This document shows positions 1-64,000 of a DNA stretch of 64,000 bases, one piece after another. Source of the stretch: Pontiellaceae bacterium B12219 (GTDB lineage: Bacteria > Verrucomicrobiota > Kiritimatiellia > Kiritimatiellales > Pontiellaceae); contig JARNMJ010000011.1 of the NCBI GenBank assembly GCA_029432795.1, forward strand, positions 1 to 64,000, read 5' to 3'. Positions within the stretch are counted from its first letter, which is position 1. Every line of letters begins with the position of its first letter. Below the pieces are notes generated by a model that had not been told where the DNA came from, did no database searches, and saw only the letters and a list, made by a program, of their open reading frames with translations. A program made the translations under genes and the position numbers.

Positions 1-2
1 AT

Positions 3-92
3 CGCTGGGTTGCCAAAGGCAAAGACATCTTGGAAAAAATCAATCGGGCCAGAACGAAGTTAAATAAACCTATTTATGAATCAGGACACTAG
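3..92 (+). CDS. Partial IS630-like transposase, C-terminal end
   Basis: An open frame enters from the left edge and ends at the TAG at 90-92. Its last 29 residues (RWVAKGKDILEKINRARTKL followed by NKPIYESGH) resemble the end of IS630-family transposases, where a W-T-A-type segment precedes an ILEKI.RAR..L helix. The stop codon overlaps a TA dinucleotide at 90-91, and IS630/mariner elements insert at TA. Directly to the right, the sulfatase remnant on the other strand breaks off, which fits an insertion junction. The other end of the element lies outside the window, so neither the terminal repeats nor the TA duplication can be verified. The family call is by pattern only. Confidence 0.45.
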   Translation, partial: RWVAKGKDILEKINRARTKLNKPIYESGH

Positions 93-1050
93 CAGACCGC
101 CTGTTGCATTGTCACTGGCCAGAATGAAAATGGTGTTGTCTGCAATACCGGCAGCATTAACAGCCGCGACGACTTCTCCAACCCGCACATCCATTTCAGC
201 AATGACATCCGAATAAACGCCCCCCCGACTCGGTGATTTACCGGCAAAATCAGGATTGGCAATAATAGGCGGATGAACTTCTGAGTAAGCCAGATAAACA
301 AAGAAAGGATCTTCGCCATCTGCATGCTTGTTAATGAAATCGATCGTTTTCGGTACATTGTATTTCTGGTCAATAACCGGACGTAATTCCAAATCAAAAG
401 GCATCACTTTGGTAGAAAGTTCACCTTTCTTACCGGTCAGGATCTGCGGCGGTAAGTCCAATGGAAGTTTGCCATGATTTTTTTCTTTTATCTCTTCAAC
501 CAATACGTTGAAGAGAGGAGCTGTATCCGGATTCATCCGCACTGTTAGGATAGCCCCACCATTCATCGAAACCCTGGTCATTCGGCAAACGGCCCTGGGT
601 ATTTCCCAGGTGCCATTTCCCATAAAGAGCCGTTTTATAACCGCCATCCGAAAGCAATTCGGCAATGGTATATTCCCAGGGTGCCATACCGGCTTTGCCT
701 TCTCCCGGAAACGGAACTTTGTACGTACCCGAACGAACGGGATGTCTTCCGGTCATAATAGCGGACCGGGTTGGAGTGCATTGCACTTCCACATTGTAAT
801 TATTGAAACGCATGCCTTCCGCGGCCAGCCTGTCAATATTCGGGGTAGGCGTGGTACCTCCATAAACGCTGAAATCTCCCCACCCCGTATTGTCCACCAG
901 AATGTACACGACATTCGGTTTCTCCTGAGCATGGGCCGAGGTCGAAAGGGCCGCCGTAATCACGACCGCACTGAGTAACCGTTTTAAACCGGATTTAACT
1001 CCGCAGACATCCGCATCTGCAGATGCTTTGGAACGACGAAAGCCGCTCAT
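81..1050 (-). pseudogene. Truncated, frameshifted arylsulfatase
   Basis: From the ATG at 1050 the frame encodes a basic leader with signal peptide (LLSAVVITAALSTSAHA), the sulfatase start PNVVYILVDNTGWGDF, and the formylglycine motif C-T-P-T-R followed by SAIMTGR. It reads in frame to GYPNSADESGY. A one-base frameshift near 515-535 then moves the family sequence into another frame, which continues through DPFFVYLAYSEVHPP to ILASDNATG at about 92. The C-terminal third of the enzyme is missing because the gene runs into the IS630-like end. Both lesions should abolish activity. One usual metal-ligand Asp of the first motif also appears as Asn (VDNTG). It sits last in the DUF1254/outer-membrane operon, so it was probably once co-transcribed with it. 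Confidence 0.8.
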
Positions 1051-1145
1051 TCTGGCGCTATATGTATTTATCCTTTTGTTTATAAAAACTTTTCTGTGTT
1101 TCCCGGCATAACCGATGCAGCACACAAGGCCGGGAAGCGATCTGA

Positions 1146-1931
1146 TTACCAGCGATACCCGAGCCCGACGGCCGGCCCGTTGAACGACAGATCCTCAATC
1201 GGCTCATCCGAAGCAAAATCGTAATAGAGATAGCGCCAGACGGCCGAAATATCCCACGCTCCGAAGGTATAGCCCAGCCCCGCCACGGCCTGTGCCGTAA
1301 AGTCGGAATCGCCCGTTCCTGCATCAATTTCAAACGGCACAAAAAAGGACTTCTCGGATCCAAAAGCATAGCGTCCGCGCAGCCCGATAATCGCATCCCA
1401 ATTGGCCAGATCCAGCTCCACCTCACCCACAGGCGGAAGCATCGGATCGATGTTCTGGTTCCAGTTCACTTTTTCTTCGATGTCGAGGTAGCGCGTTCCG
1501 GCAATCACATCCAGCGCGAGCGCAGGCTCATCCACCACACGGTAGCTCGCAGCTAATGACCAGATCCAGCTCGTCAGTTCCAGACCGACATTCGCATACC
1601 CCCCCGCCTCCGAAACACTTTTCGAGTCACTGACATCCATATAAATTAAATCGGTGACCAGCCCCCAGCGATTCTTCCGGAGTTCAAAAACCCCCATGGC
1701 GGTAAACTCAAGGTTTTCCAGAATTTCGTTAATATCCACCGAAATATCATCACTTCCGCCTGAAGGGGCGGTCGCTGTGCCATCAATATTCGGAAACCAG
1801 CCGTAAAGGGTGGCGCCAAACTCCCAAGCATCGCTTGCCTCCGTCGAGGCGACGGTCTCCATTCCGGTTGTCGCCACCAGCATTCCGGCCAATACGGGCA
1901 TCATCCCGATACACTTCATCCTGTTCTTCAT
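1146..1931 (-). CDS. Outer-membrane beta-barrel protein
   Basis: Predicted secreted protein of 261 residues with an N-terminal signal (KCIGMMPVLAGMLVATTGM) followed by alternating hydrophobic and aromatic strands, and a C-terminal segment ending in aromatic Tyr-Arg-Trp, as in outer-membrane barrels. I chose the ATG at 1931 because an AAGGAG ribosome site lies about 7 nt upstream of it; the ATG at 1946 would overlap that site. The layout resembles the barrel at 18782-19498 (a G-WxGW-like start, D-Y strands), so the two may be paralogues. It lies 26 bp after the DUF1254 lipoprotein gene in the same leftward operon. The substrate is unknown; a small porin or structural barrel is possible. Confidence 0.7.
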   Translation of the reverse strand: MKNRMKCIGMMPVLAGMLVATTGMETVASTEASDAWEFGATLYGWFPNIDGTATAPSGGSDDISVDINEILENLEFTAMGVFELRKNRWGLVTDLIYMDVSDSKSVSEAGGYANVGLELTSWIWSLAASYRVVDEPALALDVIAGTRYLDIEEKVNWNQNIDPMLPPVGEVELDLANWDAIIGLRGRYAFGSEKSFFVPFEIDAGTGDSDFTAQAVAGLGYTFGAWDISAVWRYLYYDFASDEPIEDLSFNGPAVGLGYRW

Positions 1932-1957
1932 CTCTTTCTCCTTCATATTATTCGGTG

Positions 1958-3373
1958 TTATTTCGCACGCACAGCTTTAGGCGCTTTCCAGGAACCATCC
2001 AGTGCGGCTTCTCCCGGCCAGTAGAGGCGCATGTACATGGCGAACGGACCTTTCGGCGCGGGCAGCCAGTTGGACTCCAGTTCCTTGCCGGGAGATTCGT
2101 TCTGGATGTAAAGCGTGAGTCCTCCGTCGGCGTCTTTCTTCATGTTCGGCAGCATCGGCGAGTTGATCAGGTAGCGGTTGATCGGGTTGGCAACCAGCAG
2201 GCTCTGCGGGAGCTCATACATGGTCAGCGACCAGAACGCTTTGACCGGCGGATACTCACCCTTGTCAAAATGCAGGGTGTAACGGTTCGCCCCGGTGAGC
2301 TTTTGGCCGGCGGCATCAACCTGATAGACGGGATACATGGCTTCCTGCTCGGAGTTTCCATAGATGCCGATGGTGGCGAGCCAGCGATAGAGATAGTTAT
2401 TCTTCAGGTACGCACGTGTGCCGAAGACTTCTCCGGAGGTAATCTTTCCTTCCTCCAGCAATTTGGCATCGGCGGCGAAAGCTTCCCATGCTTCAGTGCG
2501 GCCCTGCTCGATGGCCGTTTTCATTTCAGCCGAGAGTTTTGCCGGATCGAAGGTTTTGCCGCCCTCGATGCCGATCCGGGCGAAACGTTCGCGTAATTTG
2601 ACCTCCGTCGGATCAACGGGGCAATAATCGAGCACGAAGTTGAGGACGTTGAAAAACTCCAACGAGCTCTTCTCTTCACCCTTGGTCAGCGGCTTAACCC
2701 AATCCACAGCCGGCGCGGCTGCCGGTGTGGCAGTACCGAAGAAACTCGACAACGGCTGTAGCTTGTACTGGCTCTGAATCTTGATGACGTTGCCGATGTC
2801 CGCCGGGTTAAAGAGCTGGGTGCGGAAGACCGCAAGATTGAAGTCGGTCTCGGAACGAATGATCTCCTTGATGCCCGCCGGTTTTTCACCCTTCCAGCCC
2901 GGACCCGCAATCAGGAAACTTCCCGCACCATTGCCGGTGGTACGGCTGCCGGCGTAGGCAAAGTTGAAGGTGTAGGCATCGATAAACTGGATGCTGTAGT
3001 AGCGGCTCTTCTCGATTGCCGGCACACTGATCACCATCGGCTCGGCGCGCAGGTCGAGACCGGCCCAGGAATACGGCGTATCCGAGTTCGGGGTTTGAAC
3101 GGCGGTGTCGGCCGGCGTGTAGACGTTGGGAATATTCGCGATCTGATTCCAGGGCGCCTTGTAGGACGTGTCGTCCTTATCGACGAAGTAGGCATATTGA
3201 ATACGATAGCTGTCCACCAACGGGTAACCATAGATGTAGGCTTCCTTGGCGATCTGTTGAATTTCAGCCGAGGTCAACTGAGCGGAGGAGTTCGTCTTAC
3301 AGCCGGAGAACAGGGTGATGGCACTGGCGACAGCCAGCGCCCCGGTAACGAATTTCATGGGGTTTGATTTCAT
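1958..3373 (-). CDS. DUF1254/DUF1214 lipoprotein
   Basis: Protein of 471 residues. The start at 3373 has an AAGGA site 6 nt upstream and gives a lipoprotein signal ending in the lipobox LFSGC, so it should be membrane-anchored. The N-terminal half carries the DUF1254 pattern (EAYIYGYPLVDSYRI, then QTPNSDTPYSWAGLDLRAEP), and the C-terminal half the DUF1214 pattern (FWSLTMYELPQSLL, later GPFAMYMRLYWPGEAALDG). The biochemical role of this family is unknown; homologues sit near sulfatases and outer-membrane channels in marine bacteria. A full-length paralogue (5052-6674) and a shortened one (3480-3998) lie in the same operon. Family assignment is good; function cannot be stated. Confidence 0.85.
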   Translation of the reverse strand: MKSNPMKFVTGALAVASAITLFSGCKTNSSAQLTSAEIQQIAKEAYIYGYPLVDSYRIQYAYFVDKDDTSYKAPWNQIANIPNVYTPADTAVQTPNSDTPYSWAGLDLRAEPMVISVPAIEKSRYYSIQFIDAYTFNFAYAGSRTTGNGAGSFLIAGPGWKGEKPAGIKEIIRSETDFNLAVFRTQLFNPADIGNVIKIQSQYKLQPLSSFFGTATPAAAPAVDWVKPLTKGEEKSSLEFFNVLNFVLDYCPVDPTEVKLRERFARIGIEGGKTFDPAKLSAEMKTAIEQGRTEAWEAFAADAKLLEEGKITSGEVFGTRAYLKNNYLYRWLATIGIYGNSEQEAMYPVYQVDAAGQKLTGANRYTLHFDKGEYPPVKAFWSLTMYELPQSLLVANPINRYLINSPMLPNMKKDADGGLTLYIQNESPGKELESNWLPAPKGPFAMYMRLYWPGEAALDGSWKAPKAVRAK

Positions 3374-3479
3374 AATTTTCCTTTTGTTCCTCTTTATTTC
3401 AGATGACTTCGCGGGCCGAACCGCCGCCGATGCGGCCCGCTTGTTTTCCATCCGGCGCAATCGGGTTACTGCGAATGAA

Positions 3480-3998
3480 TTATTTCACCAACTCAATTTC
3501 GCCGGGGCGCCAGGTTTTGTTGATCCACGGTTCCAGCGGACCGTACATGCGCAGAATGGTGAACCAGCTCTTGCCGGGAACCGTCGGCCCATCCTTCTCC
3601 AGATTGGTTCCGGAATAGGCATAGAGAGTCGACGTATTGGCCGTCACCACGAGCGTCTGCGAATTCATCAGCTGTTCAAAGACAGCCACTTTATGCGTTG
3701 CGTCGGCCCCGGCTTTTGCCAGTCCATCGAGAACCGAGTTAATCGACACCCCGCCGACGTTATCGAGATAAACCTGCACCGCGCGTGAGCGGTCGAGGTT
3801 GTCGTAGATTTTACTGATCGTGGCATCCGTTGGAACCCCATCGAAAAACTCCAACGTTCCGATAGAGGTCTTCACCTTGTCAGGAATCGAAATCGACTCC
3901 AGCGTTTCCTTCGATACTTCAGCCTGCGCGACCGACAGGCCTGCAAAAAGCGTACTGATAGCAACGAGCATAACCGCTTTTGAATCGTGTAATTTCAT
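3480..3998 (-). CDS. Internally deleted mini-DUF1254 protein
   Basis: Secreted protein of 172 residues with signal peptide (VMLVAISTLFAGLSVAQA). Residues after the signal match the N-terminal DUF1254 part of the 540-residue neighbour at 5052-6674: IGTLEFFDGVPT against IGTLEFKDGAPT, and LVVTANTSTLYAYSGTNLEKDGP against LFLTANADTVYYLTVVDLSKGP. It then jumps directly to that neighbour's extreme C-terminus: SWFTILRMYGPLEPW and WRPGEIELVK against WFTILRLYSPLETFF and WRPTEIELVK. About 340 middle residues are absent while the frame stays intact. The start at 3998 has an AAGGA site about 11 nt away. The intact frame, signal and ends suggest a retained product, although a decaying duplicate is possible. 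Confidence 0.75.
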   Translation of the reverse strand: MKLHDSKAVMLVAISTLFAGLSVAQAEVSKETLESISIPDKVKTSIGTLEFFDGVPTDATISKIYDNLDRSRAVQVYLDNVGGVSINSVLDGLAKAGADATHKVAVFEQLMNSQTLVVTANTSTLYAYSGTNLEKDGPTVPGKSWFTILRMYGPLEPWINKTWRPGEIELVK

Positions 3999-4081
3999 CT
4001 GATGAATTTCCTTACAATTTTTAAATCGGAACATTGAATGACTTCAATCCGGCAGGCCTGAACCTGCGAAGGACGGTTTTA

Positions 4082-4924
4082 TTATTTGGGAAACAGGAAG
4101 GTCAGCTGACAGCGCAGTCCCCAGTCCTCCGGGCCGCCGGTAGGCGACTCGACCCAATAGCGGGCACCCAGCTGCAGCTGCATAATCTGCGGGCCGACTT
4201 TAAACAGCTGTGCCACGCCGACATTGATCGGAACCGACCATTGCTCATTTTCCCAATCATAGGAACTTTCCGTGTTCAGCGATAAGGTAGTCTTCGTTTT
4301 TTCAACGATGTACGCCGCAAACGGCTGGATAAACATGGAGTTGATATCTTCCCGATCGCTGGGTCCGCCGATGGACCATACCTGATTCACCAATCCGCCG
4401 ATGGTCCACGGCCCAGACTGTTTCAGCACAACGGCCGTCGGACCCAGTCCGAATTTACCGCCGCCCAGCGCATCGTCCGAGGCCGTCGGAATCAGTTCCA
4501 CCGGTCCCGCTCCCCAGACCCAACCGTTCTTGGTGGGGGCTTTCGGCGAGAAAAACTGACTGGCCGTAATATCGCCCAGCCCCGATTTGTCACCGACGCC
4601 CGGCATATCGTTGAGATCAATCAGCGGAACAATGGTACGCGTGATGACGTTCCAGTTTTCGCTGATTGAAAACGGTGCCACCGGCTGAATGTTCAGCTGG
4701 CTCTTGGAGCCTTTGTCGTTCGCACCGTAGTTTTCGTCGTAGTTGTATTGAAGCGGCAGGCTGATGAGGTTCGCAATCGGGTTCGCCAGTCTCTTGGCCA
4801 GATCCGTGGCCCGCTCATCTCTGGTCTCGTCAGCGTATGAAACAGGAGCCTTTTCCTGCGCTAAAGCCGATCCGGCTCCAAACAGAACCACCAGTGTCCA
4901 TTGCATCATTTGTTTTGTATTCAT
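4082..4924 (-). CDS. Outer-membrane channel, phenol MetA-like transporter family
   Basis: Secreted protein of 280 residues with signal peptide (WTLVVLFGAGSALAQ). The pattern NPIANLISLPLQYNYDENYG, then NIQPVAPFSISENWNVITRT and GLGDITASQFFSP, is typical of the MetA-pathway/transporter family (PF13557-like), predicted outer-membrane channels for hydrophobic compounds. The chain ends in strand-like residues FLFPK. A purine-rich GGGAGAG precedes the ATG. It lies between DUF1254 genes and resembles in role the channels at 15159-16028 and 27959-28858. I infer that the operon imports or handles a hydrophobic or sulfated organic compound; the substrate is not visible from sequence. Confidence 0.8.
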   Translation of the reverse strand: MNTKQMMQWTLVVLFGAGSALAQEKAPVSYADETRDERATDLAKRLANPIANLISLPLQYNYDENYGANDKGSKSQLNIQPVAPFSISENWNVITRTIVPLIDLNDMPGVGDKSGLGDITASQFFSPKAPTKNGWVWGAGPVELIPTASDDALGGGKFGLGPTAVVLKQSGPWTIGGLVNQVWSIGGPSDREDINSMFIQPFAAYIVEKTKTTLSLNTESSYDWENEQWSVPINVGVAQLFKVGPQIMQLQLGARYWVESPTGGPEDWGLRCQLTFLFPK

Positions 4925-5051
4925 ATAAAAATTCTCTCCCTGTTATAAATCATCCTCTATATGCAGAGGGGTTCTTCCTGGTCGGGCGGGCCGGAATCGG
5001 CCCGCCGTTTTGGCGGGAAGGCATCGTCCCTCAGCCATTCCTGCCCTACAA

Positions 5052-6674
5052 TTATTTAACCAACTCGATTTCAGTCGGGCGCCATTCTTTGGTGAAGAAG
5101 GTTTCGAGCGGACTGTAGAGACGCAGAATCGTGAACCAGCCTTTTTTCGGGTCGGTCTGAATCCAGTTGCCACGTTTCACACCGGCGGGCTGGGTCGGAC
5201 TGAAGTAGATGGTAGTTGATCCATCGGCCGCCGCTTCAGCGGCCGGCGAAGGATAGGTCTGGCTGCCGGCACGCGGATACCGCTGCGGCGTCTGAAGCAT
5301 GGAGCGGGTCTGGTTGTCATACACCGTGAATGACCAGAAGGCCGCCGCCGGAATATTTTTCGGCAGCGTCACTTTATAGGTCTTCGCGCCGTCCATCAGA
5401 TTTTTGTCTGCATCCAGGAAGCCCATCAGATATTGCGAGCCCACACCGGGAATCCGCATAATCATGCCGGGAGAGTCGAGCGTGTAGGCATAGTAGAAGG
5501 CCGTGCGCGAATCCAGTGTACGGGCTCCCGTCGGCGGAAACGGTTTAAATATGCCGTCGCGCTCAAACATCGGCGGAGGCGTTTCGAAATTATAACCGCC
5601 TTCCCAGAGCATGTTGCCCCACGATGAATTTTCATAATAGAACCAGTCGGGATGCTGTTCGCCAAAACGCCAGTTCAAAGAACGGCCGGCGGCAGCCCCG
5701 ACGGCAGCAGCATCGGACAGAATCTTTTTCATGCGTGCATCCGGATTGAACGGTTTGCCGTGCACAATACCGATGGCGGCGAGCTGGCCGGCCAGTTCCA
5801 CATCGTAGCTCGTGGCCGGTTCCTGCTGTACGTTTTCGTTGATCATTTCAAAGAAGCCGTAGTCGCTGGGCGGAATGGTATTGAAGGACTTGCCGGACGC
5901 TTCCACAAACTTGGTTGCGGGAATCGCTCCGTCGCGCCCCAGTTTAACGGTACCGGTGAGCGCAGACGCAATGCTGGTGCCTTCGCCGCCCGGGGTGTAC
6001 GGATAGATCTTCAGCGTTTTTTTGATGTTCTCAACGGCAGGCTTCGGATCGTTATCAACCAAATAGGCGCGGCAGGCATACAGTACCCGCGTTGTTTTGG
6101 AATGGGCGACGTAGAACCCGCCGTCCGGCAAAGGACCGTCGTAGTTCGGCGGAACAATCAGATAGCGTCCCCCTTCCCCGCGGTCCGGACCAGGACGCCC
6201 GATATCGATAATCCAGGAAAACCACATGTCGTTGATGGTGCCCAATCCATTTGGGGGCTGCTCGATGACCATCGGGCCTTTGCTCAAATCGACCACGGTC
6301 AGATAATAGACCGTATCCGCATTTGCCGTAAGAAACAGGGAGCTTGAATCCATCAGATCGGAAAAGATCACCACTGTATTCGGTTCGGCTCCGATGCTCT
6401 TGAATCCTTTGTAGAGCCCGTAGGCGGAAGCCCCACGGAAACTGTTGTTGTAAACATTCAGGGCCCGGGTGAAATCGAGCGTGTCATACACCAGCTCAGC
6501 CGTTTCCGTCGTTGGCGCGCCATCCTTGAATTCCAGCGTACCGATGCGCGTTTCAATCGTGTCCGGGGTGATGAGCGATGCCGGGGTACCGGACTCGGCG
6601 GTGGCACAACCGGTAAATATCGTCAGACTACAGGCCGAAACCAGCGTTCTGGTGATGAGTCTTTTTGTCTTCAT
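5052..6674 (-). CDS. DUF1254/DUF1214 lipoprotein, full length
   Basis: Protein of 540 residues with a lipoprotein signal ending IFTGC, so it is probably lipid-anchored. DUF1254 occupies roughly residues 45-180 (IGTLEFKDGAPT, LTANADTVYYLTVVDLSKGP) and DUF1214 roughly 400-535 (AAFWSFTVYDNQTRSMLQTP, WFTILRLYSPLETFF). An AAGGA site stands 6-7 nt before the ATG. It is the second large gene of the leftward operon, about 90 bp after the ABM monooxygenase gene, with a perfect 15-bp palindrome in that gap at 6725-6739. The shortened gene at 3480-3998 contains only its two ends. The function of the family is not established. Confidence 0.85.
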   Translation of the reverse strand: MKTKRLITRTLVSACSLTIFTGCATAESGTPASLITPDTIETRIGTLEFKDGAPTTETAELVYDTLDFTRALNVYNNSFRGASAYGLYKGFKSIGAEPNTVVIFSDLMDSSSLFLTANADTVYYLTVVDLSKGPMVIEQPPNGLGTINDMWFSWIIDIGRPGPDRGEGGRYLIVPPNYDGPLPDGGFYVAHSKTTRVLYACRAYLVDNDPKPAVENIKKTLKIYPYTPGGEGTSIASALTGTVKLGRDGAIPATKFVEASGKSFNTIPPSDYGFFEMINENVQQEPATSYDVELAGQLAAIGIVHGKPFNPDARMKKILSDAAAVGAAAGRSLNWRFGEQHPDWFYYENSSWGNMLWEGGYNFETPPPMFERDGIFKPFPPTGARTLDSRTAFYYAYTLDSPGMIMRIPGVGSQYLMGFLDADKNLMDGAKTYKVTLPKNIPAAAFWSFTVYDNQTRSMLQTPQRYPRAGSQTYPSPAAEAAADGSTTIYFSPTQPAGVKRGNWIQTDPKKGWFTILRLYSPLETFFTKEWRPTEIELVK

Positions 6675-6724
6675 TTCTTATCCTTTTGGTTAGAGGTCCT
6701 TGATTGATCTGAAAAATTAAAATG

Positions 6725-6739
6725 TTCCAAGCCTTGGAA
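6725..6739. repeat. Perfect iterated palindrome TTCCAAGCCTTGGAA
   Basis: One of eight perfect TTCCAAnnnTTGGAA copies in the window. This copy lies between the ABM gene and the large DUF1254 gene, and the same 15-mer recurs at 60128-60142. Confidence 0.9.
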
Positions 6740-6762
6740 CCGGAGCGAAAAACGGAAGGCCA

Positions 6763-7131
6763 TCATGGTCTGGAGGCTCCCGATCTATCCGCATCACAGC
6801 GGTTGCACATTTGCTGCAAATAAGGGAGTCCGGTATGGCCGGAAAAATTACCGACCGCCACCTTGGGTTCTTCACAGCACATATCCAATGCAACCAGCAC
6901 ACGCCGAAATTCCTCGGACTGGAGGTGCCGGTCGAAGTCGGCCTGCGTATTCCACGCTTCTGTGTACCGCACGCGGTTTCCTTTCACCGTATCCTTTGTA
7001 ACCTGGCATTGTTGACAGCCCGGCTTTGCTTCCGTTTTACCGCAACCGGAGATGAGCAACTGAATCGCCTGCGGAGCATTTTCCGCCGTGAAGTGTAAAT
7101 CGATCGATAGCGTGACAACTTCTGATTTCAT
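6763..7131 (-). CDS. Putative ABM-type (quinol) monooxygenase domain protein
   Basis: Protein of 122 residues. The pattern IDLHFTAENAPQAIQLLISG, GCQQCQVTKDTVKGNRVRYT, then EAWNTQADFDRHLQSEEFRR fits the small alpha/beta antibiotic-biosynthesis-monooxygenase (ABM) fold, whose members often act as dimers on quinones or other aromatics without a cofactor. Unusually for the family, it has Cys pairs (CQQC, MCC, MCNRC), especially in the C-terminal tail. It is the first large gene after the sigma54 promoter. Its ATG overlaps the stop of a 38-codon ORF as ATGA, suggesting translational coupling. The domain call is moderate and the substrate unknown. Confidence 0.6.
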   Translation of the reverse strand: MKSEVVTLSIDLHFTAENAPQAIQLLISGCGKTEAKPGCQQCQVTKDTVKGNRVRYTEAWNTQADFDRHLQSEEFRRVLVALDMCCEEPKVAVGNFSGHTGLPYLQQMCNRCDADRSGASRP

Positions 7132-7244
7132 CGCGCCACCTTGCGGGCAATTGACGGACCACCACTCGCCCGCGAAACAGACGACGGAACCGCAAAGGGT
7201 ATTCCGACTGAATGAGTCCGTTTCGTATCGTTTTTAAATGTCAT
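7128..7244 (-). CDS. Small 38-residue ORF coupled to the ABM gene
   Basis: A short frame starts at the ATG at 7244, preceded by an AGAGGG ribosome-site-like run about 5 nt upstream. It encodes a basic, Ser/Arg-rich peptide (MTFKNDTKRTHSVGIP at the start) and ends in a TGA that overlaps the ABM start codon as ATGA. It lies between the sigma54 promoter and the first large operon gene. It resembles no protein I recognise. It may be a leader peptide that couples translation, or a real small protein; the ribosome site and the overlap are the only support. Confidence 0.4.
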   Translation of the reverse strand: MTFKNDTKRTHSVGIPFAVPSSVSRASGGPSIARKVAR

Positions 7245-7318
7245 CGTTTCCCTCTTTTGGTGGGCTCATGCCCGCTTCCGACCCCCAACTAAATCGGAAT
7301 CAGATTCGGGACCTTATA

Positions 7319-7334
7319 GGCATTAACAGTGCCA
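7319..7334 (-). promoter_or_regulatory. Sigma54 (-24/-12) promoter of the DUF1254 operon
   Basis: On the minus strand this reads TGGCACTGTTAATGCC, with GG and GC separated by exactly 10 nt, matching the RpoN consensus TGGCAC-N5-TTGCA closely. Transcription would start near 7308 and run left into the small ORF and the ABM/DUF1254 genes. A sigma54 activator gene lies just upstream, at 7570-9540, which strengthens the call. Confidence 0.7.
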
Positions 7335-7451
7335 AACCACACAAAGTGGTATTTAGACTCCATATTAATATTCCCCGCAATGGGTTATAAAATCTTATGT
7401 GGAATTTTCGAAAATGAGTTGCCGCGAGGAAATGACAATATTTCGTTACAC

Positions 7452-7467
7452 TGGCAATATATTGCCA
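7452..7467. promoter_or_regulatory. Perfect 16-bp palindrome, candidate upstream activator site
   Basis: TGGCAATATATTGCCA is a perfect palindrome about 120-150 bp upstream of the sigma54 promoter, the usual enhancer distance. It could bind the Fis-type domain of the neighbouring activator. I saw no second copy nearby; one site would be fewer than usual for an enhancer. Confidence 0.5.
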
Positions 7468-7490
7468 TTTTTAGCAAACAGGGTTAGCTA

Positions 7491-7553
7491 AATACGAAGG
7501 CACCAAGCACACGAAGTCTAGGGCCTTTGTGCTCTTTGAGCCTTCGAGTTTGA
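7491..7553. repeat. Imperfect inverted repeat of dispersed-repeat type
   Basis: The left arm (CGAAGGCACCAAGCACACGA) and the right arm (CTTTGTGCTCTTTGAGCCTT) are imperfect complements. This word-like repeat with arms around GAAGGCAC and TTTGTG is of the kind scattered between genes in many PVC-type genomes. It could fold into a hairpin at the 3-prime end of the activator gene and may help termination. Confidence 0.45.
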
Positions 7554-7569
7554 ATCATTCCGTATGAAT

Positions 7570-9540
7570 TCAGCGGGCGGGGCGGGAGATCCCCAGTTTT
7601 TTCATGCGGGCATGGAGCGTGGTGGGCAGAAGCCCGAGGATTTCGGCTGCCCCCTTTTTGCCGCTAATGCGCCAGCCGGTGCTCTCCAGAATGGTGAGAA
7701 TATGCGCGCGCTCAACCTCCTCCAACGAGGAAGGAAGAGAAGTGTTCATCGGCACCTGCGCCGACAGGTTCACTTTCAAAGCACGCCCCTCACTGATAAT
7801 CATGGCCCGCTCAATCGTGTTGCGAAGTTCCCGAATATTTCCCGGCCAGGAATATTGCTTTAATCGCTCCATGGTCGACTTGGAAACCTGATCCACCGCC
7901 CTGCCCATTTTTTCATTCAGCTCTTCCACAGCCTTCCAAACCAGTAATGGAATATCGTCTTTACGTTCCCGCAATGCCGGAACTTCAATGGGAAAAATAT
8001 TCAACCGGTGGAATAAATCCTCCCGAAACTCACCCGCTCGCACCATGGCTGCCAAATCGCGATTCGTTGCCGCAACAATTCGAACATCCACCGAAAGTGT
8101 TTTGTGCGACCCCAACCGTTCAAACTGCCCATCCTGCAGGACGCGCAGCAACTTTGACTGAAGGTCGAGTGGAAGTTCCCCGATTTCATCGAGAAAAATG
8201 GTGGAATGATGCGCCACCTCAAACCGCCCGCTCTGACGCGTCATGGCACCGGTGTAGGCCCCTTTTTCGCGACCGAACAATTCCCCTTCAATCAGGGCAG
8301 CCGGCAACGCCGCGCAATTGACCTTGATCATGGTTTTCGATTTTCGCGGACTCATACTGTGAATCGCCTGCGCCAGCAATTCCTTACCGGTGCCGGTTTC
8401 CCCGGTAATCAATACAGACGAATCGGTCGGGGCCACCTGTTGGGCCTGCGCAATCATTTCAAGCACCGGTTTGCTTTCCCCCACAATCGCATCCTGGCCG
8501 TCATTGCGCCCCAGCTGCTCGCGCAAATAGGTATTTTCCTTTTCAAGCTGATCACGCAGCTGGCCGACTTCCTGGAGTGCCCGTGTCAGACGCTCTTCAT
8601 TCAGTCTCTGTTCGGTCACATCCACCGTCACACCCATCAATGCGTCGGCCTTCTGATGGTCCTCGCATTGCACCCGACCCCGGGCTGCCATCCAGCGCAG
8701 TTGCCCGTTCAGATCAATGCGGTACTCGACCAGACCCTCGTTTCTTTCCTGGATTACCGCGTCCAATATCTGTTGCACGTTCTCCCGGTCTTCCGGATAG
8801 ACCAATCCGAGAAACCGCTTAACATCGACCACCTCATCCGGTGTATAGCCATGCATCGCGCGAACAGCCGGAGTCATCCAGAAACAGCCGCTCGCCACAT
8901 CGAGACTCCACCAGCCCGCGCCGGCCGACTCAGTCGCCAAATTCAAACGCTGCTCACTCAGCCGCAGTTCCTCTTCACTCTTCTTTCTGGCCAGCGCATT
9001 GGCAAAGATCTGGGCCACCAGCTCCAGCCGATGGATTAATTTTCCCGACCAGACGCGTTCCGCCTCCATATCGCAGAATCCCAGCACACCAAAAACCGGG
9101 CCCTCCCCGACAACCAACGGAATATCCAGCGAGGCCTTAACCCCGAAATACAACATGTTCTCCTGATCAATCGCGGCCTCGGGGGGCATAGAATGTGCGG
9201 AAGAAACCGCGAGCGGTTTTTTAGCCAAGATCTGTTTCTGGCCCCACGGAAAATGTTCAGAACCCGACATGCTTCCGGGCACCTCCGGACCGCCTTCCTC
9301 CCGGTAGAGATGCGTCAGAAGAAAAAGGTCAGGGTTCCCGGCATCCCACTGCCAAAGCGAAGAAAGATGCAGTCCCAAACATTCGCAGACCCGCCGCTGC
9401 GCGTCCTCGATTTCCGTATCAACCTGATGAGCCGGCAGATTGATAAACCGGGCAGAAAGCTCGATCAGCAACGATTCGAATTGAAGCGCATCTTCTAAAG
9501 AATAGAGTGTCTGAGGCATTGCGGCATTATATGGCAACAC
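7570..9540 (-). CDS. Sigma54-dependent activator, GAF-PAS-AAA+-Fis
   Basis: Enhancer-binding regulator of up to 656 residues. The N-terminal GAF-like domain (about 25-190) is followed by a PAS/PAC domain (about 195-310; AVRAMHGYTPDEV, YRIDLNGQLRWMAARGRV), a coiled coil, and the AAA+ core with Walker A GETGTGKELLAQ and the sigma54-contact loop GAYTGA (Tyr in place of the common Phe). The C-terminal Fis-type helix-turn-helix contains GAAEILGLLPTTLHARMKKL. The domain order is like FhlA. GAF and PAS suggest sensing of a small ligand or redox state. The likely target is the adjacent operon read from 7319-7334. Starts at 9540 and 9519 are both possible and neither has a clear ribosome site. Confidence 0.9.
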   Translation of the reverse strand: MLPYNAAMPQTLYSLEDALQFESLLIELSARFINLPAHQVDTEIEDAQRRVCECLGLHLSSLWQWDAGNPDLFLLTHLYREEGGPEVPGSMSGSEHFPWGQKQILAKKPLAVSSAHSMPPEAAIDQENMLYFGVKASLDIPLVVGEGPVFGVLGFCDMEAERVWSGKLIHRLELVAQIFANALARKKSEEELRLSEQRLNLATESAGAGWWSLDVASGCFWMTPAVRAMHGYTPDEVVDVKRFLGLVYPEDRENVQQILDAVIQERNEGLVEYRIDLNGQLRWMAARGRVQCEDHQKADALMGVTVDVTEQRLNEERLTRALQEVGQLRDQLEKENTYLREQLGRNDGQDAIVGESKPVLEMIAQAQQVAPTDSSVLITGETGTGKELLAQAIHSMSPRKSKTMIKVNCAALPAALIEGELFGREKGAYTGAMTRQSGRFEVAHHSTIFLDEIGELPLDLQSKLLRVLQDGQFERLGSHKTLSVDVRIVAATNRDLAAMVRAGEFREDLFHRLNIFPIEVPALRERKDDIPLLVWKAVEELNEKMGRAVDQVSKSTMERLKQYSWPGNIRELRNTIERAMIISEGRALKVNLSAQVPMNTSLPSSLEEVERAHILTILESTGWRISGKKGAAEILGLLPTTLHARMKKLGISRPAR

Positions 9541-9565
9541 ATGCCACCGGCTAGATTTAATTTAT

Positions 9566-9928
9566 TTATTTACAAACCCAGCGTTTTGCCGCTTCCAATG
9601 CCTGGAAATCGAAGTGCTTTATTTCCGCCGCAATAAAATGTTTTCCCATGTGCTCGGCCATATTTCCAAGGGCTGAATCGGTGACAAAGGCCACCTTTTT
9701 GATTTCATGCTGATGGTTTTTCACAAATTTTAAATGGGAAACCAAAGCCGCGAATGAATCCCAGCCGGGAAACTTTTCCGTGTAAATAATCAGCCCGTTC
9801 AGTTTACCGGTTGCTTCGACATATGGATCAATCAGACGCGCTGCATTTTCAAAGTCGCTTTGAATCAGTGCACCATGGGGTTCCAGCAGAGCAATACCCG
9901 TTTCTTTATCCAGCGTTACATTCAGCAT
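9566..9928 (-). CDS. SpoIIAA-like (STAS/SEC14-type) protein
   Basis: Protein of 120 residues. The pattern GIALLEPHGALIQSDFENAA, then LNGLIIYTEKFPGWDSFAAL and KKVAFVTDSALGNMAE, matches the SpoIIAA-like/STAS family of small soluble cytoplasmic proteins that may bind lipids or act in stress signalling. The start at 9928 has AAGGAG 7 nt upstream and replaces a longer frame opening at 9955. The C-terminal DFQALEAAKRW is encoded by a variant of the iterated palindrome (9593-9607). The 316 bp to cbpA hold only one short candidate ORF, at 10124-10255. Confidence 0.75.
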   Translation of the reverse strand: MLNVTLDKETGIALLEPHGALIQSDFENAARLIDPYVEATGKLNGLIIYTEKFPGWDSFAALVSHLKFVKNHQHEIKKVAFVTDSALGNMAEHMGKHFIAAEIKHFDFQALEAAKRWVCK

Positions 9929-10123
9929 AGCGTTCTCCTTTATGTTTGAGTTCAATCCCTTAAAGGACCCTTCGTCTTACGCCGCACTGGAAAGGTTTAT
10001 GTTTTTTGAAGCTAATAGCAAGACAGACCCTTCGCCACTGTATTGCCCGGCATTTTAATTCCTTCCAAAAATTAATATCCGATTTTTAACGCATCTTCAC
10101 GCAGAAATAAGGAGAGTAGCGCA

Positions 10124-10255
10124 ATGCGCTCATCCCATGAAAATGAACAGGAAAAGATGCCGAACCGGGAAGCGGCTTATGCGCACGGCCACAGCGGAGA
10201 TCGCGACGGATTCTTTTTGCAGTGCAGGATAGGCGGGAGCAGTTATGGAATATAA
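10124..10255 (+). CDS. Doubtful 43-residue ORF upstream of cbpA
   Basis: A short frame with AAGGAG 9 nt before its ATG encodes [11 protein letters not shown] followed by a polar stretch ending in GGSSYGI. It overlaps the first codons of cbpA in another frame. It could be a leader that couples translation to cbpA. No homology is recognised. The rest of the 9929-10244 gap shows AT-rich DNA and no clear promoter match. Confidence 0.25.
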
Positions 10256-11204
10256 AGATTACTATAAAATTCTAGGGGTCGAAAAAGGCGTCAGCGCCGA
10301 CGACCTTAAGAAAAAATATCGCAAGCTTGCCCGAAAGTATCACCCGGATGTGAACACAGATCCCGGAGCCGACCATCGGTTTAAGGATATCGGCGAGGCC
10401 TATGAAGTGCTCAAAGATCCCGAAAAGCGTAAAGCCTACGATCAATATGGAGCGGACTGGAAAAACGGACCGCAACAGCAGCGGCATCAGTATCAGCAGC
10501 AATCCCAGGGCGGCGGATTTGACGGAGGGTTCGGGGGCGGATTTGACTTCGGTGGCGGTGGCGGCGACTACAGCGACTTCTTTGAATCCATGTTCGGCGG
10601 CGGGCAGCGCTCGGCCCGGGGAGGACGCAATCCCTTTCAGCAACAGGGCGAAGATGTCGATACCTCCATCTCCATTCCCCTTGAAGACGCCTACACCGGA
10701 ACCTCCCGCACGATCACCTTCCAAACACCGGAAGTCGCACCGAATGGGTCGATTGAATATAAAAAGAAAACGCTCAACGTCAAAATTCCGAAGGGCATTA
10801 AAAAAGGCGGAAAGATTCGCCTCAAAGGTCAGGGCGGTCCCGGTCATAATGGCGGTGCTGCCGGTGATATGTACATTACGATCCAAATTGACCCGCATCC
10901 GCTGTATGAGGTCGATGGAGCGGATGTGTTTATGACCCTCCCGCTTGCGCCCTGGGAAGCGGCACTCGGGGCCAAGGTCAATGTGCCGACCCCCGCCGGT
11001 ACCGTTAAACTAAGCATTCCCAAAGGATCGGTCAGCGGCAAAAAAATGAAACTCAAGGGCAAGGGAATTCCTTCTAAAACCGGCGGAGACTTCTACGTTG
11101 AATTTCAGATTGTGCTGCCGCCGGCTGATGATGAAAAAACGACTAGACTCTACGAACAGATGCAGGAGCTCAACTTCAACCCCAGACCGGCTTTCCGAAA
11201 CTAA
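10245..11204 (+). CDS. cbpA: CbpA-type J-domain co-chaperone
   Basis: Protein of 319 residues. The J domain (about 1-70) has the HPD triad at residues 33-35 ([11 protein letters not shown]). A Gln-rich then Gly/Phe-rich linker ([18 protein letters not shown]) follows, and the C-terminal peptide-binding domains lie at about 140-310 ([38 protein letters not shown]). There is no zinc-finger Cys cluster, which separates CbpA from DnaJ. It should stimulate DnaK and may bind curved DNA, as in E. coli. The next gene, 13 bp on, is its modulator CbpM, the usual operon pair. Confidence 0.93.
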
Positions 11205-11217
11205 ATGAGGTGCCATT

Positions 11218-11532
11218 ATGTCCGTCAAATACAGCATCGTTAAAATTCATCAGGGACGCCTGGTGGATGAGGAAGAGGAGCTGACCCTGATGCAGTTCAG
11301 CAGGGCGTGCAGCGTGCTTCCTGAATTGATTATTGAAATGGTGAATGAAGGTATTCTGGAACCCAGGGGAGAACATGCCGGCAGTTGGCGGTTCAAACTT
11401 GCAGAGCGGGAGATGGTCCGCACGGTTATGCACCTGCACGACGATCTTCGTGTGAACATTCCGGGCGCGGCCCTGGCGCTCCAGCTATTGGAAAGAATCG
11501 CCCGCCTTGAAGCCGTTCTTGCCCGCCGCTGA
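11218..11532 (+). CDS. cbpM: Chaperone modulator CbpM
   Basis: Protein of 104 residues in the MerR-like modulator family that binds the J domain of CbpA and inhibits it. The pattern LTLMQFSRACSVLPELIIEM, NEGILEPRGE, then WRFKLAEREMVRTVMHLHDD, is characteristic. GAGG precedes the ATG, and the gene sits 13 bp after cbpA, as in enterobacteria. The ending ALQLLERIARLEAVLARR is a short helix. Function follows from family and context. Confidence 0.9.
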   Translation: MSVKYSIVKIHQGRLVDEEEELTLMQFSRACSVLPELIIEMVNEGILEPRGEHAGSWRFKLAEREMVRTVMHLHDDLRVNIPGAALALQLLERIARLEAVLARR

Positions 11533-11620
11533 CAGTGCACGGCGGCAAAACATCACGGTGCCGCAATGCGGAAAAATCTAAACGAAAGTTAAAACACGAC
11601 ACATAACCCAAAGGTTCATC

Positions 11621-12208
11621 ATGCACGATATGATTAAAACGATGGTCACACTGCTGGCCGTCATCAACCCGACCATTTGCGCTGTCATGCTGCTCAGTAT
11701 CGAAAAAGGCCGTGCAAAAAAAGAGCGGCTTCTTGATGCCACAAAGATCTCTCTTTCCGTATTGGCGATTCTACTGCTGTCGGCGCTGGCCGGCCGGTCT
11801 GTTCTGCAGGCGTTCGGCATTTCTGTTGAAGCCTTTCAGATTGTCGGCGGCGTGATTATTTCATCGATCGGGTTTTCCATGTTTTCCCCTAAACCCGAAT
11901 CGACAGACGCCGAGAGCGACTCCGGGGGAAAGATTTCAAGCATCATTATGTTTGCCGCCAGCCCCGGCACCATTGCAACGGTGGTGGCGCTTACCGCGGC
12001 ACACGATGCATCCTGGCCGCCCGTGATCACGCTTGGCGGCGTGCTGCTGGCCGTGCTCCTCACCTGGATCGTTATGCTGATCACCGCGCTGGCTTCTTCG
12101 GGGGGCAGTAAAAAGGGAGTCCAGCAGGTGGTCACGCGTTTTCTCGGGCTTATCCTGATCTCCATGGGACTGCAGTTTGTGCTGACCGGCATCAAACAGT
12201 TTTTCTAA
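11621..12208 (+). CDS. MarC-family integral membrane protein
   Basis: Membrane protein of 195 residues with about six hydrophobic segments, starting MVTLLAVINPTICAVMLLSI. The INP motif near the N-terminus and the repeat-like FAASPGTIATVVALT are typical of the MarC/UPF0056 family, whose transport substrate is unknown. AAAGG lies 6 nt before the ATG. It is the last rightward gene of this block and is followed by a strong hairpin shared with the convergent phosphatase gene. Confidence 0.8.
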   Translation: MHDMIKTMVTLLAVINPTICAVMLLSIEKGRAKKERLLDATKISLSVLAILLLSALAGRSVLQAFGISVEAFQIVGGVIISSIGFSMFSPKPESTDAESDSGGKISSIIMFAASPGTIATVVALTAAHDASWPPVITLGGVLLAVLLTWIVMLITALASSGGSKKGVQQVVTRFLGLILISMGLQFVLTGIKQFF

Positions 12209-12286
12209 ACCGGCCTTTCGAGCAAATCGGCAACGCGGGCCGGGCGGGGCGACGGAGCAAAAGCGGATCGGGATTAAAAAAACAGG

Positions 12287-12316
12287 AAAGCAGGCATGGA
12301 GGCCCATGCCTGCTTT
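12287..12316. terminator. Bidirectional hairpin terminator
   Basis: A perfect 13-bp stem (arms 12287-12299 and 12304-12316; AAAGCAGGCATGG and its complement) with a 4-nt loop lies between the convergent MarC and phosphatase genes. A-rich DNA to the left and TTT at the right arm would allow termination in both directions. Confidence 0.85.
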
Positions 12317-12337
12317 CAGCGGAACTGCAACCCTTGG

Positions 12338-13345
12338 TTATTTTGCCGGATAGATGGCTGCCCAGTCGTCCTTCATGCTGATTACGGTCCAGCCGTTTGT
12401 TCCGGCTTCGTTCATCAGCGAATCTCTGAACGTGCCGATTTTGGAATCCGGCCCGTAAGCCCACTCGCGTTTCGCGTCGTCGTGATGCACCAGAATGCCC
12501 AGCCGTTTTCCTGCTCCGGCAGTGGTGTATTCCAGCATCTGTCGATCGCCGTCGGAGTTGCCGGCGGCAAAGATGGGGCGGCGGCCGATGTGGGAGTTGA
12601 TGCCGAGCGGCTTGCCGGTTTTGTCGTCGATGAAATCGATTTCGGCCAGGCGGAAGATTTCCGGCTTGCCGTTCACGACTTCATATTTGGTTTTGATGCT
12701 GCTGCCGACGACCTGTTCGGGCGGAATGCCGTAGACCCGTTCGGTCCAGGGGCGCATAAACTCAATTCCGCCGCCGGAAACGATGAAGGTTTTAAATCCG
12801 TTGGCCCGCATATACGTCAGCAGTTCGAGCATCGGCTGGAAGACCATTTCGGTATAGAGCATGCCGGTTTTGGGATGTTTCGCGGTGGCCACCCAGTCGG
12901 TCACCAGCGTTTCAAATTCCTCGGTGCTCATGCCGGCATGCGTGGTGGCCACCATTTCCAGCAGCCCCTTCTCACCGGAAGCAGCGACGCCTTTCATATC
13001 ACCCTTAAGGACCGAGGCGAACGGTTCGGTAGTTTTCCATTCGGGATGCTGCGGGGCCATTGCTTTCACACGGTCGAGTGTGAAGAAAAGCTGGAAATAC
13101 ATCGGCTGTTCGCTCCAGAGCGTGCCGTCGTTATCGAAGGTGGCAATCCGTTCTTCCACCGGAACAAACACCGGGGAGCCGGGTGTGGTGACCTGCTCGA
13201 CAAATTCGATGATGGCCGTTTTGGTGGCTCCGTCATTCCAGGAGGGCAAGGGATCGGCCATTGTTTTCGCCCCCGCAAAAACGGTTGCTCCGGCAAACAA
13301 CGCCGTTGCCATGCTGAGATAGAGAACGTTTCGTTTGGTATTCAT
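12338..13345 (-). CDS. Periplasmic HAD-family phosphatase
   Basis: Protein of 335 residues with signal peptide (LSMATALFAGATVFAGA). HAD motifs are visible: motif I IATFDNDGTLW (nucleophile Asp), motif II FIVSGGG, a Lys in the SSIKTKYE region, and motif IV IFAAGNSDGDRQML. This fits a phosphoserine-phosphatase-like hydrolase exported across the inner membrane. The start at 13345 has AAGGA 8 nt away. It is the last gene of an operon with an outer-membrane channel and a sulfatase, so it may act on a phosphorylated compound met alongside a sulfate ester. The substrate is unknown. Confidence 0.85.
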   Translation of the reverse strand: MNTKRNVLYLSMATALFAGATVFAGAKTMADPLPSWNDGATKTAIIEFVEQVTTPGSPVFVPVEERIATFDNDGTLWSEQPMYFQLFFTLDRVKAMAPQHPEWKTTEPFASVLKGDMKGVAASGEKGLLEMVATTHAGMSTEEFETLVTDWVATAKHPKTGMLYTEMVFQPMLELLTYMRANGFKTFIVSGGGIEFMRPWTERVYGIPPEQVVGSSIKTKYEVVNGKPEIFRLAEIDFIDDKTGKPLGINSHIGRRPIFAAGNSDGDRQMLEYTTAGAGKRLGILVHHDDAKREWAYGPDSKIGTFRDSLMNEAGTNGWTVISMKDDWAAIYPAK

Positions 13346-13441
13346 GGTACATCCTTTCTGTTTACACATCGGGTAATGAAATCAAAACGCAGGCTGCCTA
13401 TGCATACAGGCAGCCCGCGTGTTCAGCAATGCATCAGACGA

Positions 13442-15112
13442 TTAGTTGCCTGTAGGCATCGGCAGGTTGAATCCCTGTTTTTTGAGATCATCCCGAATGT
13501 GCTGGAAACGCTCATACTGCTTCAGCGTGATCGGTCCGGTGTAAATTTCACTCTGCATTTTGCGCGGCGGATATTCCACATAAGTATTCATAATCTCCTT
13601 GATGGACTCATTAATCGTTACCAGCGTCCAGGTGCGTTCAGTGAAGTTGTTCATGAACAGGTCGTAGCGTTCCTGCGGATCGGCCCAGAGGTCGAAAACC
13701 TGAGGAACAGCGGCCACATACTTTTCTGCACCCTTCCAGCCGAGATTGGAATCGACGGCCAGGCCGCCGGTGTGTGCACCGTCGTCGCCGCGCAGGTTGA
13801 AAACGGCTTTATAGTTTCCAACACGGGCTGCCCCCGGAGAGAGTTCCACTTCGGTAAAGTAGAACCAGGAATCGCGCGCGCATTTTCCAGTGCCGGTCAG
13901 CAGCGGGGTCATGTCGTAGCTGTCGAAGATGATCGGCTCGCCGGCACGGTCTTTTTTCGGAAGCTCAACACCTGCCACAGAAGCAAAGGTGGCCATAATA
14001 TCGAGACCGCCCACGATGTCGTGGTTGCGCTGGCCCGGTTCAATTTTTCCCGGCCAAACGGCAATGGCAGGCACGCGGTTGCCGCCTTCACGAACGGTGC
14101 CTTTTGTGCCGCGGAACGGCGTGTAGCCGGCATCCGGATAAACATCCTGCCATGCGCCGTTATCGGTGGTGTAGAACACCAGCGTGTTTTTGTCCAGTCC
14201 CAGCTCTTTGAGTTTGGCCAGTACGTTGCCGATGCGGGTGTCGAGCTCGACCACCGAATCCGCATACTTCGATTTGGAGAGCGATTTGTGAATGAACTCC
14301 GGTGCCGGCAGGTTCGGCTGATGCACCTTCATGAAGTTAATGTTGATGAAGAACGGCGTGTCCGGATCCTTGGCAGCGTCTTCAAGAAACTTGATGCCGG
14401 ACGCTTCAACGTATTTATCCATGAACGGAATACCGACCACACCGTCCGGATAGGTTACTCCATCCATGACGACATTTTTCTCGTTCGGCTTGTCAACGTA
14501 CTCGCCGTTGACCTTGAAGTCTTCCACGGCTTTTTCGCCCGCATTACCGGAGAGCGAACCTTTGGTTACCTTGTTGAACATGGCGCGCAGTTTAGGATCC
14601 ATATCCGGGAACCAGGCCGGATCGCCGTAGGTGTAGGCGTTGCAGTGATACAGGAAGCAGTGTTCCATCACATCATATCCCTGCGCATTGGGCAGGGCAT
14701 AGTCGGATTCACCCAGATGCCATTTGCCGGTGAAGTAGGTTTTATAACCGGCTTTTTTCAGCACGGAACCCAGCGTCCACTCCGCTTCCGGCAATCCGCC
14801 GCCCTGACCCTGGAAGGCCACGGTGGTCATCCCGCTGCGGTTGGGAATGCGGCCGGTCTGCATCGCCGCGCGGCCGGGGGTGCAGCTCGGCTGGGCATAA
14901 AACGAAAAGAAGGTCATACCGGAATCAGCCAGCTGATCCAGATTGGGGGTGGGCATGCCGCGGCCATTGCCGCCGCCATAGGCACCGATATCTCCGTAGC
15001 CGGTGTCGTCCGACACGATGAACAGGATGTTCGGCTTGTCCGCAGCCTGCGCAAGGCTGCACAGCGACGCAACAAACGCCCCCGCGATGAATTGTTTTAA
15101 TACAATCTTCAT
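13442..15112 (-). CDS. Secreted arylsulfatase (type I, formylglycine)
   Basis: Enzyme of 556 residues with signal peptide (FIAGAFVASLCSLAQA). Metal site: NILFIVSDDTGYGD. Active site: Cys77 in C-T-P-G-R followed by AAMQTGR, which sulfatase maturase would convert to formylglycine. Other conserved blocks are FTGKWHLGE, PFFININFMKVHQPN and VFYTTDNGAWQDV. It hydrolyses organic sulfate esters in the periplasm. It lies between the channel at 15159-16028 and a HAD phosphatase, 46 bp from the former, so uptake and de-esterification appear linked. No maturase gene is visible in the window. Confidence 0.92.
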   Translation of the reverse strand: MKIVLKQFIAGAFVASLCSLAQAADKPNILFIVSDDTGYGDIGAYGGGNGRGMPTPNLDQLADSGMTFFSFYAQPSCTPGRAAMQTGRIPNRSGMTTVAFQGQGGGLPEAEWTLGSVLKKAGYKTYFTGKWHLGESDYALPNAQGYDVMEHCFLYHCNAYTYGDPAWFPDMDPKLRAMFNKVTKGSLSGNAGEKAVEDFKVNGEYVDKPNEKNVVMDGVTYPDGVVGIPFMDKYVEASGIKFLEDAAKDPDTPFFININFMKVHQPNLPAPEFIHKSLSKSKYADSVVELDTRIGNVLAKLKELGLDKNTLVFYTTDNGAWQDVYPDAGYTPFRGTKGTVREGGNRVPAIAVWPGKIEPGQRNHDIVGGLDIMATFASVAGVELPKKDRAGEPIIFDSYDMTPLLTGTGKCARDSWFYFTEVELSPGAARVGNYKAVFNLRGDDGAHTGGLAVDSNLGWKGAEKYVAAVPQVFDLWADPQERYDLFMNNFTERTWTLVTINESIKEIMNTYVEYPPRKMQSEIYTGPITLKQYERFQHIRDDLKKQGFNLPMPTGN

Positions 15113-15158
15113 GATCTGACTCCTTTTGTTGGTTATTGGTGCTTTTACGCTCCGGGAA

Positions 15159-16028
15159 CTAATTCAGGAACTGTATGTTCAGTCCCATGTAAACCTGCCA
15201 TTCCGGCAGGCCGTTCCCTTCGTCCAGGATCGAGACCTGGGGTTCTACAAAAATATTCAGGACCACTTTGTCCTTCTTGATCACCTGACCGACCCCCACT
15301 CCGATCGGCATGCTGTAGTTATCATTTTCCAGATTATAGCTCCAGATGGGGGCTGCGCGCAGATAGGTTCCGCCGCCGAGCTGGTAAAAAGCAAAGGGCT
15401 GGAAAGCAGCGATATTGACATCCTCCGCACTTCCCTCACCGCCAAAGCTGGCCTGCCAGGTCAGCAGATAACCGTATTGGAACCGGAGCGAGCTGGCATT
15501 GAACAAAACGTTGGCAATCCCGGCCGACCATTTTTCGCTGCCCAGCGCATCTTTGATGGCAGTAGGAACGGTGAGCTGCGGACCGATGCCGAAACTGATG
15601 GCCGGATTGCCCAGGTCAATGAGATAGGCTGCAAAGATGTTGAGGTCGCCGAGTCCAGTTTCATAGCCGCCAGTGGCGGAGGTGGGAAAGTGGTTGATCG
15701 GCAGCGAGGCCCGCATGAGCCAGTCTGTCTTCCCGATCGAAACGGGCTGGGCATATCTCACCCAGAACTGGTCCGCCGACGCATCGGTGCCGGTCACTTC
15801 TCCGATATAATAATTCTGAAAATTGAGGGCCTTCATATTGGCCAACGGATTGTTTGCCTGCGCCGACGCACCGGCATCTCCCTTTGCAACCGTCGCCGCG
15901 CAGAGCGGGAGGATAGCCATAAGCATGCAACGGCTCCGGCAGCGGCCGGAAAAATGCCTTGCAAAGCGGATGAACCGCCGAAGCGGGTTTATGGAAGATG
16001 AAGGCAACATGATGTTTTTACAATGCAA
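15159..16028 (-). CDS. Outer-membrane channel, phenol MetA-like transporter family
   Basis: Protein of up to 289 residues. After an Arg-rich start and signal ([16 protein letters not shown]) come [34 protein letters not shown] and [16 protein letters not shown], which match the MetA-type outer-membrane transporter family. The chain ends [12 protein letters not shown], an outer-membrane terminal strand. Starts at 16028, 16010 and 15926 all precede the signal; none has a strong ribosome site. It is the first gene of the leftward sulfatase/HAD operon and is divergent from a LysR regulator, its likely controller. Confidence 0.75.
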
Positions 16029-16057
16029 GAATTACTTATTTTTTGTACGCGTTTAAT

Positions 16058-16084
16058 ATTATAAAATAAGGACTGAATTTTGAA
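16058..16084 (-). promoter_or_regulatory. Possible sigma70-type promoter for the sulfatase operon
   Basis: On the minus strand a perfect TATAAT (16058-16063) lies 15 bp after TTCAAA (16079-16084). The spacing is short and the -35 is weak. The position between the divergent LysR and channel genes is appropriate. Confidence 0.3.
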
Positions 16085-16143
16085 GGTAGGAATTAATTTC
16101 TGCGTTGTTATTTCAGGCACGGTCTGTTTCACTTATTCAAACG

Positions 16144-17073
16144 ATGCCTGAGATCCGTCATCTAAAACATTTCATAGCTGTGGCGGAAGCCGGCGGTATT
16201 CGCCAGGCGTCGCGCCATATCCATCTGTCGCCGGCTTCGATTCTGCGCAGTGTCCGTCAGCTGGAAGAGCAATACAGCGTGAAGCTGTTTGAAACTCAGG
16301 GAAAAAAACTCCACCTCACGCTGTCCGGTGAATATCTTCTGAAAGAGGCCCGTACGCTGGTCAAAGGACTCGAAGGACTGGCCCCCCGGCTGGAGCAGCT
16401 GGAAGAGATCGGATCAGGAGCCCTGAAGGTGGGGCTCGCACCGGCCGTCGCGGATCTGCTCATGCCGGCGGTCACAAGCCGGCTCATCAGTGAAAACCCC
16501 TCCATCCGGATTTCAACCACGATCGATACCGCTGCCGTATTGAACACCAAACTGAAAAACCATGAGCTCGACCTGGCCATTGCGCTCGAAAATGTGCTGA
16601 TCGCAAACGACCGGTATTCATTTACCCACATCTATGAAGGAACGCCGATCTGGGTGGTGCGCAAGGGCCACCCGCTGCTGGCAGTGGAGAAGCCGAAAAT
16701 GGAGGAAGTCGGCCGGTACCCGATTGTTGCGCAGCATCTGGAGCAATACTACACTGAGCGCGTGCAGGAAACCCTCCGTACCGCCGGGCTGCTGGGCAGC
16801 CGGATTATGCCGGTTTCCCACTGCAACAATTTCCGGTTGCTGTGTGATATCGTGCAGCAGACCGATGCCATCCTGATGGGCGGGCTGCTGAACTTTAAAA
16901 CCCGGACCTGTTCTCAGGAGATGTGTCGCCTTCATCTGCCGCTGGACCTGCCGCGTGTCCGATTCACCGCCGCCTATCCCAAAATCCCTTCCCCCTCGCC
17001 GCTGGCCAAGCGCTATGTCTCCTACATCACCGAGGAAGTTTCAGCAATCATTGAAAAATACCCCGCAGGTTGA
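16144..17073 (+). CDS. LysR-family transcriptional regulator
   Basis: Regulator of 309 residues. The N-terminal winged helix reads IRHLKHFIAVAEAGGIRQAS, then LSPASILRSVRQLEEQYSVK, as in LysR proteins. The effector domain follows from about residue 90 (GALKVGLAPAVADLLMPAV). The ATG at 16144 starts directly before the conserved helix; a TTG at 16105 opens the longer frame but is unlikely. It is divergent from the channel-sulfatase-HAD operon, the classic arrangement for LysR control of its neighbour. The co-inducer is unknown. Confidence 0.9.
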   Translation: MPEIRHLKHFIAVAEAGGIRQASRHIHLSPASILRSVRQLEEQYSVKLFETQGKKLHLTLSGEYLLKEARTLVKGLEGLAPRLEQLEEIGSGALKVGLAPAVADLLMPAVTSRLISENPSIRISTTIDTAAVLNTKLKNHELDLAIALENVLIANDRYSFTHIYEGTPIWVVRKGHPLLAVEKPKMEEVGRYPIVAQHLEQYYTERVQETLRTAGLLGSRIMPVSHCNNFRLLCDIVQQTDAILMGGLLNFKTRTCSQEMCRLHLPLDLPRVRFTAAYPKIPSPSPLAKRYVSYITEEVSAIIEKYPAG

Positions 17074-17134
17074 TCCATTTCGCCGCCACGCTTCGGCGTC
17101 TTAAAACAGCACTGCCCCGGTGGCGGCCATTGCC

Positions 17135-18268
17135 CTATTTAAAAGGGTTATACAGGTAGTTGAGATAACTTTCGGATTGAATTTCAATCTGGCGCAACAG
17201 CTTCAGAAAGTCAGGCGTATCGGTTGAATACATGGCGGCCAGACCGCTCGCGCCGAATTTCAGCGGATAATCCGGATCGACGTTTTTCATCCGCAGTCGA
17301 ACGGTGAACAGTTCAGACCCTTGCATCTGGCCGACATTCGGCAGCGTTCCACTCGGAATCCCCTGCGAAGAACCGGCCGCCCACACCACATTTTCAACTA
17401 CGGCATCAAAAACCTTGCCCGGATACATCTCCAACGCAACTTCCGCTTTGTCGCCTTCTCTCAAATGCTGAATGCCGCGCTGAGGAACGGTGGCCACCAG
17501 CCAGGCATCTTCGGTATTCACAAACGCCATGACCGGCTGTTTCAAGCGGATAAAGGAACCGGGATAAAGCTGATGGTTGGCCACATAGCCATCGGATGGT
17601 GCGCGAATGATGGTTTTTTCCAGATTGTATTTGAACTGATTCAGTTCCGCCAACACTTCGGCCACGGCGGAATGTTTATCGCCCACTTTGGAGTCGAGTG
17701 CAATTTGAGCGGATTTCAAAGCGGCTTCCGCTCCTTTAACCTCGGCTTGTTTCACCGAAAGTTTTTCCTGCGCCTCTTCAAGCCGAAGTTTGGAAACCGC
17801 ATTGTTTTCGGCCGCCTTAGACACCTCTTCGAGATTAACTTTTGCTTCCAGCAGCATGGCGTTGCTTTCATCCAACGTCGCCTGTGCCTGAAATACCGCC
17901 TGACTCAACTGCGCCACGGTCGTATCCGCTGCAGCCAGCTTTGCTTCAAACACATTCACGCGCTCCTGCCAGAGAGAAGGATCCATCTGAAAAAGCGGAT
18001 CGCCCTTTTTCACCCGCTGATTCGGCTGAATATAAACCTCTTTAACCAGCCCTCCGTATTCCGGAGCCATCTGGATGACATACGACTGAACAAACATCGT
18101 TTTGCTGTATGGCGCAAGCTGCCCCAGAAAAACCACTTCGGTCAGTACGGCAAAACACCACAGCCCGATGGTAAAAATTTTCCAGAACAGGTTATACTTC
18201 AGCAGCTTGTAATCGAAAAAGATCAGGCGGATGAGAAAAATATAAGCAATGGTGATTATCAGTTCCAT
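17135..18268 (-). CDS. yiaV: HlyD-family membrane fusion protein, YiaV-like
   Basis: Protein of 377 residues. Two N-terminal hydrophobic segments (LIITIAYIFLIRLIFF and FTIGLWCFAVLTEVVFLG) anchor it. A biotinyl-lipoyl-like half (VIQMAPEYGGLVKEVYIQP), a long coiled coil (about 105-220) and the second lipoyl half (IIRAPSDGYVANHQLYPGSF) follow. This is a periplasmic adaptor for an efflux system. AAGGA precedes the ATG. It starts 11 bp after a DUF3302 gene, the same order as E. coli yiaW-yiaV. No dedicated transporter or TolC is adjacent. Confidence 0.88.
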   Translation of the reverse strand: MELIITIAYIFLIRLIFFDYKLLKYNLFWKIFTIGLWCFAVLTEVVFLGQLAPYSKTMFVQSYVIQMAPEYGGLVKEVYIQPNQRVKKGDPLFQMDPSLWQERVNVFEAKLAAADTTVAQLSQAVFQAQATLDESNAMLLEAKVNLEEVSKAAENNAVSKLRLEEAQEKLSVKQAEVKGAEAALKSAQIALDSKVGDKHSAVAEVLAELNQFKYNLEKTIIRAPSDGYVANHQLYPGSFIRLKQPVMAFVNTEDAWLVATVPQRGIQHLREGDKAEVALEMYPGKVFDAVVENVVWAAGSSQGIPSGTLPNVGQMQGSELFTVRLRMKNVDPDYPLKFGASGLAAMYSTDTPDFLKLLRQIEIQSESYLNYLYNPFK

Positions 18269-18279
18269 GATCCGTTCCT

Positions 18280-18618
18280 TTACGCTTCTTCAGCAGCCGG
18301 TTTTGCGGGGGTTGTTTTTTTACCGAAGTGTTTATGTTTTTTCGGTTTTTTCGCCGCAGGTTCCGGAACAGGATCCGGTGTTTCAGGCTTCGGGTAGAGG
18401 TTGCCGATCACCGCACCGGAATAAGCCCATACCAACGCCGCCATCCAAAGCGGAAAAATAAGCAGTCCCAGCAGCGAGGTCACTTCGATGGCTTCCGTTT
18501 GCGGATGCTGCCGTGCTTTGGCGATTTTTCCGGGATAGGTATGAATTTTAATGATCCCTAACAGGATGGTAAGCACCGCCAGCACAATAATGAACAACGA
18601 TATAATCTCAATCTTCAT
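18280..18618 (-). CDS. yiaW: DUF3302 inner-membrane protein, YiaW-like
   Basis: Protein of 112 residues with two membrane segments (ISLFIIVLAVLTILLGIIKI and LLGLLIFPLWMAALVWAYSG) separated by a polar HTYPGKIAKARQHPQTEAIE stretch typical of DUF3302. The C-terminal tail is Pro/Lys-rich (KPKKHKHFGKK), longer than I would expect. GGGAG precedes the ATG. It is paired with the HlyD-type adaptor and probably helps it in the inner membrane. Confidence 0.85.
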   Translation of the reverse strand: MKIEIISLFIIVLAVLTILLGIIKIHTYPGKIAKARQHPQTEAIEVTSLLGLLIFPLWMAALVWAYSGAVIGNLYPKPETPDPVPEPAAKKPKKHKHFGKKTTPAKPAAEEA

Positions 18619-18781
18619 ATCCAGACTCCCTTTTGGTGCTTTTTCAAAGCACTGATTTGATAAGGCGTGGGCATAGTCAGGGAATTTTCCAATGTTTAAA
18701 AGCCCCTTTACCGAGTAATTCGAGCGGTCCCGAAGCGATGATGCATTTCTGGACGGCCGAGGCCTTAACGCCCGGACGCCC

Positions 18782-19498
18782 TTAAAACGTCATGCCGATC
18801 CCCAGCGTGTAACCCTGCTGGTAAAAGTCGGTGGCCCCGGCATCGTCGCTGAAATCATACCCGGAAATCCGATAGCCCGCACGGAGATCAAAGCTGTCGC
18901 CAAACTGATAAAGGAGCTGAACCCCGGCATCATAAATGAATTCTGAATCGCTCAAATAGGTTCCGCCAATTGACAGAGGAATATTGATGTAAAAACTGCT
19001 GAACAGTTCCTGCTTATATCGCACCATTAAGACCATATCATAGGCTGTTTCGCTCTCGCTGTTCGGGCTGCCCCCACTCAACTCCAGCGTATTATCCATA
19101 TCGAGATATTGAAGCCCGATCAAAACATCAAACGTCGTCGTGCCCGATCCCATGGGATACCCCACGGCAACGCAGCCTATGATTTCCGATGACTCCAGCG
19201 AACCCTCCAGAGCTCCCACCGTCACTTCCGAGGTAATGTTATCGAGATAATCAACCGAACCCAGCAGTACCATCGAGCTGTTTTTAATCGACAGCTCTGC
19301 AGATCCACCATAATTCAGATCACCGAAATAGTCCTCACTGTCGCGGTGAATCTTTGCATTCTGTCCGTTCACAACCACATTGCCGCGCATCCAGCCGGCC
19401 CAACCGGAAACCGCCATATCCAATGAGTCGCTCGCCGCGGCTCCGAACGAAGCCGCGCTCAACCCCAACAGACTCGCCAGTAAAAAATTTATCTTCAT
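18782..19498 (-). CDS. Outer-membrane beta-barrel protein
   Basis: Secreted protein of 238 residues. The signal peptide (FLLASLLGLSAASFGAAA) is followed by amphipathic strands and a C-terminal strand QGYTLGIGMTF ending in Phe, the usual outer-membrane assembly signal. The opening VSGWAGWMRGNVVVNG and the repeated L-x-Y-x-D-N features resemble the protein at 1146-1931. It lies 163 bp downstream of the yiaVW-like pair and may be transcribed separately. The ligand is unknown. Confidence 0.65.
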   Translation of the reverse strand: MKINFLLASLLGLSAASFGAAASDSLDMAVSGWAGWMRGNVVVNGQNAKIHRDSEDYFGDLNYGGSAELSIKNSSMVLLGSVDYLDNITSEVTVGALEGSLESSEIIGCVAVGYPMGSGTTTFDVLIGLQYLDMDNTLELSGGSPNSESETAYDMVLMVRYKQELFSSFYINIPLSIGGTYLSDSEFIYDAGVQLLYQFGDSFDLRAGYRISGYDFSDDAGATDFYQQGYTLGIGMTF

Positions 19499-19553
19499 CC
19501 TGCTCTCTCCTCTATTCTTTATTATTCACATTCTAAAATAAAAACTGATCCGG

Positions 19554-20891
19554 TCACCGGTTCATGATCATCAGCACGATTGTCCAGATGGCGATGGCCG
19601 AAACCGCGATCCCGAAAACCAGCCAACCGCCCCAGAGCGCGAGCAGCGGAATGGCGGCACCGGTCCACAAACCTCCGCCCATAAACGGTTCGTGCAGCAG
19701 CTGCTTGGCGGCGAAAGCCTCAGCGGCATCGGTTTCATAATCCGGGTCAACCACGCGCAGGAGCAACAGCCCGGTAGCGGTGACCCCCATCGACTGCCCC
19801 ATTTCGGCAATACCGCGCTCGAACCAGGCATCCTTGAATGCACGGCGGGCAAAAACCGTCAGCATCAGTACATTCCAGGCAATCCCGGCGAGGATAAGAA
19901 TGACGATCGGCAGCCACTGCTGCGCCACCACATCGATGCGGATGGTGGCAATGGCGGCAACCACCAGAAAATCGAGCGCACAGTTTTGAATGCGCAGCAT
20001 CAGCCCTTCATCCATATGTTCATGCGGATCGAATTTATCGGCCAACGCCTGCACGATCACCCCGCCGAGCATGCAGAGCGGGAAAAGGGGGAAGCTTTCA
20101 AAAATTTTGTAGACCGTTGATGCCTTTTCTCCTTCTTCCGGTGCTTCCACACAGAGGAGCATTCCCTCTTTCATCAGCCACCCCAGCACCACCGCGGCCC
20201 CCACAAAAACAAGATGCAGTGAAAGCGAACCGATGACGTCGGACGACACCGTGACTTTTCCAGCCATTGGACGATGCTCGTGCGGGATGATGCCGCTGAA
20301 ATCGTTGGCTTCCACGCCGGGCTTGATCTTCTTTTCCACATAGCCCTTTCGAATGGCCCAATTCACCAGCGCCATGCCGACAATAATCGCTCCCATAATA
20401 CCGCCGGTGGCGGCGGCGAGTGCATAGTCCTTCATTTCCGGGAAGCCCAGATCCTCAAACGTCGGGCCCATTCCGCCGGCCGTGCCGTGACCGCCCTCAA
20501 AACCGACCGGCATAATGCCGCCGAAAATATCGGGCAGATTAAACAGCGGACCGAGCAGCACCAACACCAGACCGCAACCGACGACATATTGCCCCCACGC
20601 CACAATCTGCCCATAGGCCAGCTGGCGGCTGGAACTCTTCCAGACTCTGGAAAGCGGCGGCAGGGCTGCTCCCAGAAACAGACTCGCAAAAACAATGTTG
20701 ATCAATTGACCGGGCAGCTGATTCCACCCCCTGGAAACTGCGGCGGGCACTTCCAGCGTCTGGAAAATCAACAGCCCGAGCAAACCGGCAATAACGCTGG
20801 CGGGCAGATAAAGCTTTTGCAACAACACCCATTTGCGGCGCAGCCAGTAGCCGAGCCCGAGCAACAGACATAAACATCCGAATGACAACAT
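19554..20891 (-). CDS. gltS: GltS-like sodium/glutamate symporter
   Basis: Membrane protein of 445 residues with 11-13 hydrophobic segments. The conserved pore-like PVGFEGGHGTAGGMGPTFED and its C-terminal counterpart AEMGQSMGVTATGLLLLRVV match the two inverted halves of GltS-type carriers that couple glutamate uptake to sodium. The start at 20891 is preferred because GGAGG lies 8 nt upstream; the ATG at 20897 is only 2 nt from it. The gene contains two TTCCAGnnnCTGGAA palindromes, at 20638-20652 and 20751-20765, the second encoding FQTLE. Glutamate is the likely but unproven substrate. Confidence 0.85.
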   Translation of the reverse strand: MLSFGCLCLLLGLGYWLRRKWVLLQKLYLPASVIAGLLGLLIFQTLEVPAAVSRGWNQLPGQLINIVFASLFLGAALPPLSRVWKSSSRQLAYGQIVAWGQYVVGCGLVLVLLGPLFNLPDIFGGIMPVGFEGGHGTAGGMGPTFEDLGFPEMKDYALAAATGGIMGAIIVGMALVNWAIRKGYVEKKIKPGVEANDFSGIIPHEHRPMAGKVTVSSDVIGSLSLHLVFVGAAVVLGWLMKEGMLLCVEAPEEGEKASTVYKIFESFPLFPLCMLGGVIVQALADKFDPHEHMDEGLMLRIQNCALDFLVVAAIATIRIDVVAQQWLPIVILILAGIAWNVLMLTVFARRAFKDAWFERGIAEMGQSMGVTATGLLLLRVVDPDYETDAAEAFAAKQLLHEPFMGGGLWTGAAIPLLALWGGWLVFGIAVSAIAIWTIVLMIMNR

Positions 20892-21050
20892 GCGCATAAC
20901 CTCCGGTTTTTAAATTCTAACTTCTAAACAAATACAAACCACGAAACGAAAGTCCGAAGCCAAATCAGTTTGGTCATTTTCCTTTTTAAATTTCGAGTTT
21001 GTTTAGAATTTCGAGATTCGGATTTAGATAGTTCCGGCGTCCCCGGTGAG

Positions 21051-24000
21051 TTAGAACCTGATATCAATCAGTAGGGAGCCGGTGTTCTCTGCATAGCCGT
21101 CGCTGAAGCGGCCGTTATAGCCGATACCGATTTCCATATAGTCCCGGCAGATCCAGCTCAGCCCCACCCCGACATTCAGCAGATCTGAATCCGGCTTGAT
21201 GGCCGACATACTGACGGGCGGCAGATTATTCGCTGAGAGTGTGGTTGTGGTGTCGTCCTGAACAAAATCGTGCATCCATTCTGCATAACCGGTGGTCTGG
21301 AAGCGGCCGAGATTGGTGTCAAAACGATAACGCCCTTTCATACCAAGCGTGGACTCCACCAACGTGCGCGACTGGCCCTCCACCGAAATATTGCTGAGCC
21401 CGTTGGCATTTTTTTCTGTGTGGTCGTCGGTATGTATTGTGAGCACCTGCAGACCGGCATACGGGGCAAGTGCCAGATTTTTAAAATAATAATACTGTCC
21501 CACATCGGCATACGCTCCCAATTCGCTTCCACGATAGGATGCGGTTCCCTGATAGTCTCGTATGCCATCGGTTTCCACCCGAACCGTGTCATAGTTGGAA
21601 CGCCCATACGCCGCCATGGCATCAACGTAGAGTCCGTTTTCGCTCACCCATTCGCTGTATGCCCCCAGCCAGTAGGTTTCATTTTCCATCGAATCCTGAT
21701 TGGTTGTATGCGCATCGGCACGCACATAGGTGTAGTTGAATCCGACAATCATATTATCACTGATCAATCGATCGGCCCCAATGGTGGTTCCGTTTTTATT
21801 CAGATCAAACCCATAGGAATTGCCCTGCGGATCGTAGGTACCCTGCCCGTTGAAGAACTGCATCCAGACGTGCATATCAAAAATGGTATTCTCATCGCCC
21901 GGGCCTTGCGCGCCGGCGGGCGCGTTGGTATTCGTCATCAAAAAGGCCTCATGCGGAATGGCATGCGAGGTGGCCACCATATTCCGGCGCAGCTGTTTGG
22001 TGCGCGTGAAGACCCCGTCTTTCATGGCACTGAAACCGGAGCGAATCGATTCCGTTGCAGCAAAATCGAGCGATGAACTGAACTGAGTCGTGTTGGTCGT
22101 GATGACCACGTTCATATCATTTCCGTTCTGAACCAGCTCGGCATCGTAGAGCAGCAGTTTATTGACAATCGTGGTCGATTCAAAGTTATTCGTCAGTCCG
22201 CCGTCGGATTTCAGAATGGTGGCCGTGAGATTGGTCGGTGCCTGCTCCACCGTCACCTTCGCAACCAGTCCGGTCAGATCCACAGAATTACCCATGAAAT
22301 GAAGCAGGTCATTCCCCGTTGAATAAACCTGTGCCTGATAAACCGTATTCGACGATTTAAAATCGCCCTGAATCACCATCGTACCAAGCTGAGATGTTCC
22401 GAGTCCGGTGGGCCGGATGGTTCCGTTGGTCATACGTACCACGGAAAAGGCATCGTTCGTACCCAAACCAATGAAATCCGCATCTTCCAGTTCCAGCGTT
22501 TGAAATCCGGCATACTGGTTGGAGTTGGTACCAACGAGATAAAAAGCCCCACCGTCCACATCCACCGTGTTACTGCCCTGCCCCTGAATCCTCAGGGAAG
22601 TATCAATGTTGGCGTTTCCTTCCATCAGGCGAAGTGCCGCCGTGCCGTCCGTTAGCAAAAGCGTGCCCGATCCGGCAACGGTTGTGTTGGTGTGAATCGT
22701 GATATCGCCGCCCACCGCAACCTCGGCGCCTTCGCCGACCGCCATTTCATTCCCGGAATTCACCGTGAGACTGTTAGTAATGCTAACCTTCGCCGCATCA
22801 TAAACCAGCAACGCATTTCCAACACTGTTGGACGCACCGCCGACCGTTACATTCCCTCCGACATCCCAGAAAGAATTGGTTCCCTCAATACGAACATAGT
22901 TATCCTCGGTATTGATTCCGCCAATCTGGGCCGAGCCCGTAAGTTCATTGGTGGAACCGCTCAAAATCTGGAGATAATTTTCAGAGGTTGAATCCCCGAC
23001 AAACAAATCGCCGTCCGCCTGCCAGTACGAATCTTCTTTCATCACCACACCATGCGAACCGGTGTTGGTGTTTGCTCCGATGTAGGTATCGGAGTTGAGG
23101 TTGGTTAGCGTCGCACCATTGAGCAAGCTGAGCACGCTGGAATCGTCGAGACCGATTTTCAGGTCTTCGCCATTGATCGTCCAGGTGGCATCGGAACCAT
23201 CCAGGTTCAGCTTCTGCCCTTTGCTGAGCACATTGGTCATTCCGGTCAATGTGCCGCCCACAGACAAGGTGGCATTGGAGCCCCAATTGAATCCGTTGGT
23301 TTCCCAGGCGGCCACGTCAAAGTCATTCCGAATGTCAAACACGCCACCGCTCGTCAAATTCAGTGCGCTGTTGGTGTCAGCGATCACCAGATCACCGACC
23401 GAGAGCGTGCCGCCGCTTTTAATGGTGGCTGAGCCGGTTGTATTCGTATCCTGTCCCAGATACAGCGTATCCTCCACCGTAACGGTACCATTCCAAACCG
23501 TCAAATTGGCCTTGTTGGTGGAAGCCACCAGCATTCCCGGAACATTCGTCGTGGCTTCGCCCACAAAAACCTGCGCGTTGTTGCTCACGGTCAGCGAATT
23601 ACCAATGCCCGTGCCGGCGAGCGTTGTGCCATTCCAATATGCTCCGACCATCAGATCACCGCCGGTATTCGACCACAGCGAATTCGTGCCGGCAACCAAT
23701 ACGGAGTTGAAGGCGGCAGAACTGCCCCAACCGATATAGCCATCGGAGTTGGTTACTTTTGCGCCGTTGGTAACGGCCATGGATGCATAAGACGAATTAT
23801 AGCCGACGATGAGATTATTCGTTCCGTTATTCCAGGAACCGCCGTCCAGCGAAAGCTTGCGGCCCCCGTTCAGAATGGCCGATGTTTTCGTGGTTCCATC
23901 AAACACCACCTCCGCCGTATCCATTCCTTCCAATGTTCCCTCAACGGAAAGGTTACCGCCGTTCTTCCAGTTCAGATTGCTGGTTGCCCCGAAATTAAAG

Positions 24001-25472
24001 TTGGTGGTAATGGCCAGCGTACCGCCGCTGTTCAGGTCAAACCGATTGGAGGCATCCACATCCAGCGAACCGGTCGTGACTTTACCACCACTGGAAACAC
24101 TAACTACATTGGTGGACCCTGTAATGGTGAGGACGCCGTCATTCTTCCAGGTAGAGCCCGAACCGGTAATCGCAACGCTGTTGGTTGCTCCGGAAACCAT
24201 ACCGTTGGTACTGACCAGATCTGCACCATCAGAAATCGTTACGACACTGTTCGTGCCGGACACCACAGAGTTAGCCGCCGTCCAATTGGCATTGCTTCCG
24301 CTGACGGTCAGAATCCGCCCTTCATCGGTCAGCCCGCCGTCGAGCGTCAGCGCACCGTTCACTTCCAGCTCGCCACCGCTGTTCCAGTTTAAATTGGTCT
24401 GCGTGCCCGCATTAAAAGCACCGGTAACCTGGAGTTTACCGCCGTCTTCCAGATTAAATGCACTGCCGTCGTTATTGATCTGAAGACCGGCCACTTTGAT
24501 TGTGCTGCCGTTGGTTACGGTTGCCGATCCCGTAATGTTCGTTGCCGTTCCGCCGAGATAAAGCGTGCCATCGGTTTCCACATAAGCGCTGTCCTGCACC
24601 AGCAGCGATGCATCGTTGGTCGAGCCTACCCGAATACCGGAATTCACAGCACCCACCTCGTTGGAGGTGGCTTCACCCACAACCACCCAGCTTCCATTGG
24701 TTGCCGTCAGCGTGGCGTTACTCACCGTCAGGCTCTCTGAAGCAACATCCCAGTCGCCGCCATTCAAGGTCAATATACGCTCACCGGTCAGCTCGGCCCC
24801 GCCGTTCGTCGTCGTCATTCCGCTCAGGTCACCCGTCAGTTTCAGATGACCACCTTCAATCCAGTTAAACCCTTCCGAGGAAACATCGAGGCTGTTATCC
24901 AGCTCAAACGTACCGTCATACCCCAGATTAAAAGAACTTCCGTTGGTTGAAATAACCAGATCTGCCGCCGAGATGGTGCCTCCGTTATACACATACACGC
25001 CATTGCTGACCCCGCCGACCGTCAGCGTTCCGGCGTTATCCCAGCGCGAATCATCGCCATAAACTGCCACAACATTGTTCGAGGCCGTTTCTCCCGCCCC
25101 CACGAAGGCATTCGCATTCGAAATGGATCCACCGCTCCTGACGTCCAGATAATTTGCCCCCCCCTGATCGCCAACCGTCATATCACCGCTCATCGTCCAC
25201 ACGGCACCATCAGTCACATACGCCGCATTATCGTTTGCATTGGTTCCGGCACCGATGACGGAGGTCGAATTGGTTACCCGTCCACTATCCGCAATGACCA
25301 GCGTATTACTCGAAGTTGAATTCCCGATGATGATTGAATTGGTGGTATTCCAGGCCGTGGTAACGTACTGGTTCGTCCCGCCAACCTCATCCAATATGTT
25401 GGTGTAGGTCTGTGCTGAGGCAACTGCGCCGAAACCCAGCGCAACTGTTAAGATCTTTAAAAAGCGTGTCAT
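21051..25472 (-). CDS. Large autotransporter, type Va
   Basis: Protein of 1,473 residues. The signal (LKILTVALGFGAVASAQ) is followed by a passenger of about 1,150 residues rich in Asn, Thr, Ser and Gly, with repeated units such as GGTLSVGDLVIADTNSALNL and NSLTVSNNAQVFVGE, typical of a beta-helix. From about 1190 the C-terminal barrel begins (FDMHVWMQFFNGQGTYDP, then TIGADRLISDNMIVGFNYTY) and ends in an aromatic strand LLIDIRF. It should insert in the outer membrane and display or release the passenger. The ATG at 25472 is preferred over an upstream TTG. A perfect iterated palindrome lies 15 bp before the start (25488-25502). Confidence 0.9.
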   Translation of the reverse strand: MTRFLKILTVALGFGAVASAQTYTNILDEVGGTNQYVTTAWNTTNSIIIGNSTSSNTLVIADSGRVTNSTSVIGAGTNANDNAAYVTDGAVWTMSGDMTVGDQGGANYLDVRSGGSISNANAFVGAGETASNNVVAVYGDDSRWDNAGTLTVGGVSNGVYVYNGGTISAADLVISTNGSSFNLGYDGTFELDNSLDVSSEGFNWIEGGHLKLTGDLSGMTTTNGGAELTGERILTLNGGDWDVASESLTVSNATLTATNGSWVVVGEATSNEVGAVNSGIRVGSTNDASLLVQDSAYVETDGTLYLGGTATNITGSATVTNGSTIKVAGLQINNDGSAFNLEDGGKLQVTGAFNAGTQTNLNWNSGGELEVNGALTLDGGLTDEGRILTVSGSNANWTAANSVVSGTNSVVTISDGADLVSTNGMVSGATNSVAITGSGSTWKNDGVLTITGSTNVVSVSSGGKVTTGSLDVDASNRFDLNSGGTLAITTNFNFGATSNLNWKNGGNLSVEGTLEGMDTAEVVFDGTTKTSAILNGGRKLSLDGGSWNNGTNNLIVGYNSSYASMAVTNGAKVTNSDGYIGWGSSAAFNSVLVAGTNSLWSNTGGDLMVGAYWNGTTLAGTGIGNSLTVSNNAQVFVGEATTNVPGMLVASTNKANLTVWNGTVTVEDTLYLGQDTNTTGSATIKSGGTLSVGDLVIADTNSALNLTSGGVFDIRNDFDVAAWETNGFNWGSNATLSVGGTLTGMTNVLSKGQKLNLDGSDATWTINGEDLKIGLDDSSVLSLLNGATLTNLNSDTYIGANTNTGSHGVVMKEDSYWQADGDLFVGDSTSENYLQILSGSTNELTGSAQIGGINTEDNYVRIEGTNSFWDVGGNVTVGGASNSVGNALLVYDAAKVSITNSLTVNSGNEMAVGEGAEVAVGGDITIHTNTTVAGSGTLLLTDGTAALRLMEGNANIDTSLRIQGQGSNTVDVDGGAFYLVGTNSNQYAGFQTLELEDADFIGLGTNDAFSVVRMTNGTIRPTGLGTSQLGTMVIQGDFKSSNTVYQAQVYSTGNDLLHFMGNSVDLTGLVAKVTVEQAPTNLTATILKSDGGLTNNFESTTIVNKLLLYDAELVQNGNDMNVVITTNTTQFSSSLDFAATESIRSGFSAMKDGVFTRTKQLRRNMVATSHAIPHEAFLMTNTNAPAGAQGPGDENTIFDMHVWMQFFNGQGTYDPQGNSYGFDLNKNGTTIGADRLISDNMIVGFNYTYVRADAHTTNQDSMENETYWLGAYSEWVSENGLYVDAMAAYGRSNYDTVRVETDGIRDYQGTASYRGSELGAYADVGQYYYFKNLALAPYAGLQVLTIHTDDHTEKNANGLSNISVEGQSRTLVESTLGMKGRYRFDTNLGRFQTTGYAEWMHDFVQDDTTTTLSANNLPPVSMSAIKPDSDLLNVGVGLSWICRDYMEIGIGYNGRFSDGYAENTGSLLIDIRF

Positions 25473-25487
25473 TCCAAAAAACTCCCG

Positions 25488-25502
25488 TTCCAATGATTGG
25501 AA
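25488..25502. repeat. Perfect iterated palindrome TTCCAATGATTGGAA
   Basis: This copy lies 15 bp before the autotransporter ATG, where it could form a small hairpin in the mRNA leader or be bound by a protein. Confidence 0.9.
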
Positions 25503-25645
25503 AAATAGGCGCGAACGATACAGGAAAGACCGTTCAGCCGAAAGATTTTAGAACCGAAGAATATGCCCGGGGGAATGACAGGTTTTGCGGCGTTCTGAAT
25601 GATTCAAAATCAGCCGCTTCTTCCAATCATCCCCCCATCCGCAAA

Positions 25646-26635
25646 TCATTCAGGGGCCACGTAGCCAAACTCAACCAGCTGCTTTCGGTATTCCGCCTTC
25701 CGGTCCGGAGCTTTTGCCCAGGCATCCAGCTCAGCAATGGCACTAATCTGATCGCGGGCCCGCATCGTTTCATAAGCCGTCAGCATGGCATCGAATGCTT
25801 CATATTCGCCGCCGCTGTCGAGATGTTCAGGAATCACCACCTGCAGCATACCCGCAAAATAGGCGGCCACCAGCAGATCCGCATTTTCCGGCTTTTTATA
25901 ATTCTGAGGCCAGACAAAAAAGGAATCGTACACATTCAGCTCCCCCATCTCCTGCGCCTGCGCAAAAACATGCTGAGCCGCCAGCATGCCGCTGTAGTCC
26001 CCGGGGCCGTAAATCAATGCTTCACAGGCGGCCAGCGTTAAATCATCCTCGGAATTTTCGGCAATCAGGAGCAAAACCAATTGTTTCACCAACTGATCCG
26101 CCATGGCCTGGGCCGCCCGGTTTTCAGCAATGTCGAAACGGAACTGAACCCGAATAAAATGATTATGCGATCCCGTCACATAAACAGAATTAATGCGCGG
26201 AATGCTGTTGGTTTTCCCGTCCACTTCCCGGAATTCCGAGAATTGGAAGATGCGGTTTTTAAACTGCAGGGGCGAGGTTGGAGGGACCACCCGCGTTCCG
26301 CGGGTTTTCAGATCGGCAATCGTTCCTTCTTCCTGCTCTCGCTGCAGCTGGACTTCCACGCCCTGGAAAATCACTTCAATTCCATCGCTCTCGCAGCCAT
26401 CCGGAATTTCAGACCGGCCCAGATTAAGCACCGAAACTTCGCAGGCAAAATCCGGATCTTTCGTATATAGTAGGGCATAACCGAGTGCTTTGTTGTTATA
26501 CAGCTCCGACACCTCAAAGGTCATTCCTCCGAGTTCCTGCGGAAAAATAAGCTGTTTATCAAAATCAACATGCGCCGAGCCGGCCCACACCGCCGGAACC
26601 GCCAAGATCATTGCCCACAGTCCAATCCACTTCAT
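25646..26635 (-). CDS. Secreted protein of unknown function
   Basis: Protein of 329 residues with signal peptide (LWAMILAVPAVWAGSAHVDF). The mature part begins KQLIFPQELGGMTFEVSEL and contains a mixed alpha/beta middle (RINSVYVTGSHNHFIRVQFR) and a helical C-terminal half (DAMLTAYETMRARDQISAIA). No family is recognised. It lies upstream of the autotransporter gene (173 bp gap) on the same strand and is divergent from the YhiN-like gene. The Val-Trp-Ala-Gly cleavage region suggests export to the periplasm. Confidence 0.65.
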   Translation of the reverse strand: MKWIGLWAMILAVPAVWAGSAHVDFDKQLIFPQELGGMTFEVSELYNNKALGYALLYTKDPDFACEVSVLNLGRSEIPDGCESDGIEVIFQGVEVQLQREQEEGTIADLKTRGTRVVPPTSPLQFKNRIFQFSEFREVDGKTNSIPRINSVYVTGSHNHFIRVQFRFDIAENRAAQAMADQLVKQLVLLLIAENSEDDLTLAACEALIYGPGDYSGMLAAQHVFAQAQEMGELNVYDSFFVWPQNYKKPENADLLVAAYFAGMLQVVIPEHLDSGGEYEAFDAMLTAYETMRARDQISAIAELDAWAKAPDRKAEYRKQLVEFGYVAPE

Positions 26636-26713
26636 ACAAACCCCCTAAGTTGATCAGACATGATAGCGACTTTAAGTTGAATTTCAATACGACACCCCTC
26701 TAAGTTCCCCGCT

Positions 26714-27952
26714 ATGGAACATTTTGATGTAATTGTTGTGGGCGGCGGACCGGCCGGAATGATGGCTGCGGGCCATGCGGCGGAATACGGAAGCAAGGTC
26801 CTGTTGCTGGAAAAAAATTCCAGACTCGGGAAAAAGCTCGAAATCAGCGGCGGCGGGCGCTGCAACATAACCAATGCCGAATTTGACAACCGCCTCTTTC
26901 TGGCAAACTACGCCGAAAGTGCCAAATTTCTCTTCTCCCCGTTTTCACGCTTCTCCGCGCAGGACACCTTCGATTTTTTTGCCGAACGCGGATTACCGTT
27001 CATCATCGAAGACCGCAAACGCGCATTTCCCGCAACAGAAAAGGCCACCGATGTCACCCGCGTAATGAAAAACTACATGGCGGAACACGACGTGGAAATC
27101 CGCTTTGGCGTGGACGTGAAACAGCTGCTGGAAGACGGCAAAATCTGCGGGGTGGAAACCACCGCCGGCCCGTTGCGGGCCGGAAACGTGATTCTCGCCA
27201 CCGGCGGCGCCTCCTACAAAGAAACCGGCTCCACCGGCGAAGCGTTCCAATGGTTGGAAAAACTCGGCCATAGCGTCGCCAAAGCCACACCGGACATTGT
27301 GCCGCTTCGCGTGAAGGAACAGTGGGTGAAGGACCTTTCGGGCACCACACTCGATCCCATGAAAATTGTCTTCACCGCCAAAGACGGAACCGAACTTCCA
27401 AAGGTTGGAAAAATCCTGTTCACCCATTTCGGCATTTCAGGCCCCCTGATTTTAAACAGCGCGCATGAAGTCAAAAAAATGCTTAAACAAGGACCGGTCA
27501 GCGCAAGCATCGACCTGTTTCCATCGCTGCAAATTCATGAGCTCGACCGCAACGTGCTCGAAGCCTTTGATGGCAATAAAAACAAAATTGTCCGGAACGT
27601 CACCCGCCTGCTGGTCCAGCCCGGTATGGCCAAAACACTGAATGCCAATCTGCCCGACGAGCTGTTGGATAAAAAAATCAACGGCGTTTCACAGGAGGAA
27701 CGTAAACGGATTGCACGCACCATCAAAGAGCTCCCGCTGACCGTGACCGGCACCATGGGCTATGACTGGGCGGTGGTCTGCGACGGCGGTGTTCCATTGG
27801 AGGAAATCGACACCCGGACCATGGCCTCACGCCTTCATCCCAACCTTTTCATCACCGGCGATCTGCTGCACATCAGCCGCCCCTCCGGCGGATTTTCCCT
27901 TCAGCTTTGCTGGACAACAGGTTATGTGGCCGGCGAACAGGCAGCCGGATAA
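26714..27952 (+). CDS. HI0933/YhiN-like FAD-dependent oxidoreductase
   Basis: Flavoprotein of 412 residues. The Rossmann FAD motif VIVVGGGPAGMMAAGHAA opens the chain, followed by the family signature SGGGRCNITNAEFD. A second nucleotide contact is NVILATGGASYKETGSTGEA, and the C-terminal FAD contact is FITGDLLHISRPSGGFSLQL. The physiological substrate of the family is unknown. Two perfect iterated palindromes lie inside the gene (27245-27259, encoding FQWLE, and 27396-27410, encoding LPKVGK), 151 bp apart. The gene is convergent with the outer-membrane channel gene, whose stop is 6 bp away. Confidence 0.9.
   Translation: MEHFDVIVVGGGPAGMMAAGHAAEYGSKVLLLEKNSRLGKKLEISGGGRCNITNAEFDNRLFLANYAESAKFLFSPFSRFSAQDTFDFFAERGLPFIIEDRKRAFPATEKATDVTRVMKNYMAEHDVEIRFGVDVKQLLEDGKICGVETTAGPLRAGNVILATGGASYKETGSTGEAFQWLEKLGHSVAKATPDIVPLRVKEQWVKDLSGTTLDPMKIVFTAKDGTELPKVGKILFTHFGISGPLILNSAHEVKKMLKQGPVSASIDLFPSLQIHELDRNVLEAFDGNKNKIVRNVTRLLVQPGMAKTLNANLPDELLDKKINGVSQEERKRIARTIKELPLTVTGTMGYDWAVVCDGGVPLEEIDTRTMASRLHPNLFITGDLLHISRPSGGFSLQLCWTTGYVAGEQAAG
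27245..27259. repeat. Perfect iterated palindrome TTCCAATGGTTGGAA
   Basis: Located within the YhiN-like gene and read as FQWLE in its frame. Confidence 0.9.
27396..27410. repeat. Perfect iterated palindrome TTCCAAAGGTTGGAA
   Basis: Second copy within the YhiN-like gene, but in a different reading frame (LPKVGK), so the DNA word rather than a peptide motif is what recurs. Confidence 0.9.
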
Positions 27953-27958
27953 AACGGC

Positions 27959-28858
27959 TTAAAGTCCGCCACCCCAGCGATACTGCCAGGCTAATCCGAA
28001 GGTGTTGAAATCGCTGCCGGTCCGCGTGGAAATACCGGCGCTGGCATACAGCTTCACCGAATTGCGCTTGTCCACCGGCAAAGCCAGCGTGGCACCGAGT
28101 CGTGAATTCCCCAGCTCGTTATTTTTCTCCACGCCGCCAACCGTTGTCTCTCCGCCCTGATAATAAGTGCCGTCCAACGCCACCCAAATCATAGAGGGAA
28201 ACGTATAAATCAGATGACCCTGCACAGAATAAATAGGAGTCTGCTCCAGCGTCTGCCCCTTCAAATCATCATTATCCGTAAACAGGGTCACCGCTCCCGC
28301 CATTTCAACAATCAGCGATCCAAAAGTTTTAGATATCCCCAGTTCGGGAGAAAACGACCAGCGGTTCTGCCCGACATTAATCAGTCGGCTGTTATCATAT
28401 TGCCCCATCGGCGCCGTCATTTTCAGACTGGCCCCCATCACAAAGTTCTGTTGATAGCCCGGAAACTCCTCCAGCGTCAGCGCCGGTGCGCCGATAAAGT
28501 TTATCGAACCCCGAAACTGCGGATCATTCATCCCGTTCACCCGGCGCGATACCTCGCTGCCACCCTGCCTGGCAGAGCCGGACAGAAAGCTATACGGCAC
28601 AACGATATCAAATTTGGCCGACTTTCCGAAAAAGCCGAGCGATCGGGCATAGGCCGCCACTGCGGTATTCACGTGCAATTTGGCATCGTCGAGGTTCAGC
28701 GCCGGATCAAACGACACCCCGCCATAGGAATATCCATATCCCCCCAACGCAAAATTCAATCCCGTCGGTGCATTGGAATAAAACCGCGGCTCCAGCGCCT
28801 GAGCACCTGCGCTCCACGCCAAACCCCATAAAAGCAAACTGATCCAGAATCGTCTCAT
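27959..28858 (-). CDS. Outer-membrane channel, phenol MetA-like transporter family
   Basis: Secreted protein of 299 residues with signal peptide (ISLLLWGLAWSAGAQALEPR). The segments NAPTGLNFALGGYGYSYGGV, DIVVPYSFLSGSA and GMNDPQFRGSINFIGAP match the MetA-like outer-membrane family. AGGA precedes the ATG at 28858. The reading frame stays open as far as 29584, but that part is the antisense shadow of aguA. It is divergent from aguA and convergent with the YhiN-like gene. The substrate is unknown. Confidence 0.8.
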   Translation of the reverse strand: MRRFWISLLLWGLAWSAGAQALEPRFYSNAPTGLNFALGGYGYSYGGVSFDPALNLDDAKLHVNTAVAAYARSLGFFGKSAKFDIVVPYSFLSGSARQGGSEVSRRVNGMNDPQFRGSINFIGAPALTLEEFPGYQQNFVMGASLKMTAPMGQYDNSRLINVGQNRWSFSPELGISKTFGSLIVEMAGAVTLFTDNDDLKGQTLEQTPIYSVQGHLIYTFPSMIWVALDGTYYQGGETTVGGVEKNNELGNSRLGATLALPVDKRNSVKLYASAGISTRTGSDFNTFGLAWQYRWGGGL

Positions 28859-28936
28859 CAACGACGATCCTACTTTACTTCCCGGCAAATGTAACTTTCG
28901 ACTCGCGTTTTTTACACGGTATGAAATCCTCCGCCC

Positions 28937-29899
28937 ATGAACCGATCGACCAAAAGACTGCCCGCCGAATGGGAGCCGCAGGATGCCGTGCTGCTCACCT
29001 GGCCCCATGCCCAGACCGACTGGGCCGACTGCCTCGAAGCCGCGCAGCAAACCTTCGCCGAAATCGAAGCGGCCATACGCCGATTTCAAAGCGTCATCCT
29101 CGTTCGGCCCGATGCCTTCGACCTCCCCTCCAACGACACCTGGAGCCGCGATTTCGGCCCGCTGACCATCGAAGAAAACGGCCGGCCCGTTCTGCTCGAT
29201 TTCACCTTCAATGGATGGGGTGGAAAATTTCCGGCAAACCTCGACAATGCCCTCACCGGGAAACTTCAAAATCTCGGGGCCTTCGGCACCACCCCGCTGC
29301 GCTCCATCGATCTCGTGCTCGAAGGCGGCAGTATTGAATCCGACGGCGAAGGCACCCTGCTCACCACTTCCACCTGTCTGCTCAATCCCAACCGGAACCC
29401 GGAACTCAACAAAGCGCAGATTGAACACCGCCTGAAAGACGAATTCGGTGCGCACACCATCCTTTGGCTCGACCACGGCCATATGGAAGGCGACGACACC
29501 GATGCCCACATCGACACCCTCGCCCGCCTTTGCCCCGACCGCACCATCATCTATGTGGCCTGCGACGATCCCGCCGACCCGCACTATCCCGACCTGAAAG
29601 CGATGGAGGCCGAACTCCAGGCCCTGGAAAACTATCGCCTGCTCCCCCTGCCCTGGCCGTCACCCAAATACGATGAAAACGGCGAACGCCTCCCGGCCAC
29701 CTACGCCAACTACCTCGTCATCAACGGCGCCGTCCTCGTCCCGACCTATAACGACCCCGCCGATTTCCAGGCATTGGAAGTTGTCGGCAACGCCTTTCCC
29801 GACCGCGAAATCATCGGCATCGATTGCTCCCCCCTCATCCGGCAGCACGGTTCGCTCCACTGCGTCACCATGCAGATCCCGCACGGCGTCTGCACCTGA
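28937..29899 (+). CDS. aguA: Agmatine deiminase
   Basis: Enzyme of 320 residues in the peptidyl-arginine-deiminase fold, slightly short for the family. The start RLPAEWEPQDAVLLTWPHAQ is characteristic. The substrate and catalytic motifs are DTWSRDFGPL, the His/Asp loop GHMEGDDTDAHID and the nucleophile Cys309 in QHGSLHCVTMQ. It converts agmatine to N-carbamoylputrescine in the arginine route to putrescine. The enzyme for the next step, aguB, normally adjacent, lies 3 kb downstream at 32891 behind an inserted island. Palindrome variants occur at 29765-29779 (FQALE) and, more weakly, 29615-29629. Confidence 0.92.
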   Translation: MNRSTKRLPAEWEPQDAVLLTWPHAQTDWADCLEAAQQTFAEIEAAIRRFQSVILVRPDAFDLPSNDTWSRDFGPLTIEENGRPVLLDFTFNGWGGKFPANLDNALTGKLQNLGAFGTTPLRSIDLVLEGGSIESDGEGTLLTTSTCLLNPNRNPELNKAQIEHRLKDEFGAHTILWLDHGHMEGDDTDAHIDTLARLCPDRTIIYVACDDPADPHYPDLKAMEAELQALENYRLLPLPWPSPKYDENGERLPATYANYLVINGAVLVPTYNDPADFQALEVVGNAFPDREIIGIDCSPLIRQHGSLHCVTMQIPHGVCT

Positions 29900-29903
29900 T
29901 CTT

Positions 29904-29997
29904 TCAGCATTTTCTCTCCCCCCGTTAGCCGAACAGGAGCGCATCGCGACAAAGGGGAGAATGAGCTGATTGCAGATACAACGAGCAGGAAAGGCTG
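29904..29997 (+). pseudogene. Type I restriction HsdS C-terminal remnant 1
   Basis: Directly after the aguA stop a frame reads SAFSLPPLAEQERIATK, the conserved C-terminal block of type I specificity subunits (PPLAEQ.RI..K). A frameshift follows, and the family-like ENELIA continues in the next frame to a stop. No start or target-recognition domain is present. It marks the left edge of the accessory island. Confidence 0.65.
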
Positions 29998-30114
29998 CTG
30001 AAACCAGCGCCCCTCCAACGTAAACGATGCTTGCACCTAACAGAAAACAGCAAACTCTTGAAGTTTAGGAGCCTCATGGTAAATTGCCTTCATCATACAA
30101 ACAGGATTTACATC

Positions 30115-30264
30115 ATGCCCGTGAAAAAACCAGATGTTGTACAGGTGAAAAATCCACGCACTGGGCGATACGTGAAAATTGATCGTTCCGCCGGTAAAAT
30201 TATCGCCTCCAAGAAAAGCGTAGGGAAATATGCGAACATTCCTGTGGCGCGAAAACGGAAATGA
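30115..30264 (+). CDS. Small basic protein upstream of the TIR/NDT-like gene
   Basis: Protein of 49 residues, strongly basic, containing VQVKNPRTGRYVKIDRSAGK and ending PVARKRK. The ATG at 30115 has AGGA 8 nt upstream. Its TGA overlaps the next ATG as ATGA, indicating translational coupling with the TIR/NDT-like gene. The charge suggests nucleic-acid binding or an antitoxin-like partner. No named family is recognised, though the NPRTGRYVKIDR motif looks conserved in type. Confidence 0.65.
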   Translation: MPVKKPDVVQVKNPRTGRYVKIDRSAGKIIASKKSVGKYANIPVARKRK

Positions 30265-30902
30265 TCATCTATAACCCAACCGAGGGGACTCCGTTCACTG
30301 GCCCGATTTCCAGCTGTCCCCGACACTGCTTTCTGATGACACGATTGGGGAGCCCTATCCCCAGAATGGTTGACGAGATTCGGGATAAAATTACGCAGTG
30401 CTGTGCCGACTATGACTATGATGTGATTGATGCTAGCACGCGTGTAACCGGTCGGGATTTTCTGGTTAAAATCTGGAAGATGATCGCTTCCGCGCCTCTC
30501 GCGGTCGGGGTCGTCCATGAAGATCTGCCGGCCAAAACCTTAGCGAATATTTATTATGAATTAGGGGTTGCTCAGGCACTGGGTAAAGAAACCGTCATTG
30601 TTAAAAGTCCGAACGCTGAAGTTCCTTCTGATTTTGTGCGGACAGAATACATTCCTTTTGACGGTAATTTTACGACCAGTTTCAAAAAATATCTCCGCTC
30701 GCTCTCTGAGCAGGCAGACTATTATGAAACGCTGGGTGACCAACTGGATCGGGATCCCGTTCTCGCTATCGACTATTACAAACGATCATACCTGATTACC
30801 GGTGATAGTCGCTTGAAGAGCAAGGTTTGGGACTTAATGAAAACCGCCGGACTTGAAGAGCGTGCCACGAATAGCATCGAGCATATTGCCGCCAGCTTTT
30901 AG
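30261..30902 (+). CDS. TIR-like / nucleoside deoxyribosyltransferase-like protein
   Basis: Protein of 213 residues. The N-terminal 130 residues look like the nucleoside 2-deoxyribosyltransferase/TIR-like fold: CFLMTRLGSPIPRMVDEIRD, YDVIDASTRVTGRDF, then the loop TLANIYYELGVAQALGKETV, where Glu100 in the ELGxA motif matches the position of the catalytic Glu in these folds. The C-terminal part is helical (YETLGDQLDRDPVLAIDYYK). Members can cleave nucleosides, nucleotides or NAD. It is coupled to the 49-residue basic protein and lies in an island with a RES toxin, suggesting a defence or toxin role. The stop codon falls inside hsdS remnant 2. Confidence 0.6.
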   Translation: MIIYNPTEGTPFTGPISSCPRHCFLMTRLGSPIPRMVDEIRDKITQCCADYDYDVIDASTRVTGRDFLVKIWKMIASAPLAVGVVHEDLPAKTLANIYYELGVAQALGKETVIVKSPNAEVPSDFVRTEYIPFDGNFTTSFKKYLRSLSEQADYYETLGDQLDRDPVLAIDYYKRSYLITGDSRLKSKVWDLMKTAGLEERATNSIEHIAASF

Positions 30903-31036
30903 CCGAACAGCACCACATCAAGGCGAAGGAGAATGAGTTGATGCAGGGATGCGACGAGCTGGAACGGCTCCTGCAAACCGAATCCGAAACCACCGCCCGC
31001 TTCGCCGCGGCGGTCGCCCAGCAGGGAGGTTGTTAA
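30899..31036 (+). pseudogene. Type I restriction HsdS C-terminal remnant 2 (direct repeat)
   Basis: An open frame of 45 residues reads LAEQHHIKAKENELM then CDELERLLQTESETTARF, the HsdS C-terminal coiled-coil block. It begins on the stop of the TIR/NDT-like gene and ends at a TAA that overlaps the RES start codon as TAATG. Bases 30950-31003 are identical to 31871-31924 (54 bp), so the RES gene is flanked by direct copies. Confidence 0.7.
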
Positions 31037-31857
31037 TGCAAGCGTGGATAGAAAACTTATTTCATCATATCAAAACGAAGCAACGGTTTGCCGTCGATGA
31101 CCCTTACTCTGCTGAGGTTTTACGAAGAATTGAGAAAACCTGCGGACAGTTTATTGAAACATTATCACCCGAGAGGGATCTTTACCGAGCTCAACGTGGA
31201 TGTGTGCTAGAAGAAGTTATTTTGAGTGGAGGTACCAGTTCATGGTGTCCAAGACCATTTACCAAAGAGCGTATGATACCGCTACCCAACAAAGTAGGAT
31301 CTGGACGGGTTTCGCCTAAGGGTATTGCCGCTCTGTATTTGGCTGAAAATATGGAAACCGCTATTCAAGAGATGCGTCCAGTCCCTCGCGAAATATTAAC
31401 CGTGGCAACTTTCAATGCGAAAACGCCCCTGAAAGTCTGCCGACTTTCCCATAAATTGACTGACGGTGATAACAGAGAGCGATGGTTTTGGAGCATTTTG
31501 GGAAATGCCTTTTCAAAACCCACAATACCTTCAGAAAATCCAGTAGAATATGCGCCTACCCAATATATTGCTGAGGTTTTGAAGAGGCATTGCGATGGAA
31601 TTGCGTATCAAAGCATTTTTTCAGGGGCGTTGAATTATGCATTTTTCGACATTGAAAGCTGTGAAATACAATCCGTGGAACTGCGTCAAATTCAGGATTT
31701 CCCAGAACTGAAACCGGAGCATCTGAAAGTTGTTGATCAACGCCGCTCTATTATTACCGAATTTCAATGCAATGGAAAAAAATCGGAAATGACATCTCAT
31801 GATGTAATTTACGAGGCCCATCACCTAACAGCACCACATCAAAGCGAAAGTGGATGA
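31036..31857 (+). CDS. RES-domain protein (putative NAD-degrading toxin)
   Basis: Protein of 273 residues. RES hallmarks are visible: an Arg in RDLYRAQ (residue 51), GSGRVSPKGIAALYLAENME with Arg91, Glu112 in TAIQEMRP, and a Ser in the DGIAYQSIFSGALNYAFF region. Known RES toxins degrade NAD by phosphorolysis and are usually paired with an Xre-type antitoxin; none is next to this gene. GGAGG lies 7 nt before the ATG. The last dozen residues are encoded by hsdS remnant 3, so the natural C-terminus may have been replaced at the repeat junction. Confidence 0.75.
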   Translation: MQAWIENLFHHIKTKQRFAVDDPYSAEVLRRIEKTCGQFIETLSPERDLYRAQRGCVLEEVILSGGTSSWCPRPFTKERMIPLPNKVGSGRVSPKGIAALYLAENMETAIQEMRPVPREILTVATFNAKTPLKVCRLSHKLTDGDNRERWFWSILGNAFSKPTIPSENPVEYAPTQYIAEVLKRHCDGIAYQSIFSGALNYAFFDIESCEIQSVELRQIQDFPELKPEHLKVVDQRRSIITEFQCNGKKSEMTSHDVIYEAHHLTAPHQSESG

Positions 31858-31948
31858 GCTGATGGCGTAGTGCGACGAGCTGGAACGGCTCCTGCAAACC
31901 GAATCCGAAACCACCGCCCGCTTCATCGCCTGTCGTGCGCAAACGTAG
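31826..31948 (+). pseudogene. HsdS C-terminal remnant 3 (direct repeat)
   Basis: The frame reads QHHIKAKVDELMA, a stop, then CDELERLLQTESETTARF. It is closest to the HsdS consensus (KVDELMA) but interrupted by an in-frame TAG at 31868-31870. The 54-bp core is identical to remnant 2. The 65-bp repeat begins within its last codons. Confidence 0.7.
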
Positions 31949-32001
31949 CACGGTCCTCCGGGCCGTGTGGATCAACGGCGCAGAGCACCGTTCTACAGAT
32001 T
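31937..32001. repeat. 65-bp direct repeat, left copy
   Basis: Identical over 65 bp to 32728-32792. The two copies flank the YefM-YoeB module. The sequence contains CGGTCCTCCGGGCCGTG, a short GC-rich imperfect hairpin. Such word-like repeats are probably dispersed elsewhere in the genome. Confidence 0.9.
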
Positions 32002-32106
32002 TTCTGCCGGTCCCGGGGGCAGCATCGTCCGCCTCGTCATCCGCGGACAGCGAAGACGCTGTCCCTCCAATCCAACCGGCCGAAGTTGACAGAACTGCTA
32101 TATGTC

Positions 32107-32134
32107 AGTACAAGAGTGTACATAAAAGTGTACG
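32107..32134. promoter_or_regulatory. YefM-type operator repeats
   Basis: Three hexamers at 10-12-bp spacing precede the antitoxin gene: AGTACA (32107), a perfect TGTACA (32117) and TGTACG (32129). TGTACA is the known core of YefM-YoeB operators in E. coli, so autoregulation is expected. Confidence 0.6.
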
Positions 32135-32146
32135 CATGGAGGAATC

Positions 32147-32407
32147 ATGTCCACAATTACTGCAACCAATGCCCGTAAATCATTTTTTGAACTGATAAAG
32201 GGGGTTAACCAGAAACACGAAATCTATCATATCAGCCATAAAGACGGCGCAGCCGTTTTGATGTCGGAAGAGGAATTTGAAAGCCTGCAGGAGACGCTCG
32301 ACCTCCTCTCGACGAAAGGGTTTCGGGAAGATTTTGATCGAGCCAATCAAGAGATTGAGAAGGGCGATACCGCGACATTTGAAGAGGTTTTCGGAGAGCC
32401 GCAGTGA
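32147..32407 (+). CDS. YefM/Phd-family antitoxin
   Basis: Protein of 86 residues. The N-terminal fold ITATNARKSFFELIKGVN, then HISHKDGAAVLMSEEEFESL, is typical of Phd/YefM antitoxins that bind DNA with the N-terminus and wrap the toxin with an acidic C-terminus (EIEKGDTATFEEVFGEP). GGAGG precedes the ATG, and operator-like hexamers lie directly upstream. The stop overlaps the toxin start by 4 bp, giving a coupled module. Confidence 0.9.
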   Translation: MSTITATNARKSFFELIKGVNQKHEIYHISHKDGAAVLMSEEEFESLQETLDLLSTKGFREDFDRANQEIEKGDTATFEEVFGEPQ

Positions 32408-32658
32408 AATACCGTATTCTCTTTTCGCGTCAGGCCGAAAAGGACATTCAGAAACTCACCCCAAAACTGAAAAAGAAGCTGATGGATATTCTCCGGAATC
32501 AGATCGCGGTAGATCCCTATTCCGGGAAGGCTCTGGTAGGAGATCTCAAGGGATATTATTCCGTCAGGCTCAGTTATCAGGACCGGGTGGTTTATTCCAT
32601 CAAAGACGATCAATTAGTAGTATACATCATCCGGGCAAAAACCCACTACGGAGACTGA
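32404..32658 (+). CDS. YoeB/RelE-family toxin
   Basis: Protein of 84 residues with the Txe/YoeB pattern ILFSRQAEKDIQKLTPKLKK, then PYSGKALVGDLKGYYSVRLS and DRVVYSIKD, ending RAKTHYGD. The C-terminal His-Tyr is the conserved catalytic end of ribosome-dependent mRNA interferases. It overlaps the antitoxin gene as ATGA. The module stands between two identical 65-bp repeats and may stabilise the island. Confidence 0.9.
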   Translation: MKYRILFSRQAEKDIQKLTPKLKKKLMDILRNQIAVDPYSGKALVGDLKGYYSVRLSYQDRVVYSIKDDQLVVYIIRAKTHYGD

Positions 32659-32727
32659 TTATTCAGCATCAGATGAATCCGTCTGATTTTCTCCAGCCCC
32701 GTAGCACCGTATTGGGAAATCGCCGTC

Positions 32728-32792
32728 GCGCAAACGTAGCACGGTCCTCCGGGCCGTGTGGATCAACGGCGCAGAGCACCGTTCTACAGATT
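32728..32792. repeat. 65-bp direct repeat, right copy
   Basis: Identical to 31937-32001. To its right, up to aguB, lie more GC-rich inverted words (GGCATCCTGCCGGCC, GCAAGCGGGACGCTTGC) of dispersed-repeat type. This marks the right edge of the island. Confidence 0.9.
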
Positions 32793-32890
32793 GTACCGCC
32801 GGCATCCTGCCGGCCCCGCGCACAAGGCCATGCGTTCTGCAAGCGGGACGCTTGCGCTCCATTCTCCGCCGCGTTATAAAGCACCCCATT

Positions 32891-33763
32891 ATGAAACCAA
32901 CCCACTTAAAAGCCGGACTGGTCCAGCAGTCGTGTTCAGCCGACCGCGAGGCGAATATTGAAAAGAGCATGGCCGGCATTCGCCGCTGTGCGCAGCAGGG
33001 CGCGAAACTCGTCGTTTTGCAGGAGCTGCATACCTCGCTCTATTTTTGCGATGTGGAAGATCCGGCCAATTTTGATTTGGCGGAAACCATTCCCGGTCCA
33101 TCGACGGATACGTTCGGTGCTCTGGCGAAAGAGCTCGGCATTGTGATTGTGACCTCGCTGTTTGAAAAGCGCGCGCCGGGAGTTTATCACAATACGGCTG
33201 TGGTGCTGGAATCCGACGGAACCATCGCCGGAAAATACCGTAAAATGCATATTCCGGATGATCCGGGCTATTACGAAAAATTTTATTTCACGCCCGGCGA
33301 TCTCGGTTTCCAACCCTTGGAAACGTCGGTGGGCAAACTCGGCGTGCTGGTCTGCTGGGATCAGTGGTATCCGGAAGCCGCACGCCTGATGGCGATGGCC
33401 GGCGCGGATCTGCTGATTTATCCGACGGCCATCGGCTGGGATCCGGCCGACACAAAAGAAGAACAGGCGCGGCAGCGCGAGGCATGGATCACGATTCAGC
33501 GCTCGCATGCGGTGGCCAACGGCATTCCGGTGCTGAGTGTCAACCGCATCGGTACCGAACCGGGCGGCGCGGTTTTCTGGGGGTCGAGTTTTGCGGCGGG
33601 CTGTCAGGGGGAATTTCTGCAGCAGGCCGACACCACATCGGAAACGGAACTGATCGTTGAACTCGACTTCCAGCGATCGGAAACCGTACGCCGCATGTGG
33701 CCCTACTTCCGCGACCGCCGCATCGATGCCTACGAAGGTTTAACCCGTCGTTTAATCGATTAA
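32891..33763 (+). CDS. aguB: N-carbamoylputrescine amidase
   Basis: Nitrilase-superfamily enzyme of 290 residues. The catalytic triad is clear: Glu45 in VVLQELHTS, Lys118 in GKYRKMHIPDD and Cys155 in VLVCWDQWYPEA. The substrate-class signature FTPGDLGFQPLET and the end RRMWPYFRDRRIDAY fit AguB. It releases putrescine, CO2 and ammonia from N-carbamoylputrescine. The start at 32891 begins MKPTHLKAGLVQQ; the frame to its left belongs to the repeat region. Its partner aguA lies 3 kb upstream, separated by the island, which may have removed the shared promoter. A perfect palindrome encodes FQPLE at 33308-33322. Confidence 0.92.
   Translation: MKPTHLKAGLVQQSCSADREANIEKSMAGIRRCAQQGAKLVVLQELHTSLYFCDVEDPANFDLAETIPGPSTDTFGALAKELGIVIVTSLFEKRAPGVYHNTAVVLESDGTIAGKYRKMHIPDDPGYYEKFYFTPGDLGFQPLETSVGKLGVLVCWDQWYPEAARLMAMAGADLLIYPTAIGWDPADTKEEQARQREAWITIQRSHAVANGIPVLSVNRIGTEPGGAVFWGSSFAAGCQGEFLQQADTTSETELIVELDFQRSETVRRMWPYFRDRRIDAYEGLTRRLID
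33308..33322. repeat. Perfect iterated palindrome TTCCAACCCTTGGAA
   Basis: Located in aguB and read as FQPLE. Fourteen of the 15 bases recur at 54755-54769, just before dnaE. Confidence 0.9.
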
Positions 33764-33831
33764 ATTCTGCACAACATGCTTCGACTCGTTTCCCCTCGCG
33801 AGGGGGGCGGGCTTCTGCTAGCTTGCGTCCC

Positions 33832-34854
33832 ATGAACTCCGACACCGTTAAAAATTTATTTATCTGCCAGCCCGGCTTTGAAGATCTGCTCGGCCCTGAA
33901 CTGCAAAATCACGGTTTCCAACTCCTGGAAAGCCGGCGCGGCTGGGTGCTGACGGAGGGACCGGACGAAGATGCCCCGCTCTGCTTTGCACATCTGCAGC
34001 TCAAGGGCGGAAAGACGGTGACCGCGGAATCGATCAATGCCCTGGCCGGTCAATTGCTGGATCTTTTTCTGGAACAGATTAAAGGGAAAAAACTGCCGGA
34101 CAACTGGCCGCTGATTTTCCGGTTCGCTGACGGCGAAAAAGGACTGGGCCAGCGGGTAAAATCGGTGGAAAAGGAATTCCGCGCCCGCCTTAAAAAACGG
34201 ATGGCGCGCCTCGCGCGCACCGCGTCGGCCGATCTGCCGCGCGGCTGCGGAAACGTGGAAGGCTTTTTCATTTTTTTCACCGACTTTAATTCGGCCTATG
34301 CAACTTCCAAGCTCTGGAACGGCGGACAGCGGCGTATGGCCGACGACCCGGCGGCGCCGTCGCGCTCGTATCTGAAAACCGAGGAAGCATTTGTGGTGAT
34401 GGGCCGCGAACCGGTTGCGGGCGAAACGGTGGTGGATCTCGGAGCAGCGCCCGGCGGCTGGAGCTACAGCGCAGCCAAGCGCGGGGCTTCGGTGGTGGGC
34501 ATTGATAACGGCCCGATGAAGGGCGGCGCACTGGACCATCCGCTCATTGAGCACCGCCGCGATGATGCTTTTAAATTTATGCCGGCCTCCGGCGAAACCT
34601 ACGACTGGCTCTTCTGCGATCTGGTGGAGGATCCGCACCATGTGATGCGGCTGATTGAGGAATGGTTTGAAAACCGGCACTGCCGCCATTTTGTGATTAA
34701 CCTGAAATTCGGTCGGGCCGATGCCAATTCGCTGCTGCGCAAGGTGCTTGATCCGGACGGACGACTGGCCCGGCATTGCAGCCAATTATCGGTGCGGCAT
34801 CTGTTTCACGATCGCGATGAATTCACGCTGACCGGCTCGATCCGCGAAGCTTGA
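33832..34854 (+). CDS. rlmM: RlmM-like 23S rRNA 2-prime-O-methyltransferase
   Basis: Protein of 340 residues. The N-terminal THUMP-like part starts LFICQPGFEDLLGPEL. The FtsJ-type SAM domain has EAFVVMGREPVAGETVVDLG, then AAPGGWSYSAAKRGASVVGI (SAM loop), an Asp in DWLFCDLVEDPHHV and a Lys in FVINLKFGRAD, consistent with the K-D-K-type catalytic set of RlmM, which methylates C2498 of 23S rRNA. The ATG at 33832 follows a 14-bp palindrome (CCCCTCGCGAGGGG). A palindrome variant encodes FQLLE near the N-terminus (33916-33930). Confidence 0.88.
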   Translation: MNSDTVKNLFICQPGFEDLLGPELQNHGFQLLESRRGWVLTEGPDEDAPLCFAHLQLKGGKTVTAESINALAGQLLDLFLEQIKGKKLPDNWPLIFRFADGEKGLGQRVKSVEKEFRARLKKRMARLARTASADLPRGCGNVEGFFIFFTDFNSAYATSKLWNGGQRRMADDPAAPSRSYLKTEEAFVVMGREPVAGETVVDLGAAPGGWSYSAAKRGASVVGIDNGPMKGGALDHPLIEHRRDDAFKFMPASGETYDWLFCDLVEDPHHVMRLIEEWFENRHCRHFVINLKFGRADANSLLRKVLDPDGRLARHCSQLSVRHLFHDRDEFTLTGSIREA

Positions 34855-34905
34855 CCCTTTCAGACCATCTATTTATCATCCACCGCAATTTAACGGGAGA
34901 TCACC

Positions 34906-35505
34906 ATGCAATCGCTGAAGCCGCTTTTTGACAACAACAAGCTCTGGGCCGATAAAATCGAACAGGAACAGCCGGGATTTTTTAAACAACTATCCAACGG
35001 GCAGGCACCGGAGTATCTGTGGATCGGCTGTGCCGACAGCCGCGTTCCGGCCAACGAAATCATTAACCTTCCTCCCGGCGATGTATTTGTGCACCGGAAT
35101 ATTGCCAACGTGGTGGTGCATACCGATCTCAACTGTCTTTCGGTCATTCAATATGCTGTGGAAGTGCTGAAGGTGAAACATATCATCGTTTGCGGCCACT
35201 ACGGCTGCGGCGGTGTTGCCGCCTCCATGGACGGCGCGAAACACGGACTGATCGACAACTGGCTGCGGCATATCGGCGATGTGTATCGGCTGCATGCCGA
35301 CGAACTCAATGCGCTCGAAGATCCTCTTGCTCGGAAAGACCGGCTCTGCGAATTGAACGTGATTGAACAGGTTTCCAACGTGTGCAATACCACAATGGTG
35401 CGCAAAGCCTGGCGTAAAGGGCAGGAGCTGCATGTGCATGGCTGGATTTACCATCTGAAAGACGGCCTGCTTCGCGACCTTGATGTAACAACCATGGGTG
35501 CATAA
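34906..35505 (+). CDS. Beta-class carbonic anhydrase
   Basis: Enzyme of 199 residues, a little shorter than E. coli Can. Zinc ligands are Cys42 (WIGCADSRVPANEI), His98 and Cys101 (HIIVCGHYGCGGV), with the Asp44-Arg46 dyad. It interconverts CO2 and bicarbonate in the cytoplasm. GGGAG lies 6-7 nt before the ATG. The thioesterase-like gene overlaps its 3-prime end by 8 bp. The close SulP transporter, a family that can carry bicarbonate, may be a functional neighbour, but it is on the other strand. Confidence 0.93.
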   Translation: MQSLKPLFDNNKLWADKIEQEQPGFFKQLSNGQAPEYLWIGCADSRVPANEIINLPPGDVFVHRNIANVVVHTDLNCLSVIQYAVEVLKVKHIIVCGHYGCGGVAASMDGAKHGLIDNWLRHIGDVYRLHADELNALEDPLARKDRLCELNVIEQVSNVCNTTMVRKAWRKGQELHVHGWIYHLKDGLLRDLDVTTMGA

Positions 35506-35929
35506 CGTGGAGGACGTGCTTGCCGGAATTCTTCCGGCAAAAGCTCTTCAGATTTCCGTTTCCAACCATTGGAAAAACGGGATCGAACTTTCCGCCCCGC
35601 TTCAGCCGAACCGGAATGATAAAGGCACCGCGTTCGCCGGTTCGATTGAATCGATTCTCACCCTCGCCGGCTGGGCATTGATTACCCGCGAGCTGCAGGC
35701 GGCGGGAATTGACGCGGATGTGATGGTGGTGAAAAATGAAACAGAATTCACCACAGCCGTCCGCGACAGTTTTTCTGCGGAAACTTCAATGACCCCGGAA
35801 GACGCGGCCGAACTTTTCCAGTCCCTGAACATTCGCGGCCGAGGGCGGCAGAAGCTGACGATTTTCCTGCACGCACAAAAAAAGAAATGCGCGGTGATGA
35901 CCGCGCATTTTGCCGTTATCCGGCGGTGA
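35498..35929 (+). CDS. Putative YiiD-type thioesterase-like (hot dog) protein
   Basis: Protein of about 143 residues from a GTG at 35498, overlapping carbonic anhydrase by 8 bp. The segments ELSAPLQPNRNDKGTAFAGS, IESILTLAGWALITRELQ and VVKNETEFTTAVRDSF match the YiiD C-terminal/thioesterase-like hot-dog domain. Downstream GTG codons at 35507 and 35516 are also possible starts; none has an obvious ribosome site, and coupling to the upstream gene is likely. A perfect iterated palindrome is at 35560-35574, read as SNHWKN. The substrate is unknown. Confidence 0.7.
   Translation: MHNVEDVLAGILPAKALQISVSNHWKNGIELSAPLQPNRNDKGTAFAGSIESILTLAGWALITRELQAAGIDADVMVVKNETEFTTAVRDSFSAETSMTPEDAAELFQSLNIRGRGRQKLTIFLHAQKKKCAVMTAHFAVIRR
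35560..35574. repeat. Perfect iterated palindrome TTCCAACCATTGGAA
   Basis: Located near the start of the thioesterase-like gene and read as SNHWKN, again not in the FQxLE frame. Confidence 0.9.
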
Positions 35930-35944
35930 GACTTGCTCACCGTC

Positions 35945-35967
35945 AGGAGCACACGGCGTGTGCTCCT
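35945..35967. terminator. Hairpin between convergent genes
   Basis: Ten-bp perfect arms AGGAGCACAC and GTGTGCTCCT with a 3-nt loop, between the thioesterase-like gene and the convergent small ORF. There is no long T tract, so efficiency is uncertain. Confidence 0.6.
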
Positions 35968-35989
35968 CCTCTGGATTTAATCGATGCCG

Positions 35990-36178
35990 CTAAATGCCGA
36001 CCTTCAGGCCGACCGCATCCGTGCGATCAAACGTACGGCGTGTTTCGCGGCTCATCAACAATTCCATTTCGCTCGCTTTATACGGCTTGCGCTTTAGCAG
36101 CTGCCGGCGCCGATGATGGCGATATGCAGGGGATAAATTACTGAGAGTGCGACGTAGCTTTAATGTTGTTCTTTTCAT
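35990..36178 (-). CDS. Small basic hypothetical protein
   Basis: Protein of 62 residues (MKRTTLKLRRTLSNLSPAYR, then HHRRRQLLKRKPYKASEMEL). AAGGA lies 7 nt before the ATG at 36178. It is very basic at the N-terminus, as a small nucleic-acid-binding or ribosome-associated protein might be. No family is recognised. The 240 bp to its right (36179-36418) are AT-rich, with no other gene seen, and would hold its promoter and the 3-prime end of the PTS/transport operon. Confidence 0.45.
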   Translation of the reverse strand: MKRTTLKLRRTLSNLSPAYRHHRRRQLLKRKPYKASEMELLMSRETRRTFDRTDAVGLKVGI

Positions 36179-36418
36179 CGAACGTTCCTTTGTTATTTCT
36201 TTCATTTGAGTCCGCTTTGATTCTTTTCTGAATGAGACGTTCAATCTTCAGTTCCTGATCCCGCTGCTGAAAAAACCGGCATTGAAATTTTATAGGACAA
36301 TTTTTGTCTCATATGCGGGCTAAGGTGCCACATTTTTTTCGGGAGTCAATGCAATATTCGCTCATATTTTATCGATTTATAATAACCGATATAGTGCCGC
36401 AATCTCCGTATGGCTCCG

Positions 36419-37264
36419 CTATTTAATGGTGGAACGCGTCTGCTTGACCAGGGTATTCCAAAGAACATCGGGGTCATTCGAAGCAGCGAGCAGCAGGTCC
36501 CGCGCATCTTTTTCCCGGAAGGTTTTTGAAAGGCCGGAAATCAGCTTCAGATAGAAAGCACTTCCGGCTGTTGGAATAACCATGAAGAAAAAGATGCGGG
36601 TGAGTGTACGGCCGGGTCCGCCGAAATGGATGCCTTTTTTATGAACACCAAGCGCCAGCGTCAGACCGCCGCCTTCCACTCCGCGGACGTGCGGGAAGGC
36701 CATTCCCCCGTCAACGGCGGTGGAAATAATGGCCTCGCGCTGCAGCGCCAGATCGAGCAGCTGTTCGCCGCTTTCAACGAAGCCCTTTTCCTGCAACCGA
36801 TTGCAGAGCTCGCCGAGCACCGCCTCCGGGGTATCGCCCTTGAGCGGAGTAACCATCAGATTGATGGAGGAGAAACGGGCAATACCGATTTTCTGCACCT
36901 CGCCGTAGCTGCGGCTGGCACATTCGCGGGCCACCACTTCGGACGGGATGTAGAGATAGCGCGTACAGTTCAGACACCGATGCAGCTCGTCCGCATGATG
37001 GATTTCGTTGATCAGGCTTTTGCTCACCCCCATTCCGCAACCGGTGCAATGTTCATTGACAATCGGAACAATCGCCTCGGGATGTTTGTGCAGCAGATCG
37101 TTTATATGCTTCTTAACCGGTACGGGCAGATCCTGGCTCAACAGCGAAATAGTGGCGTCGAGCGATCCCAGCGGCGCACGCGGCATCGCCGCTTTTTTCT
37201 GCATACGGGCCACGATGAGTTCCTGGAGCTGGATCATTTGATTGATGAGTTTTCGGTTGTTCAT
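36419..37264 (-). CDS. Zinc-ribbon / PTS IIA (fructose-Ntr type) fusion
   Basis: Protein of 281 residues. An N-terminal helical segment (about 1-60) leads to a C4 zinc ribbon with Cys73, Cys76, Cys97 and Cys100 (CTGCGMGVSK and HRCLNCTRYLYIP), like the zf-RING_7/CdsZ ribbon that normally ends coiled-coil proteins. Residues about 130-280 form a PTS IIA type 2 domain with phospho-acceptor His192 in GGMAFPHVRG. I know of no experimentally studied protein with this order. It ends the leftward transporter cluster, 17 bp after the SulP gene. A regulatory role, with phosphorylation state read out on transport, is inferred. Confidence 0.82.
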   Translation of the reverse strand: MNNRKLINQMIQLQELIVARMQKKAAMPRAPLGSLDATISLLSQDLPVPVKKHINDLLHKHPEAIVPIVNEHCTGCGMGVSKSLINEIHHADELHRCLNCTRYLYIPSEVVARECASRSYGEVQKIGIARFSSINLMVTPLKGDTPEAVLGELCNRLQEKGFVESGEQLLDLALQREAIISTAVDGGMAFPHVRGVEGGGLTLALGVHKKGIHFGGPGRTLTRIFFFMVIPTAGSAFYLKLISGLSKTFREKDARDLLLAASNDPDVLWNTLVKQTRSTIK

Positions 37265-37281
37265 TTTATGATCTCCTATTC

Positions 37282-38946
37282 TTACTTGTTTGATTTATCC
37301 AACAGAACCCTTGCTCTTTCGAGAGCAAGATCGATGGATTCACAAAAATTATCAGGGCCAACAATTTCAAGAAAACCGGACTTAATAAATACCTGGCGGG
37401 GTTGCGGAGCCACCCCGGAAAAAATGAGTTGCGTGCCTTCTTTCAGACACGTTTTATAAAGATCCTGAAGAACATGCAGTCCGGTGGCATCAATGGCCGG
37501 AACATGACGGATGCGCAGAATCAAAATCGGCCGGGTTTTTGCGCCGTTGCCCAATACATTCCAGAATGTGTCGACCATGCCGAAAAAGAACGGACCTTCC
37601 ACTTCGTAGACTTCGACTCCGCGCGGGACTTCACGCAGCGCAAAGGCCTGCGGATCTTCCGCCGAATCCACATCGCCGCAGACCGCATCGGTGATGACCC
37701 GAACATTGGCGATTTCCGCCATGCGCCGGATAAACAGCAAAGCCGAAAGCACAATCCCGATTTCAACCGCAACGGTGAGGTCAACCAATACCGTCAGCGC
37801 AAAGGTCAGCAGCAGAACCAGCCGGTCGCTCCGCGGCCCCTTCAGGATGGAAGCGAAGTGATGACGCTCACTCATGTTGAAAGCAACAACCACCAGAATT
37901 CCGGCCAGCGAAGCCAGCGGAATCATTTTCGCGAGCGGCGCGAAAAGGAGCAGAATCAACATCAGCACAACGGCATGAATAATTCCGGCCACCGGTGTAC
38001 GGGCACCGCTTTTAACGTTGGTTGCCGTACGGGCAATGGCCCCTGTTGCAGGAATTCCGCCAAAGAAGCCCGATGCAATATTGGCAACGCCCTGCGCAAT
38101 CAGCTCCGTATTGGGCCGGTGTTTTCCCCCGATCATACCATCAGCCACCGAGGCCGAAAGCAGCGATTCAATGGCAGCCAGCAAGGCAATGGTAAAGGCG
38201 GCCGGAACCAGTTCTTTCCAGTCCAGCGTTCCAAGGCCAGGAAGTCCGGGAGACGGCAGCATGCGCGGCAGGTCGCCAAAGCGGCTGCCGATGGTTTCGA
38301 CATCCAGATGAAAGAGCACTGCCACAGCGGTGGTGATCAGCATGGCAATAAGCATGGCAGGGGCCCGGGGGCACCAGCGCCGCGATGCAGAAATGATTAA
38401 AACGGAGCCTACGCCCAACAGGGCTGCCGAGAAAGAAACGGTTTCCAGGGATTGGAAAATGGCAGCCCATTTCGGAATGAAATCCGCCGGTACAGCTTCC
38501 ATCTGCAGACCGAGCAGATCCTTGACCTGCGTGGAAAAGATGACCACCGCAATGCCGGTGGTGAATCCGGTCGTGACCGGAAACGGAATGAAGCGAATCA
38601 GTCCGCCCAGCCGGAAGACACCGAAGAGAATCAGCAATACGCCCGCCATCAGCATACACCAGACGAGACCGCTATAGCCGAACTGCGCCAGGAGACCGGA
38701 AACGATGACGACAAAGGCGCCGGTCGGCCCGCCGATCTGCACACGGCTTCCGCCCAGCAGCGAGATCAGAAGCCCCGCAATGATGGCAGTGAAGAGCCCT
38801 CGCTCCGGCGGCAGTCCACAGGCAATGGCAAAAGCCATGGCCAACGGCAGCGCCACAATACCAACGGTGATGCCTGCAATGGCATCGGCCATAAAGGTGG
38901 CTCGATTATAGGTTCGAAGTAACGTGAACAGTTTTGGGCGAAACAT
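37282..38946 (-). CDS. SulP-family anion transporter with STAS domain
   Basis: Membrane protein of 554 residues. It has the SulP start NRATFMADAIAGITVGIVAL, the conserved GLYTA-like region GLPPERGLFTAIIAGLL with GGSRVQIGGPTGAFVVIVSG, and 11-14 hydrophobic segments. A C-terminal cytoplasmic STAS domain (about 440-545; RHVPAIDATGLHVLQDLYKT) follows. Members carry sulfate, bicarbonate or other anions. AAGGA stands before the ATG. It lies in the PTS-IIA/CBS cluster; sulfate released by sulfatases or bicarbonate are plausible cargoes. A palindrome variant (38443-38457) encodes FQSLE. Confidence 0.92.
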   Translation of the reverse strand: MFRPKLFTLLRTYNRATFMADAIAGITVGIVALPLAMAFAIACGLPPERGLFTAIIAGLLISLLGGSRVQIGGPTGAFVVIVSGLLAQFGYSGLVWCMLMAGVLLILFGVFRLGGLIRFIPFPVTTGFTTGIAVVIFSTQVKDLLGLQMEAVPADFIPKWAAIFQSLETVSFSAALLGVGSVLIISASRRWCPRAPAMLIAMLITTAVAVLFHLDVETIGSRFGDLPRMLPSPGLPGLGTLDWKELVPAAFTIALLAAIESLLSASVADGMIGGKHRPNTELIAQGVANIASGFFGGIPATGAIARTATNVKSGARTPVAGIIHAVVLMLILLLFAPLAKMIPLASLAGILVVVAFNMSERHHFASILKGPRSDRLVLLLTFALTVLVDLTVAVEIGIVLSALLFIRRMAEIANVRVITDAVCGDVDSAEDPQAFALREVPRGVEVYEVEGPFFFGMVDTFWNVLGNGAKTRPILILRIRHVPAIDATGLHVLQDLYKTCLKEGTQLIFSGVAPQPRQVFIKSGFLEIVGPDNFCESIDLALERARVLLDKSNK

Positions 38947-39031
38947 GGTGTTATCCTTGGTCTTGGAGTTCCTGACTCTTCGTCCGGGGAACCGAAAATG
39001 AGGGACCGGGGACTCAGAGCCATAAACAGTG

Positions 39032-40336
39032 TTAATTTATAAAATACCGTAAATAAATGTATGCACTGGCCACCAGCAGGCTGATGAGCATGAAGGGGAA
39101 ACCGTATTTGGTGAAGGTTCCGAATGAGATTTTGCATCCGTTTCGATTGGCAACCTGGGCAATAACCACATTCGCGGATGCGCCGACCAGTGTGCCGTTT
39201 CCTCCAAAGCAGGCTCCCAGTGCGAGCGACCACAGCAGCGGTTCTGCAATCTGTGTATGAATCAGTGATGCATCGTCGATACCCATCTGTTGCGCAAATA
39301 CCGGGATGATGCCTTTCACCAATGGAATCATGGCCATGACCAATGGGATATTATCCACAATGGCGGAAGCGATGGCGCTGAACCACAGAATCGTTAAGGC
39401 GGTCGCCATCAGGTTTCCACCGCAGATATGGAGAATCCACTCCCCCATCGATTCAAAAACATGGGCGTGTTCCAAAGCGGCAATCATCATGAACAAACCG
39501 GAAAAGAAAAGAATGGTGTTCCATTCCACATGCACCAACGAATGGTGAATGTCTTTTTTACACACCAATACCATCAGCATCGCCCCCGCCAATGCAATAA
39601 TGCCCGGCTCAATGTTCAGCAGGCGGCCGCCGAAAAATCCGGCAAGAATGAGGCCGAACACCACGAGTGATTTTTTGAGAACGACGGGCTGCAGAATGGC
39701 TTTTTCCGGACGCGACTGTTCCACGCGCTTGCGGGTCTGTTCGGTGGTCCGAATATTTTTCCGGAACATCAGCACCATCAGACCAAGCAGCAGGATCATG
39801 GCAATCAGAACCGGCGGAGTCAGATTGAGCAGGAAGTCGTTGAATGAAAGATGCGTCTGAGAGCCAATCAGAATATTGGGCGGGTCACCGACCAGTGTCG
39901 CCGTTCCGCCGATATTGGAAAAGATGGCTTCCATAATCAGGATCGGTGCGGCCGGCATGTCGAGCAGCTGGCAGAGCAGGATCGTGATCGGAGCCATGAG
40001 AATGACGGTTGTCACATTGTCAAGGAAGGCCGACAGCACTGCGGTCAGAAGCATAAAAAACACAACGATCAGCATGCCGTTGCCTTTGGCCAGGCGCGCC
40101 AATTTGATGGCCAGCCATTCAAAGACTCCGGTATCGGTGAGCGTGTTCACGACCACCATCATGCCGATGAGCAGGAACAGTACGTTCATATCGATGGCAT
40201 GAAGCGCTTCTTCATAGCCCACCAGATGCAGCCCGATCATCAGGCCGGCACCGATCAGCGCGGCGATGGTTTTATCGACCAGCTCCGTCGCAATGAAAAA
40301 ATAGACCACCAGAAAAACAACGATGGGAAATAACAT
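39032..40336 (-). CDS. ArsB/NhaD-type (ion transporter superfamily) permease
   Basis: Membrane protein of 434 residues with about 11 segments. The family motifs are LSAFLDNVTTVILMAPITIL, NIGGTATLVGDPPNILIGSQ and, in the second half, GACFGGNGTLVGASANVVIA with an ASAIVDNIPLVMAM motif. This is the ArsB/NhaD/P-protein group, which exchanges sodium for protons or exports anions; exact cargo cannot be read. The repeated NxTxxGxxxN halves fit an inverted-repeat carrier. It is flanked by the IIA-CBS gene (17 bp) and the SulP gene, all leftward. Confidence 0.88.
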   Translation of the reverse strand: MLFPIVVFLVVYFFIATELVDKTIAALIGAGLMIGLHLVGYEEALHAIDMNVLFLLIGMMVVVNTLTDTGVFEWLAIKLARLAKGNGMLIVVFFMLLTAVLSAFLDNVTTVILMAPITILLCQLLDMPAAPILIMEAIFSNIGGTATLVGDPPNILIGSQTHLSFNDFLLNLTPPVLIAMILLLGLMVLMFRKNIRTTEQTRKRVEQSRPEKAILQPVVLKKSLVVFGLILAGFFGGRLLNIEPGIIALAGAMLMVLVCKKDIHHSLVHVEWNTILFFSGLFMMIAALEHAHVFESMGEWILHICGGNLMATALTILWFSAIASAIVDNIPLVMAMIPLVKGIIPVFAQQMGIDDASLIHTQIAEPLLWSLALGACFGGNGTLVGASANVVIAQVANRNGCKISFGTFTKYGFPFMLISLLVASAYIYLRYFIN

Positions 40337-40353
40337 GGTTCGGGTCCTCGGTT

Positions 40354-41271
40354 TTAGTAATTGATCACGTTGTCGAGCACGAGGCTCTTATCGATGGTTC
40401 CGACCCAATGGCCGTCTTCATCGGTGACATAAAGTTTGGAATAGGACTTAATAGCCAGGTCGAACACGATTTCCATGATGGTGTAATCCAGCGGCACAGT
40501 ATGCGCATTCAGTTCCATCATTTCACCGGCAAGAACGGTGCTCTCATCTTCGAAATATTTTTCGAACGGATCAAATTCGGCAATGAATGAAACACTCTTC
40601 AATTGCGAAAAGAAGTCGGGCAGTCCGTAGCGGAAAAGGCGTTCAACGGTGATTTCCCCCAGTATTCTGCGGGATTCATTCACCACCGGCACGGCGACCA
40701 GACGGTTTACGCTCATTAAATGCGAGCAGGCTGAAACCGGATCCGTATCCAATACGCTGAATGTGGGCGGGCGCATGATATCGCGGGCAATCAGCGGCTT
40801 CTCGATATTCGGATTATGGGCCTTGAAAATTCCGCGCAATTCCGCACCGTTCTCGGCCCGCAGGACCTGCTCATGCACTTCGACTTTGCTCAACAACCTC
40901 GAAAACTGCGCCATAAGTTTCAGCGATAAGGAGGGATCGGCCGTCGGGACAAGAATCAGGCAGATAATCTGCACGGGAGTCTCTTCGAACAGGACCGGCT
41001 CTTTAAAGGTTGCGACGGCAAAGAATGCCTTGCTCAAATGCTCCAGGCGGGCATGCGGAAATGCGACTCCATTTTCCATGGCCGTGGTTTGGCGCGCCTC
41101 CCGGTCGATCAGTGCCTGAAGAATGGATGCATGCGAGAGCTCGGGGTTCACGGTGTAAAATTCGCCGGAACAGAGTTCCTGAAGTATGGCCTCAAATGCG
41201 GCATCGCGCGAAGAGCATGTCAGCTCGGGAAGCCACGATTCTACGCGGCGGGAATAGTTCATAATGTTCAT
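40354..41271 (-). CDS. PTS IIA / CBS-pair fusion
   Basis: Protein of 305 residues. Residues about 15-155 are a PTS IIA type 2 domain with phospho-acceptor His73 in GVAFPHARLEHL. From about 165 a CBS pair follows (IARDIMRPPTFSVLDTDPVS; LDYTIMEIVFDLAIKSYSKL), which in other proteins binds adenosine nucleotides. It could join phosphotransfer state and energy charge. GGAG is placed 9 nt before the ATG at 41271. It sits between another CBS protein gene and the ArsB/NhaD-type permease gene, the likely target. Confidence 0.85.
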   Translation of the reverse strand: MNIMNYSRRVESWLPELTCSSRDAAFEAILQELCSGEFYTVNPELSHASILQALIDREARQTTAMENGVAFPHARLEHLSKAFFAVATFKEPVLFEETPVQIICLILVPTADPSLSLKLMAQFSRLLSKVEVHEQVLRAENGAELRGIFKAHNPNIEKPLIARDIMRPPTFSVLDTDPVSACSHLMSVNRLVAVPVVNESRRILGEITVERLFRYGLPDFFSQLKSVSFIAEFDPFEKYFEDESTVLAGEMMELNAHTVPLDYTIMEIVFDLAIKSYSKLYVTDEDGHWVGTIDKSLVLDNVINY

Positions 41272-41285
41272 AGTTGCGTCTCCTG

Positions 41286-41753
41286 TTACAACGCCATTTC
41301 GACTTTAGCACTCAGGTAGTGCCCAAGAATGTGTTTTGCTTCAAGCGTACCGACCAGACAGCCGGCTTCATCCACCACCGGAATTTCACGAATGCTGTTT
41401 TGCTCCATCAACTCCAATACCCGCCTGAGACTTGTTGATGCCTGCACCGCTACCGGTGCTTCGGCCAGATCGTTGCCGGTATGGAAATTGAGTACATAGG
41501 CCTTGGTGGGCAGCATTTCCTCTTCGTCTGATTTCCGACCTGTCAGCTCCAGAATTTTCCGGGCAATCTGTTTGGCCTGAATGACTCCGACCAATCTTCC
41601 GGCTTCATCTTCGAGGTAGATTTTATAGTGATCGGACGAGCAGATTTTTTCGGCCAGCGTTTCGAGCGAAAGACCGATATCCGCACGCAGACACGAGGTT
41701 TGAATAAGGTACGAAAGATCCTTAACAGTGGTTTTTTCCTGATTGGCTTTCAT
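41286..41753 (-). CDS. CBS-pair protein
   Basis: Protein of 155 residues made almost entirely of one CBS pair: SDHYKIYLEDEAGRLVGVIQ with AKQIARKILE, then LRRVLELMEQNSIREIPVVD with GCLVGTLEAKHILGHYL. Such free-standing modules bind AMP/ATP or SAM and gate channels or transporters. It lies 14 bp upstream of the IIA-CBS gene in the leftward cluster. No DNA-binding part is present. Confidence 0.88.
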   Translation of the reverse strand: MKANQEKTTVKDLSYLIQTSCLRADIGLSLETLAEKICSSDHYKIYLEDEAGRLVGVIQAKQIARKILELTGRKSDEEEMLPTKAYVLNFHTGNDLAEAPVAVQASTSLRRVLELMEQNSIREIPVVDEAGCLVGTLEAKHILGHYLSAKVEMAL

Positions 41754-41868
41754 GGGTTTGCGTCCTTGAATTTGAATCGTTTAAAATAATGCAACTCCCG
41801 ATCCGGGTACGGGATTACGCTGCTGTTGCACGAAGGCAAACAGCAGGAAGTGACTCATTCTTTTCGGA

Positions 41869-42186
41869 CTAAATCCGTAAGGGCATCATCCAGCCCATCG
41901 CCTGAACGGGCAGCTCAAAGGCGTGCAGCGCGGCGGGTTCCAGTGTTTGGAACTCCATCGGCATAATACACAGCAGCGAAGCGGTCTGCAGACCGCCGAA
42001 AGACAGCTTATTCTCTTCCGTCTCACGCGGCGTGTCCAATCGCTGGAAACTGAATTCAGCTTTTTCGGAGCCCCGGGTGATCTGAATTTCCCGATCAGCG
42101 CAGGGCGACAGCGGGGTGCAGTAAACCAGCAGCTCCAGCAAAAGCGGGATCAGAAAGGCAAAACAGACTGTACGGATTTTCAACAT
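41869..42186 (-). CDS. Small secreted or membrane-anchored protein of unknown function
   Basis: Protein of 105 residues with a hydrophobic N-terminus (VCFAFLIPLLLELLVYCTPL) that may be a signal, anchor or lipoprotein signal (LVYC). The rest is polar with no recognised domain. Two palindrome variants fall inside: 41938-41952 (FQTLE) and, more weakly, 42034-42048 (FQRLD). It lies 8 bp after the antiporter gene, so it is co-transcribed, and 115 bp before the CBS gene. Confidence 0.6.
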   Translation of the reverse strand: MLKIRTVCFAFLIPLLLELLVYCTPLSPCADREIQITRGSEKAEFSFQRLDTPRETEENKLSFGGLQTASLLCIMPMEFQTLEPAALHAFELPVQAMGWMMPLRI

Positions 42187-42194
42187 ACAACGAC

Positions 42195-43865
42195 TCAGGC
42201 AACACTCTTCCGTTTAACCAATTCAGCATTCACTTTGCGGCGTGCGGCACGTACATCCAACACCCCGACCAATTTACCGCCATCAAGCGTTTCAACCACC
42301 GGCAGTGCTTCCACCTGGTTGTTATTCATTTCGTGCAGGGCTTCAGCCAGATTCATGGCGGAGGCAAGCCGATGGCGTAACGGCTGCATCACATCGCCGA
42401 CCACCAGCCATTGCCAGGTGTCGCGATCGGTCAGCAACTCTTTGAGCATTTCAAACGTCAGCACACCGATAATTTTCCCTTCGTTGGAAACGACGGGATA
42501 AACAAAGGTATCCTGAGTGGCAAAACGCTGCACAACAGTTTCAAGCGGCGTGCCTTCTTCCAACGGAACAAAATGGTCGTCCACAACATCGAGCACCTTC
42601 AGCTCGGCCATGATGTCTTCTTCTGTGACATTGCGTCCGATTTCGCCCGCTTTCGTAATGGCCAGTTTTGCAAAGGCCGGTCCGATCAGCTGAACACACA
42701 GGGTGGTCGCGGTGACCGTGAAAATGATCATATCGCCGAGGCTTATACCTTCGATGATCTGAATATGCTGCAGGTGCTGGCTCGCCACAATCGAAAGACC
42801 GACCGCCACTCCGCCCTGAGCAAAGATGGCCATGCCCAGATAATTTTTTACAGACTTATCGGCTTTGGAAATCCGCCCGCCCCAATACGCCCCGACCCAC
42901 TTGCCGAGACTGCGCATCAGGACATAAGCCGCAACCAAACCCCATACCCATGCCGGCATGTTATCGAGCGAAAGGCGCGCACCAACGAGCACAAAGAAAA
43001 TGATATAAATCGGAGTCGAAAACGACCGGACGATCTCGAACAGCTTTTTAGAGCGGTTGGGTGCCCGGTTAATCAGCACAATCCCCACCGCCATCGTCGC
43101 CAGAATCAGATCCATCTCGAACGCAACCGCCAGACCGATACAGAGCAGCAGCACACCGATCGACATGCCCAGCCGCTTTTCGTTCTGCGGCAGATATTTC
43201 ATCATGGCATCCAGTGCAAATCCGCAGGCAACCCCCAGCACAATCGCTCCGCCCAGCTCAACAAAGGTGTGCATCAGTGTTTTGAAAATTGAATCGCCAC
43301 CACCGTTCACCAGAATATCGGCCACACTGGTCCCCAACCCGTACAGGGTCATCGCCAATGCATCATCCAGTGCCACAATGGCCACAATCGCGGTCGTAAG
43401 CACGCCGGCCGAACGGTATTCCCAGAGCACATCAATCGTGGAGGCCGGGTCGGTGGCCGATGCAATCGCCCCGAACACAACGCCCGCAGCAATTGAAATA
43501 ATCCAGTCATTGCAGACCGTATAAAGAATCAAAGTGCTGCTGATTCCCACCAGAAGAAAGGCCACAACGCCTTCTCCGATCAGGATGGCTGTAAACTGTT
43601 TCCCGTATTTTTTAAAAATGCTGCCACTCAGCTCTCCGCCGACCAGAAAACCGATCAGGCCCAGTGCAAAGTTATTAAACGGTCGCAAGGCCTCAATATC
43701 GACCGGATGAAGCAGTCCAAACCCGGTATCGCCAATCAGCACGCCGATGACGATATACCCAACCACCTGCGGCACATTGAGCTTTTGAAAAATAAAAGCT
43801 CCGATGATGCCGCCGGCTACACAGATGCCGAGAAGGGCGAGTACTCCGAGTTCAATTTCAGGCAT
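42195..43865 (-). CDS. CPA-type cation/proton antiporter with CBS pair
   Basis: Membrane protein of 556 residues. Twelve or so segments include FQKLNVPQVVGYIVIGVLIG, the ion-binding region FGAIASATDPASTIDVLWEY followed by IVALDDALAMTLYGL, and FSTPIYIIFFVLVGARLSLD, as in monovalent cation/proton antiporters. The C-terminal 150 residues are a CBS pair (TPLETVVQRFATQDTFVYPV; DVMQPLRHRLASAMNLAEAL), unusual in place of the RCK/TrkA-N domain common in this superfamily. Its gene begins 4 bp after the HTH-IIA gene, so their expression is tied. Confidence 0.9.
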   Translation of the reverse strand: MPEIELGVLALLGICVAGGIIGAFIFQKLNVPQVVGYIVIGVLIGDTGFGLLHPVDIEALRPFNNFALGLIGFLVGGELSGSIFKKYGKQFTAILIGEGVVAFLLVGISSTLILYTVCNDWIISIAAGVVFGAIASATDPASTIDVLWEYRSAGVLTTAIVAIVALDDALAMTLYGLGTSVADILVNGGGDSIFKTLMHTFVELGGAIVLGVACGFALDAMMKYLPQNEKRLGMSIGVLLLCIGLAVAFEMDLILATMAVGIVLINRAPNRSKKLFEIVRSFSTPIYIIFFVLVGARLSLDNMPAWVWGLVAAYVLMRSLGKWVGAYWGGRISKADKSVKNYLGMAIFAQGGVAVGLSIVASQHLQHIQIIEGISLGDMIIFTVTATTLCVQLIGPAFAKLAITKAGEIGRNVTEEDIMAELKVLDVVDDHFVPLEEGTPLETVVQRFATQDTFVYPVVSNEGKIIGVLTFEMLKELLTDRDTWQWLVVGDVMQPLRHRLASAMNLAEALHEMNNNQVEALPVVETLDGGKLVGVLDVRAARRKVNAELVKRKSVA

Positions 43866-43869
43866 TGAA

Positions 43870-44511
43870 TTAATCCGTAATCAGCTGAGCGTGAATGAAG
43901 GCGGGATCATCAGACTCGATAATCGATTTACGAACGTCGGCATCTTTTAAACGGCTGCTGACCGCCGATAGAGTTCGAATGTATTTGGCATGCTGATCGG
44001 AACGGGCAGCCAGCATGCAGACAATCTGCACCGGCTGATTATCGAGCGAAGAATAACCCGTAATCGGTTCCTTGCAAATTGCCACGGCCATCACCAGATC
44101 CGAAACTGAACTGATGCGCACATGCGGCACACCAACACCGAAACCGATGCCGGTACTCATTAATTCTTCGCGGGCGAAAATGCCTTTCAACAGTTCATCG
44201 CGGTCATGAACAAAAGGCGATTCTGCCAGAAGATCCACCAGATTGCGTAAAATCGTATCCTTATCGGCCGATTCCATAATAATGACGCGCTCCGCCGTCA
44301 GGGTTGCACTGCTCGTTACACCGGAAGGCTTTGCAGCAGCCTGTTTCGAAAGACGCGTGTTCACCCAGTTTTCAACATCGTTGCGCTTGAAGCGCCAGGT
44401 GGTCCCCAGCTTACCGCCCGGCAGATCGCCCTTCTGTGCCCAGTCATAGACCGTACGCTCAGAAACGCGCAGGTATGCAGCCACTTCCTCAATCGTCATA
44501 ATTTCGTGCAT
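43870..44511 (-). CDS. Excisionase-type HTH / PTS IIA fusion regulator
   Basis: Protein of 213 residues. The N-terminal 60 residues are an excisionase/MerR-like helix-turn-helix (IMTIEEVAAYLRVSERTVYD, then GDLPGGKLGTTWRFKRNDVE). A PTS IIA type 2 domain with His130 in GFGVGVPHVRI follows. The start at 44511 has AGGAG 9 nt upstream; the in-frame ATG at 44520 is flush with that site. It is the first gene of the eight-gene leftward cluster and could control it, with phosphorylation of His130 altering DNA binding. A palindrome variant (TTCCAATGTCTGGAA) lies 67 bp upstream at 44578-44592. Confidence 0.85.
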   Translation of the reverse strand: MHEIMTIEEVAAYLRVSERTVYDWAQKGDLPGGKLGTTWRFKRNDVENWVNTRLSKQAAAKPSGVTSSATLTAERVIIMESADKDTILRNLVDLLAESPFVHDRDELLKGIFAREELMSTGIGFGVGVPHVRISSVSDLVMAVAICKEPITGYSSLDNQPVQIVCMLAARSDQHAKYIRTLSAVSSRLKDADVRKSIIESDDPAFIHAQLITD

Positions 44512-44743
44512 ATTCGACATCTCCTGTAAAGATGTGCGAAAAACTACATCAAACCGCAGAATATGCAACATAAAGTTTTCCAATGTCTGGAAACCGGGCA
44601 AAACAACATAATAAAATCAGCGTGCACTCAGGAGATCATCCATCATTCAGACTTATCACTTCTTCTTGTTATACCAAAAAACTCCGCTACTATGTTATAG
44701 ATCTGCAAACGGCAGCGGAAGCGCAGCATAAGGGGGCAACACA

Positions 44744-45367
44744 ATGAAAGTTTGGATTCTCAGCTTAATCACCGTCACATTGCTTGCAGGATGCTCAACC
44801 CTTCCCTCCACCCCATCCCCCCACCTGCGGGCCTATTCGTTCCAGATTCTCGAAATTGATGTTCCTCTCAGTACACAGCTGGTTTTCCCCTCTACCCAAT
44901 CTCTTGCAGATCAAAACATTGAAACCGTATTTAATGCGCCAAAGGTACGACTTTATGAATATCCCCTCATGTACGCCGAACCCGGAGACACCGTATCGTT
45001 AGAGGAAGTTAAAAAAGTTTCTTTTGTCGAAGATTTCATTGTCATCGACGGGAAGGCAAAAACACAGGAAGCCGTCTACAAACTGGGTACAACGATCATC
45101 ATTTCATTAGAGGATGTTGAGAGGGGCATTGCATCCTTCTCGATCGATCTCGGCACCCGGGATCTGAAAGGATTTAATTCCATCTATATGGCAGGTGCTG
45201 AAATTGACATGCCAGTTTTCTATGACAAACAACTGATCACCAGCCTGCGACATGAACTCAACTCATGGAAATCGTTAGGGGCCATTGAAGACTTCACCCC
45301 CGGAAAAAACGGAACATACCGTAAATACTTCGCCCTCCGAATCATCCCCCCTTATTTGGAAAAATGA
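44744..45367 (+). CDS. Lipoprotein of unknown function
   Basis: Protein of 207 residues with a lipoprotein signal (SLITVTLLAGCSTLP; lipobox LLAGC). The mature part has beta-rich segments (VRLYEYPLMYAEPGDTVSLE, EDFIVIDGKAKTQEAVYKLG) and ends RKYFALRIIPPYLE. No family is recognised. GGGGG precedes the ATG. It is divergent from the HTH-IIA gene, with 232 bp between them that hold the promoters of both. Confidence 0.7.
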   Translation: MKVWILSLITVTLLAGCSTLPSTPSPHLRAYSFQILEIDVPLSTQLVFPSTQSLADQNIETVFNAPKVRLYEYPLMYAEPGDTVSLEEVKKVSFVEDFIVIDGKAKTQEAVYKLGTTIIISLEDVERGIASFSIDLGTRDLKGFNSIYMAGAEIDMPVFYDKQLITSLRHELNSWKSLGAIEDFTPGKNGTYRKYFALRIIPPYLEK

Positions 45368-45432
45368 CCGCACCCCGGTGGAAACTCAAATGCTCAATCT
45401 GACACCCACACGCAAATGGAGACCGTAAACAC

Positions 45433-45525
45433 ATGAGTATCGAATCGTTTTTGGGCATGGTCGTGCTGGCTGTTTTGATGCTGGCGTTTGTTCTTGTTGC
45501 CGCCATCATGGCAGATAAAAAATAA
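45433..45525 (+). CDS. Candidate 30-residue membrane protein
   Basis: A short frame encodes MSIESFLGMVVLAVLMLAFV then LVAAIMADKK: one membrane segment with a charged C-terminus, typical of bacterial small membrane proteins. GGAG lies about 11 nt upstream of the ATG. It follows the lipoprotein gene by 65 bp on the same strand. It is supported by composition only. Confidence 0.45.
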   Translation: MSIESFLGMVVLAVLMLAFVLVAAIMADKK

Positions 45526-45836
45526 ATGAGGAAAATGCATCGCTGCCTGGCCGGCTCATCGGAGCAACTGCACGGTCCGAAGGTTCGCAGCTGTTACCTT
45601 CTGAGATATACAGGCATCCTCATTCAGACGCAGCACCAAGATTTAGCACTGCTCAAAACCTGACCCCTGCAAGTTGGCGGCCGATCCGGCCATGCGGGAA
45701 CATCACCCGGAACTGCAGCGTGATGAGTGCAAACGGTAAGATCGGTGGCAAGCATGCCCGCTTCAGTTTGGGCCAGCTTCCGGGGGTCTAAGGCCGGCAT
45801 ACCCGCCACCGTTTTAAAGTTTCGGCAAAATACCGC
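45526..45836. other. Gap with no confident gene
   Basis: This 311-bp stretch between the small membrane ORF and the peroxiredoxin gene contains a 61-codon leftward frame (45624-45809; MAGMPALDPRKLAQTEAGML at its start) directly downstream of the peroxiredoxin stop. It could be a gene remnant, but I do not recognise it. No hairpin with a T tract is obvious. Confidence 0.4.
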
Positions 45837-46487
45837 CTATTTCTCCAGCGGTTTGTGGCAGAACCACCAGTCGAAGCCGTCGTATTGCTCCATCCGCTGT
45901 GCTGCATCTTTCATCGTATTGGCAGGCGGAATAATGATCCGGTCCCCGATCAGCTCATTATCGGGCCAGCCTGCGGCGACCGCACCCTGAACATCGGCAA
46001 CCTGCAATGCCTTAACGGCACGAACCACTTCATCCATGTTACGGCCGACTTCCTGCGGGTAATACATGATCAGGCGCACCTTGCTTTCCGGATCCACAAT
46101 GAAAACAGCCCGCACCGTATTCGTTCCCTTGCCGGGATGCAGCATCCCCAGTTTCAGCGCCACCGCATCGTTGGCCGCCACAATCGGAAACTGGATGTCG
46201 ACCTTCAGTTCCTCCTTGATCCACTGCACCCATTTAATATGCGAAAACACCTGATCAATCGACATACCGATCAGTTTGCAACCGAGTTCTTCAAATTGCG
46301 CGAACCGCTTCTGGAAGGCCACGAATTCTGTCGTGCAAACCGGCGTAAAATCAGCCGGGTGGCTGAACAGAACAAACCATTGCCCTTTCAGGTCGCCGGG
46401 AATATTCATCGGGCCGTGTGTCGTCTGAACCTGCAGTTCAGGAAATTCATCACCGAGCAACGGCATATTGTTTTTTGCTTCTTCCAT
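45837..46487 (-). CDS. Peroxiredoxin, Prx6/AhpC-TSA type
   Basis: Enzyme of 216 residues. The peroxidatic Cys51 lies in [18 protein letters not shown]. The long C-terminal arm typical of the Prx6 group ends [12 protein letters not shown], with Cys210 as a possible resolving residue, as in archaeal 2-Cys members. It reduces peroxides in the cytoplasm. It begins 30 bp after the NifX-like gene at 46518-46856 on the same strand and is probably the last gene of the ORP-like operon, fitting protection of oxygen-sensitive iron-sulfur proteins. Confidence 0.92.
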
Positions 46488-46517
46488 GACACTTCTCCTT
46501 CGTTTGCTGTTTGTTAT

Positions 46518-46856
46518 TTAGTGGTCGCAGGCATTGGTGCCTGTTTCCAGCACTCCAGTCAGATAAGCGGAAACCAGTGTTTCGGGGGGTTCAGACGGCG
46601 CACCGACAATGACGTCGATATGCTGCGCGGCAAATAACGACTGCGCCCGCTGCCCCATTCCGCCGGCGATGATTAGATTCACGCCGCGTTCCGCCAACCA
46701 GGGCGGCAACAGGCCCGGCTCATGCGGCGGTGCATCGATTTCGGTCGTCGCGGTAACGGTTAGAGTGGCGGGGTCTACATCCACCAGGGTAAATGCGGCA
46801 CAATGACCGAAGTGCATATTGAGTTTTCCTTCTGCTGTGGGAATGGCAATTTTCAT
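46518..46856 (-). CDS. NifX/NifB-C-like metallocluster-binding protein
   Basis: Protein of 112 residues of the dinitrogenase iron-molybdenum cofactor-binding family: MKIAIPTAEGKLNMHFGHCA at the start, then GVNLIIAGGMGQRAQSLFAA and a Cys/His end (TGTNACDH). The HFGHC motif is the usual cluster-contact region. It is one of three NifX-like proteins in the cluster (others at 50921 and 51590). In Desulfovibrio such a protein is the orange protein that holds a molybdenum-copper-sulfide cluster. Which of the three plays that role cannot be told. Confidence 0.85.
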   Translation of the reverse strand: MKIAIPTAEGKLNMHFGHCAAFTLVDVDPATLTVTATTEIDAPPHEPGLLPPWLAERGVNLIIAGGMGQRAQSLFAAQHIDVIVGAPSEPPETLVSAYLTGVLETGTNACDH

Positions 46857-46880
46857 TTTTATTTCCTTTTCGTCGTTTAG

Positions 46881-47732
46881 TTAAAAGACAGCGTTTGGTT
46901 CGAGCCTGTAACCGGCATATCCGGGTTGAATTTCAGTGTTCAGATGGTCCTTGAAATAGGCAATGGCAGCTCCGCCGGTGCAATGACACGGCACAATGAA
47001 TTCCGGTTCATACACCCGCAGCATATTGACAGTGATGCCAAGCCGCTGTTCGGAGGCATTTTTCAAATGCAGTCCTCCGACAATGCCCCAAATTCGTTTC
47101 CGACCGCTGACCGCAACGATATGATCCAGCGTATTCGTCAGGCCCGAATGACAGCAGCCGCAAACCACCAACAATCCTTTCTCGGTTTCAATCCACATCG
47201 CCATATCATCTTCAATCGGATCGGGATCACGGCCATCGGCATCGGTGAAGAACGGACCTCCGGTATCTTCCAAAGGCTGGAAACGCGGAATCGGGCCGGT
47301 CATCCAAACACCTTTCAGAATCTGCGTCGGTTCCCGCACCCAATGCAGCTGCGAGTCGAGCAGGTTGGCCACCACCAGCCGCTCTTCAGCAGGCATAGAA
47401 ATCTCTTTGGCATCCTTGTTCGGATAAATACTGAACCGCCGGCTGAAAATCTTCGGGTGGGCATAGACCGACACCTCGGGATTTTCCTGCAATACAAAGT
47501 CCACCGCCCCCGTATGGTCATAATGTCCATGGCTCAGCGCAAATGCATCGATTTTGGTCAGGTTCACCCCCAACGCCTTCGTATTCTGCTCCAGCGCATC
47601 CTTCTGCCCGGCATCGAACAGAACCGATTTTCCTCCGGCTTTAATCAGCACCGACAATCCGTGCTCAGCCATCAGTCCGTCGGCCGCCTGATTATCGACC
47701 AGGATTTCCAGAGACTGGAACTCCGCACTCAT
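46881..47732 (-). CDS. MBL-fold metallohydrolase (COG1237-like)
   Basis: Protein of 283 residues. Metal-site motif: AFALSHGHYDHTGAVDF. An Asp lies in LFDAGQKDAL, and a CGCCHSGLTN block with GIVGGLHL corresponds to the group that includes the dihydropterin-related MBL proteins. The N-terminus overlaps the NifU-like gene by 4 bp. The Cys-rich CGCCHSG could also bind a metal. Two palindrome variants encode FQSLE (47706-47720) and FQPLE (47268-47282, antisense). Its role in the ORP-like operon is unknown. Confidence 0.82.
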   Translation of the reverse strand: MSAEFQSLEILVDNQAADGLMAEHGLSVLIKAGGKSVLFDAGQKDALEQNTKALGVNLTKIDAFALSHGHYDHTGAVDFVLQENPEVSVYAHPKIFSRRFSIYPNKDAKEISMPAEERLVVANLLDSQLHWVREPTQILKGVWMTGPIPRFQPLEDTGGPFFTDADGRDPDPIEDDMAMWIETEKGLLVVCGCCHSGLTNTLDHIVAVSGRKRIWGIVGGLHLKNASEQRLGITVNMLRVYEPEFIVPCHCTGGAAIAYFKDHLNTEIQPGYAGYRLEPNAVF

Positions 47733-48148
47733 GATTTATGCCCCCCTTGCAAAAGGTTTTTAAAATGCTGACTGAGGGATCGTTTTTCGGGAGGGTTCAG
47801 ATAATTTTTTACCGCCAGCCCAACCGTATCCGCAGCCAGCTGCGCACAATGTTCATGATCCGCCGGTAACGGACCGGTGGCCTCAAGCACCTGCGCCTGT
47901 GTCATCGCCAGAGCTTCCTCCGGCGTCATGCCTTCCGCCAGCTCCACGGCCATGAGACAGCATTTTCTTGAAAAACCGCATCCATTGGTCATGAACGAAC
48001 CCTTACGGATTTTACCGCCATCAATGCGCAGCCAGATGTCCACAATATCATCGCACTCACCGTGCACCTTTGCATGCCCGTTGGCATCCCGCATCGGGCC
48101 GAACCGTTTGGCCCGTTCCTCAATTGCTGCTAAAAATTCGTCGTACAT
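47729..48148 (-). CDS. NifU/IscU-like scaffold protein
   Basis: Protein of 139 residues. The segments HGECDDIVDIWLRIDGGKIR, then FMTNGCGFSRKCCLMAVELA and HCAQLAADTVGLAVKNYL, supply three Cys positions of the IscU/NifU N-terminal fold that assembles iron-sulfur clusters. It overlaps the neighbouring ATPase gene (48130) by 19 bp and the MBL gene by 4 bp, so translation is coupled. A scaffold here suits clusters needed by the ferredoxin-ATPases and NifX-like proteins. Confidence 0.82.
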   Translation of the reverse strand: MYDEFLAAIEERAKRFGPMRDANGHAKVHGECDDIVDIWLRIDGGKIRKGSFMTNGCGFSRKCCLMAVELAEGMTPEEALAMTQAQVLEATGPLPADHEHCAQLAADTVGLAVKNYLNPPEKRSLSQHFKNLLQGGHKS

Positions 48149-48990
48149 ATTTCACCCCACATTTTCCGTACCGCCTGTGCGGCACCTCCATTGGATTCTT
48201 CCACGAACGCTCTGGCCTGCACCTGTGCAGCCGTTACCGCCCCATCGTATGGAATCCTTCCCACCGGCGTTGCGCCGAATTCCTTTGCCAAATCTTCAAT
48301 ACGCTGTGTCATGACCGGATTGACATCCCACTTATTCACACAAACCATCGCCGGAATCTTAAAATGAGCCGCCAGTTCCAGCACACGCCGCAAATCATGC
48401 TCCCCGGAGAGCGTCGGCTCGGAGACCACCAAAACAGCATCCGCTCCCGTAATCGAAGCAATCACAGGACAACCGATACCGGGAGGCCCGTCGACCAATA
48501 GAAATTCACTATGCTCGGTTTCGGCAATCTTCCGCGCCTTCTGACGCACCAGACTCACCAGCTTCCCGGAGTTTTCCGCCCCCGGGAACATTCGCGCATG
48601 AACCATCGCCCCTCCGCACCGCGTGATTGAAACACTCCACACCCCGCAATGCTGCTCGGGAAAATCGATCGCCCCGACCGGACAGAACTCAACACAGGCC
48701 CCACAGCCCTCGCAACGGATCGGATCAACCGTAAAGTCAGTAATCGCATCAAACCGGCAAATCCTTTCGCACAGACCGCACTGCGTGCAATCGGCAGAGC
48801 GGATTTCGGCGGCTCGACCGCTCGTGAAGGTTTCCGATGTCTGAACAGTCGGCTCTAAAACGAGATGCAGATCAGCAGCATCAACATCGCAGTCCGCCAG
48901 CGTTGGCGTTCCCGCAAGAATCGCCAACGAAGCTGTAATGCTCGTTTTCCCCGTCCCGCCTTTTCCACTAATGATTACCAGCTCTTTCAT
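48130..48990 (-). CDS. MinD/Mrp-type ATPase with 2[4Fe-4S] ferredoxin insert
   Basis: Protein of 286 residues. The deviant Walker A ELVIISGKGGTGKTSITASL opens it. Two ferredoxin motifs are inserted at about 68-107 (CTQCGLCERIC and CEGCGACVEFCP). Walker B-like LLVDGPPGIGCPVIASITGA follows. This is the paired ATPase type of ORP clusters (DVU2103/2104/2109-like), thought to load or move metal clusters. It overlaps its paralogue at 48987 by 4 bp. The pair probably forms a heterodimer. Confidence 0.9.
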   Translation of the reverse strand: MKELVIISGKGGTGKTSITASLAILAGTPTLADCDVDAADLHLVLEPTVQTSETFTSGRAAEIRSADCTQCGLCERICRFDAITDFTVDPIRCEGCGACVEFCPVGAIDFPEQHCGVWSVSITRCGGAMVHARMFPGAENSGKLVSLVRQKARKIAETEHSEFLLVDGPPGIGCPVIASITGADAVLVVSEPTLSGEHDLRRVLELAAHFKIPAMVCVNKWDVNPVMTQRIEDLAKEFGATPVGRIPYDGAVTAAQVQARAFVEESNGGAAQAVRKMWGEICTTNF

Positions 48991-49859
48991 ATCAAAACCA
49001 CCGGTCCTTCCTGCAGCGGACGGCCTTCTATCAATTGTTGTAAGTTTTCGGGTATTGAAACGAGCGCATCGTGTAGCTCGGGCATCACTTTATTCAGTAC
49101 CTGTCCCCGGGAATAAGCCTCGGCCACGCGACGGTCTTCCGGAATCTGAAGCAACAGCGGAATACCTTCAGTTTCGCAGTATTCACTGATCAGATTTTTC
49201 TCTCCGTTGGTGCGGTTGACCGCAACACCGAACGGAATATCCAGCTCGCGGATCGTCGCAACCGCCAGCTTCAGGTCGTGCAGACCGAAAGGCGTTGGCT
49301 CCGTAACCAGCAGCGCGGCATCGCACCCTTTCACTGCCGTGACATATGGGCACGAGGTCCCCGGCGGACAGTCGACAATCGTCAGCCCGTCTTTCGCAGC
49401 ATATTTCAACGTCTCGCGGATCACCGGCGGAGACATCGCCTGACCAACATCCAGCCTGCCCGATACAAATCGAATGCGACCCTTCCGGCCAATCGTCAAC
49501 ATCCCGTTTTTCTTTGCTGTTTCTGAAACCGCTCCGGTTGGACAAATGCGCGCACATGCGCCGCAGCTGTGGCACAGCTCGTTGAAAACCATGGCCTTCT
49601 TACCCAGCGAAATAATGGCGCTGAATTGGCAGACCCGACCGCATTCCCCGCAGCCGGTGCATTTATCCGCATCCACTTCCGGCACCAGACTGCAGGTCTT
49701 TTCCATACGTTCGATGACGGGCTGAATAAAAAAATGGGCGTTCGGTTCTTCAACATCGCAGTCGAGCAGCGTCACCTCGCCCGGCATCGCCAGCGCGAGC
49801 GCGCAGGAGATGGTTGTTTTACCGGTTCCTCCTTTTCCTGATGCGATCGCGATTTTCAT
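48987..49859 (-). CDS. MinD/Mrp-type ATPase with 2[4Fe-4S] ferredoxin insert
   Basis: Protein of 290 residues from the ATG at 49859, which has AAAGGAG upstream; the frame to 50021 is not coding. Walker A: IAIASGKGGTGKTTISCALA. Ferredoxin motifs: CTGCGECGRVCQ and CHSCGACARICP. Walker B-like: IVDCPPGTSCPYVTAV. It is a paralogue of the next gene and is arranged with it as in ORP clusters. Its start overlaps the DUF89 gene by 4 bp. Confidence 0.9.
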   Translation of the reverse strand: MKIAIASGKGGTGKTTISCALALAMPGEVTLLDCDVEEPNAHFFIQPVIERMEKTCSLVPEVDADKCTGCGECGRVCQFSAIISLGKKAMVFNELCHSCGACARICPTGAVSETAKKNGMLTIGRKGRIRFVSGRLDVGQAMSPPVIRETLKYAAKDGLTIVDCPPGTSCPYVTAVKGCDAALLVTEPTPFGLHDLKLAVATIRELDIPFGVAVNRTNGEKNLISEYCETEGIPLLLQIPEDRRVAEAYSRGQVLNKVMPELHDALVSIPENLQQLIEGRPLQEGPVVLI

Positions 49860-50812
49860 GAAGAGACTCCTTTCGGTTGAAGGTCTGAAGGTCGAAAGTT
49901 GAAGGTCGATAAATCTCTGATCATTGACTTTGGACCTTGGACATTCCGGCTTTCGACCTGATGCTCTTTCACCACCCAGCTGCCGAGCGGTTCGCCGAGA
50001 TCTCTTCCAATGACTGGACATTTCACTCGGGTCAGGAAAAAGATCGGCCGGGAGCAGTTACTGAGCGTTTCATAATTAGCCTGGCCCTTGGCGATCACCA
50101 GACCGGCTTCGCTAAAGAGCCCGCGGAACGAAGCCGAACAGTCTTCCAGCATGGTGCCCGGCGCATCGGAACCGTTTTCCACAATCTTCGCCACCGCATC
50201 CAGCCCGGCAACCAAGGCATCGGCCCGTGTGGCATCGTTAATGATCGGAGCCCCCTTCACGGCATAGAAAACTTCCGCACCGCCAAGCTGCTCAATCAGC
50301 AGTTTATCAAAAACGGTCTCGCCGGCATTGTCGCCAAGCATCAGAATTGAGCGCGCGCTTTTCACCGCCGTGCGCAACCGCTCAACCGGCTCTTTTTCCA
50401 AAGCCCGGAACCGTGTGTCCTCAATAAAAGCATCCAGCTCAAACAAATTCCATTTCGAGGTCAGCGCAAAATCCATAATATTCCCGGCAATGGAAAAGCG
50501 CAGCGCCATCAGAAACGGATCAACCGAGGCGTTGATGATGCGGCGCACCTCTTCGGCCAGATTCAGTGCCAGCCGGTTCGACTTCGCCTTGATCTTCGCA
50601 TAGGGATCCGGGTTCCCGGTCTCCTCACGGATGATACGGTGCGTGAGCTGCGCCATCGCCGGCGGAGTCTGGCTGAGCGGAAATTCCGCCGCGGCACGCA
50701 TCACACGTTGCAGGGTCCGGCGGACCAGCTCCTCGTCCTCCGTGGTCACCTGCCGCAATGCATCGTGCGCCTGCTGAACAAAACATGGAATACAATCGGT
50801 ATAACTTTGCAT
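49856..50812 (-). CDS. DUF89/ARMT1-like damage-control phosphatase
   Basis: Protein of 318 residues. The start DCIPCFVQQAHDALR with its Cys-x-x-Cys pair, then ILMLGDNAGETVFDKLLIEQ, KGAPIINDATRADAL and FSEAGLVIAKGQANYETL, are DUF89 hallmarks; Asp/Asn residues in these motifs bind metal. Members hydrolyse harmful phosphometabolites. A DUF89 gene is often found with ORP genes. The last 35 or so residues (SRNVQGPKSMIRDLSTFNFR onward) are encoded by the GGTC-rich dispersed repeat at 49876-49960 and look non-native. Confidence 0.85.
   Translation of the reverse strand: MQSYTDCIPCFVQQAHDALRQVTTEDEELVRRTLQRVMRAAAEFPLSQTPPAMAQLTHRIIREETGNPDPYAKIKAKSNRLALNLAEEVRRIINASVDPFLMALRFSIAGNIMDFALTSKWNLFELDAFIEDTRFRALEKEPVERLRTAVKSARSILMLGDNAGETVFDKLLIEQLGGAEVFYAVKGAPIINDATRADALVAGLDAVAKIVENGSDAPGTMLEDCSASFRGLFSEAGLVIAKGQANYETLSNCSRPIFFLTRVKCPVIGRDLGEPLGSWVVKEHQVESRNVQGPKSMIRDLSTFNFRPSDLQPKGVSS
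49876..49960. repeat. GGTCGAAAG-type degenerate repeat
   Basis: An approximately heptameric, degenerate word (AAGGTCTGAAGGTCGAAAGT and inverted TTTGGACCTTGGACATTCC) that encodes the C-terminal tail of the DUF89 protein and precedes the ATPase ribosome site. A shorter relative is at 50828-50860. Confidence 0.6.
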
Positions 50813-50827
50813 AATTTCTCTTGGGTT

Positions 50828-50860
50828 TTAGGTCTGAGGATCGAAAGCCGAAGGCCTGAT
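50828..50860. repeat. GGTCTGAGGATCGAAAG-type degenerate repeat
   Basis: Related to the repeat at 49876-49960, here in the gap between the NifX-like gene and the DUF89 gene. Confidence 0.5.
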
Positions 50861-50920
50861 ACAGCAGACCGGAAACTTTTTCTCTTTAAGACATTCGACT
50901 ATTTGCAGCAGCTCGGCATC

Positions 50921-51283
50921 TTATGCCCAATGCCCTTCCACGTTGGCTTTCTCGGCAGGTTTGAGCTCCCCTTTTTTCAACAGTTCAAGCGCATGGGCAA
51001 GGCTGCAGCCCGCACAGGTGTACACCTTGATTTTCGCTGCATCCAACACCGCGAAAGCCTTAGGCCCGCAGTTTCCGGTGATGACTGCATCCACCTTGGC
51101 ATTGGCCAGATGCATGGCTGTTTGAATACCTGCTCCCTGCGCCGCATTAAGGTTCTGCGTATTCTCCTTAACGGTGAATGCCCCGGTTTTTGAATAATAG
51201 ATCAAAAAACGCGGTGCGCGCCCGAAGCGCGTATCGACCATGGCATCAAGGTCATAACCGGCGGTTGTAATTGCGATTTCCAT
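50921..51283 (-). CDS. NifX/NifB-C-like metallocluster-binding protein
   Basis: Protein of 120 residues: MEIAITTAGYDLDAMVDTRF, GRAPRFLIYY, AGIQTAMHLANAKVDAVITG, then NCGPKAFAVLDAAKIKVYTC. The VITGNCGPKAF motif is characteristic of the orange-protein/NifX-like group. The start at 51283 has AAGGA 6 nt upstream and replaces an ATG at 51304. It is the closest of the three paralogues in pattern to a standard ORP subunit. Its location between DUF5320 and DUF89 genes fits that cluster. Confidence 0.87.
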   Translation of the reverse strand: MEIAITTAGYDLDAMVDTRFGRAPRFLIYYSKTGAFTVKENTQNLNAAQGAGIQTAMHLANAKVDAVITGNCGPKAFAVLDAAKIKVYTCAGCSLAHALELLKKGELKPAEKANVEGHWA

Positions 51284-51300
51284 TTTGTTCCTTTGACGCG

Positions 51301-51362
51301 CCACAGAAGAACACGGATTAACCCAGATGTTCCGAGTTTCATCCCTATTCGTCCGTGGCTGA
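51301..51362. repeat. Imperfect inverted dispersed repeat
   Basis: Arms around CACAGAAGAACACGGATT and ATTCGTCCGTGGC pair imperfectly. This is another word-like intergenic repeat, between the DUF5320 and NifX-like genes. Confidence 0.5.
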
Positions 51363-51370
51363 CTTCTGAG

Positions 51371-51574
51371 TTAGTTTTCTTTTGTTGTGCCCGTTTCAGC
51401 GGTCTGCTGTTCGAGCGGTGCAAGCTGACCGCGTCCACCGCAACGGTTTCTCCGGCCCATTCCCCGACCACCGGCACCGGGCCGGCCTGCGGTTGAATTT
51501 CCGGCGCATTTTCCAGCGCCTCTTCCTGTCATCGGTCCGGCTCCGGCCGGTCCTCTTCCATTTCCATTTGGCAT
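51371..51574 (-). CDS. DUF5320-type Gly/Met-rich small protein
   Basis: Protein of 67 residues: GNGRGPAGAGPMTGRGAGKC, then a Gly/Arg-rich middle. The GP-x-TGRGxGxC signature is that of DUF5320, small proteins found almost only beside ORP and NifX-like genes in anaerobes. A strong AAGGAGG lies 6 nt before the ATG. Function is unknown. Confidence 0.88.
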   Translation of the reverse strand: MPNGNGRGPAGAGPMTGRGAGKCAGNSTAGRPGAGGRGMGRRNRCGGRGQLAPLEQQTAETGTTKEN

Positions 51575-51589
51575 TTGATGCCTCCTTGT

Positions 51590-51949
51590 TTATTTACATT
51601 GTCCTTTTCTTCGTCGGCAGCGCCGGCAACCGGGCATGGAGTAGCACGCCTCGTCTAATGTCCCGTTTCTCCACGCGGTCCAAACCTCATCGATCTCACC
51701 GGAGACAAAGGGACTGATGCGAATACCCAGTGTTTCGGCATAGTCGAGCATCAGACGGGTGATCGCTCCGCAGATCAAAATATGGACGCCCCGCTCGGTC
51801 AGATAGACCAGTTTGCTGTGCGGATCTCCAAGGGGAAGCGGAGCGGTTTCCAATGCTTGCCCGGTTTTCGATTCAAGAATTAAAACGGTACCGGCCACAT
51901 CAAAAACGGGAGCAACCCGACCCTGCCATTCTGTAATTGCAACTTTCAT
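51590..51949 (-). CDS. NifX-like protein with Cys-rich tail
   Basis: Protein of 119 residues: MKVAITEWQGRVAPVFDVAG, then TERGVHILICGAITRLMLDY of the NifX-like fold, and a C-terminal Cys/Arg tail (CYSMPGCRRCRRRKGQC) that could bind a cluster. It is the first gene of the ORP-like operon. The sigma54 promoter places the transcript start only about 3 nt before the ATG, and no ribosome site is visible, so the message may be almost leaderless. Confidence 0.82.
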   Translation of the reverse strand: MKVAITEWQGRVAPVFDVAGTVLILESKTGQALETAPLPLGDPHSKLVYLTERGVHILICGAITRLMLDYAETLGIRISPFVSGEIDEVWTAWRNGTLDEACYSMPGCRRCRRRKGQCK

Positions 51950-51962
51950 TGCATCATTCTAA

Positions 51963-51978
51963 TGCACGAAGGGTGCCA
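51963..51978 (-). promoter_or_regulatory. Sigma54 (-24/-12) promoter of the ORP-like operon
   Basis: On the minus strand this reads TGGCACCCTTCGTGCA, a near-consensus RpoN site with GG-N10-GC spacing. The predicted transcript start is near 51952. A sigma54 activator gene (52147-53490) ends just upstream. In Desulfovibrio the ORP operons are also under sigma54 and a cognate activator. Confidence 0.78.
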
Positions 51979-52066
51979 CCGGAAATCGACACACCCCGGA
52001 TAACTGCAACATGCTCAATACCAGGCGATATGAAGAATACACAAAAAAAGGACCCCTTCATGCCAG

Positions 52067-52131
52067 GTAGCGTTATCGCTACTCAAAGAATCCTTGAAGT
52101 TGCATTTTTGCTACCCCGATGACTGCATCGG
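52067..52131. promoter_or_regulatory. Two inverted repeats, candidate activator sites or terminator
   Basis: GTAGCG-ttat-CGCTAC (52067-52082) and CCGATG-actg-CATCGG (52116-52131) both have perfect 6-bp arms. They lie 90-170 bp upstream of the sigma54 promoter, suitable for activator binding. The second could instead terminate the activator gene. Confidence 0.45.
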
Positions 52132-52146
52132 AATACCCTGAGTTTT

Positions 52147-53490
52147 TCAGGAAGGAAGGCGCAGGCCGAGGGCCTTAATTTTCCGATAGAGGGTGGTTTT
52201 ATGAATGCCGAGCTCCCGCGCAGCGGCAAAACGGTTGAAATTGTTTTTTTCCAGGGTTTTGAAAATCGCCTGGGCTTCGGCGGATCGGCGGGCCGTTCCA
52301 ATGTCAGGAACGATTGAACCGTTTTCAGCCGAAGCAGAACCCTGCAGCTCCTGCGGAAGATGACGGATTTCAATGGTGGATCCGTTACAGAGCACAAAAG
52401 CACGCTCAATCATATTTTCCAGTTCGCGGACGTTTCCGGGCCAGTCGTATCCCATCAGCAACGAGTTGGCTCCAAATGAAAGCCCTTCAATGCTTTTGTT
52501 ATGCAACCGGTTGAAACGCTCGATGAAATGATTCACCAGCAATGGCAGATCTTCTTTCCGTTCACGCAGCGGCGGAAGATCGATCCGGATCACGTTGACG
52601 CGATAATACAGGTCTTCACGGAATTCGCCGCTGGCAACCAGAGCGGAAAGATTCCGGTGTGTCGCGGCGATTATCCGGGCATCGGATCGATGGGTTTCGT
52701 TGCTGCCGAGCGGCTCATAGGTTCGCTCCTGCAAAACCCGCAACAGACGAACCTGCACACTCGGACTGATCTCACCGATTTCATCGAGAAAAATGGTGCC
52801 GCCTTTCGCCTGTGCAAAACGCCCTTCCCGATCCTTAATTGCTCCGGTAAATGCGCCCTTTTTATAGCCGAAAAGTTCGGATTCAAGCAACGTGTCGGGC
52901 AGTGCCGCACAGTTGATGGCCACAAAGGGTTTCCCGGCTCTGGAACTCATGCCGTGGATGGCACGGGCAAGCAGTTCTTTTCCAGTGCCCGTATCGCCGT
53001 GAATGAGAGCCGTAATATCGGAATGCGCCACCGAGGTGGTCATTTCAAAAACCGGCTGCATAGCCCGGCTCTGGCTGACCAGATCGCCGAGCGTGTACTG
53101 ACCGGAAATCTGTTTTCTAAGGGTTTCGAGTTCACTGAGGTCGCGAAAGGTTTCAACCCCCCCGATCACCTTGCCGTTTTTATCCTTCAGCACGCTGGTG
53201 GAAATACTGGCCGGAATGCGCTCGCCATCGGCGTTCACCAAAAAGCACGGATGCGCAATCATCGGCTGGCCGGTTTCGAGCGTTTTACGCAAAGCACAGG
53301 CCCCTTCGCACATACTGGAACGAAAGACTTCAGAACAGGGTTTTCCCATGGCCTCTTCGCGCGTAACTCCGGTTATTTTTTCGGCCGCCCGATTAAACGA
53401 AGTGATGCACCATGCCTCATCAACGGTGAACACACCGTCGGAAATGCTTTGCAGAATGGCCTCAGTCGTGGCTGGAGAATCTGTACTCAT
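52147..53490 (-). CDS. Sigma54-dependent activator, PAS-AAA+-Fis
   Basis: Regulator of about 447 residues. The PAS domain (about 10-120) contains ISDGVFTVDEAWCITSFNRA and a CEGACALRKT stretch with Cys residues that might sense redox or metal. AAA+ motifs: GDTGTGKELLARAIHGMSSR, the GAFTGA loop in YKKGAFTGAIKDREG, and sensor GSNETHRSDARIIAATHRN. The Fis-type HTH at the end is RFAAARELGIHKTTLYRKIK. It parallels DVU2106, the ORP activator. The start at 53490 is chosen for PAS placement; 53511 is possible and neither has a ribosome site. Confidence 0.9.
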   Translation of the reverse strand: MSTDSPATTEAILQSISDGVFTVDEAWCITSFNRAAEKITGVTREEAMGKPCSEVFRSSMCEGACALRKTLETGQPMIAHPCFLVNADGERIPASISTSVLKDKNGKVIGGVETFRDLSELETLRKQISGQYTLGDLVSQSRAMQPVFEMTTSVAHSDITALIHGDTGTGKELLARAIHGMSSRAGKPFVAINCAALPDTLLESELFGYKKGAFTGAIKDREGRFAQAKGGTIFLDEIGEISPSVQVRLLRVLQERTYEPLGSNETHRSDARIIAATHRNLSALVASGEFREDLYYRVNVIRIDLPPLRERKEDLPLLVNHFIERFNRLHNKSIEGLSFGANSLLMGYDWPGNVRELENMIERAFVLCNGSTIEIRHLPQELQGSASAENGSIVPDIGTARRSAEAQAIFKTLEKNNFNRFAAARELGIHKTTLYRKIKALGLRLPS

Positions 53491-53555
53491 GGAACCGCAG
53501 AGTACTCCCATCACGAACGTTGTCTAATATTTTTGCACTTGAAAGCACGAAAGTC

Positions 53556-53595
53556 TCTATCATCTAAAAACACGATCGTGCTTTTAGATGATAGA
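53556..53595. promoter_or_regulatory. 40-bp near-perfect palindrome
   Basis: Arms of 14 bp (TCTATCATCTAAAA at 53556-53569 and its complement at 53582-53595) enclose a second perfect palindrome CACGATCGTG (53571-53580); only one base pair (53570/53581) fails to match. It lies between bioB and the sigma54 activator gene, 66 bp before the activator start. It could be the bioB terminator, but no T tract follows, or an operator for the activator gene. Confidence 0.7.
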
Positions 53596-53609
53596 ACCAA
53601 AGAAACGAA

Positions 53610-54587
53610 TCACCTGAAAAAGTCCTGAACCGGAGCAATCTCCAGACCGAGCTCTCGGATCATTTCGAGGTCGGATTCATATTGAGACCCCGCAACGGTG
53701 AGATAGTTCCCGGTCATCAAACCGTTGGCCCCGGCCGCAAACAATTCCGACTGCCGATCGCCGAGAATATGCGAACGCCCGCCGCAGATGCGCAACGTGA
53801 CATTCGGCAGCAGGAAGCGGTAGACCGCAATAATTTTCAGCGCCTCCGCTGCGCTCATCGGTGCCTGATCCTTCATCGGCGTTCCCGGATGCGCGTAAAG
53901 AAAATTGATCGGCACGCTGTCAACCCCCAGCTCGCGCAGCGCGAGCGCCAGATCGATCCGGTCCTTCCAGGTTTCGCCCATACCGAAGAGGCCGCCGCTG
54001 CAGACTTTCAGCCCCGCCGCCTGCGCGGCCTTCACCGTGGCGAGCCGTTCTGACCAATCCTGCGTGGTGCAGATTTCGGAATAATAGTTTTCAGCGGTTT
54101 CCATATTGTGGTGAAAACGCGTCACGCCCGATTCCTTCAGCATCGCCAGATCTTCCGGCGTCAGACGGCCGAGCGAACCACAGACCGGCGCCTCTTCGCC
54201 GCCACCGATTTTTTTGACCACATCAGCCAGTTTCCGAAGCTCGGAAGAAGAGAGCTTCCCCCCGCTGGTCACCACACCGCATTTCCGGTTCCCCCCCTTG
54301 ATATCTTCACGGATCTGCTCTTCCAGCGTCTCAGAATCCATAAACGGATAGACCTCAATCTCGGTCGAGTTATGTCCGCTCTGCGAGCAGAACCGGCAAT
54401 CCATATCGCACTTGCCGCTTTTGGCATTAATGATGGAACACAGCTCAATATGTTTTCCGAAAAATGCTGCGCGGATTTCAGATGCCGCAGCCAGCAGTTC
54501 CGTTTCATCGCACGCAACCAGCTCCAGCGCCTCTTCCGCGGTGCAGCCGGCTCCTTTGAGACACTTCGTTTTTATGGATTCGAGCAT
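53610..54587 (-). CDS. bioB: Biotin synthase
   Basis: Radical SAM enzyme of 325 residues. The SAM cluster motif is Cys60-x3-Cys64-x2-Cys67 (GKCDMDCRFCSQSGHN). Later motifs are SSGG-like VCSGGLFGMGETWKDRIDLA, and NFLYAHPGTPM, with an Arg in RICGGRSHILG that helps bind the second cluster. It inserts sulfur into dethiobiotin. No other biotin genes are adjacent. The length is normal for the family, with a slightly short C-terminus. Confidence 0.95.
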   Translation of the reverse strand: MLESIKTKCLKGAGCTAEEALELVACDETELLAAASEIRAAFFGKHIELCSIINAKSGKCDMDCRFCSQSGHNSTEIEVYPFMDSETLEEQIREDIKGGNRKCGVVTSGGKLSSSELRKLADVVKKIGGGEEAPVCGSLGRLTPEDLAMLKESGVTRFHHNMETAENYYSEICTTQDWSERLATVKAAQAAGLKVCSGGLFGMGETWKDRIDLALALRELGVDSVPINFLYAHPGTPMKDQAPMSAAEALKIIAVYRFLLPNVTLRICGGRSHILGDRQSELFAAGANGLMTGNYLTVAGSQYESDLEMIRELGLEIAPVQDFFR

Positions 54588-54754
54588 GGGCTTTCCCCTG
54601 ATTTAAAGCCGCGAAGTAAACCACGCTTCCCACAAACAACGAAAGGGAGATTCCATCCGAATTAGCCGCCGATTTCCCCTATAACCCGTCGAAAGTTCCA
54701 ATGGCTGGAAGTTTGTTCTGTTCATCGGTCGGGCCGGATTTTATCTTATTGTTT

Positions 54755-54769
54755 TTCCAACCCTTGGAG
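54755..54769. repeat. Iterated palindrome, 14 of 15 bases, before dnaE
   Basis: TTCCAACCCTTGGAG: its final GGAG lies 10 nt before the dnaE GTG and may serve as ribosome site, which pairing with TTCC could hide. A second variant is at 54696-54710. Confidence 0.75.
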
Positions 54770-54779
54770 ACCGATTTCC

Positions 54780-57700
54780 GTGAGTAGTGTACCTTTTGCC
54801 CATCTTCATTTTCATACGTGTTACAGCCTGCTGGACAGTACCGCCAAAGTAAAACCGTCGGTTCAGGCGGCGGCGGATATGGGTATGCACTATCTGGCAA
54901 TGACCGACCACGCGGTGCTGTTCGGTGCGGTGGAATTCTATAAAGCCTGCCACGGCGCGGGGATTAAACCGATTATCGGCTGCGATATGTATGTGGCGCG
55001 CAAGGGGATCGAAGTCCGGGAATCGCAGCGCGATAATATGAGCCTGGTGCTGCTGGCGGAAACCCAGGAGGGCTACGAAAATCTGGTGAAGCTGGTTTCC
55101 TATGCCCACCTCGAAGGTATGTATTACAAACCGCGTACCGACAAAAATATGCTGCGCAAATACAGCAAAGGGCTGATTGCGCTTTCCGGCGATATGCGCG
55201 GCGAGGTGGCCGAGGCCTGCCGAAACGACGATGTGGAGGCGGCCTGTAATCTGGCCATGGAATATTCCGACATCTTCGGACCAGGCAATTTTTTCATCGA
55301 GATTTTTGATCACGGGCTGGATGAAGAAAAAACGATTCTTAAAAATCTGCTGGAGGTTTCCAAGCGAACGGGCCTGCCGCTGGTGGCGACGAACGATGTG
55401 CATTACGTCCGTCAGGAACATGCCGAAGCGCACGATGTTTTGACCTGTCTGCAGCGCAGCTATCTGGTGGCCGACCCGAATCGTTACCGCTATCACGGCG
55501 ATCAGTATTACCTGAAAAGCGGCGAAGAAATGGCCGCTCTTTTCCCGGATCATCCGCAGGCGATTTCCAACACCATCGAAATTGCGCAGCGGTGCAACGT
55601 GGAATTTTTCTTTCCGGAAAAGGCGGAAGACCTCCACTTCCCGCATTTTCCGTTGCCCGACGGATTTGAAAAGGACCTCGATTATCTGGTCCATCTCGGT
55701 AAAAAAGGGTTGAAAAAACATTACGGCATCGAGGATCTCGACAACCCGACCACCGAGCAGGAAAAGATCATCAAAGAGCGCTTCTACTACGAAGTCAGCG
55801 TGATTGTTAAAACCAACTATATTAACTATTTCCTCGTGGTGGCGGACTTCATTCAATGGGCGCGGCGCCAAGGCATTCCGGTGGGCCCCGGCCGCGGGTC
55901 GGGTGCGGGATCGATGCTGGCCTACTCCCTCGAAATCACCACGATTGAGCCGCTTAAATATAACCTGATTTTCGAACGGTTCCTCAACCCGGACCGTGTG
56001 TCACCGCCCGACTTTGATATCGACTTCTGTCCGACCCGCCGGCAGGACGTGATTCAATACGTGCGCGACAAATATACGGAAGAGTGCGTCGGACAGATCA
56101 TCACGTTCGGAACCCTGGGGGCCAAAACGCTGATGCGCGACCTCGGCCGCGTGCTCGAAATTCCGCTGCCCTATTGCGACCGCCTTGCCAAAATGATTCC
56201 GGACACGCCCGGCACCACCATGGAAAAGGCGCTGGCGGAAAGTCCGGAATTCAAACTGGCCACCAGTACTGAACCCGATGCGCTGCGCATCATGAAATAC
56301 GCCAAGCTGCTCGAAGGTTTGCCGCGCCATACGGGGATGCATGCGGCGGGCGTGGTGATCGGCGAAAAGCCGCTGATTGATATTATTCCGCTGACCAAAG
56401 AGGCCAAAGAAGGCCTGACGGTGGTTCAGTTTGAAAAAGGCCCGACGGAAGAGATCGGCCTGCTGAAAATGGATTTCCTCGGGCTTAAAAACCTGACGAT
56501 TATTTATGAAGCGTGTGCGCTGATTAAGCGAAACCACGGCATCGATATTGATCCGGAAAAGCTGGATATCGAAGATCCGAAAGCCTTCGAACTGCTGGCC
56601 CGCGGCGACACGGTCGGCGTCTTTCAGTTGGAATCGGGCGGTATGCGCGACACCCTGCGCCAGGTGGCGCCGGACTGCATCGAGGACATCATCGCCATTC
56701 TTGCACTCTATCGGCCGGGCCCGATGCAGTTCATCCCGACCTATATCAAACGCAAGCACGGACAGGAAACGGTGGAATATGACCACCCCATTCTTGAACC
56801 GATCCTTGAAGAGACCAACGGCATCATTGTTTATCAGGAACAGATTCAGCAGGCGGCCCAGAAGCTGGCCGGGTTCTCTCTGGGTCAGGGGGATATTCTG
56901 CGACGGGCCATGGGTAAGAAAAAACCCGAAGTGATGGCGGAGCAGCGCGGTAAATTTGTTGAAGGCTGCAAAGAAACCAACGGCATTGATGAAAAACTGG
57001 CCAATAAAATCTTCGACAACATTACTGAATTCGCGAAATACGGTTTTAATAAATCGCACTCCACGGCCTACGGGTTTGTGACCTATCAGACCGCCTGGCT
57101 GAAGGCGCACTATCCCGCCGAATTCATGGCCGCCCTGCTCTCCGGGGAAATGGGCAACTCCGATAAACTGACGGGCTTTATTGCCGAAGCCAAAGAAGTC
57201 GGTATTGATGTCCTTCCGCCTTGTGTAAACGAATCGATCGGGCGGTTTAATGCCGTGCAGGACGGGTCCGGCATTCGCTTCGGCATGGCGGCCATCAAGG
57301 GCGTCGGCGAAGGCGTGGTGGAAGAAATCGTAAAAGAGCGCGATGAAAACGGGCCGTTTCTCGGACTGATGGATTTCTGTTCCCGCATCTCCAGTGCCAA
57401 CAAAAAGGTGATCGAAAATCTGATTCGTTCAGGAGCCTTCGACTTTTGCGGGGTGCATCGTGCCCGCCTGTTCAACGGTATTGAAACTGCCATCGGCCGT
57501 GCGGCGGAAGCGCTGAAAGATAAACAGGCCGGGCAGGTTTCCATGTTCGATATGATGGGCGGCGATGAATCGGAATCCGTTGTCGGCTCCGACGATGAAC
57601 TGCCGGATGTTCCGGAGTGGAGCGAGTCCGATATGCTCGCCGCCGAAAAGGAACTGATCGGCTTTTTCATTTCCGGTCATCCGTTGGCCCGCTATCAGTG

Positions 57701-58325
57701 GGAGCTGGATAAATTTGCATTAAAAGAGATCAAAGACATCCAAACCCTCAGCGCCGGCGAACGAACCCGCGTGGGCGGAATGGTGACCGAGGTCCGGAAA
57801 CTGTTCACTAAAAAAGATCAGAAACCGATGGCCACCTTCCGCATTGAAGGTCTGGAAGGATCGATCAGTGCCATCATTTTTCCCGGCCCCTTTGAAGAAT
57901 ATGGACACCACATTATTGAAGATGCCACTGCCATGTTCGGCGGCATTATGATGGAAGAGGACAGCGGCGATCTGAAGTTCCAGGTTATGGAAATCTTTCC
58001 GCTCGATCAGGCCGCATCGCTCTTCTGCGACCGCGTCAGTATTCATCTGCCGGAAATGGGCGTGAACAAGCAGATCCTGAACAGTCTGAAAGAATCCATT
58101 CGGGAATTTCCGGGCAGTACACCGCTTAACCTGTGCATTGAATTTGTTGAAGGCCAGAAAGTTTTTCTGAATACCGATCATGATTTCAAGGTGCGCCCCT
58201 GCGCCGAATTGGAACACCATATTGAACAGCTGATTGGCGAAGGACTCGTTTATATTGCCGCAAAATCCGATGCCCTTAAAAATCCACCCAAACCCCGCAA
58301 GTGGGAGCGGAAGAAGGCAGGGTGA
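54780..58325 (+). CDS. dnaE: DNA polymerase III alpha subunit
   Basis: Replicative polymerase of 1,181 residues from a GTG at 54780. The PHP domain begins FAHLHFHTCYSLLDSTAKVK. The polymerase C-family motifs include GPGRGSGAGSMLAYSLEITT, the catalytic Asp pair PDFDIDFCPTRRQDVIQYV, and DFLGLKNLTII with an EQIQQAAQKLAGFSLGQGD block. An OB-fold follows near 990-1070 (RTRVGGMVTEVRKLFTKK). The length is normal for DnaE1. The only purine-rich ribosome-site candidate is inside the palindrome at 54755-54769. Confidence 0.96.
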   Translation: MSSVPFAHLHFHTCYSLLDSTAKVKPSVQAAADMGMHYLAMTDHAVLFGAVEFYKACHGAGIKPIIGCDMYVARKGIEVRESQRDNMSLVLLAETQEGYENLVKLVSYAHLEGMYYKPRTDKNMLRKYSKGLIALSGDMRGEVAEACRNDDVEAACNLAMEYSDIFGPGNFFIEIFDHGLDEEKTILKNLLEVSKRTGLPLVATNDVHYVRQEHAEAHDVLTCLQRSYLVADPNRYRYHGDQYYLKSGEEMAALFPDHPQAISNTIEIAQRCNVEFFFPEKAEDLHFPHFPLPDGFEKDLDYLVHLGKKGLKKHYGIEDLDNPTTEQEKIIKERFYYEVSVIVKTNYINYFLVVADFIQWARRQGIPVGPGRGSGAGSMLAYSLEITTIEPLKYNLIFERFLNPDRVSPPDFDIDFCPTRRQDVIQYVRDKYTEECVGQIITFGTLGAKTLMRDLGRVLEIPLPYCDRLAKMIPDTPGTTMEKALAESPEFKLATSTEPDALRIMKYAKLLEGLPRHTGMHAAGVVIGEKPLIDIIPLTKEAKEGLTVVQFEKGPTEEIGLLKMDFLGLKNLTIIYEACALIKRNHGIDIDPEKLDIEDPKAFELLARGDTVGVFQLESGGMRDTLRQVAPDCIEDIIAILALYRPGPMQFIPTYIKRKHGQETVEYDHPILEPILEETNGIIVYQEQIQQAAQKLAGFSLGQGDILRRAMGKKKPEVMAEQRGKFVEGCKETNGIDEKLANKIFDNITEFAKYGFNKSHSTAYGFVTYQTAWLKAHYPAEFMAALLSGEMGNSDKLTGFIAEAKEVGIDVLPPCVNESIGRFNAVQDGSGIRFGMAAIKGVGEGVVEEIVKERDENGPFLGLMDFCSRISSANKKVIENLIRSGAFDFCGVHRARLFNGIETAIGRAAEALKDKQAGQVSMFDMMGGDESESVVGSDDELPDVPEWSESDMLAAEKELIGFFISGHPLARYQWELDKFALKEIKDIQTLSAGERTRVGGMVTEVRKLFTKKDQKPMATFRIEGLEGSISAIIFPGPFEEYGHHIIEDATAMFGGIMMEEDSGDLKFQVMEIFPLDQAASLFCDRVSIHLPEMGVNKQILNSLKESIREFPGSTPLNLCIEFVEGQKVFLNTDHDFKVRPCAELEHHIEQLIGEGLVYIAAKSDALKNPPKPRKWERKKAG

Positions 58326-58384
58326 GCAACGGGAAACCTGAATTTGGTTGCCAATATGAAGTACGCCATACGTAATACTTTTCA

Positions 58385-59299
58385 ATGAAACATCGACCTA
58401 AACATCTTATCGAATACGCGCTGCTCGTTTCCATGGGCGGCCTGATCCGTGTGCTGCCGCTGCGAATTGCGCTCTGCCTCGGCTGGCTCGTTGCGGCAGG
58501 TATGCACAACATCGGCGGCGGTTTTCGGAAAGAGGAAGCCAAACGCCGACTGAAAGAAGTCTATGGCGATCGTTTCTCCGATAAAGAACGCAAACACATT
58601 GCCTGGATTTCGTGGCGTAACCTGATTTTCAATGCCATCGAGGCCATTCGCTTCTCAAAACTCACCGTGGACGATGTAAAAAAACAACCGCTGGCACAGG
58701 AAGCCCCGCGGCTGCTCCTGGCGTTGGAAGAAGAGGAACACGGTTATATCTTCGCCACCATTCACATGGGCAACTGGGATATGGCCGGAGTTACGGCCGA
58801 TCTACTGGGACTGCCGATTTTCTCCATCGCCCGCCGGCAGAAAAATCCGCTGACGGATGACTACCTGAACAAAGCGCGCAATGCCTTTAATATGGAAATC
58901 ATCCTGAACGATTCAAAAATCCTCAAAGGGGTAATCCGCCGTATCAAAGCCGGGAAGGTGCTGGCCATTCTTCCGGATGTGCGGAACCGAACCGAAGCCT
59001 TTCCGATCCTCTTCCTGAATGGCGAAGCCAATCTGGGCGCAGGTGTCGCCCTGTTTGCCCGCCAATGCAATTGCCCCATTTATCCGGCCGTTGTTCGCCG
59101 CATCGGCTGGACCAAACACGAAGCCGTCATTTTTGATCCGATCCGTCCCGATGCCTCTCTGGAAAAAACCGACGATTGGAAACGCATCATGCAGCAGATG
59201 ATGGATTTGTTTGATGCAGAAATCGCCAAAACGCCGGAACAGTATTTCTGGTATAACAAGCGTTGGGTCCTCGACCCGATCAAAGAGAAAAAGGGATGA
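58385..59299 (+). CDS. Lipid A biosynthesis acyltransferase (LpxL/HtrB-like)
   Basis: Protein of 304 residues with an N-terminal membrane segment (ALLVSMGGLIRVLPLRIALC). The acyltransferase HxxxxD motif is IHMGNWDMAG, and a later conserved block is GKVLAILPDVRNRTEAFPIL with FLNGEANLGAGVALFAR. It adds a secondary acyl chain to lipid A on the inner membrane, implying lipopolysaccharide. It follows dnaE by 59 bp, and its stop overlaps the next start as ATGA. Confidence 0.88.
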   Translation: MKHRPKHLIEYALLVSMGGLIRVLPLRIALCLGWLVAAGMHNIGGGFRKEEAKRRLKEVYGDRFSDKERKHIAWISWRNLIFNAIEAIRFSKLTVDDVKKQPLAQEAPRLLLALEEEEHGYIFATIHMGNWDMAGVTADLLGLPIFSIARRQKNPLTDDYLNKARNAFNMEIILNDSKILKGVIRRIKAGKVLAILPDVRNRTEAFPILFLNGEANLGAGVALFARQCNCPIYPAVVRRIGWTKHEAVIFDPIRPDASLEKTDDWKRIMQQMMDLFDAEIAKTPEQYFWYNKRWVLDPIKEKKG

Positions 59300-59817
59300 A
59301 TCCATTTCAGGAAGATTTGCGGGGCATTAAGGGCTGGCTGATTCTCATCGCCATCGGCGTGGTAATTTCTCCGCTTCGAATTATTGGCGGCTTTGTTTTG
59401 ACCTTCGCCCCGATTTTTACGCAAGGCACCTGGAAAGTGCTGGTCACCCCGGGCACCGAGGCCTACAACCCGATGTGGGTTCCCCTGCTCGCCTTTGAGA
59501 TTACCTACAATCTGGCCATGAGCATTGCTGCCGTTTTTTTGGTGATTCTCTTTTTCAGGCAGCACCGTTTTTTTCCGCGGCTTTATATTGTGATGATGGC
59601 CCTGCCCTTGCTGGTTCTTCCGCTCGATTCCTGGCTGATCACCTTCATTATGCCTGAAAATCCGGTTTTCGATGAAAGCACCGTGCAGGAATTGGCGAAA
59701 GGCGCAATCGGAGCCGTCATCTGGATTCCCTATATGCTTAAATCGAAACGGGTGAAGGCAACCTTCATCCGCGGAACCGCTCCGAAAAGCATAAACCCGC
59801 AACCAGGAGATCAGTAA
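59296..59817 (+). CDS. DUF2569 membrane protein
   Basis: Protein of 173 residues with four hydrophobic segments: [60 protein letters not shown] and one near [20 protein letters not shown]. The [14 protein letters not shown] start and the SKRVKATF end are DUF2569 signatures. Function is unknown. It overlaps the lipid A acyltransferase gene by 4 bp and the following ABM gene by 1 bp (TAATG). Confidence 0.85.
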
Positions 59818-60125
59818 TGTTTATTGTGCACGTCTTCATTCATGTGAAACCCGATTGCCTCGAGGCCTTCAAAGCGGCCACACTCGAAAATGCAAGAAAC
59901 TCAATCAAGGAACCCGGCATTGCCCGCTTTGATTTTCTGCAGGATGCCGATCCCAACCGCTTCGTTTTGGTGGAAGTCTACCGAACGCCCGAAGATGCCG
60001 TGAAACACAAAGAAACAGCGCACTATGCAATATGGCGCGACACCGTGGCCGACATGATGGCCGAACCGCGCTCCGCCGCAAAATACACCAACATCACCCC
60101 CGACGAAACCGGATGGGATTCTTAA
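59817..60125 (+). CDS. ABM-type (YgiN/LsrG-like) monooxygenase
   Basis: Protein of 102 residues: [20 protein letters not shown], then [20 protein letters not shown] and [20 protein letters not shown]. These are the ABM strand and helix features, with the conserved HKETAHY helix. Small dimers of this type act on quinones or on phosphorylated autoinducer-2 (LsrG). The start overlaps the DUF2569 stop. It is more canonical than the ABM-like protein at 6763-7131. Confidence 0.85.
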
Positions 60126-60127
60126 GA

Positions 60128-60142
60128 TTCCAAGCCTTGGAA
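60128..60142. repeat. Perfect iterated palindrome TTCCAAGCCTTGGAA
   Basis: Three bp after the ABM stop codon and identical to 6725-6739, which also lies close to the 3-prime end of an ABM-family gene. Placement next to the stop could allow a minor terminator role. Confidence 0.9.
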
Positions 60143-60239
60143 CGTGCCAAAGTTGGGAATACTTAAATTTACATAACGAAAGGGCACGTCGTTTCGTAAA
60201 CAAGGTCAATTTCGCACGAATCACCAAGCAATCTTTCCG

Positions 60240-60303
60240 TTGCGCAATATTTTTATTGCACAATATTATTGCAACAATTTCATTGCGCACTATATTCATT
60301 GCT
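60240..60303 (+). promoter_or_regulatory. Five TTGC iterons upstream of the ATPase pair
   Basis: TTGCGCAATATT (60240), TTGCACAATATT (60256), TTGCAACAATTT (60269), TTGCGCACTATATT (60283) and a final TTGC (60299) recur every 13-16 bp up to the start codon at 60305. TATATT at 60291-60296 could be a -10 element. The array resembles operator or iteron repeats, so the module probably regulates itself or binds here. Confidence 0.6.
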
Positions 60304-60304
60304 T

Positions 60305-61495
60305 ATGAATACAAAACCTACCTCCACGATTGTTGTTGGTGCGCCCGCCACTGGCAAAAAATACTGGCCCCGACCGGACGTGACACATGCGCTCCTTTCC
60401 GCTTTAGGAAATGACCACGTTATCTTTCCCGGTCCTCGCCGAACGGGAAAGACCAGCATTCTCATTCATTTAAGGGATACATATAAAGAACCGGGTAGAG
60501 CCGCACTCATTAACGCCGAAAAATATTCAACGGCATCCGAACTGGTTCAAGGGCTCGCAAAGGAAGTGCTCACTCCGGATGTAGCTAAGCGCACAAAGAG
60601 AACGATAAAATCCGGCGCATCCAAGATTAAGGGACTGAAAATCGGGCTGTTCGGCATCGACTTTCATCAGGCCGCCAACGAGAACTGGGAAAATGCGGCT
60701 GACAGCCTGCTTCAAGGGCTTATTGAAACGCCGGAACCTGTCCTGATAATGATCGACGAGTTTTCCGTTTTCGTGAATAAATTATCAAAAAAAGAACCGG
60801 ATGAGACTGAGAAGCTGCTCCGCTGGTTCCGGGAATGGCGCCAACGACTCGTGGATACGCGAATCCGCTTTTTGCTTACAGGCTCCATCGGTATCGATAC
60901 GGTTCTCCGGCGGCTGAACCTTGGCGACACCATAAATGACTGCCGACCCGTCGAGATGTTTCCTCCTGCAGAAAAAGATGCCCACAACTTTTTGCTCCAG
61001 CGTGCTGGCGAAAATAACATTCCGCTGACCGATCCCCTCGCAACTGAAATTCTCCAACTGATCAACCCGCACTGGTACTATCCTATGCAGCTTTTTCTTG
61101 TAGAGATTCAAACATGGATTCGCGCGAATGAAGCAACTCCCGATGCATCCGCCCTCCAAACGATCTATCGAGAACAGCTGGTAGGCAAAGGCAACGAATT
61201 GCTCAAACACATGTGGGATAAACTCTCCGACATATTCGATCCGGCCGATGGACGGTTTGCCAGACAATTGCTGAAAGCACTCGCGAAAGATGCCAAAGGG
61301 CTTTCCCGCCAGGAAATGGAAAATCTACACACGCGGGAATTCCCCCCAGGCGGACCGAAAGAATTAGCCGATTTCGAATACATACTCAATGTTCTTGTTC
61401 ACGACGGATATTTAATCAAAGACGCTTACGGCGACAAAAAAACGCGGTTCGCATCGAATTTACTGCGCGACTACTGGGAGCACCAAAACACATGA
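60305..61495 (+). CDS. AAA-type ATPase, first gene of a two-ATPase module
   Basis: Protein of 396 residues. It opens with STIVVGAPATGKKYWPRPDV, a family lead-in. Walker A: VIFPGPRRTGKTSILIHLRD (Lys49). Walker B: PVLIMIDEFSVFVNKL. A sensor-like strand RIRFLLTGSIGIDTVLRRLN follows, then a helical lid and a winged-helix-like C-terminus (RQEMENLHTREFPPGGPKEL). This is the Orc1/Cdc6-like/STAND-related AAA group, often found in defence or mobile settings. Its stop overlaps the next start as ATGA, so the two ATPases are translationally coupled. The trigger is unknown. Confidence 0.8.
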   Translation: MNTKPTSTIVVGAPATGKKYWPRPDVTHALLSALGNDHVIFPGPRRTGKTSILIHLRDTYKEPGRAALINAEKYSTASELVQGLAKEVLTPDVAKRTKRTIKSGASKIKGLKIGLFGIDFHQAANENWENAADSLLQGLIETPEPVLIMIDEFSVFVNKLSKKEPDETEKLLRWFREWRQRLVDTRIRFLLTGSIGIDTVLRRLNLGDTINDCRPVEMFPPAEKDAHNFLLQRAGENNIPLTDPLATEILQLINPHWYYPMQLFLVEIQTWIRANEATPDASALQTIYREQLVGKGNELLKHMWDKLSDIFDPADGRFARQLLKALAKDAKGLSRQEMENLHTREFPPGGPKELADFEYILNVLVHDGYLIKDAYGDKKTRFASNLLRDYWEHQNT

Positions 61496-64000
61496 ACACC
61501 ACTTCTATTGCCCTCGGCACCTACAATCCCTCCCAGGTTCCGCGGGAAACCCTGCTCGCAGAATTCACCGCCCGGCAGGATATGCTCTCCGACCTGCTCT
61601 CCGTGATTCGCTCAAACGAGCCCGGACAGCCCTGCCAGCACAGCCTTCTTATCGGCCCTCGCGGGTTCGGAAAAACCACCTCTCTCTATGCCCTCAACTA
61701 TCGGCTCGAAGCAGACGCCGAGCTTTCGGAAAGCTGGACCCCTCTTCTATTTGACGAAGAGAACTACCAGATTGCCTGCCTCGCCGATTTCTGGCTTGAA
61801 TGCCTGCGCCTCGCAGAAGAAAAGTTGAATCCCGCCTCCGGAAAATCCTACCCCGAACTCAGCCTGAGCCGTGACCCGAACTTGGAGACGATGGCCCAGA
61901 CCGCTTTGATGGATGTTTTAAACAAAAAGAACCGGCGCGCCCTTCTACTCATCGATAACCTCAACGATATCCTCGGCGTAATCAGCAACCAGGACGAACA
62001 ACACCGCCTCCGGGCCTTCCTTATGGAAGAAAGCCAACTCTGCGTGGTCGGAACCGCCTGCACCTATTTCGAGGCCATTCAGAATACTGATCAACCCTTC
62101 TACAACCTCTTTCGTATCTTCCGACTCGACCGTTTCACCCAACAGGAACAGAGAGATGCGCTCGAAGCCATGTGGAAATCGCGCTCCATGGACGGCGAAC
62201 GCCTGCCGCTGCCCGACAACGAGGGCTATTGGAAAGGACTTCATATTCTTACCGGCGGGAATCCCCGCCTCGTCAAAATGGTCTTCCAACTATTGGAACA
62301 AGGCGTCACGCCCGATTTCCGCACTCAGCTTGAAGGGCTGCTGGATGCCTACACGCCCTACTTTAAACACCGCATTGAAAGCATGTCGCCCCAACAACGA
62401 AGAGTCTTCGACGCCATTGCCATGGCGTGGGACCCCGTACGGCTTAGCGATATTTCCCCCGTACTCCGAATGGATTCCAACAAGGTGAGCGCTCAGGTCG
62501 GCACCCTTATGGACGCCCAACTCGTGGCCATTGCAGGAGGTACCGCCAAGCGCCGCCTCTATCAGATTGCGGACCGCTTCAGCAACATCTACTACTTCAT
62601 GCGCTACAGCCGCGCCGGACGCTCCAAATTCGAATGGTTTGTGCGCACCATGAAAGCCGTGCTCAGCCCCGAACAATACCGCTCCCAACTCGACCGCATG
62701 CGCGAACAGGGGCTTTCTTGCGCATCCGATACCGACCTCCGTGAACAGATGCAATTGCTCGCCAGCGCCACCTGGGCTATCGACGACGAAAACCTCCGCC
62801 GCACCGAAGGGCACAAATCGATTATAAGATTCTTAAATGAGAAACAAGAACTGGCTCTTAAACATTTATTAGACGAACCATCGACGCAAGCGATGCTGGG
62901 AGATGAGCATAAAGTTGTAGAATTTCTCGTAAAACTATCCTCTGAGAAACGTCAAGAAATTGGATTCCAACCTGATGATCCAAAATGGTGGTATCACCTG
63001 ACAGATTTCCTTGAAGATGCCTCTCTTTGGAGTGTTGCGGAACAGGCTTACTGCAAAGCAATTGAATTTGCCCCCTCTGATGCCAAGGTATGGAATGGAC
63101 TGGGCAACCTGCTTACTGACCATCTTGAGAAATACGAAGAAGCAGAAGACGCCTATCGAAAGGCAATAGAGTTAGATCCTAAATACTCAAAACCATGGAA
63201 TAACCTCGGAACTCTTCTCAGAATTCACCGCGGTAGATTTTCCGAAGCAGAAAAAGCATATCGAAAGGCTATCGACCTTAACCCCCATGATCCTTACCCT
63301 TGGACTGGATTAGGTAACCTGTATAAAGATTGTTTAGGTCAATATAAGGATGCGGAAGTTGCCTATCGACAAGCCATTAACTTCGACATTAAACCAACTA
63401 TTGAATGGAACAATTTAGGCAACCTGCTGACAGATCATCTTGGGCGAAATAATGAAGCTGAAGTTGCGTACCGTAAATCTATCGAAATCGACCCATCTTA
63501 TGCAGCTCCTTGGAATGGATTAGGTAATCTGTTCATGAATCACTATTGTCGTTACGAGGAGGCGGAAAAGGCGTTTAGAAAATCCATCGAATTAGACCCG
63601 AATCTTCCGCACCCAAAAGCTGGTTTAGCGATACTACTCGCCAAGACGATTCCGAAATCGGAAGAAGCATTAAGGTTGGCATTCAATGCGGTGTCATTAG
63701 CGCCAAGCTTACCATGGGCATTGTACGCCGTTGAAAGGGTAATCATTGGAGATTCTGTTTTAGCCAGTGGTTCACTCGAATTCCTGGCAAAGAAACTAAT
63801 AGAGATGCCAAACGGTTCATCACAAGTATTTCACCAATTGGCACTGGATTGCATCAGTTCGTTGATTCGGAACGACTGCGCCGACCAGGTGCTTGAAATT
63901 ATCGAAAAGACGGGGTCACAGGAAGTATTCGACATCCCCATTCAGGCGATCAAGCTACTTAAAAATCCGGATAAAAAACCACAACTGGCTCAGGAACGCC
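61492..64000 (+). CDS. AAA ATPase with C-terminal TPR repeats, partial
   Basis: The open frame runs off the window after 836 codons. Residues about 1-330 are an AAA/STAND-like ATPase (Walker A LLIGPRGFGKTTSLYALNYR; Walker B RALLLIDNLNDILGVI). A winged helix follows (SPQQRRVFDAIAMAWDPVRL to about 390), then a helical linker. From about residue 495 come at least five TPR units of about 36-42 residues (EEAEDAYRKAIELDP, WNNLGNLLTDHLG types). From near 62815 codon use becomes AT-rich, unlike the GC-rich ATPase part. TPRs probably sense a target and the ATPase switches state. The real end and any effector domain lie beyond 64000. Confidence 0.82.
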   Translation, partial: MNTTSIALGTYNPSQVPRETLLAEFTARQDMLSDLLSVIRSNEPGQPCQHSLLIGPRGFGKTTSLYALNYRLEADAELSESWTPLLFDEENYQIACLADFWLECLRLAEEKLNPASGKSYPELSLSRDPNLETMAQTALMDVLNKKNRRALLLIDNLNDILGVISNQDEQHRLRAFLMEESQLCVVGTACTYFEAIQNTDQPFYNLFRIFRLDRFTQQEQRDALEAMWKSRSMDGERLPLPDNEGYWKGLHILTGGNPRLVKMVFQLLEQGVTPDFRTQLEGLLDAYTPYFKHRIESMSPQQRRVFDAIAMAWDPVRLSDISPVLRMDSNKVSAQVGTLMDAQLVAIAGGTAKRRLYQIADRFSNIYYFMRYSRAGRSKFEWFVRTMKAVLSPEQYRSQLDRMREQGLSCASDTDLREQMQLLASATWAIDDENLRRTEGHKSIIRFLNEKQELALKHLLDEPSTQAMLGDEHKVVEFLVKLSSEKRQEIGFQPDDPKWWYHLTDFLEDASLWSVAEQAYCKAIEFAPSDAKVWNGLGNLLTDHLEKYEEAEDAYRKAIELDPKYSKPWNNLGTLLRIHRGRFSEAEKAYRKAIDLNPHDPYPWTGLGNLYKDCLGQYKDAEVAYRQAINFDIKPTIEWNNLGNLLTDHLGRNNEAEVAYRKSIEIDPSYAAPWNGLGNLFMNHYCRYEEAEKAFRKSIELDPNLPHPKAGLAILLAKTIPKSEEALRLAFNAVSLAPSLPWALYAVERVIIGDSVLASGSLEFLAKKLIEMPNGSSQVFHQLALDCISSLIRNDCADQVLEIIEKTGSQEVFDIPIQAIKLLKNPDKKPQLAQER
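62284..62298. repeat. Perfect iterated palindrome TTCCAACTATTGGAA
   Basis: Lies in the GC-rich ATPase part of the AAA-TPR gene and is read as FQLLE. Its presence suggests that this half has long resided in this genome. Confidence 0.9.

Follow-up and report, generated by a model that had tools for sequence, protein, structure and literature searches.

PTS-Ntr (PtsP-PtsO-PtsN) is known mainly from Proteobacteria, and in its own form one free PtsN has many targets. HTH-IIA proteins have a precedent in chlamydiae, and both CT398 of Chlamydia and HP0958 of Helicobacter are linked to sigma-54. A connection between PTS-Ntr and ion transport has been described (PMC13104625). In E. coli, PtsN in its unphosphorylated form inhibits the CPA1 antiporter YcgO, to whose cytoplasmic tail it binds, and this binding is weakened by phosphorylation (PMC11808508). 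In addition, the fused IIA domain of LacS is phosphorylated by HPr (PMC10710835).

The locus presented here resembles PTS-Ntr in its GAF-EI, its HPr-type carriers, its PtsN-like IIA domains, a sugar channel not being found and the link to ion transport, but differs in having several dedicated IIA proteins, fused to an HTH, CBS or zinc-ribbon domain and paired with transporters. With PtsN–YcgO it has in common a PtsN-type IIA and a CPA antiporter whose regulatory tail is cytoplasmic, a likeness predicted here from the genes; however, this antiporter bears a CBS pair where YcgO has an RCK/CorC tail (Pfam matched Na_H_Exchanger and the CBS pair, and neither RCK nor CorC), and the IIA is a neighbouring fusion protein. 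As in LacS, which carries an EIIA-Glc-like domain, a secondary transporter is predicted to be under IIA control, but the IIA is of the PtsN/fructose type and usually a separate protein, and the presumed targets are ion rather than sugar transporters. The explanation that we favour, with a probability of roughly 0.6, is a relay of the PTS-Ntr kind whose last members, dedicated IIA proteins, would gate ion transporters.

The window, that is, the whole stretch of 64,000 nucleotides analysed, belongs to a genome of 4.75 Mb, 96% complete, from the Pontiellaceae, a family placed in the Kiritimatiellales within the PVC group. Open reading frames and a Pfam domain search locate eight genes on the reverse strand between positions 36419 and 44511 (Table 1), with the domains, places and strand that an earlier sequence-only reading had given them. 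With intergenic gaps of 4 to 115 bases, the eight genes likely form one operon. The start of HTH-IIA is the ATG at 44511, since its relatives have MHEIMTIEEV in common and a purine-rich stretch 5' of it, and a longer frame opening with TTG is not kept in them. PTS_EIIA_2 was matched in three of the proteins (E values of 1.8e-28, 1.4e-22 and 1.1e-17) and, as previously noticed, none of the eight genes encodes EI, HPr, IIB or IIC.

Table 1. Features of the locus, with positions counted in the window.
Feature	Position	Strand	Description
24-bp promoter/operator-like element	44535-44558	-	TGCGGTTTGATGTAGTTTTTCGCA; 5' of HTH-IIA
TTGCAT box, possible -35	44563-44568	-	16 bases before TAGTTT within the 24-bp element
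HTH-IIA, 213 aa	43870-44511	-	Pfam HTH_17 (MerR/excisionase-type) and PTS_EIIA_2; acceptor H130
CPA-type cation/proton antiporter, CBS pair at its C-terminus (CPA-CBS)	42195-43865	-	Pfam Na_H_Exchanger (3e-36), CBS
Small protein, 105 aa, N-terminus looks secreted	41869-42186	-	No family in Pfam/NCBIfam
Stand-alone CBS pair, 155 aa	41286-41753	-	Pfam CBS; position conserved in relatives
IIA-CBS, 305 aa	40354-41271	-	Acceptor H73, DPFEKYF segment; Pfam, AlphaFold model
CitMHS/ArsB/NhaD-type permease	39032-40336	-	Pfam CitMHS (2e-91), ArsB
SulP anion transporter with STAS	37282-38946	-	Pfam Sulfate_transp, STAS; NCBIfam sulP above cut-off
Zinc ribbon-IIA (Zn-IIA), 281 aa	36419-37264	-	Pfam Zn_ribbon_9, PTS_EIIA_2; acceptor H192, Cys 73/76/97/100
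Beta-carbonic anhydrase, converging neighbour	34906-35505	+	Pfam Pro_CA

The sequence-only reading depended on this gene set recurring in other genomes, and it does. The order HTH-IIA, CPA-CBS, CBS pair, IIA-CBS and permease is kept in 12 relatives besides the window, and six of these 12 have, like the window, SulP and Zn-IIA as well; CPA-CBS is found directly 3' of HTH-IIA in 13 relatives. IIA-CBS orthologs with 54–79% identity occur in Pontiellaceae and in other Kiritimatiellales/Kiritimatiellae, including Pontiella sulfatireligans F21. The small protein, which has 37–44% identical relatives in two genomes, a similar-sized gap in many others and no counterpart in two relatives, is a fast-evolving and optional member of the set. 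IIA-CBS is associated with the permease, which follows directly in 78 of 79 loci (77 identified by script, plus L186, where the automatic pick was a wrong match), with a median gap of about 22 bases. These loci, which were gathered with patterns of this IIA-CBS family and cover that family only, are distributed over Kiritimatiellota, Verrucomicrobia, Lentisphaerae, Planctomycetota, Hydrogenedentota, Omnitrophota, Zixibacteria, Coatesbacteria and others, and include the cultured P. sulfatireligans F21 and Victivallis vadensis DSM 14823.

Two relatives, P. sulfatireligans (L089/L090) and a Kiritimatiellales MAG (L092/L093), lack SulP; 3' of their permease lie another HTH-IIA, the second of the locus, and a block encoding Proton_antipo_M, NuoH-, NuoD- and NuoB/NuoI-like proteins, with best matches to hydrogenase-4 and complex-I models. 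The large subunit of this block is matched far better by NuoD-type than by hydrogenase models and therefore looks hydrogenase-related (Ehr-like), rather than a hydrogenase; we refer to the block as Hyf/Ehr-like. Zn-IIA comes after the block in both relatives (that of the MAG lying on another contig), and a block of this kind adjoins the IIA-CBS–permease pair in Omnitrophota, Auribacterota and UBP3 genomes. Zn-IIA was rejected as an invention specific to the cluster, having a paralog in nearly all of 58 genomes. The layout is modular, being composed of the pairs HTH-IIA/CPA-CBS, IIA-CBS/permease and Zn-IIA/SulP. As genomic evidence, the gene neighbourhood shows functional linkage rather than direct gating.

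Upstream of HTH-IIA, the 24-bp element is 92% conserved over 12 genomes, compared to 48.5% for the 100 bases upstream of it, and a search allowing up to 3 mismatches found it in a single copy in the genome. The two ends of the element make up a short inverted repeat (TGCG...CGCA), and it overlaps promoter-like boxes. The TTGC of the TTGCAT box is conserved in the 12 aligned genomes, a sigma-70 consensus scan gave no match at this box, and its role in a promoter is possible. In the more distant relatives L095 and L102 the upstream region is arranged differently. The presence of a single site in the genome led us to reject the element as one among many sites, and its simplest reading is a putative local autoregulatory site; a palindrome at 44578-44592 was also rejected as operator, its motif being abundant across the window.

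Such a site bears on the possibility that control is mainly transcriptional, HTH-IIA acting as a phosphorylation-tuned local regulator and the other IIA proteins integrating signals without touching the transporters. Although the unique conserved element, as well as the HTH-IIA standing before the Hyf/Ehr-like block in other genomes, would agree with this explanation, Pfam finds no DNA-binding domain in IIA-CBS or Zn-IIA, and across phyla IIA-CBS lies beside the permease mostly without HTH-IIA in the stretch examined. We consider mainly transcriptional control unlikely, and the relay to gated transporters remains our preferred explanation.

By sequence and fold, the closest kin of the three IIA domains is IIA-Ntr, namely PtsN. 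The acceptor histidine is retained, as the sequence-only reading had claimed, at exactly H130 in HTH-IIA, H73 in IIA-CBS and H192 in Zn-IIA, and alignments show that this residue and the Arg 16 residues earlier are invariant in 14, 21 and 18 sequences, respectively. Where solved PtsN proteins have their second active-site His, HTH-IIA and Zn-IIA carry Tyr, and IIA-CBS carries Ser, Ala, Ile or others, in no case His; inspection by eye found His at this position in other IIA proteins of the genome, namely the CPA-IIA, the permease-IIA and the PtsN-like protein that stands alone. This second His participates, in sugar IIAs, in transfer to EIIB (review PMC13104625). Since this residue is replaced, the cluster IIA proteins are more likely end-point regulators. 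The two marks of a sugar-PTS IIA, the second His and a cognate IIB/IIC (sought with the PTS_IIB and PTS_EIIC models), were both missing.

A profile search of the contigs of the genome, where the earlier reading had recommended looking for donors, identified two EI (one of them a GAF-EI), three HPr and an HPr kinase. On one contig (C66) the genes for HPr kinase, one HPr and one EI are consecutive, and the two further HPr and the GAF-EI are located away from it. The genome has 11 IIA-type matches, ten of which exceed the Pfam cut-off, and the PTS_EIIC and PTS_IIB models found no match in it, although they did in control genomes. Phosphate donors thus exist and, with both of these models unmatched, the PTS of this genome appears to be regulatory and of the PTS-Ntr type: it combines a GAF-EI (PtsP) and an HPr-type carrier with IIA domains having His and Arg, an EIIB/EIIC partner being absent as far as these two models detect. 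Elsewhere in the genome, IIA is fused to a CPA antiporter in one protein and to an amino-acid permease in another, and a PtsN-like IIA adjoins a CPA antiporter; these fusions and neighbours fit with a modular arrangement of one regulator for one transporter. A Zn-IIA paralog and an IIA-diadenylate cyclase (IIA-DacZ_P-DAC) are encoded close to transhydrogenase-like genes, and Rnk/GreA-like genes lie beside two IIA proteins. Two sigma-54 genes are also present in this genome.

These data also weigh on the view that the IIA domains are now phosphate-free and serve as plain protein- or ligand-binding regulators. This would account for the lost second His and for the scores on the PtsN equivalog TIGR01419 (57.3, 43.8 and 28.1 bits for the three proteins, against a cut-off of 138.7), but not for R57, E58, H73 and R75 being present in 74/74 IIA-CBS homologs from several phyla, for the invariant acceptor His and Arg of all aligned HTH-IIA and Zn-IIA sequences, or for the retention of EI in 57 of 58 relatives and of HPr in this genome. 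We therefore regard it as improbable, and phosphorylatable IIA proteins, as in the relay, as the better account.

Nucleotide sensing by the CBS domains, as assigned in the sequence-only reading, does not hold up at the level of residues. Read by eye, the CBS stretches GEITVERL, GTIDKSLV, GVLTFEML, GVLDVRAA, GVIQAKQI and GTLEAKHI do not fit the adenosyl-binding motif G-x-x-T/S-x-x-D, and the usual ribose-binding Asp is absent, which speaks against sensing via the canonical motif, although the AlphaFold model of IIA-CBS (pLDDT 87) has a normal CBS-pair fold besides the IIA-Ntr fold. The sole poorly structured part of this confident model (residues 226-240) contains the nearly invariant DPFEKYF segment, which we propose as a candidate contact with the transporter. 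As a fold, the CBS pair matches the c-di-AMP-binding pairs of OpuCA and DarB, and this genome encodes the IIA-DacZ_P-DAC protein; one could imagine a second messenger in the leading role and the PTS in a secondary one, with c-di-AMP or adenine nucleotides setting transport through the CBS pairs and the IIA-diadenylate cyclase as the link. However, this cyclase occurs in only 4 of the 58 genomes searched, the cluster being present in many more, and was rejected as a general cluster partner; together with the missing Asp, this leaves the second-messenger scheme very improbable.

The metal or redox sensing proposed for the ribbon finds no support either. The ribbon of Zn-IIA matches those of CT398 and HP0958, a match confined to the ribbon region and, unlike in those proteins, accompanied by a fused IIA domain, and its four Cys are invariant in 18 sequences; a ribbon of this type with invariant Cys indicates that they are probably structural zinc ligands. 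The Zn-IIA model is of low confidence (pLDDT 68) and served for fold identity alone.

As regards the transporters, the permease passes the Pfam cut-offs for CitMHS and ArsB, and scores below every named NCBIfam cut-off, including those for MamN (187 vs 500 bits), ArsB (120 vs 457) and NhaD (53 vs 577). The SulP protein shares the SulP-STAS fold with DauA and BicA but falls below both named cut-offs: DauA is its best named match (507 bits vs 614), and the BicA equivalog gives 258.5 bits vs 880. Moreover, in the alignment Glu260 and Arg306 occupy two positions of the BicA sodium site, where we take the BicA residues to be Asp258 and Gly304. Score and site weaken the case for a sodium-coupled BicA and, by these comparisons, the protein is closer to DauA. 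Bicarbonate is nonetheless a possible substrate, given the carbonic anhydrase gene that adjoins the cluster in six relatives and lies not far from it in a seventh. Sodium, protons and anions are putative substrates, predicted from family membership.

Finally, the lack of SulP, Zn-IIA or the small gene in some relatives might suggest that the row of genes is a chance assemblage, or one particular to a lineage, whose members share no control. This is hardly credible, being already contradicted by a gene order conserved in different genera and taxonomic orders, by the invariant active sites and by the 78/79 pairing.

All together, the genes and their domains, the invariant active-site His and Arg, the donors in the genome, the conserved order and pairing and the conserved unique element, which are direct observations, support the relay, as do the PtsN–YcgO and LacS-IIA precedents. 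Against it stand the IIA scores under the PtsN equivalog cut-off, the CBS pair where YcgO offers PtsN an RCK/CorC tail, a neighbourhood that speaks for functional linkage more than for direct gating, and the incomplete set of relatives lacking SulP or Zn-IIA. Phosphate would pass from PEP to EI (the hprK-linked EI and/or the GAF-EI), then to HPr and finally to the acceptor His in the IIA domains, whose state would decide whether each binds and inhibits its own transporter or releases it. The target of IIA-CBS would be the CitMHS-type permease, and that of Zn-IIA would be SulP or, in two relatives, the Hyf/Ehr-like complex. HTH-IIA, encoded just 5' of the CPA antiporter, would bind the unique element and so make operon transcription follow the same phosphorelay signal. 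The predicted outcome is that the balance of ions and pH is adjusted to PEP/pyruvate, and perhaps to nitrogen status; phosphotransfer, direct binding, the sign of control and the substrates are the predicted parts of this scheme.

In conclusion, the PtsN-like regulatory use of IIA domains put forward by the sequence-only reading stands as far as donors, invariant His/Arg, conserved neighbourhood and pairing are concerned, with sensor roles weaker than claimed; neither of the outcomes that it had named as refuting was observed. The statement that the combination is undescribed can be kept in part: the principle has precedents and the parts are known already, but no description of a layout with one IIA per ion transporter, nor of its occurrence across several phyla and its operation where no sugar PTS is matched, was found in the literature searched, which comprised mostly papers outside subscription. 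The claim of novelty is limited accordingly.

These results suggest that a sugar-uptake phosphorelay has been reused for the control of ion and proton balance. The targets of a regulatory PTS can apparently be read here from the arrangement of the genes, in which each IIA is matched with a transporter of its own, cultured species included; this pairing makes the effect of a regulatory PTS on ion transport directly testable, and the two fusions found elsewhere in this genome, CPA-IIA and amino-acid-permease-IIA, would be further candidates. More broadly, and at somewhat less than even odds, the PTS of PVC bacteria and of neighbouring phyla (Omnitrophota, Hydrogenedentota, Zixibacteria and others) may now be an ion-transport control system, in which EI and HPr feed one phosphorylatable IIA for each transporter or redox pump, be it the antiporter, the CitMHS-type permease, SulP, the Hyf/Ehr-like complex or the amino-acid permease. 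If so, PEP/pyruvate and nitrogen status would be coupled to sodium, proton and anion flux through transporter gating and an autoregulated operon.

In the genome that contains the window, one 448-aa protein combines a PTS IIA domain with a DacZ_P sensor and a diadenylate cyclase (DAC), and is possibly a PTS-controlled c-di-AMP synthase. Across the 58 genomes searched, full-length relatives were limited to G001, G024 and G027. IIA domains are also fused to a CPA antiporter and to an amino-acid permease, both of which are candidates for direct phosphorylation of the transporter.

In several phyla the IIA-CBS-permease genes are adjoined by a Hyf/Ehr-like membrane complex, accompanied in several cases by its own HTH-IIA. 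Two further IIA proteins, paralogues of 413 and 430 aa, are adjoined by Rnk/GreA-like genes; apparent phosphate-uptake (pst) genes lie 3' of the second (locus L021).

Palindromes of the TTCCA-N4-TTGGAA type are strongly over-represented across the whole window, with 116 matches against 25 expected (up to 2 mismatches).

On contig C1 of genome G053, the zinc ribbon-IIA gene occurs in repeated, mostly truncated copies about 11,510 bases apart, close to both contig ends, reflecting either tandem amplification or an assembly artefact. The ribbon is of the CT398/HP0958 type, relatives of which bind sigma-54, and two sigma-54 genes are present in the genome that contains the window (G000). A speculative idea is that the zinc ribbon-IIA protein may act as a bridge between the PTS and sigma-54.

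Coordinates of the features (L, individual loci; C, contigs)
Feature	Location	Remark
IIA-DacZ_P-DAC	L017:10728-12074 (G000:C228)	minus strand
CPA antiporter-IIA	L019:7254-9062	
Amino-acid permease-IIA	L017:8709-10565	
Hyf/Ehr-like complex	L089:4543-14622 (P. sulfatireligans)	also L092/L093, L138, L164, L167, L172, L177
Paralogous IIA proteins	L020:9304-10983; L021:8357-10022	
Palindromes	window 6725, 25488, 27245, 27396, 33308, 35560, 44578, 60128, 62284	examples
Zinc ribbon-IIA copies	G053:C1: 4391, 15900, 27411, 3064018, 3075529, 3087040	
Sigma-54 genes	G000:C111:50377-50853; G000:C229:6319-6786
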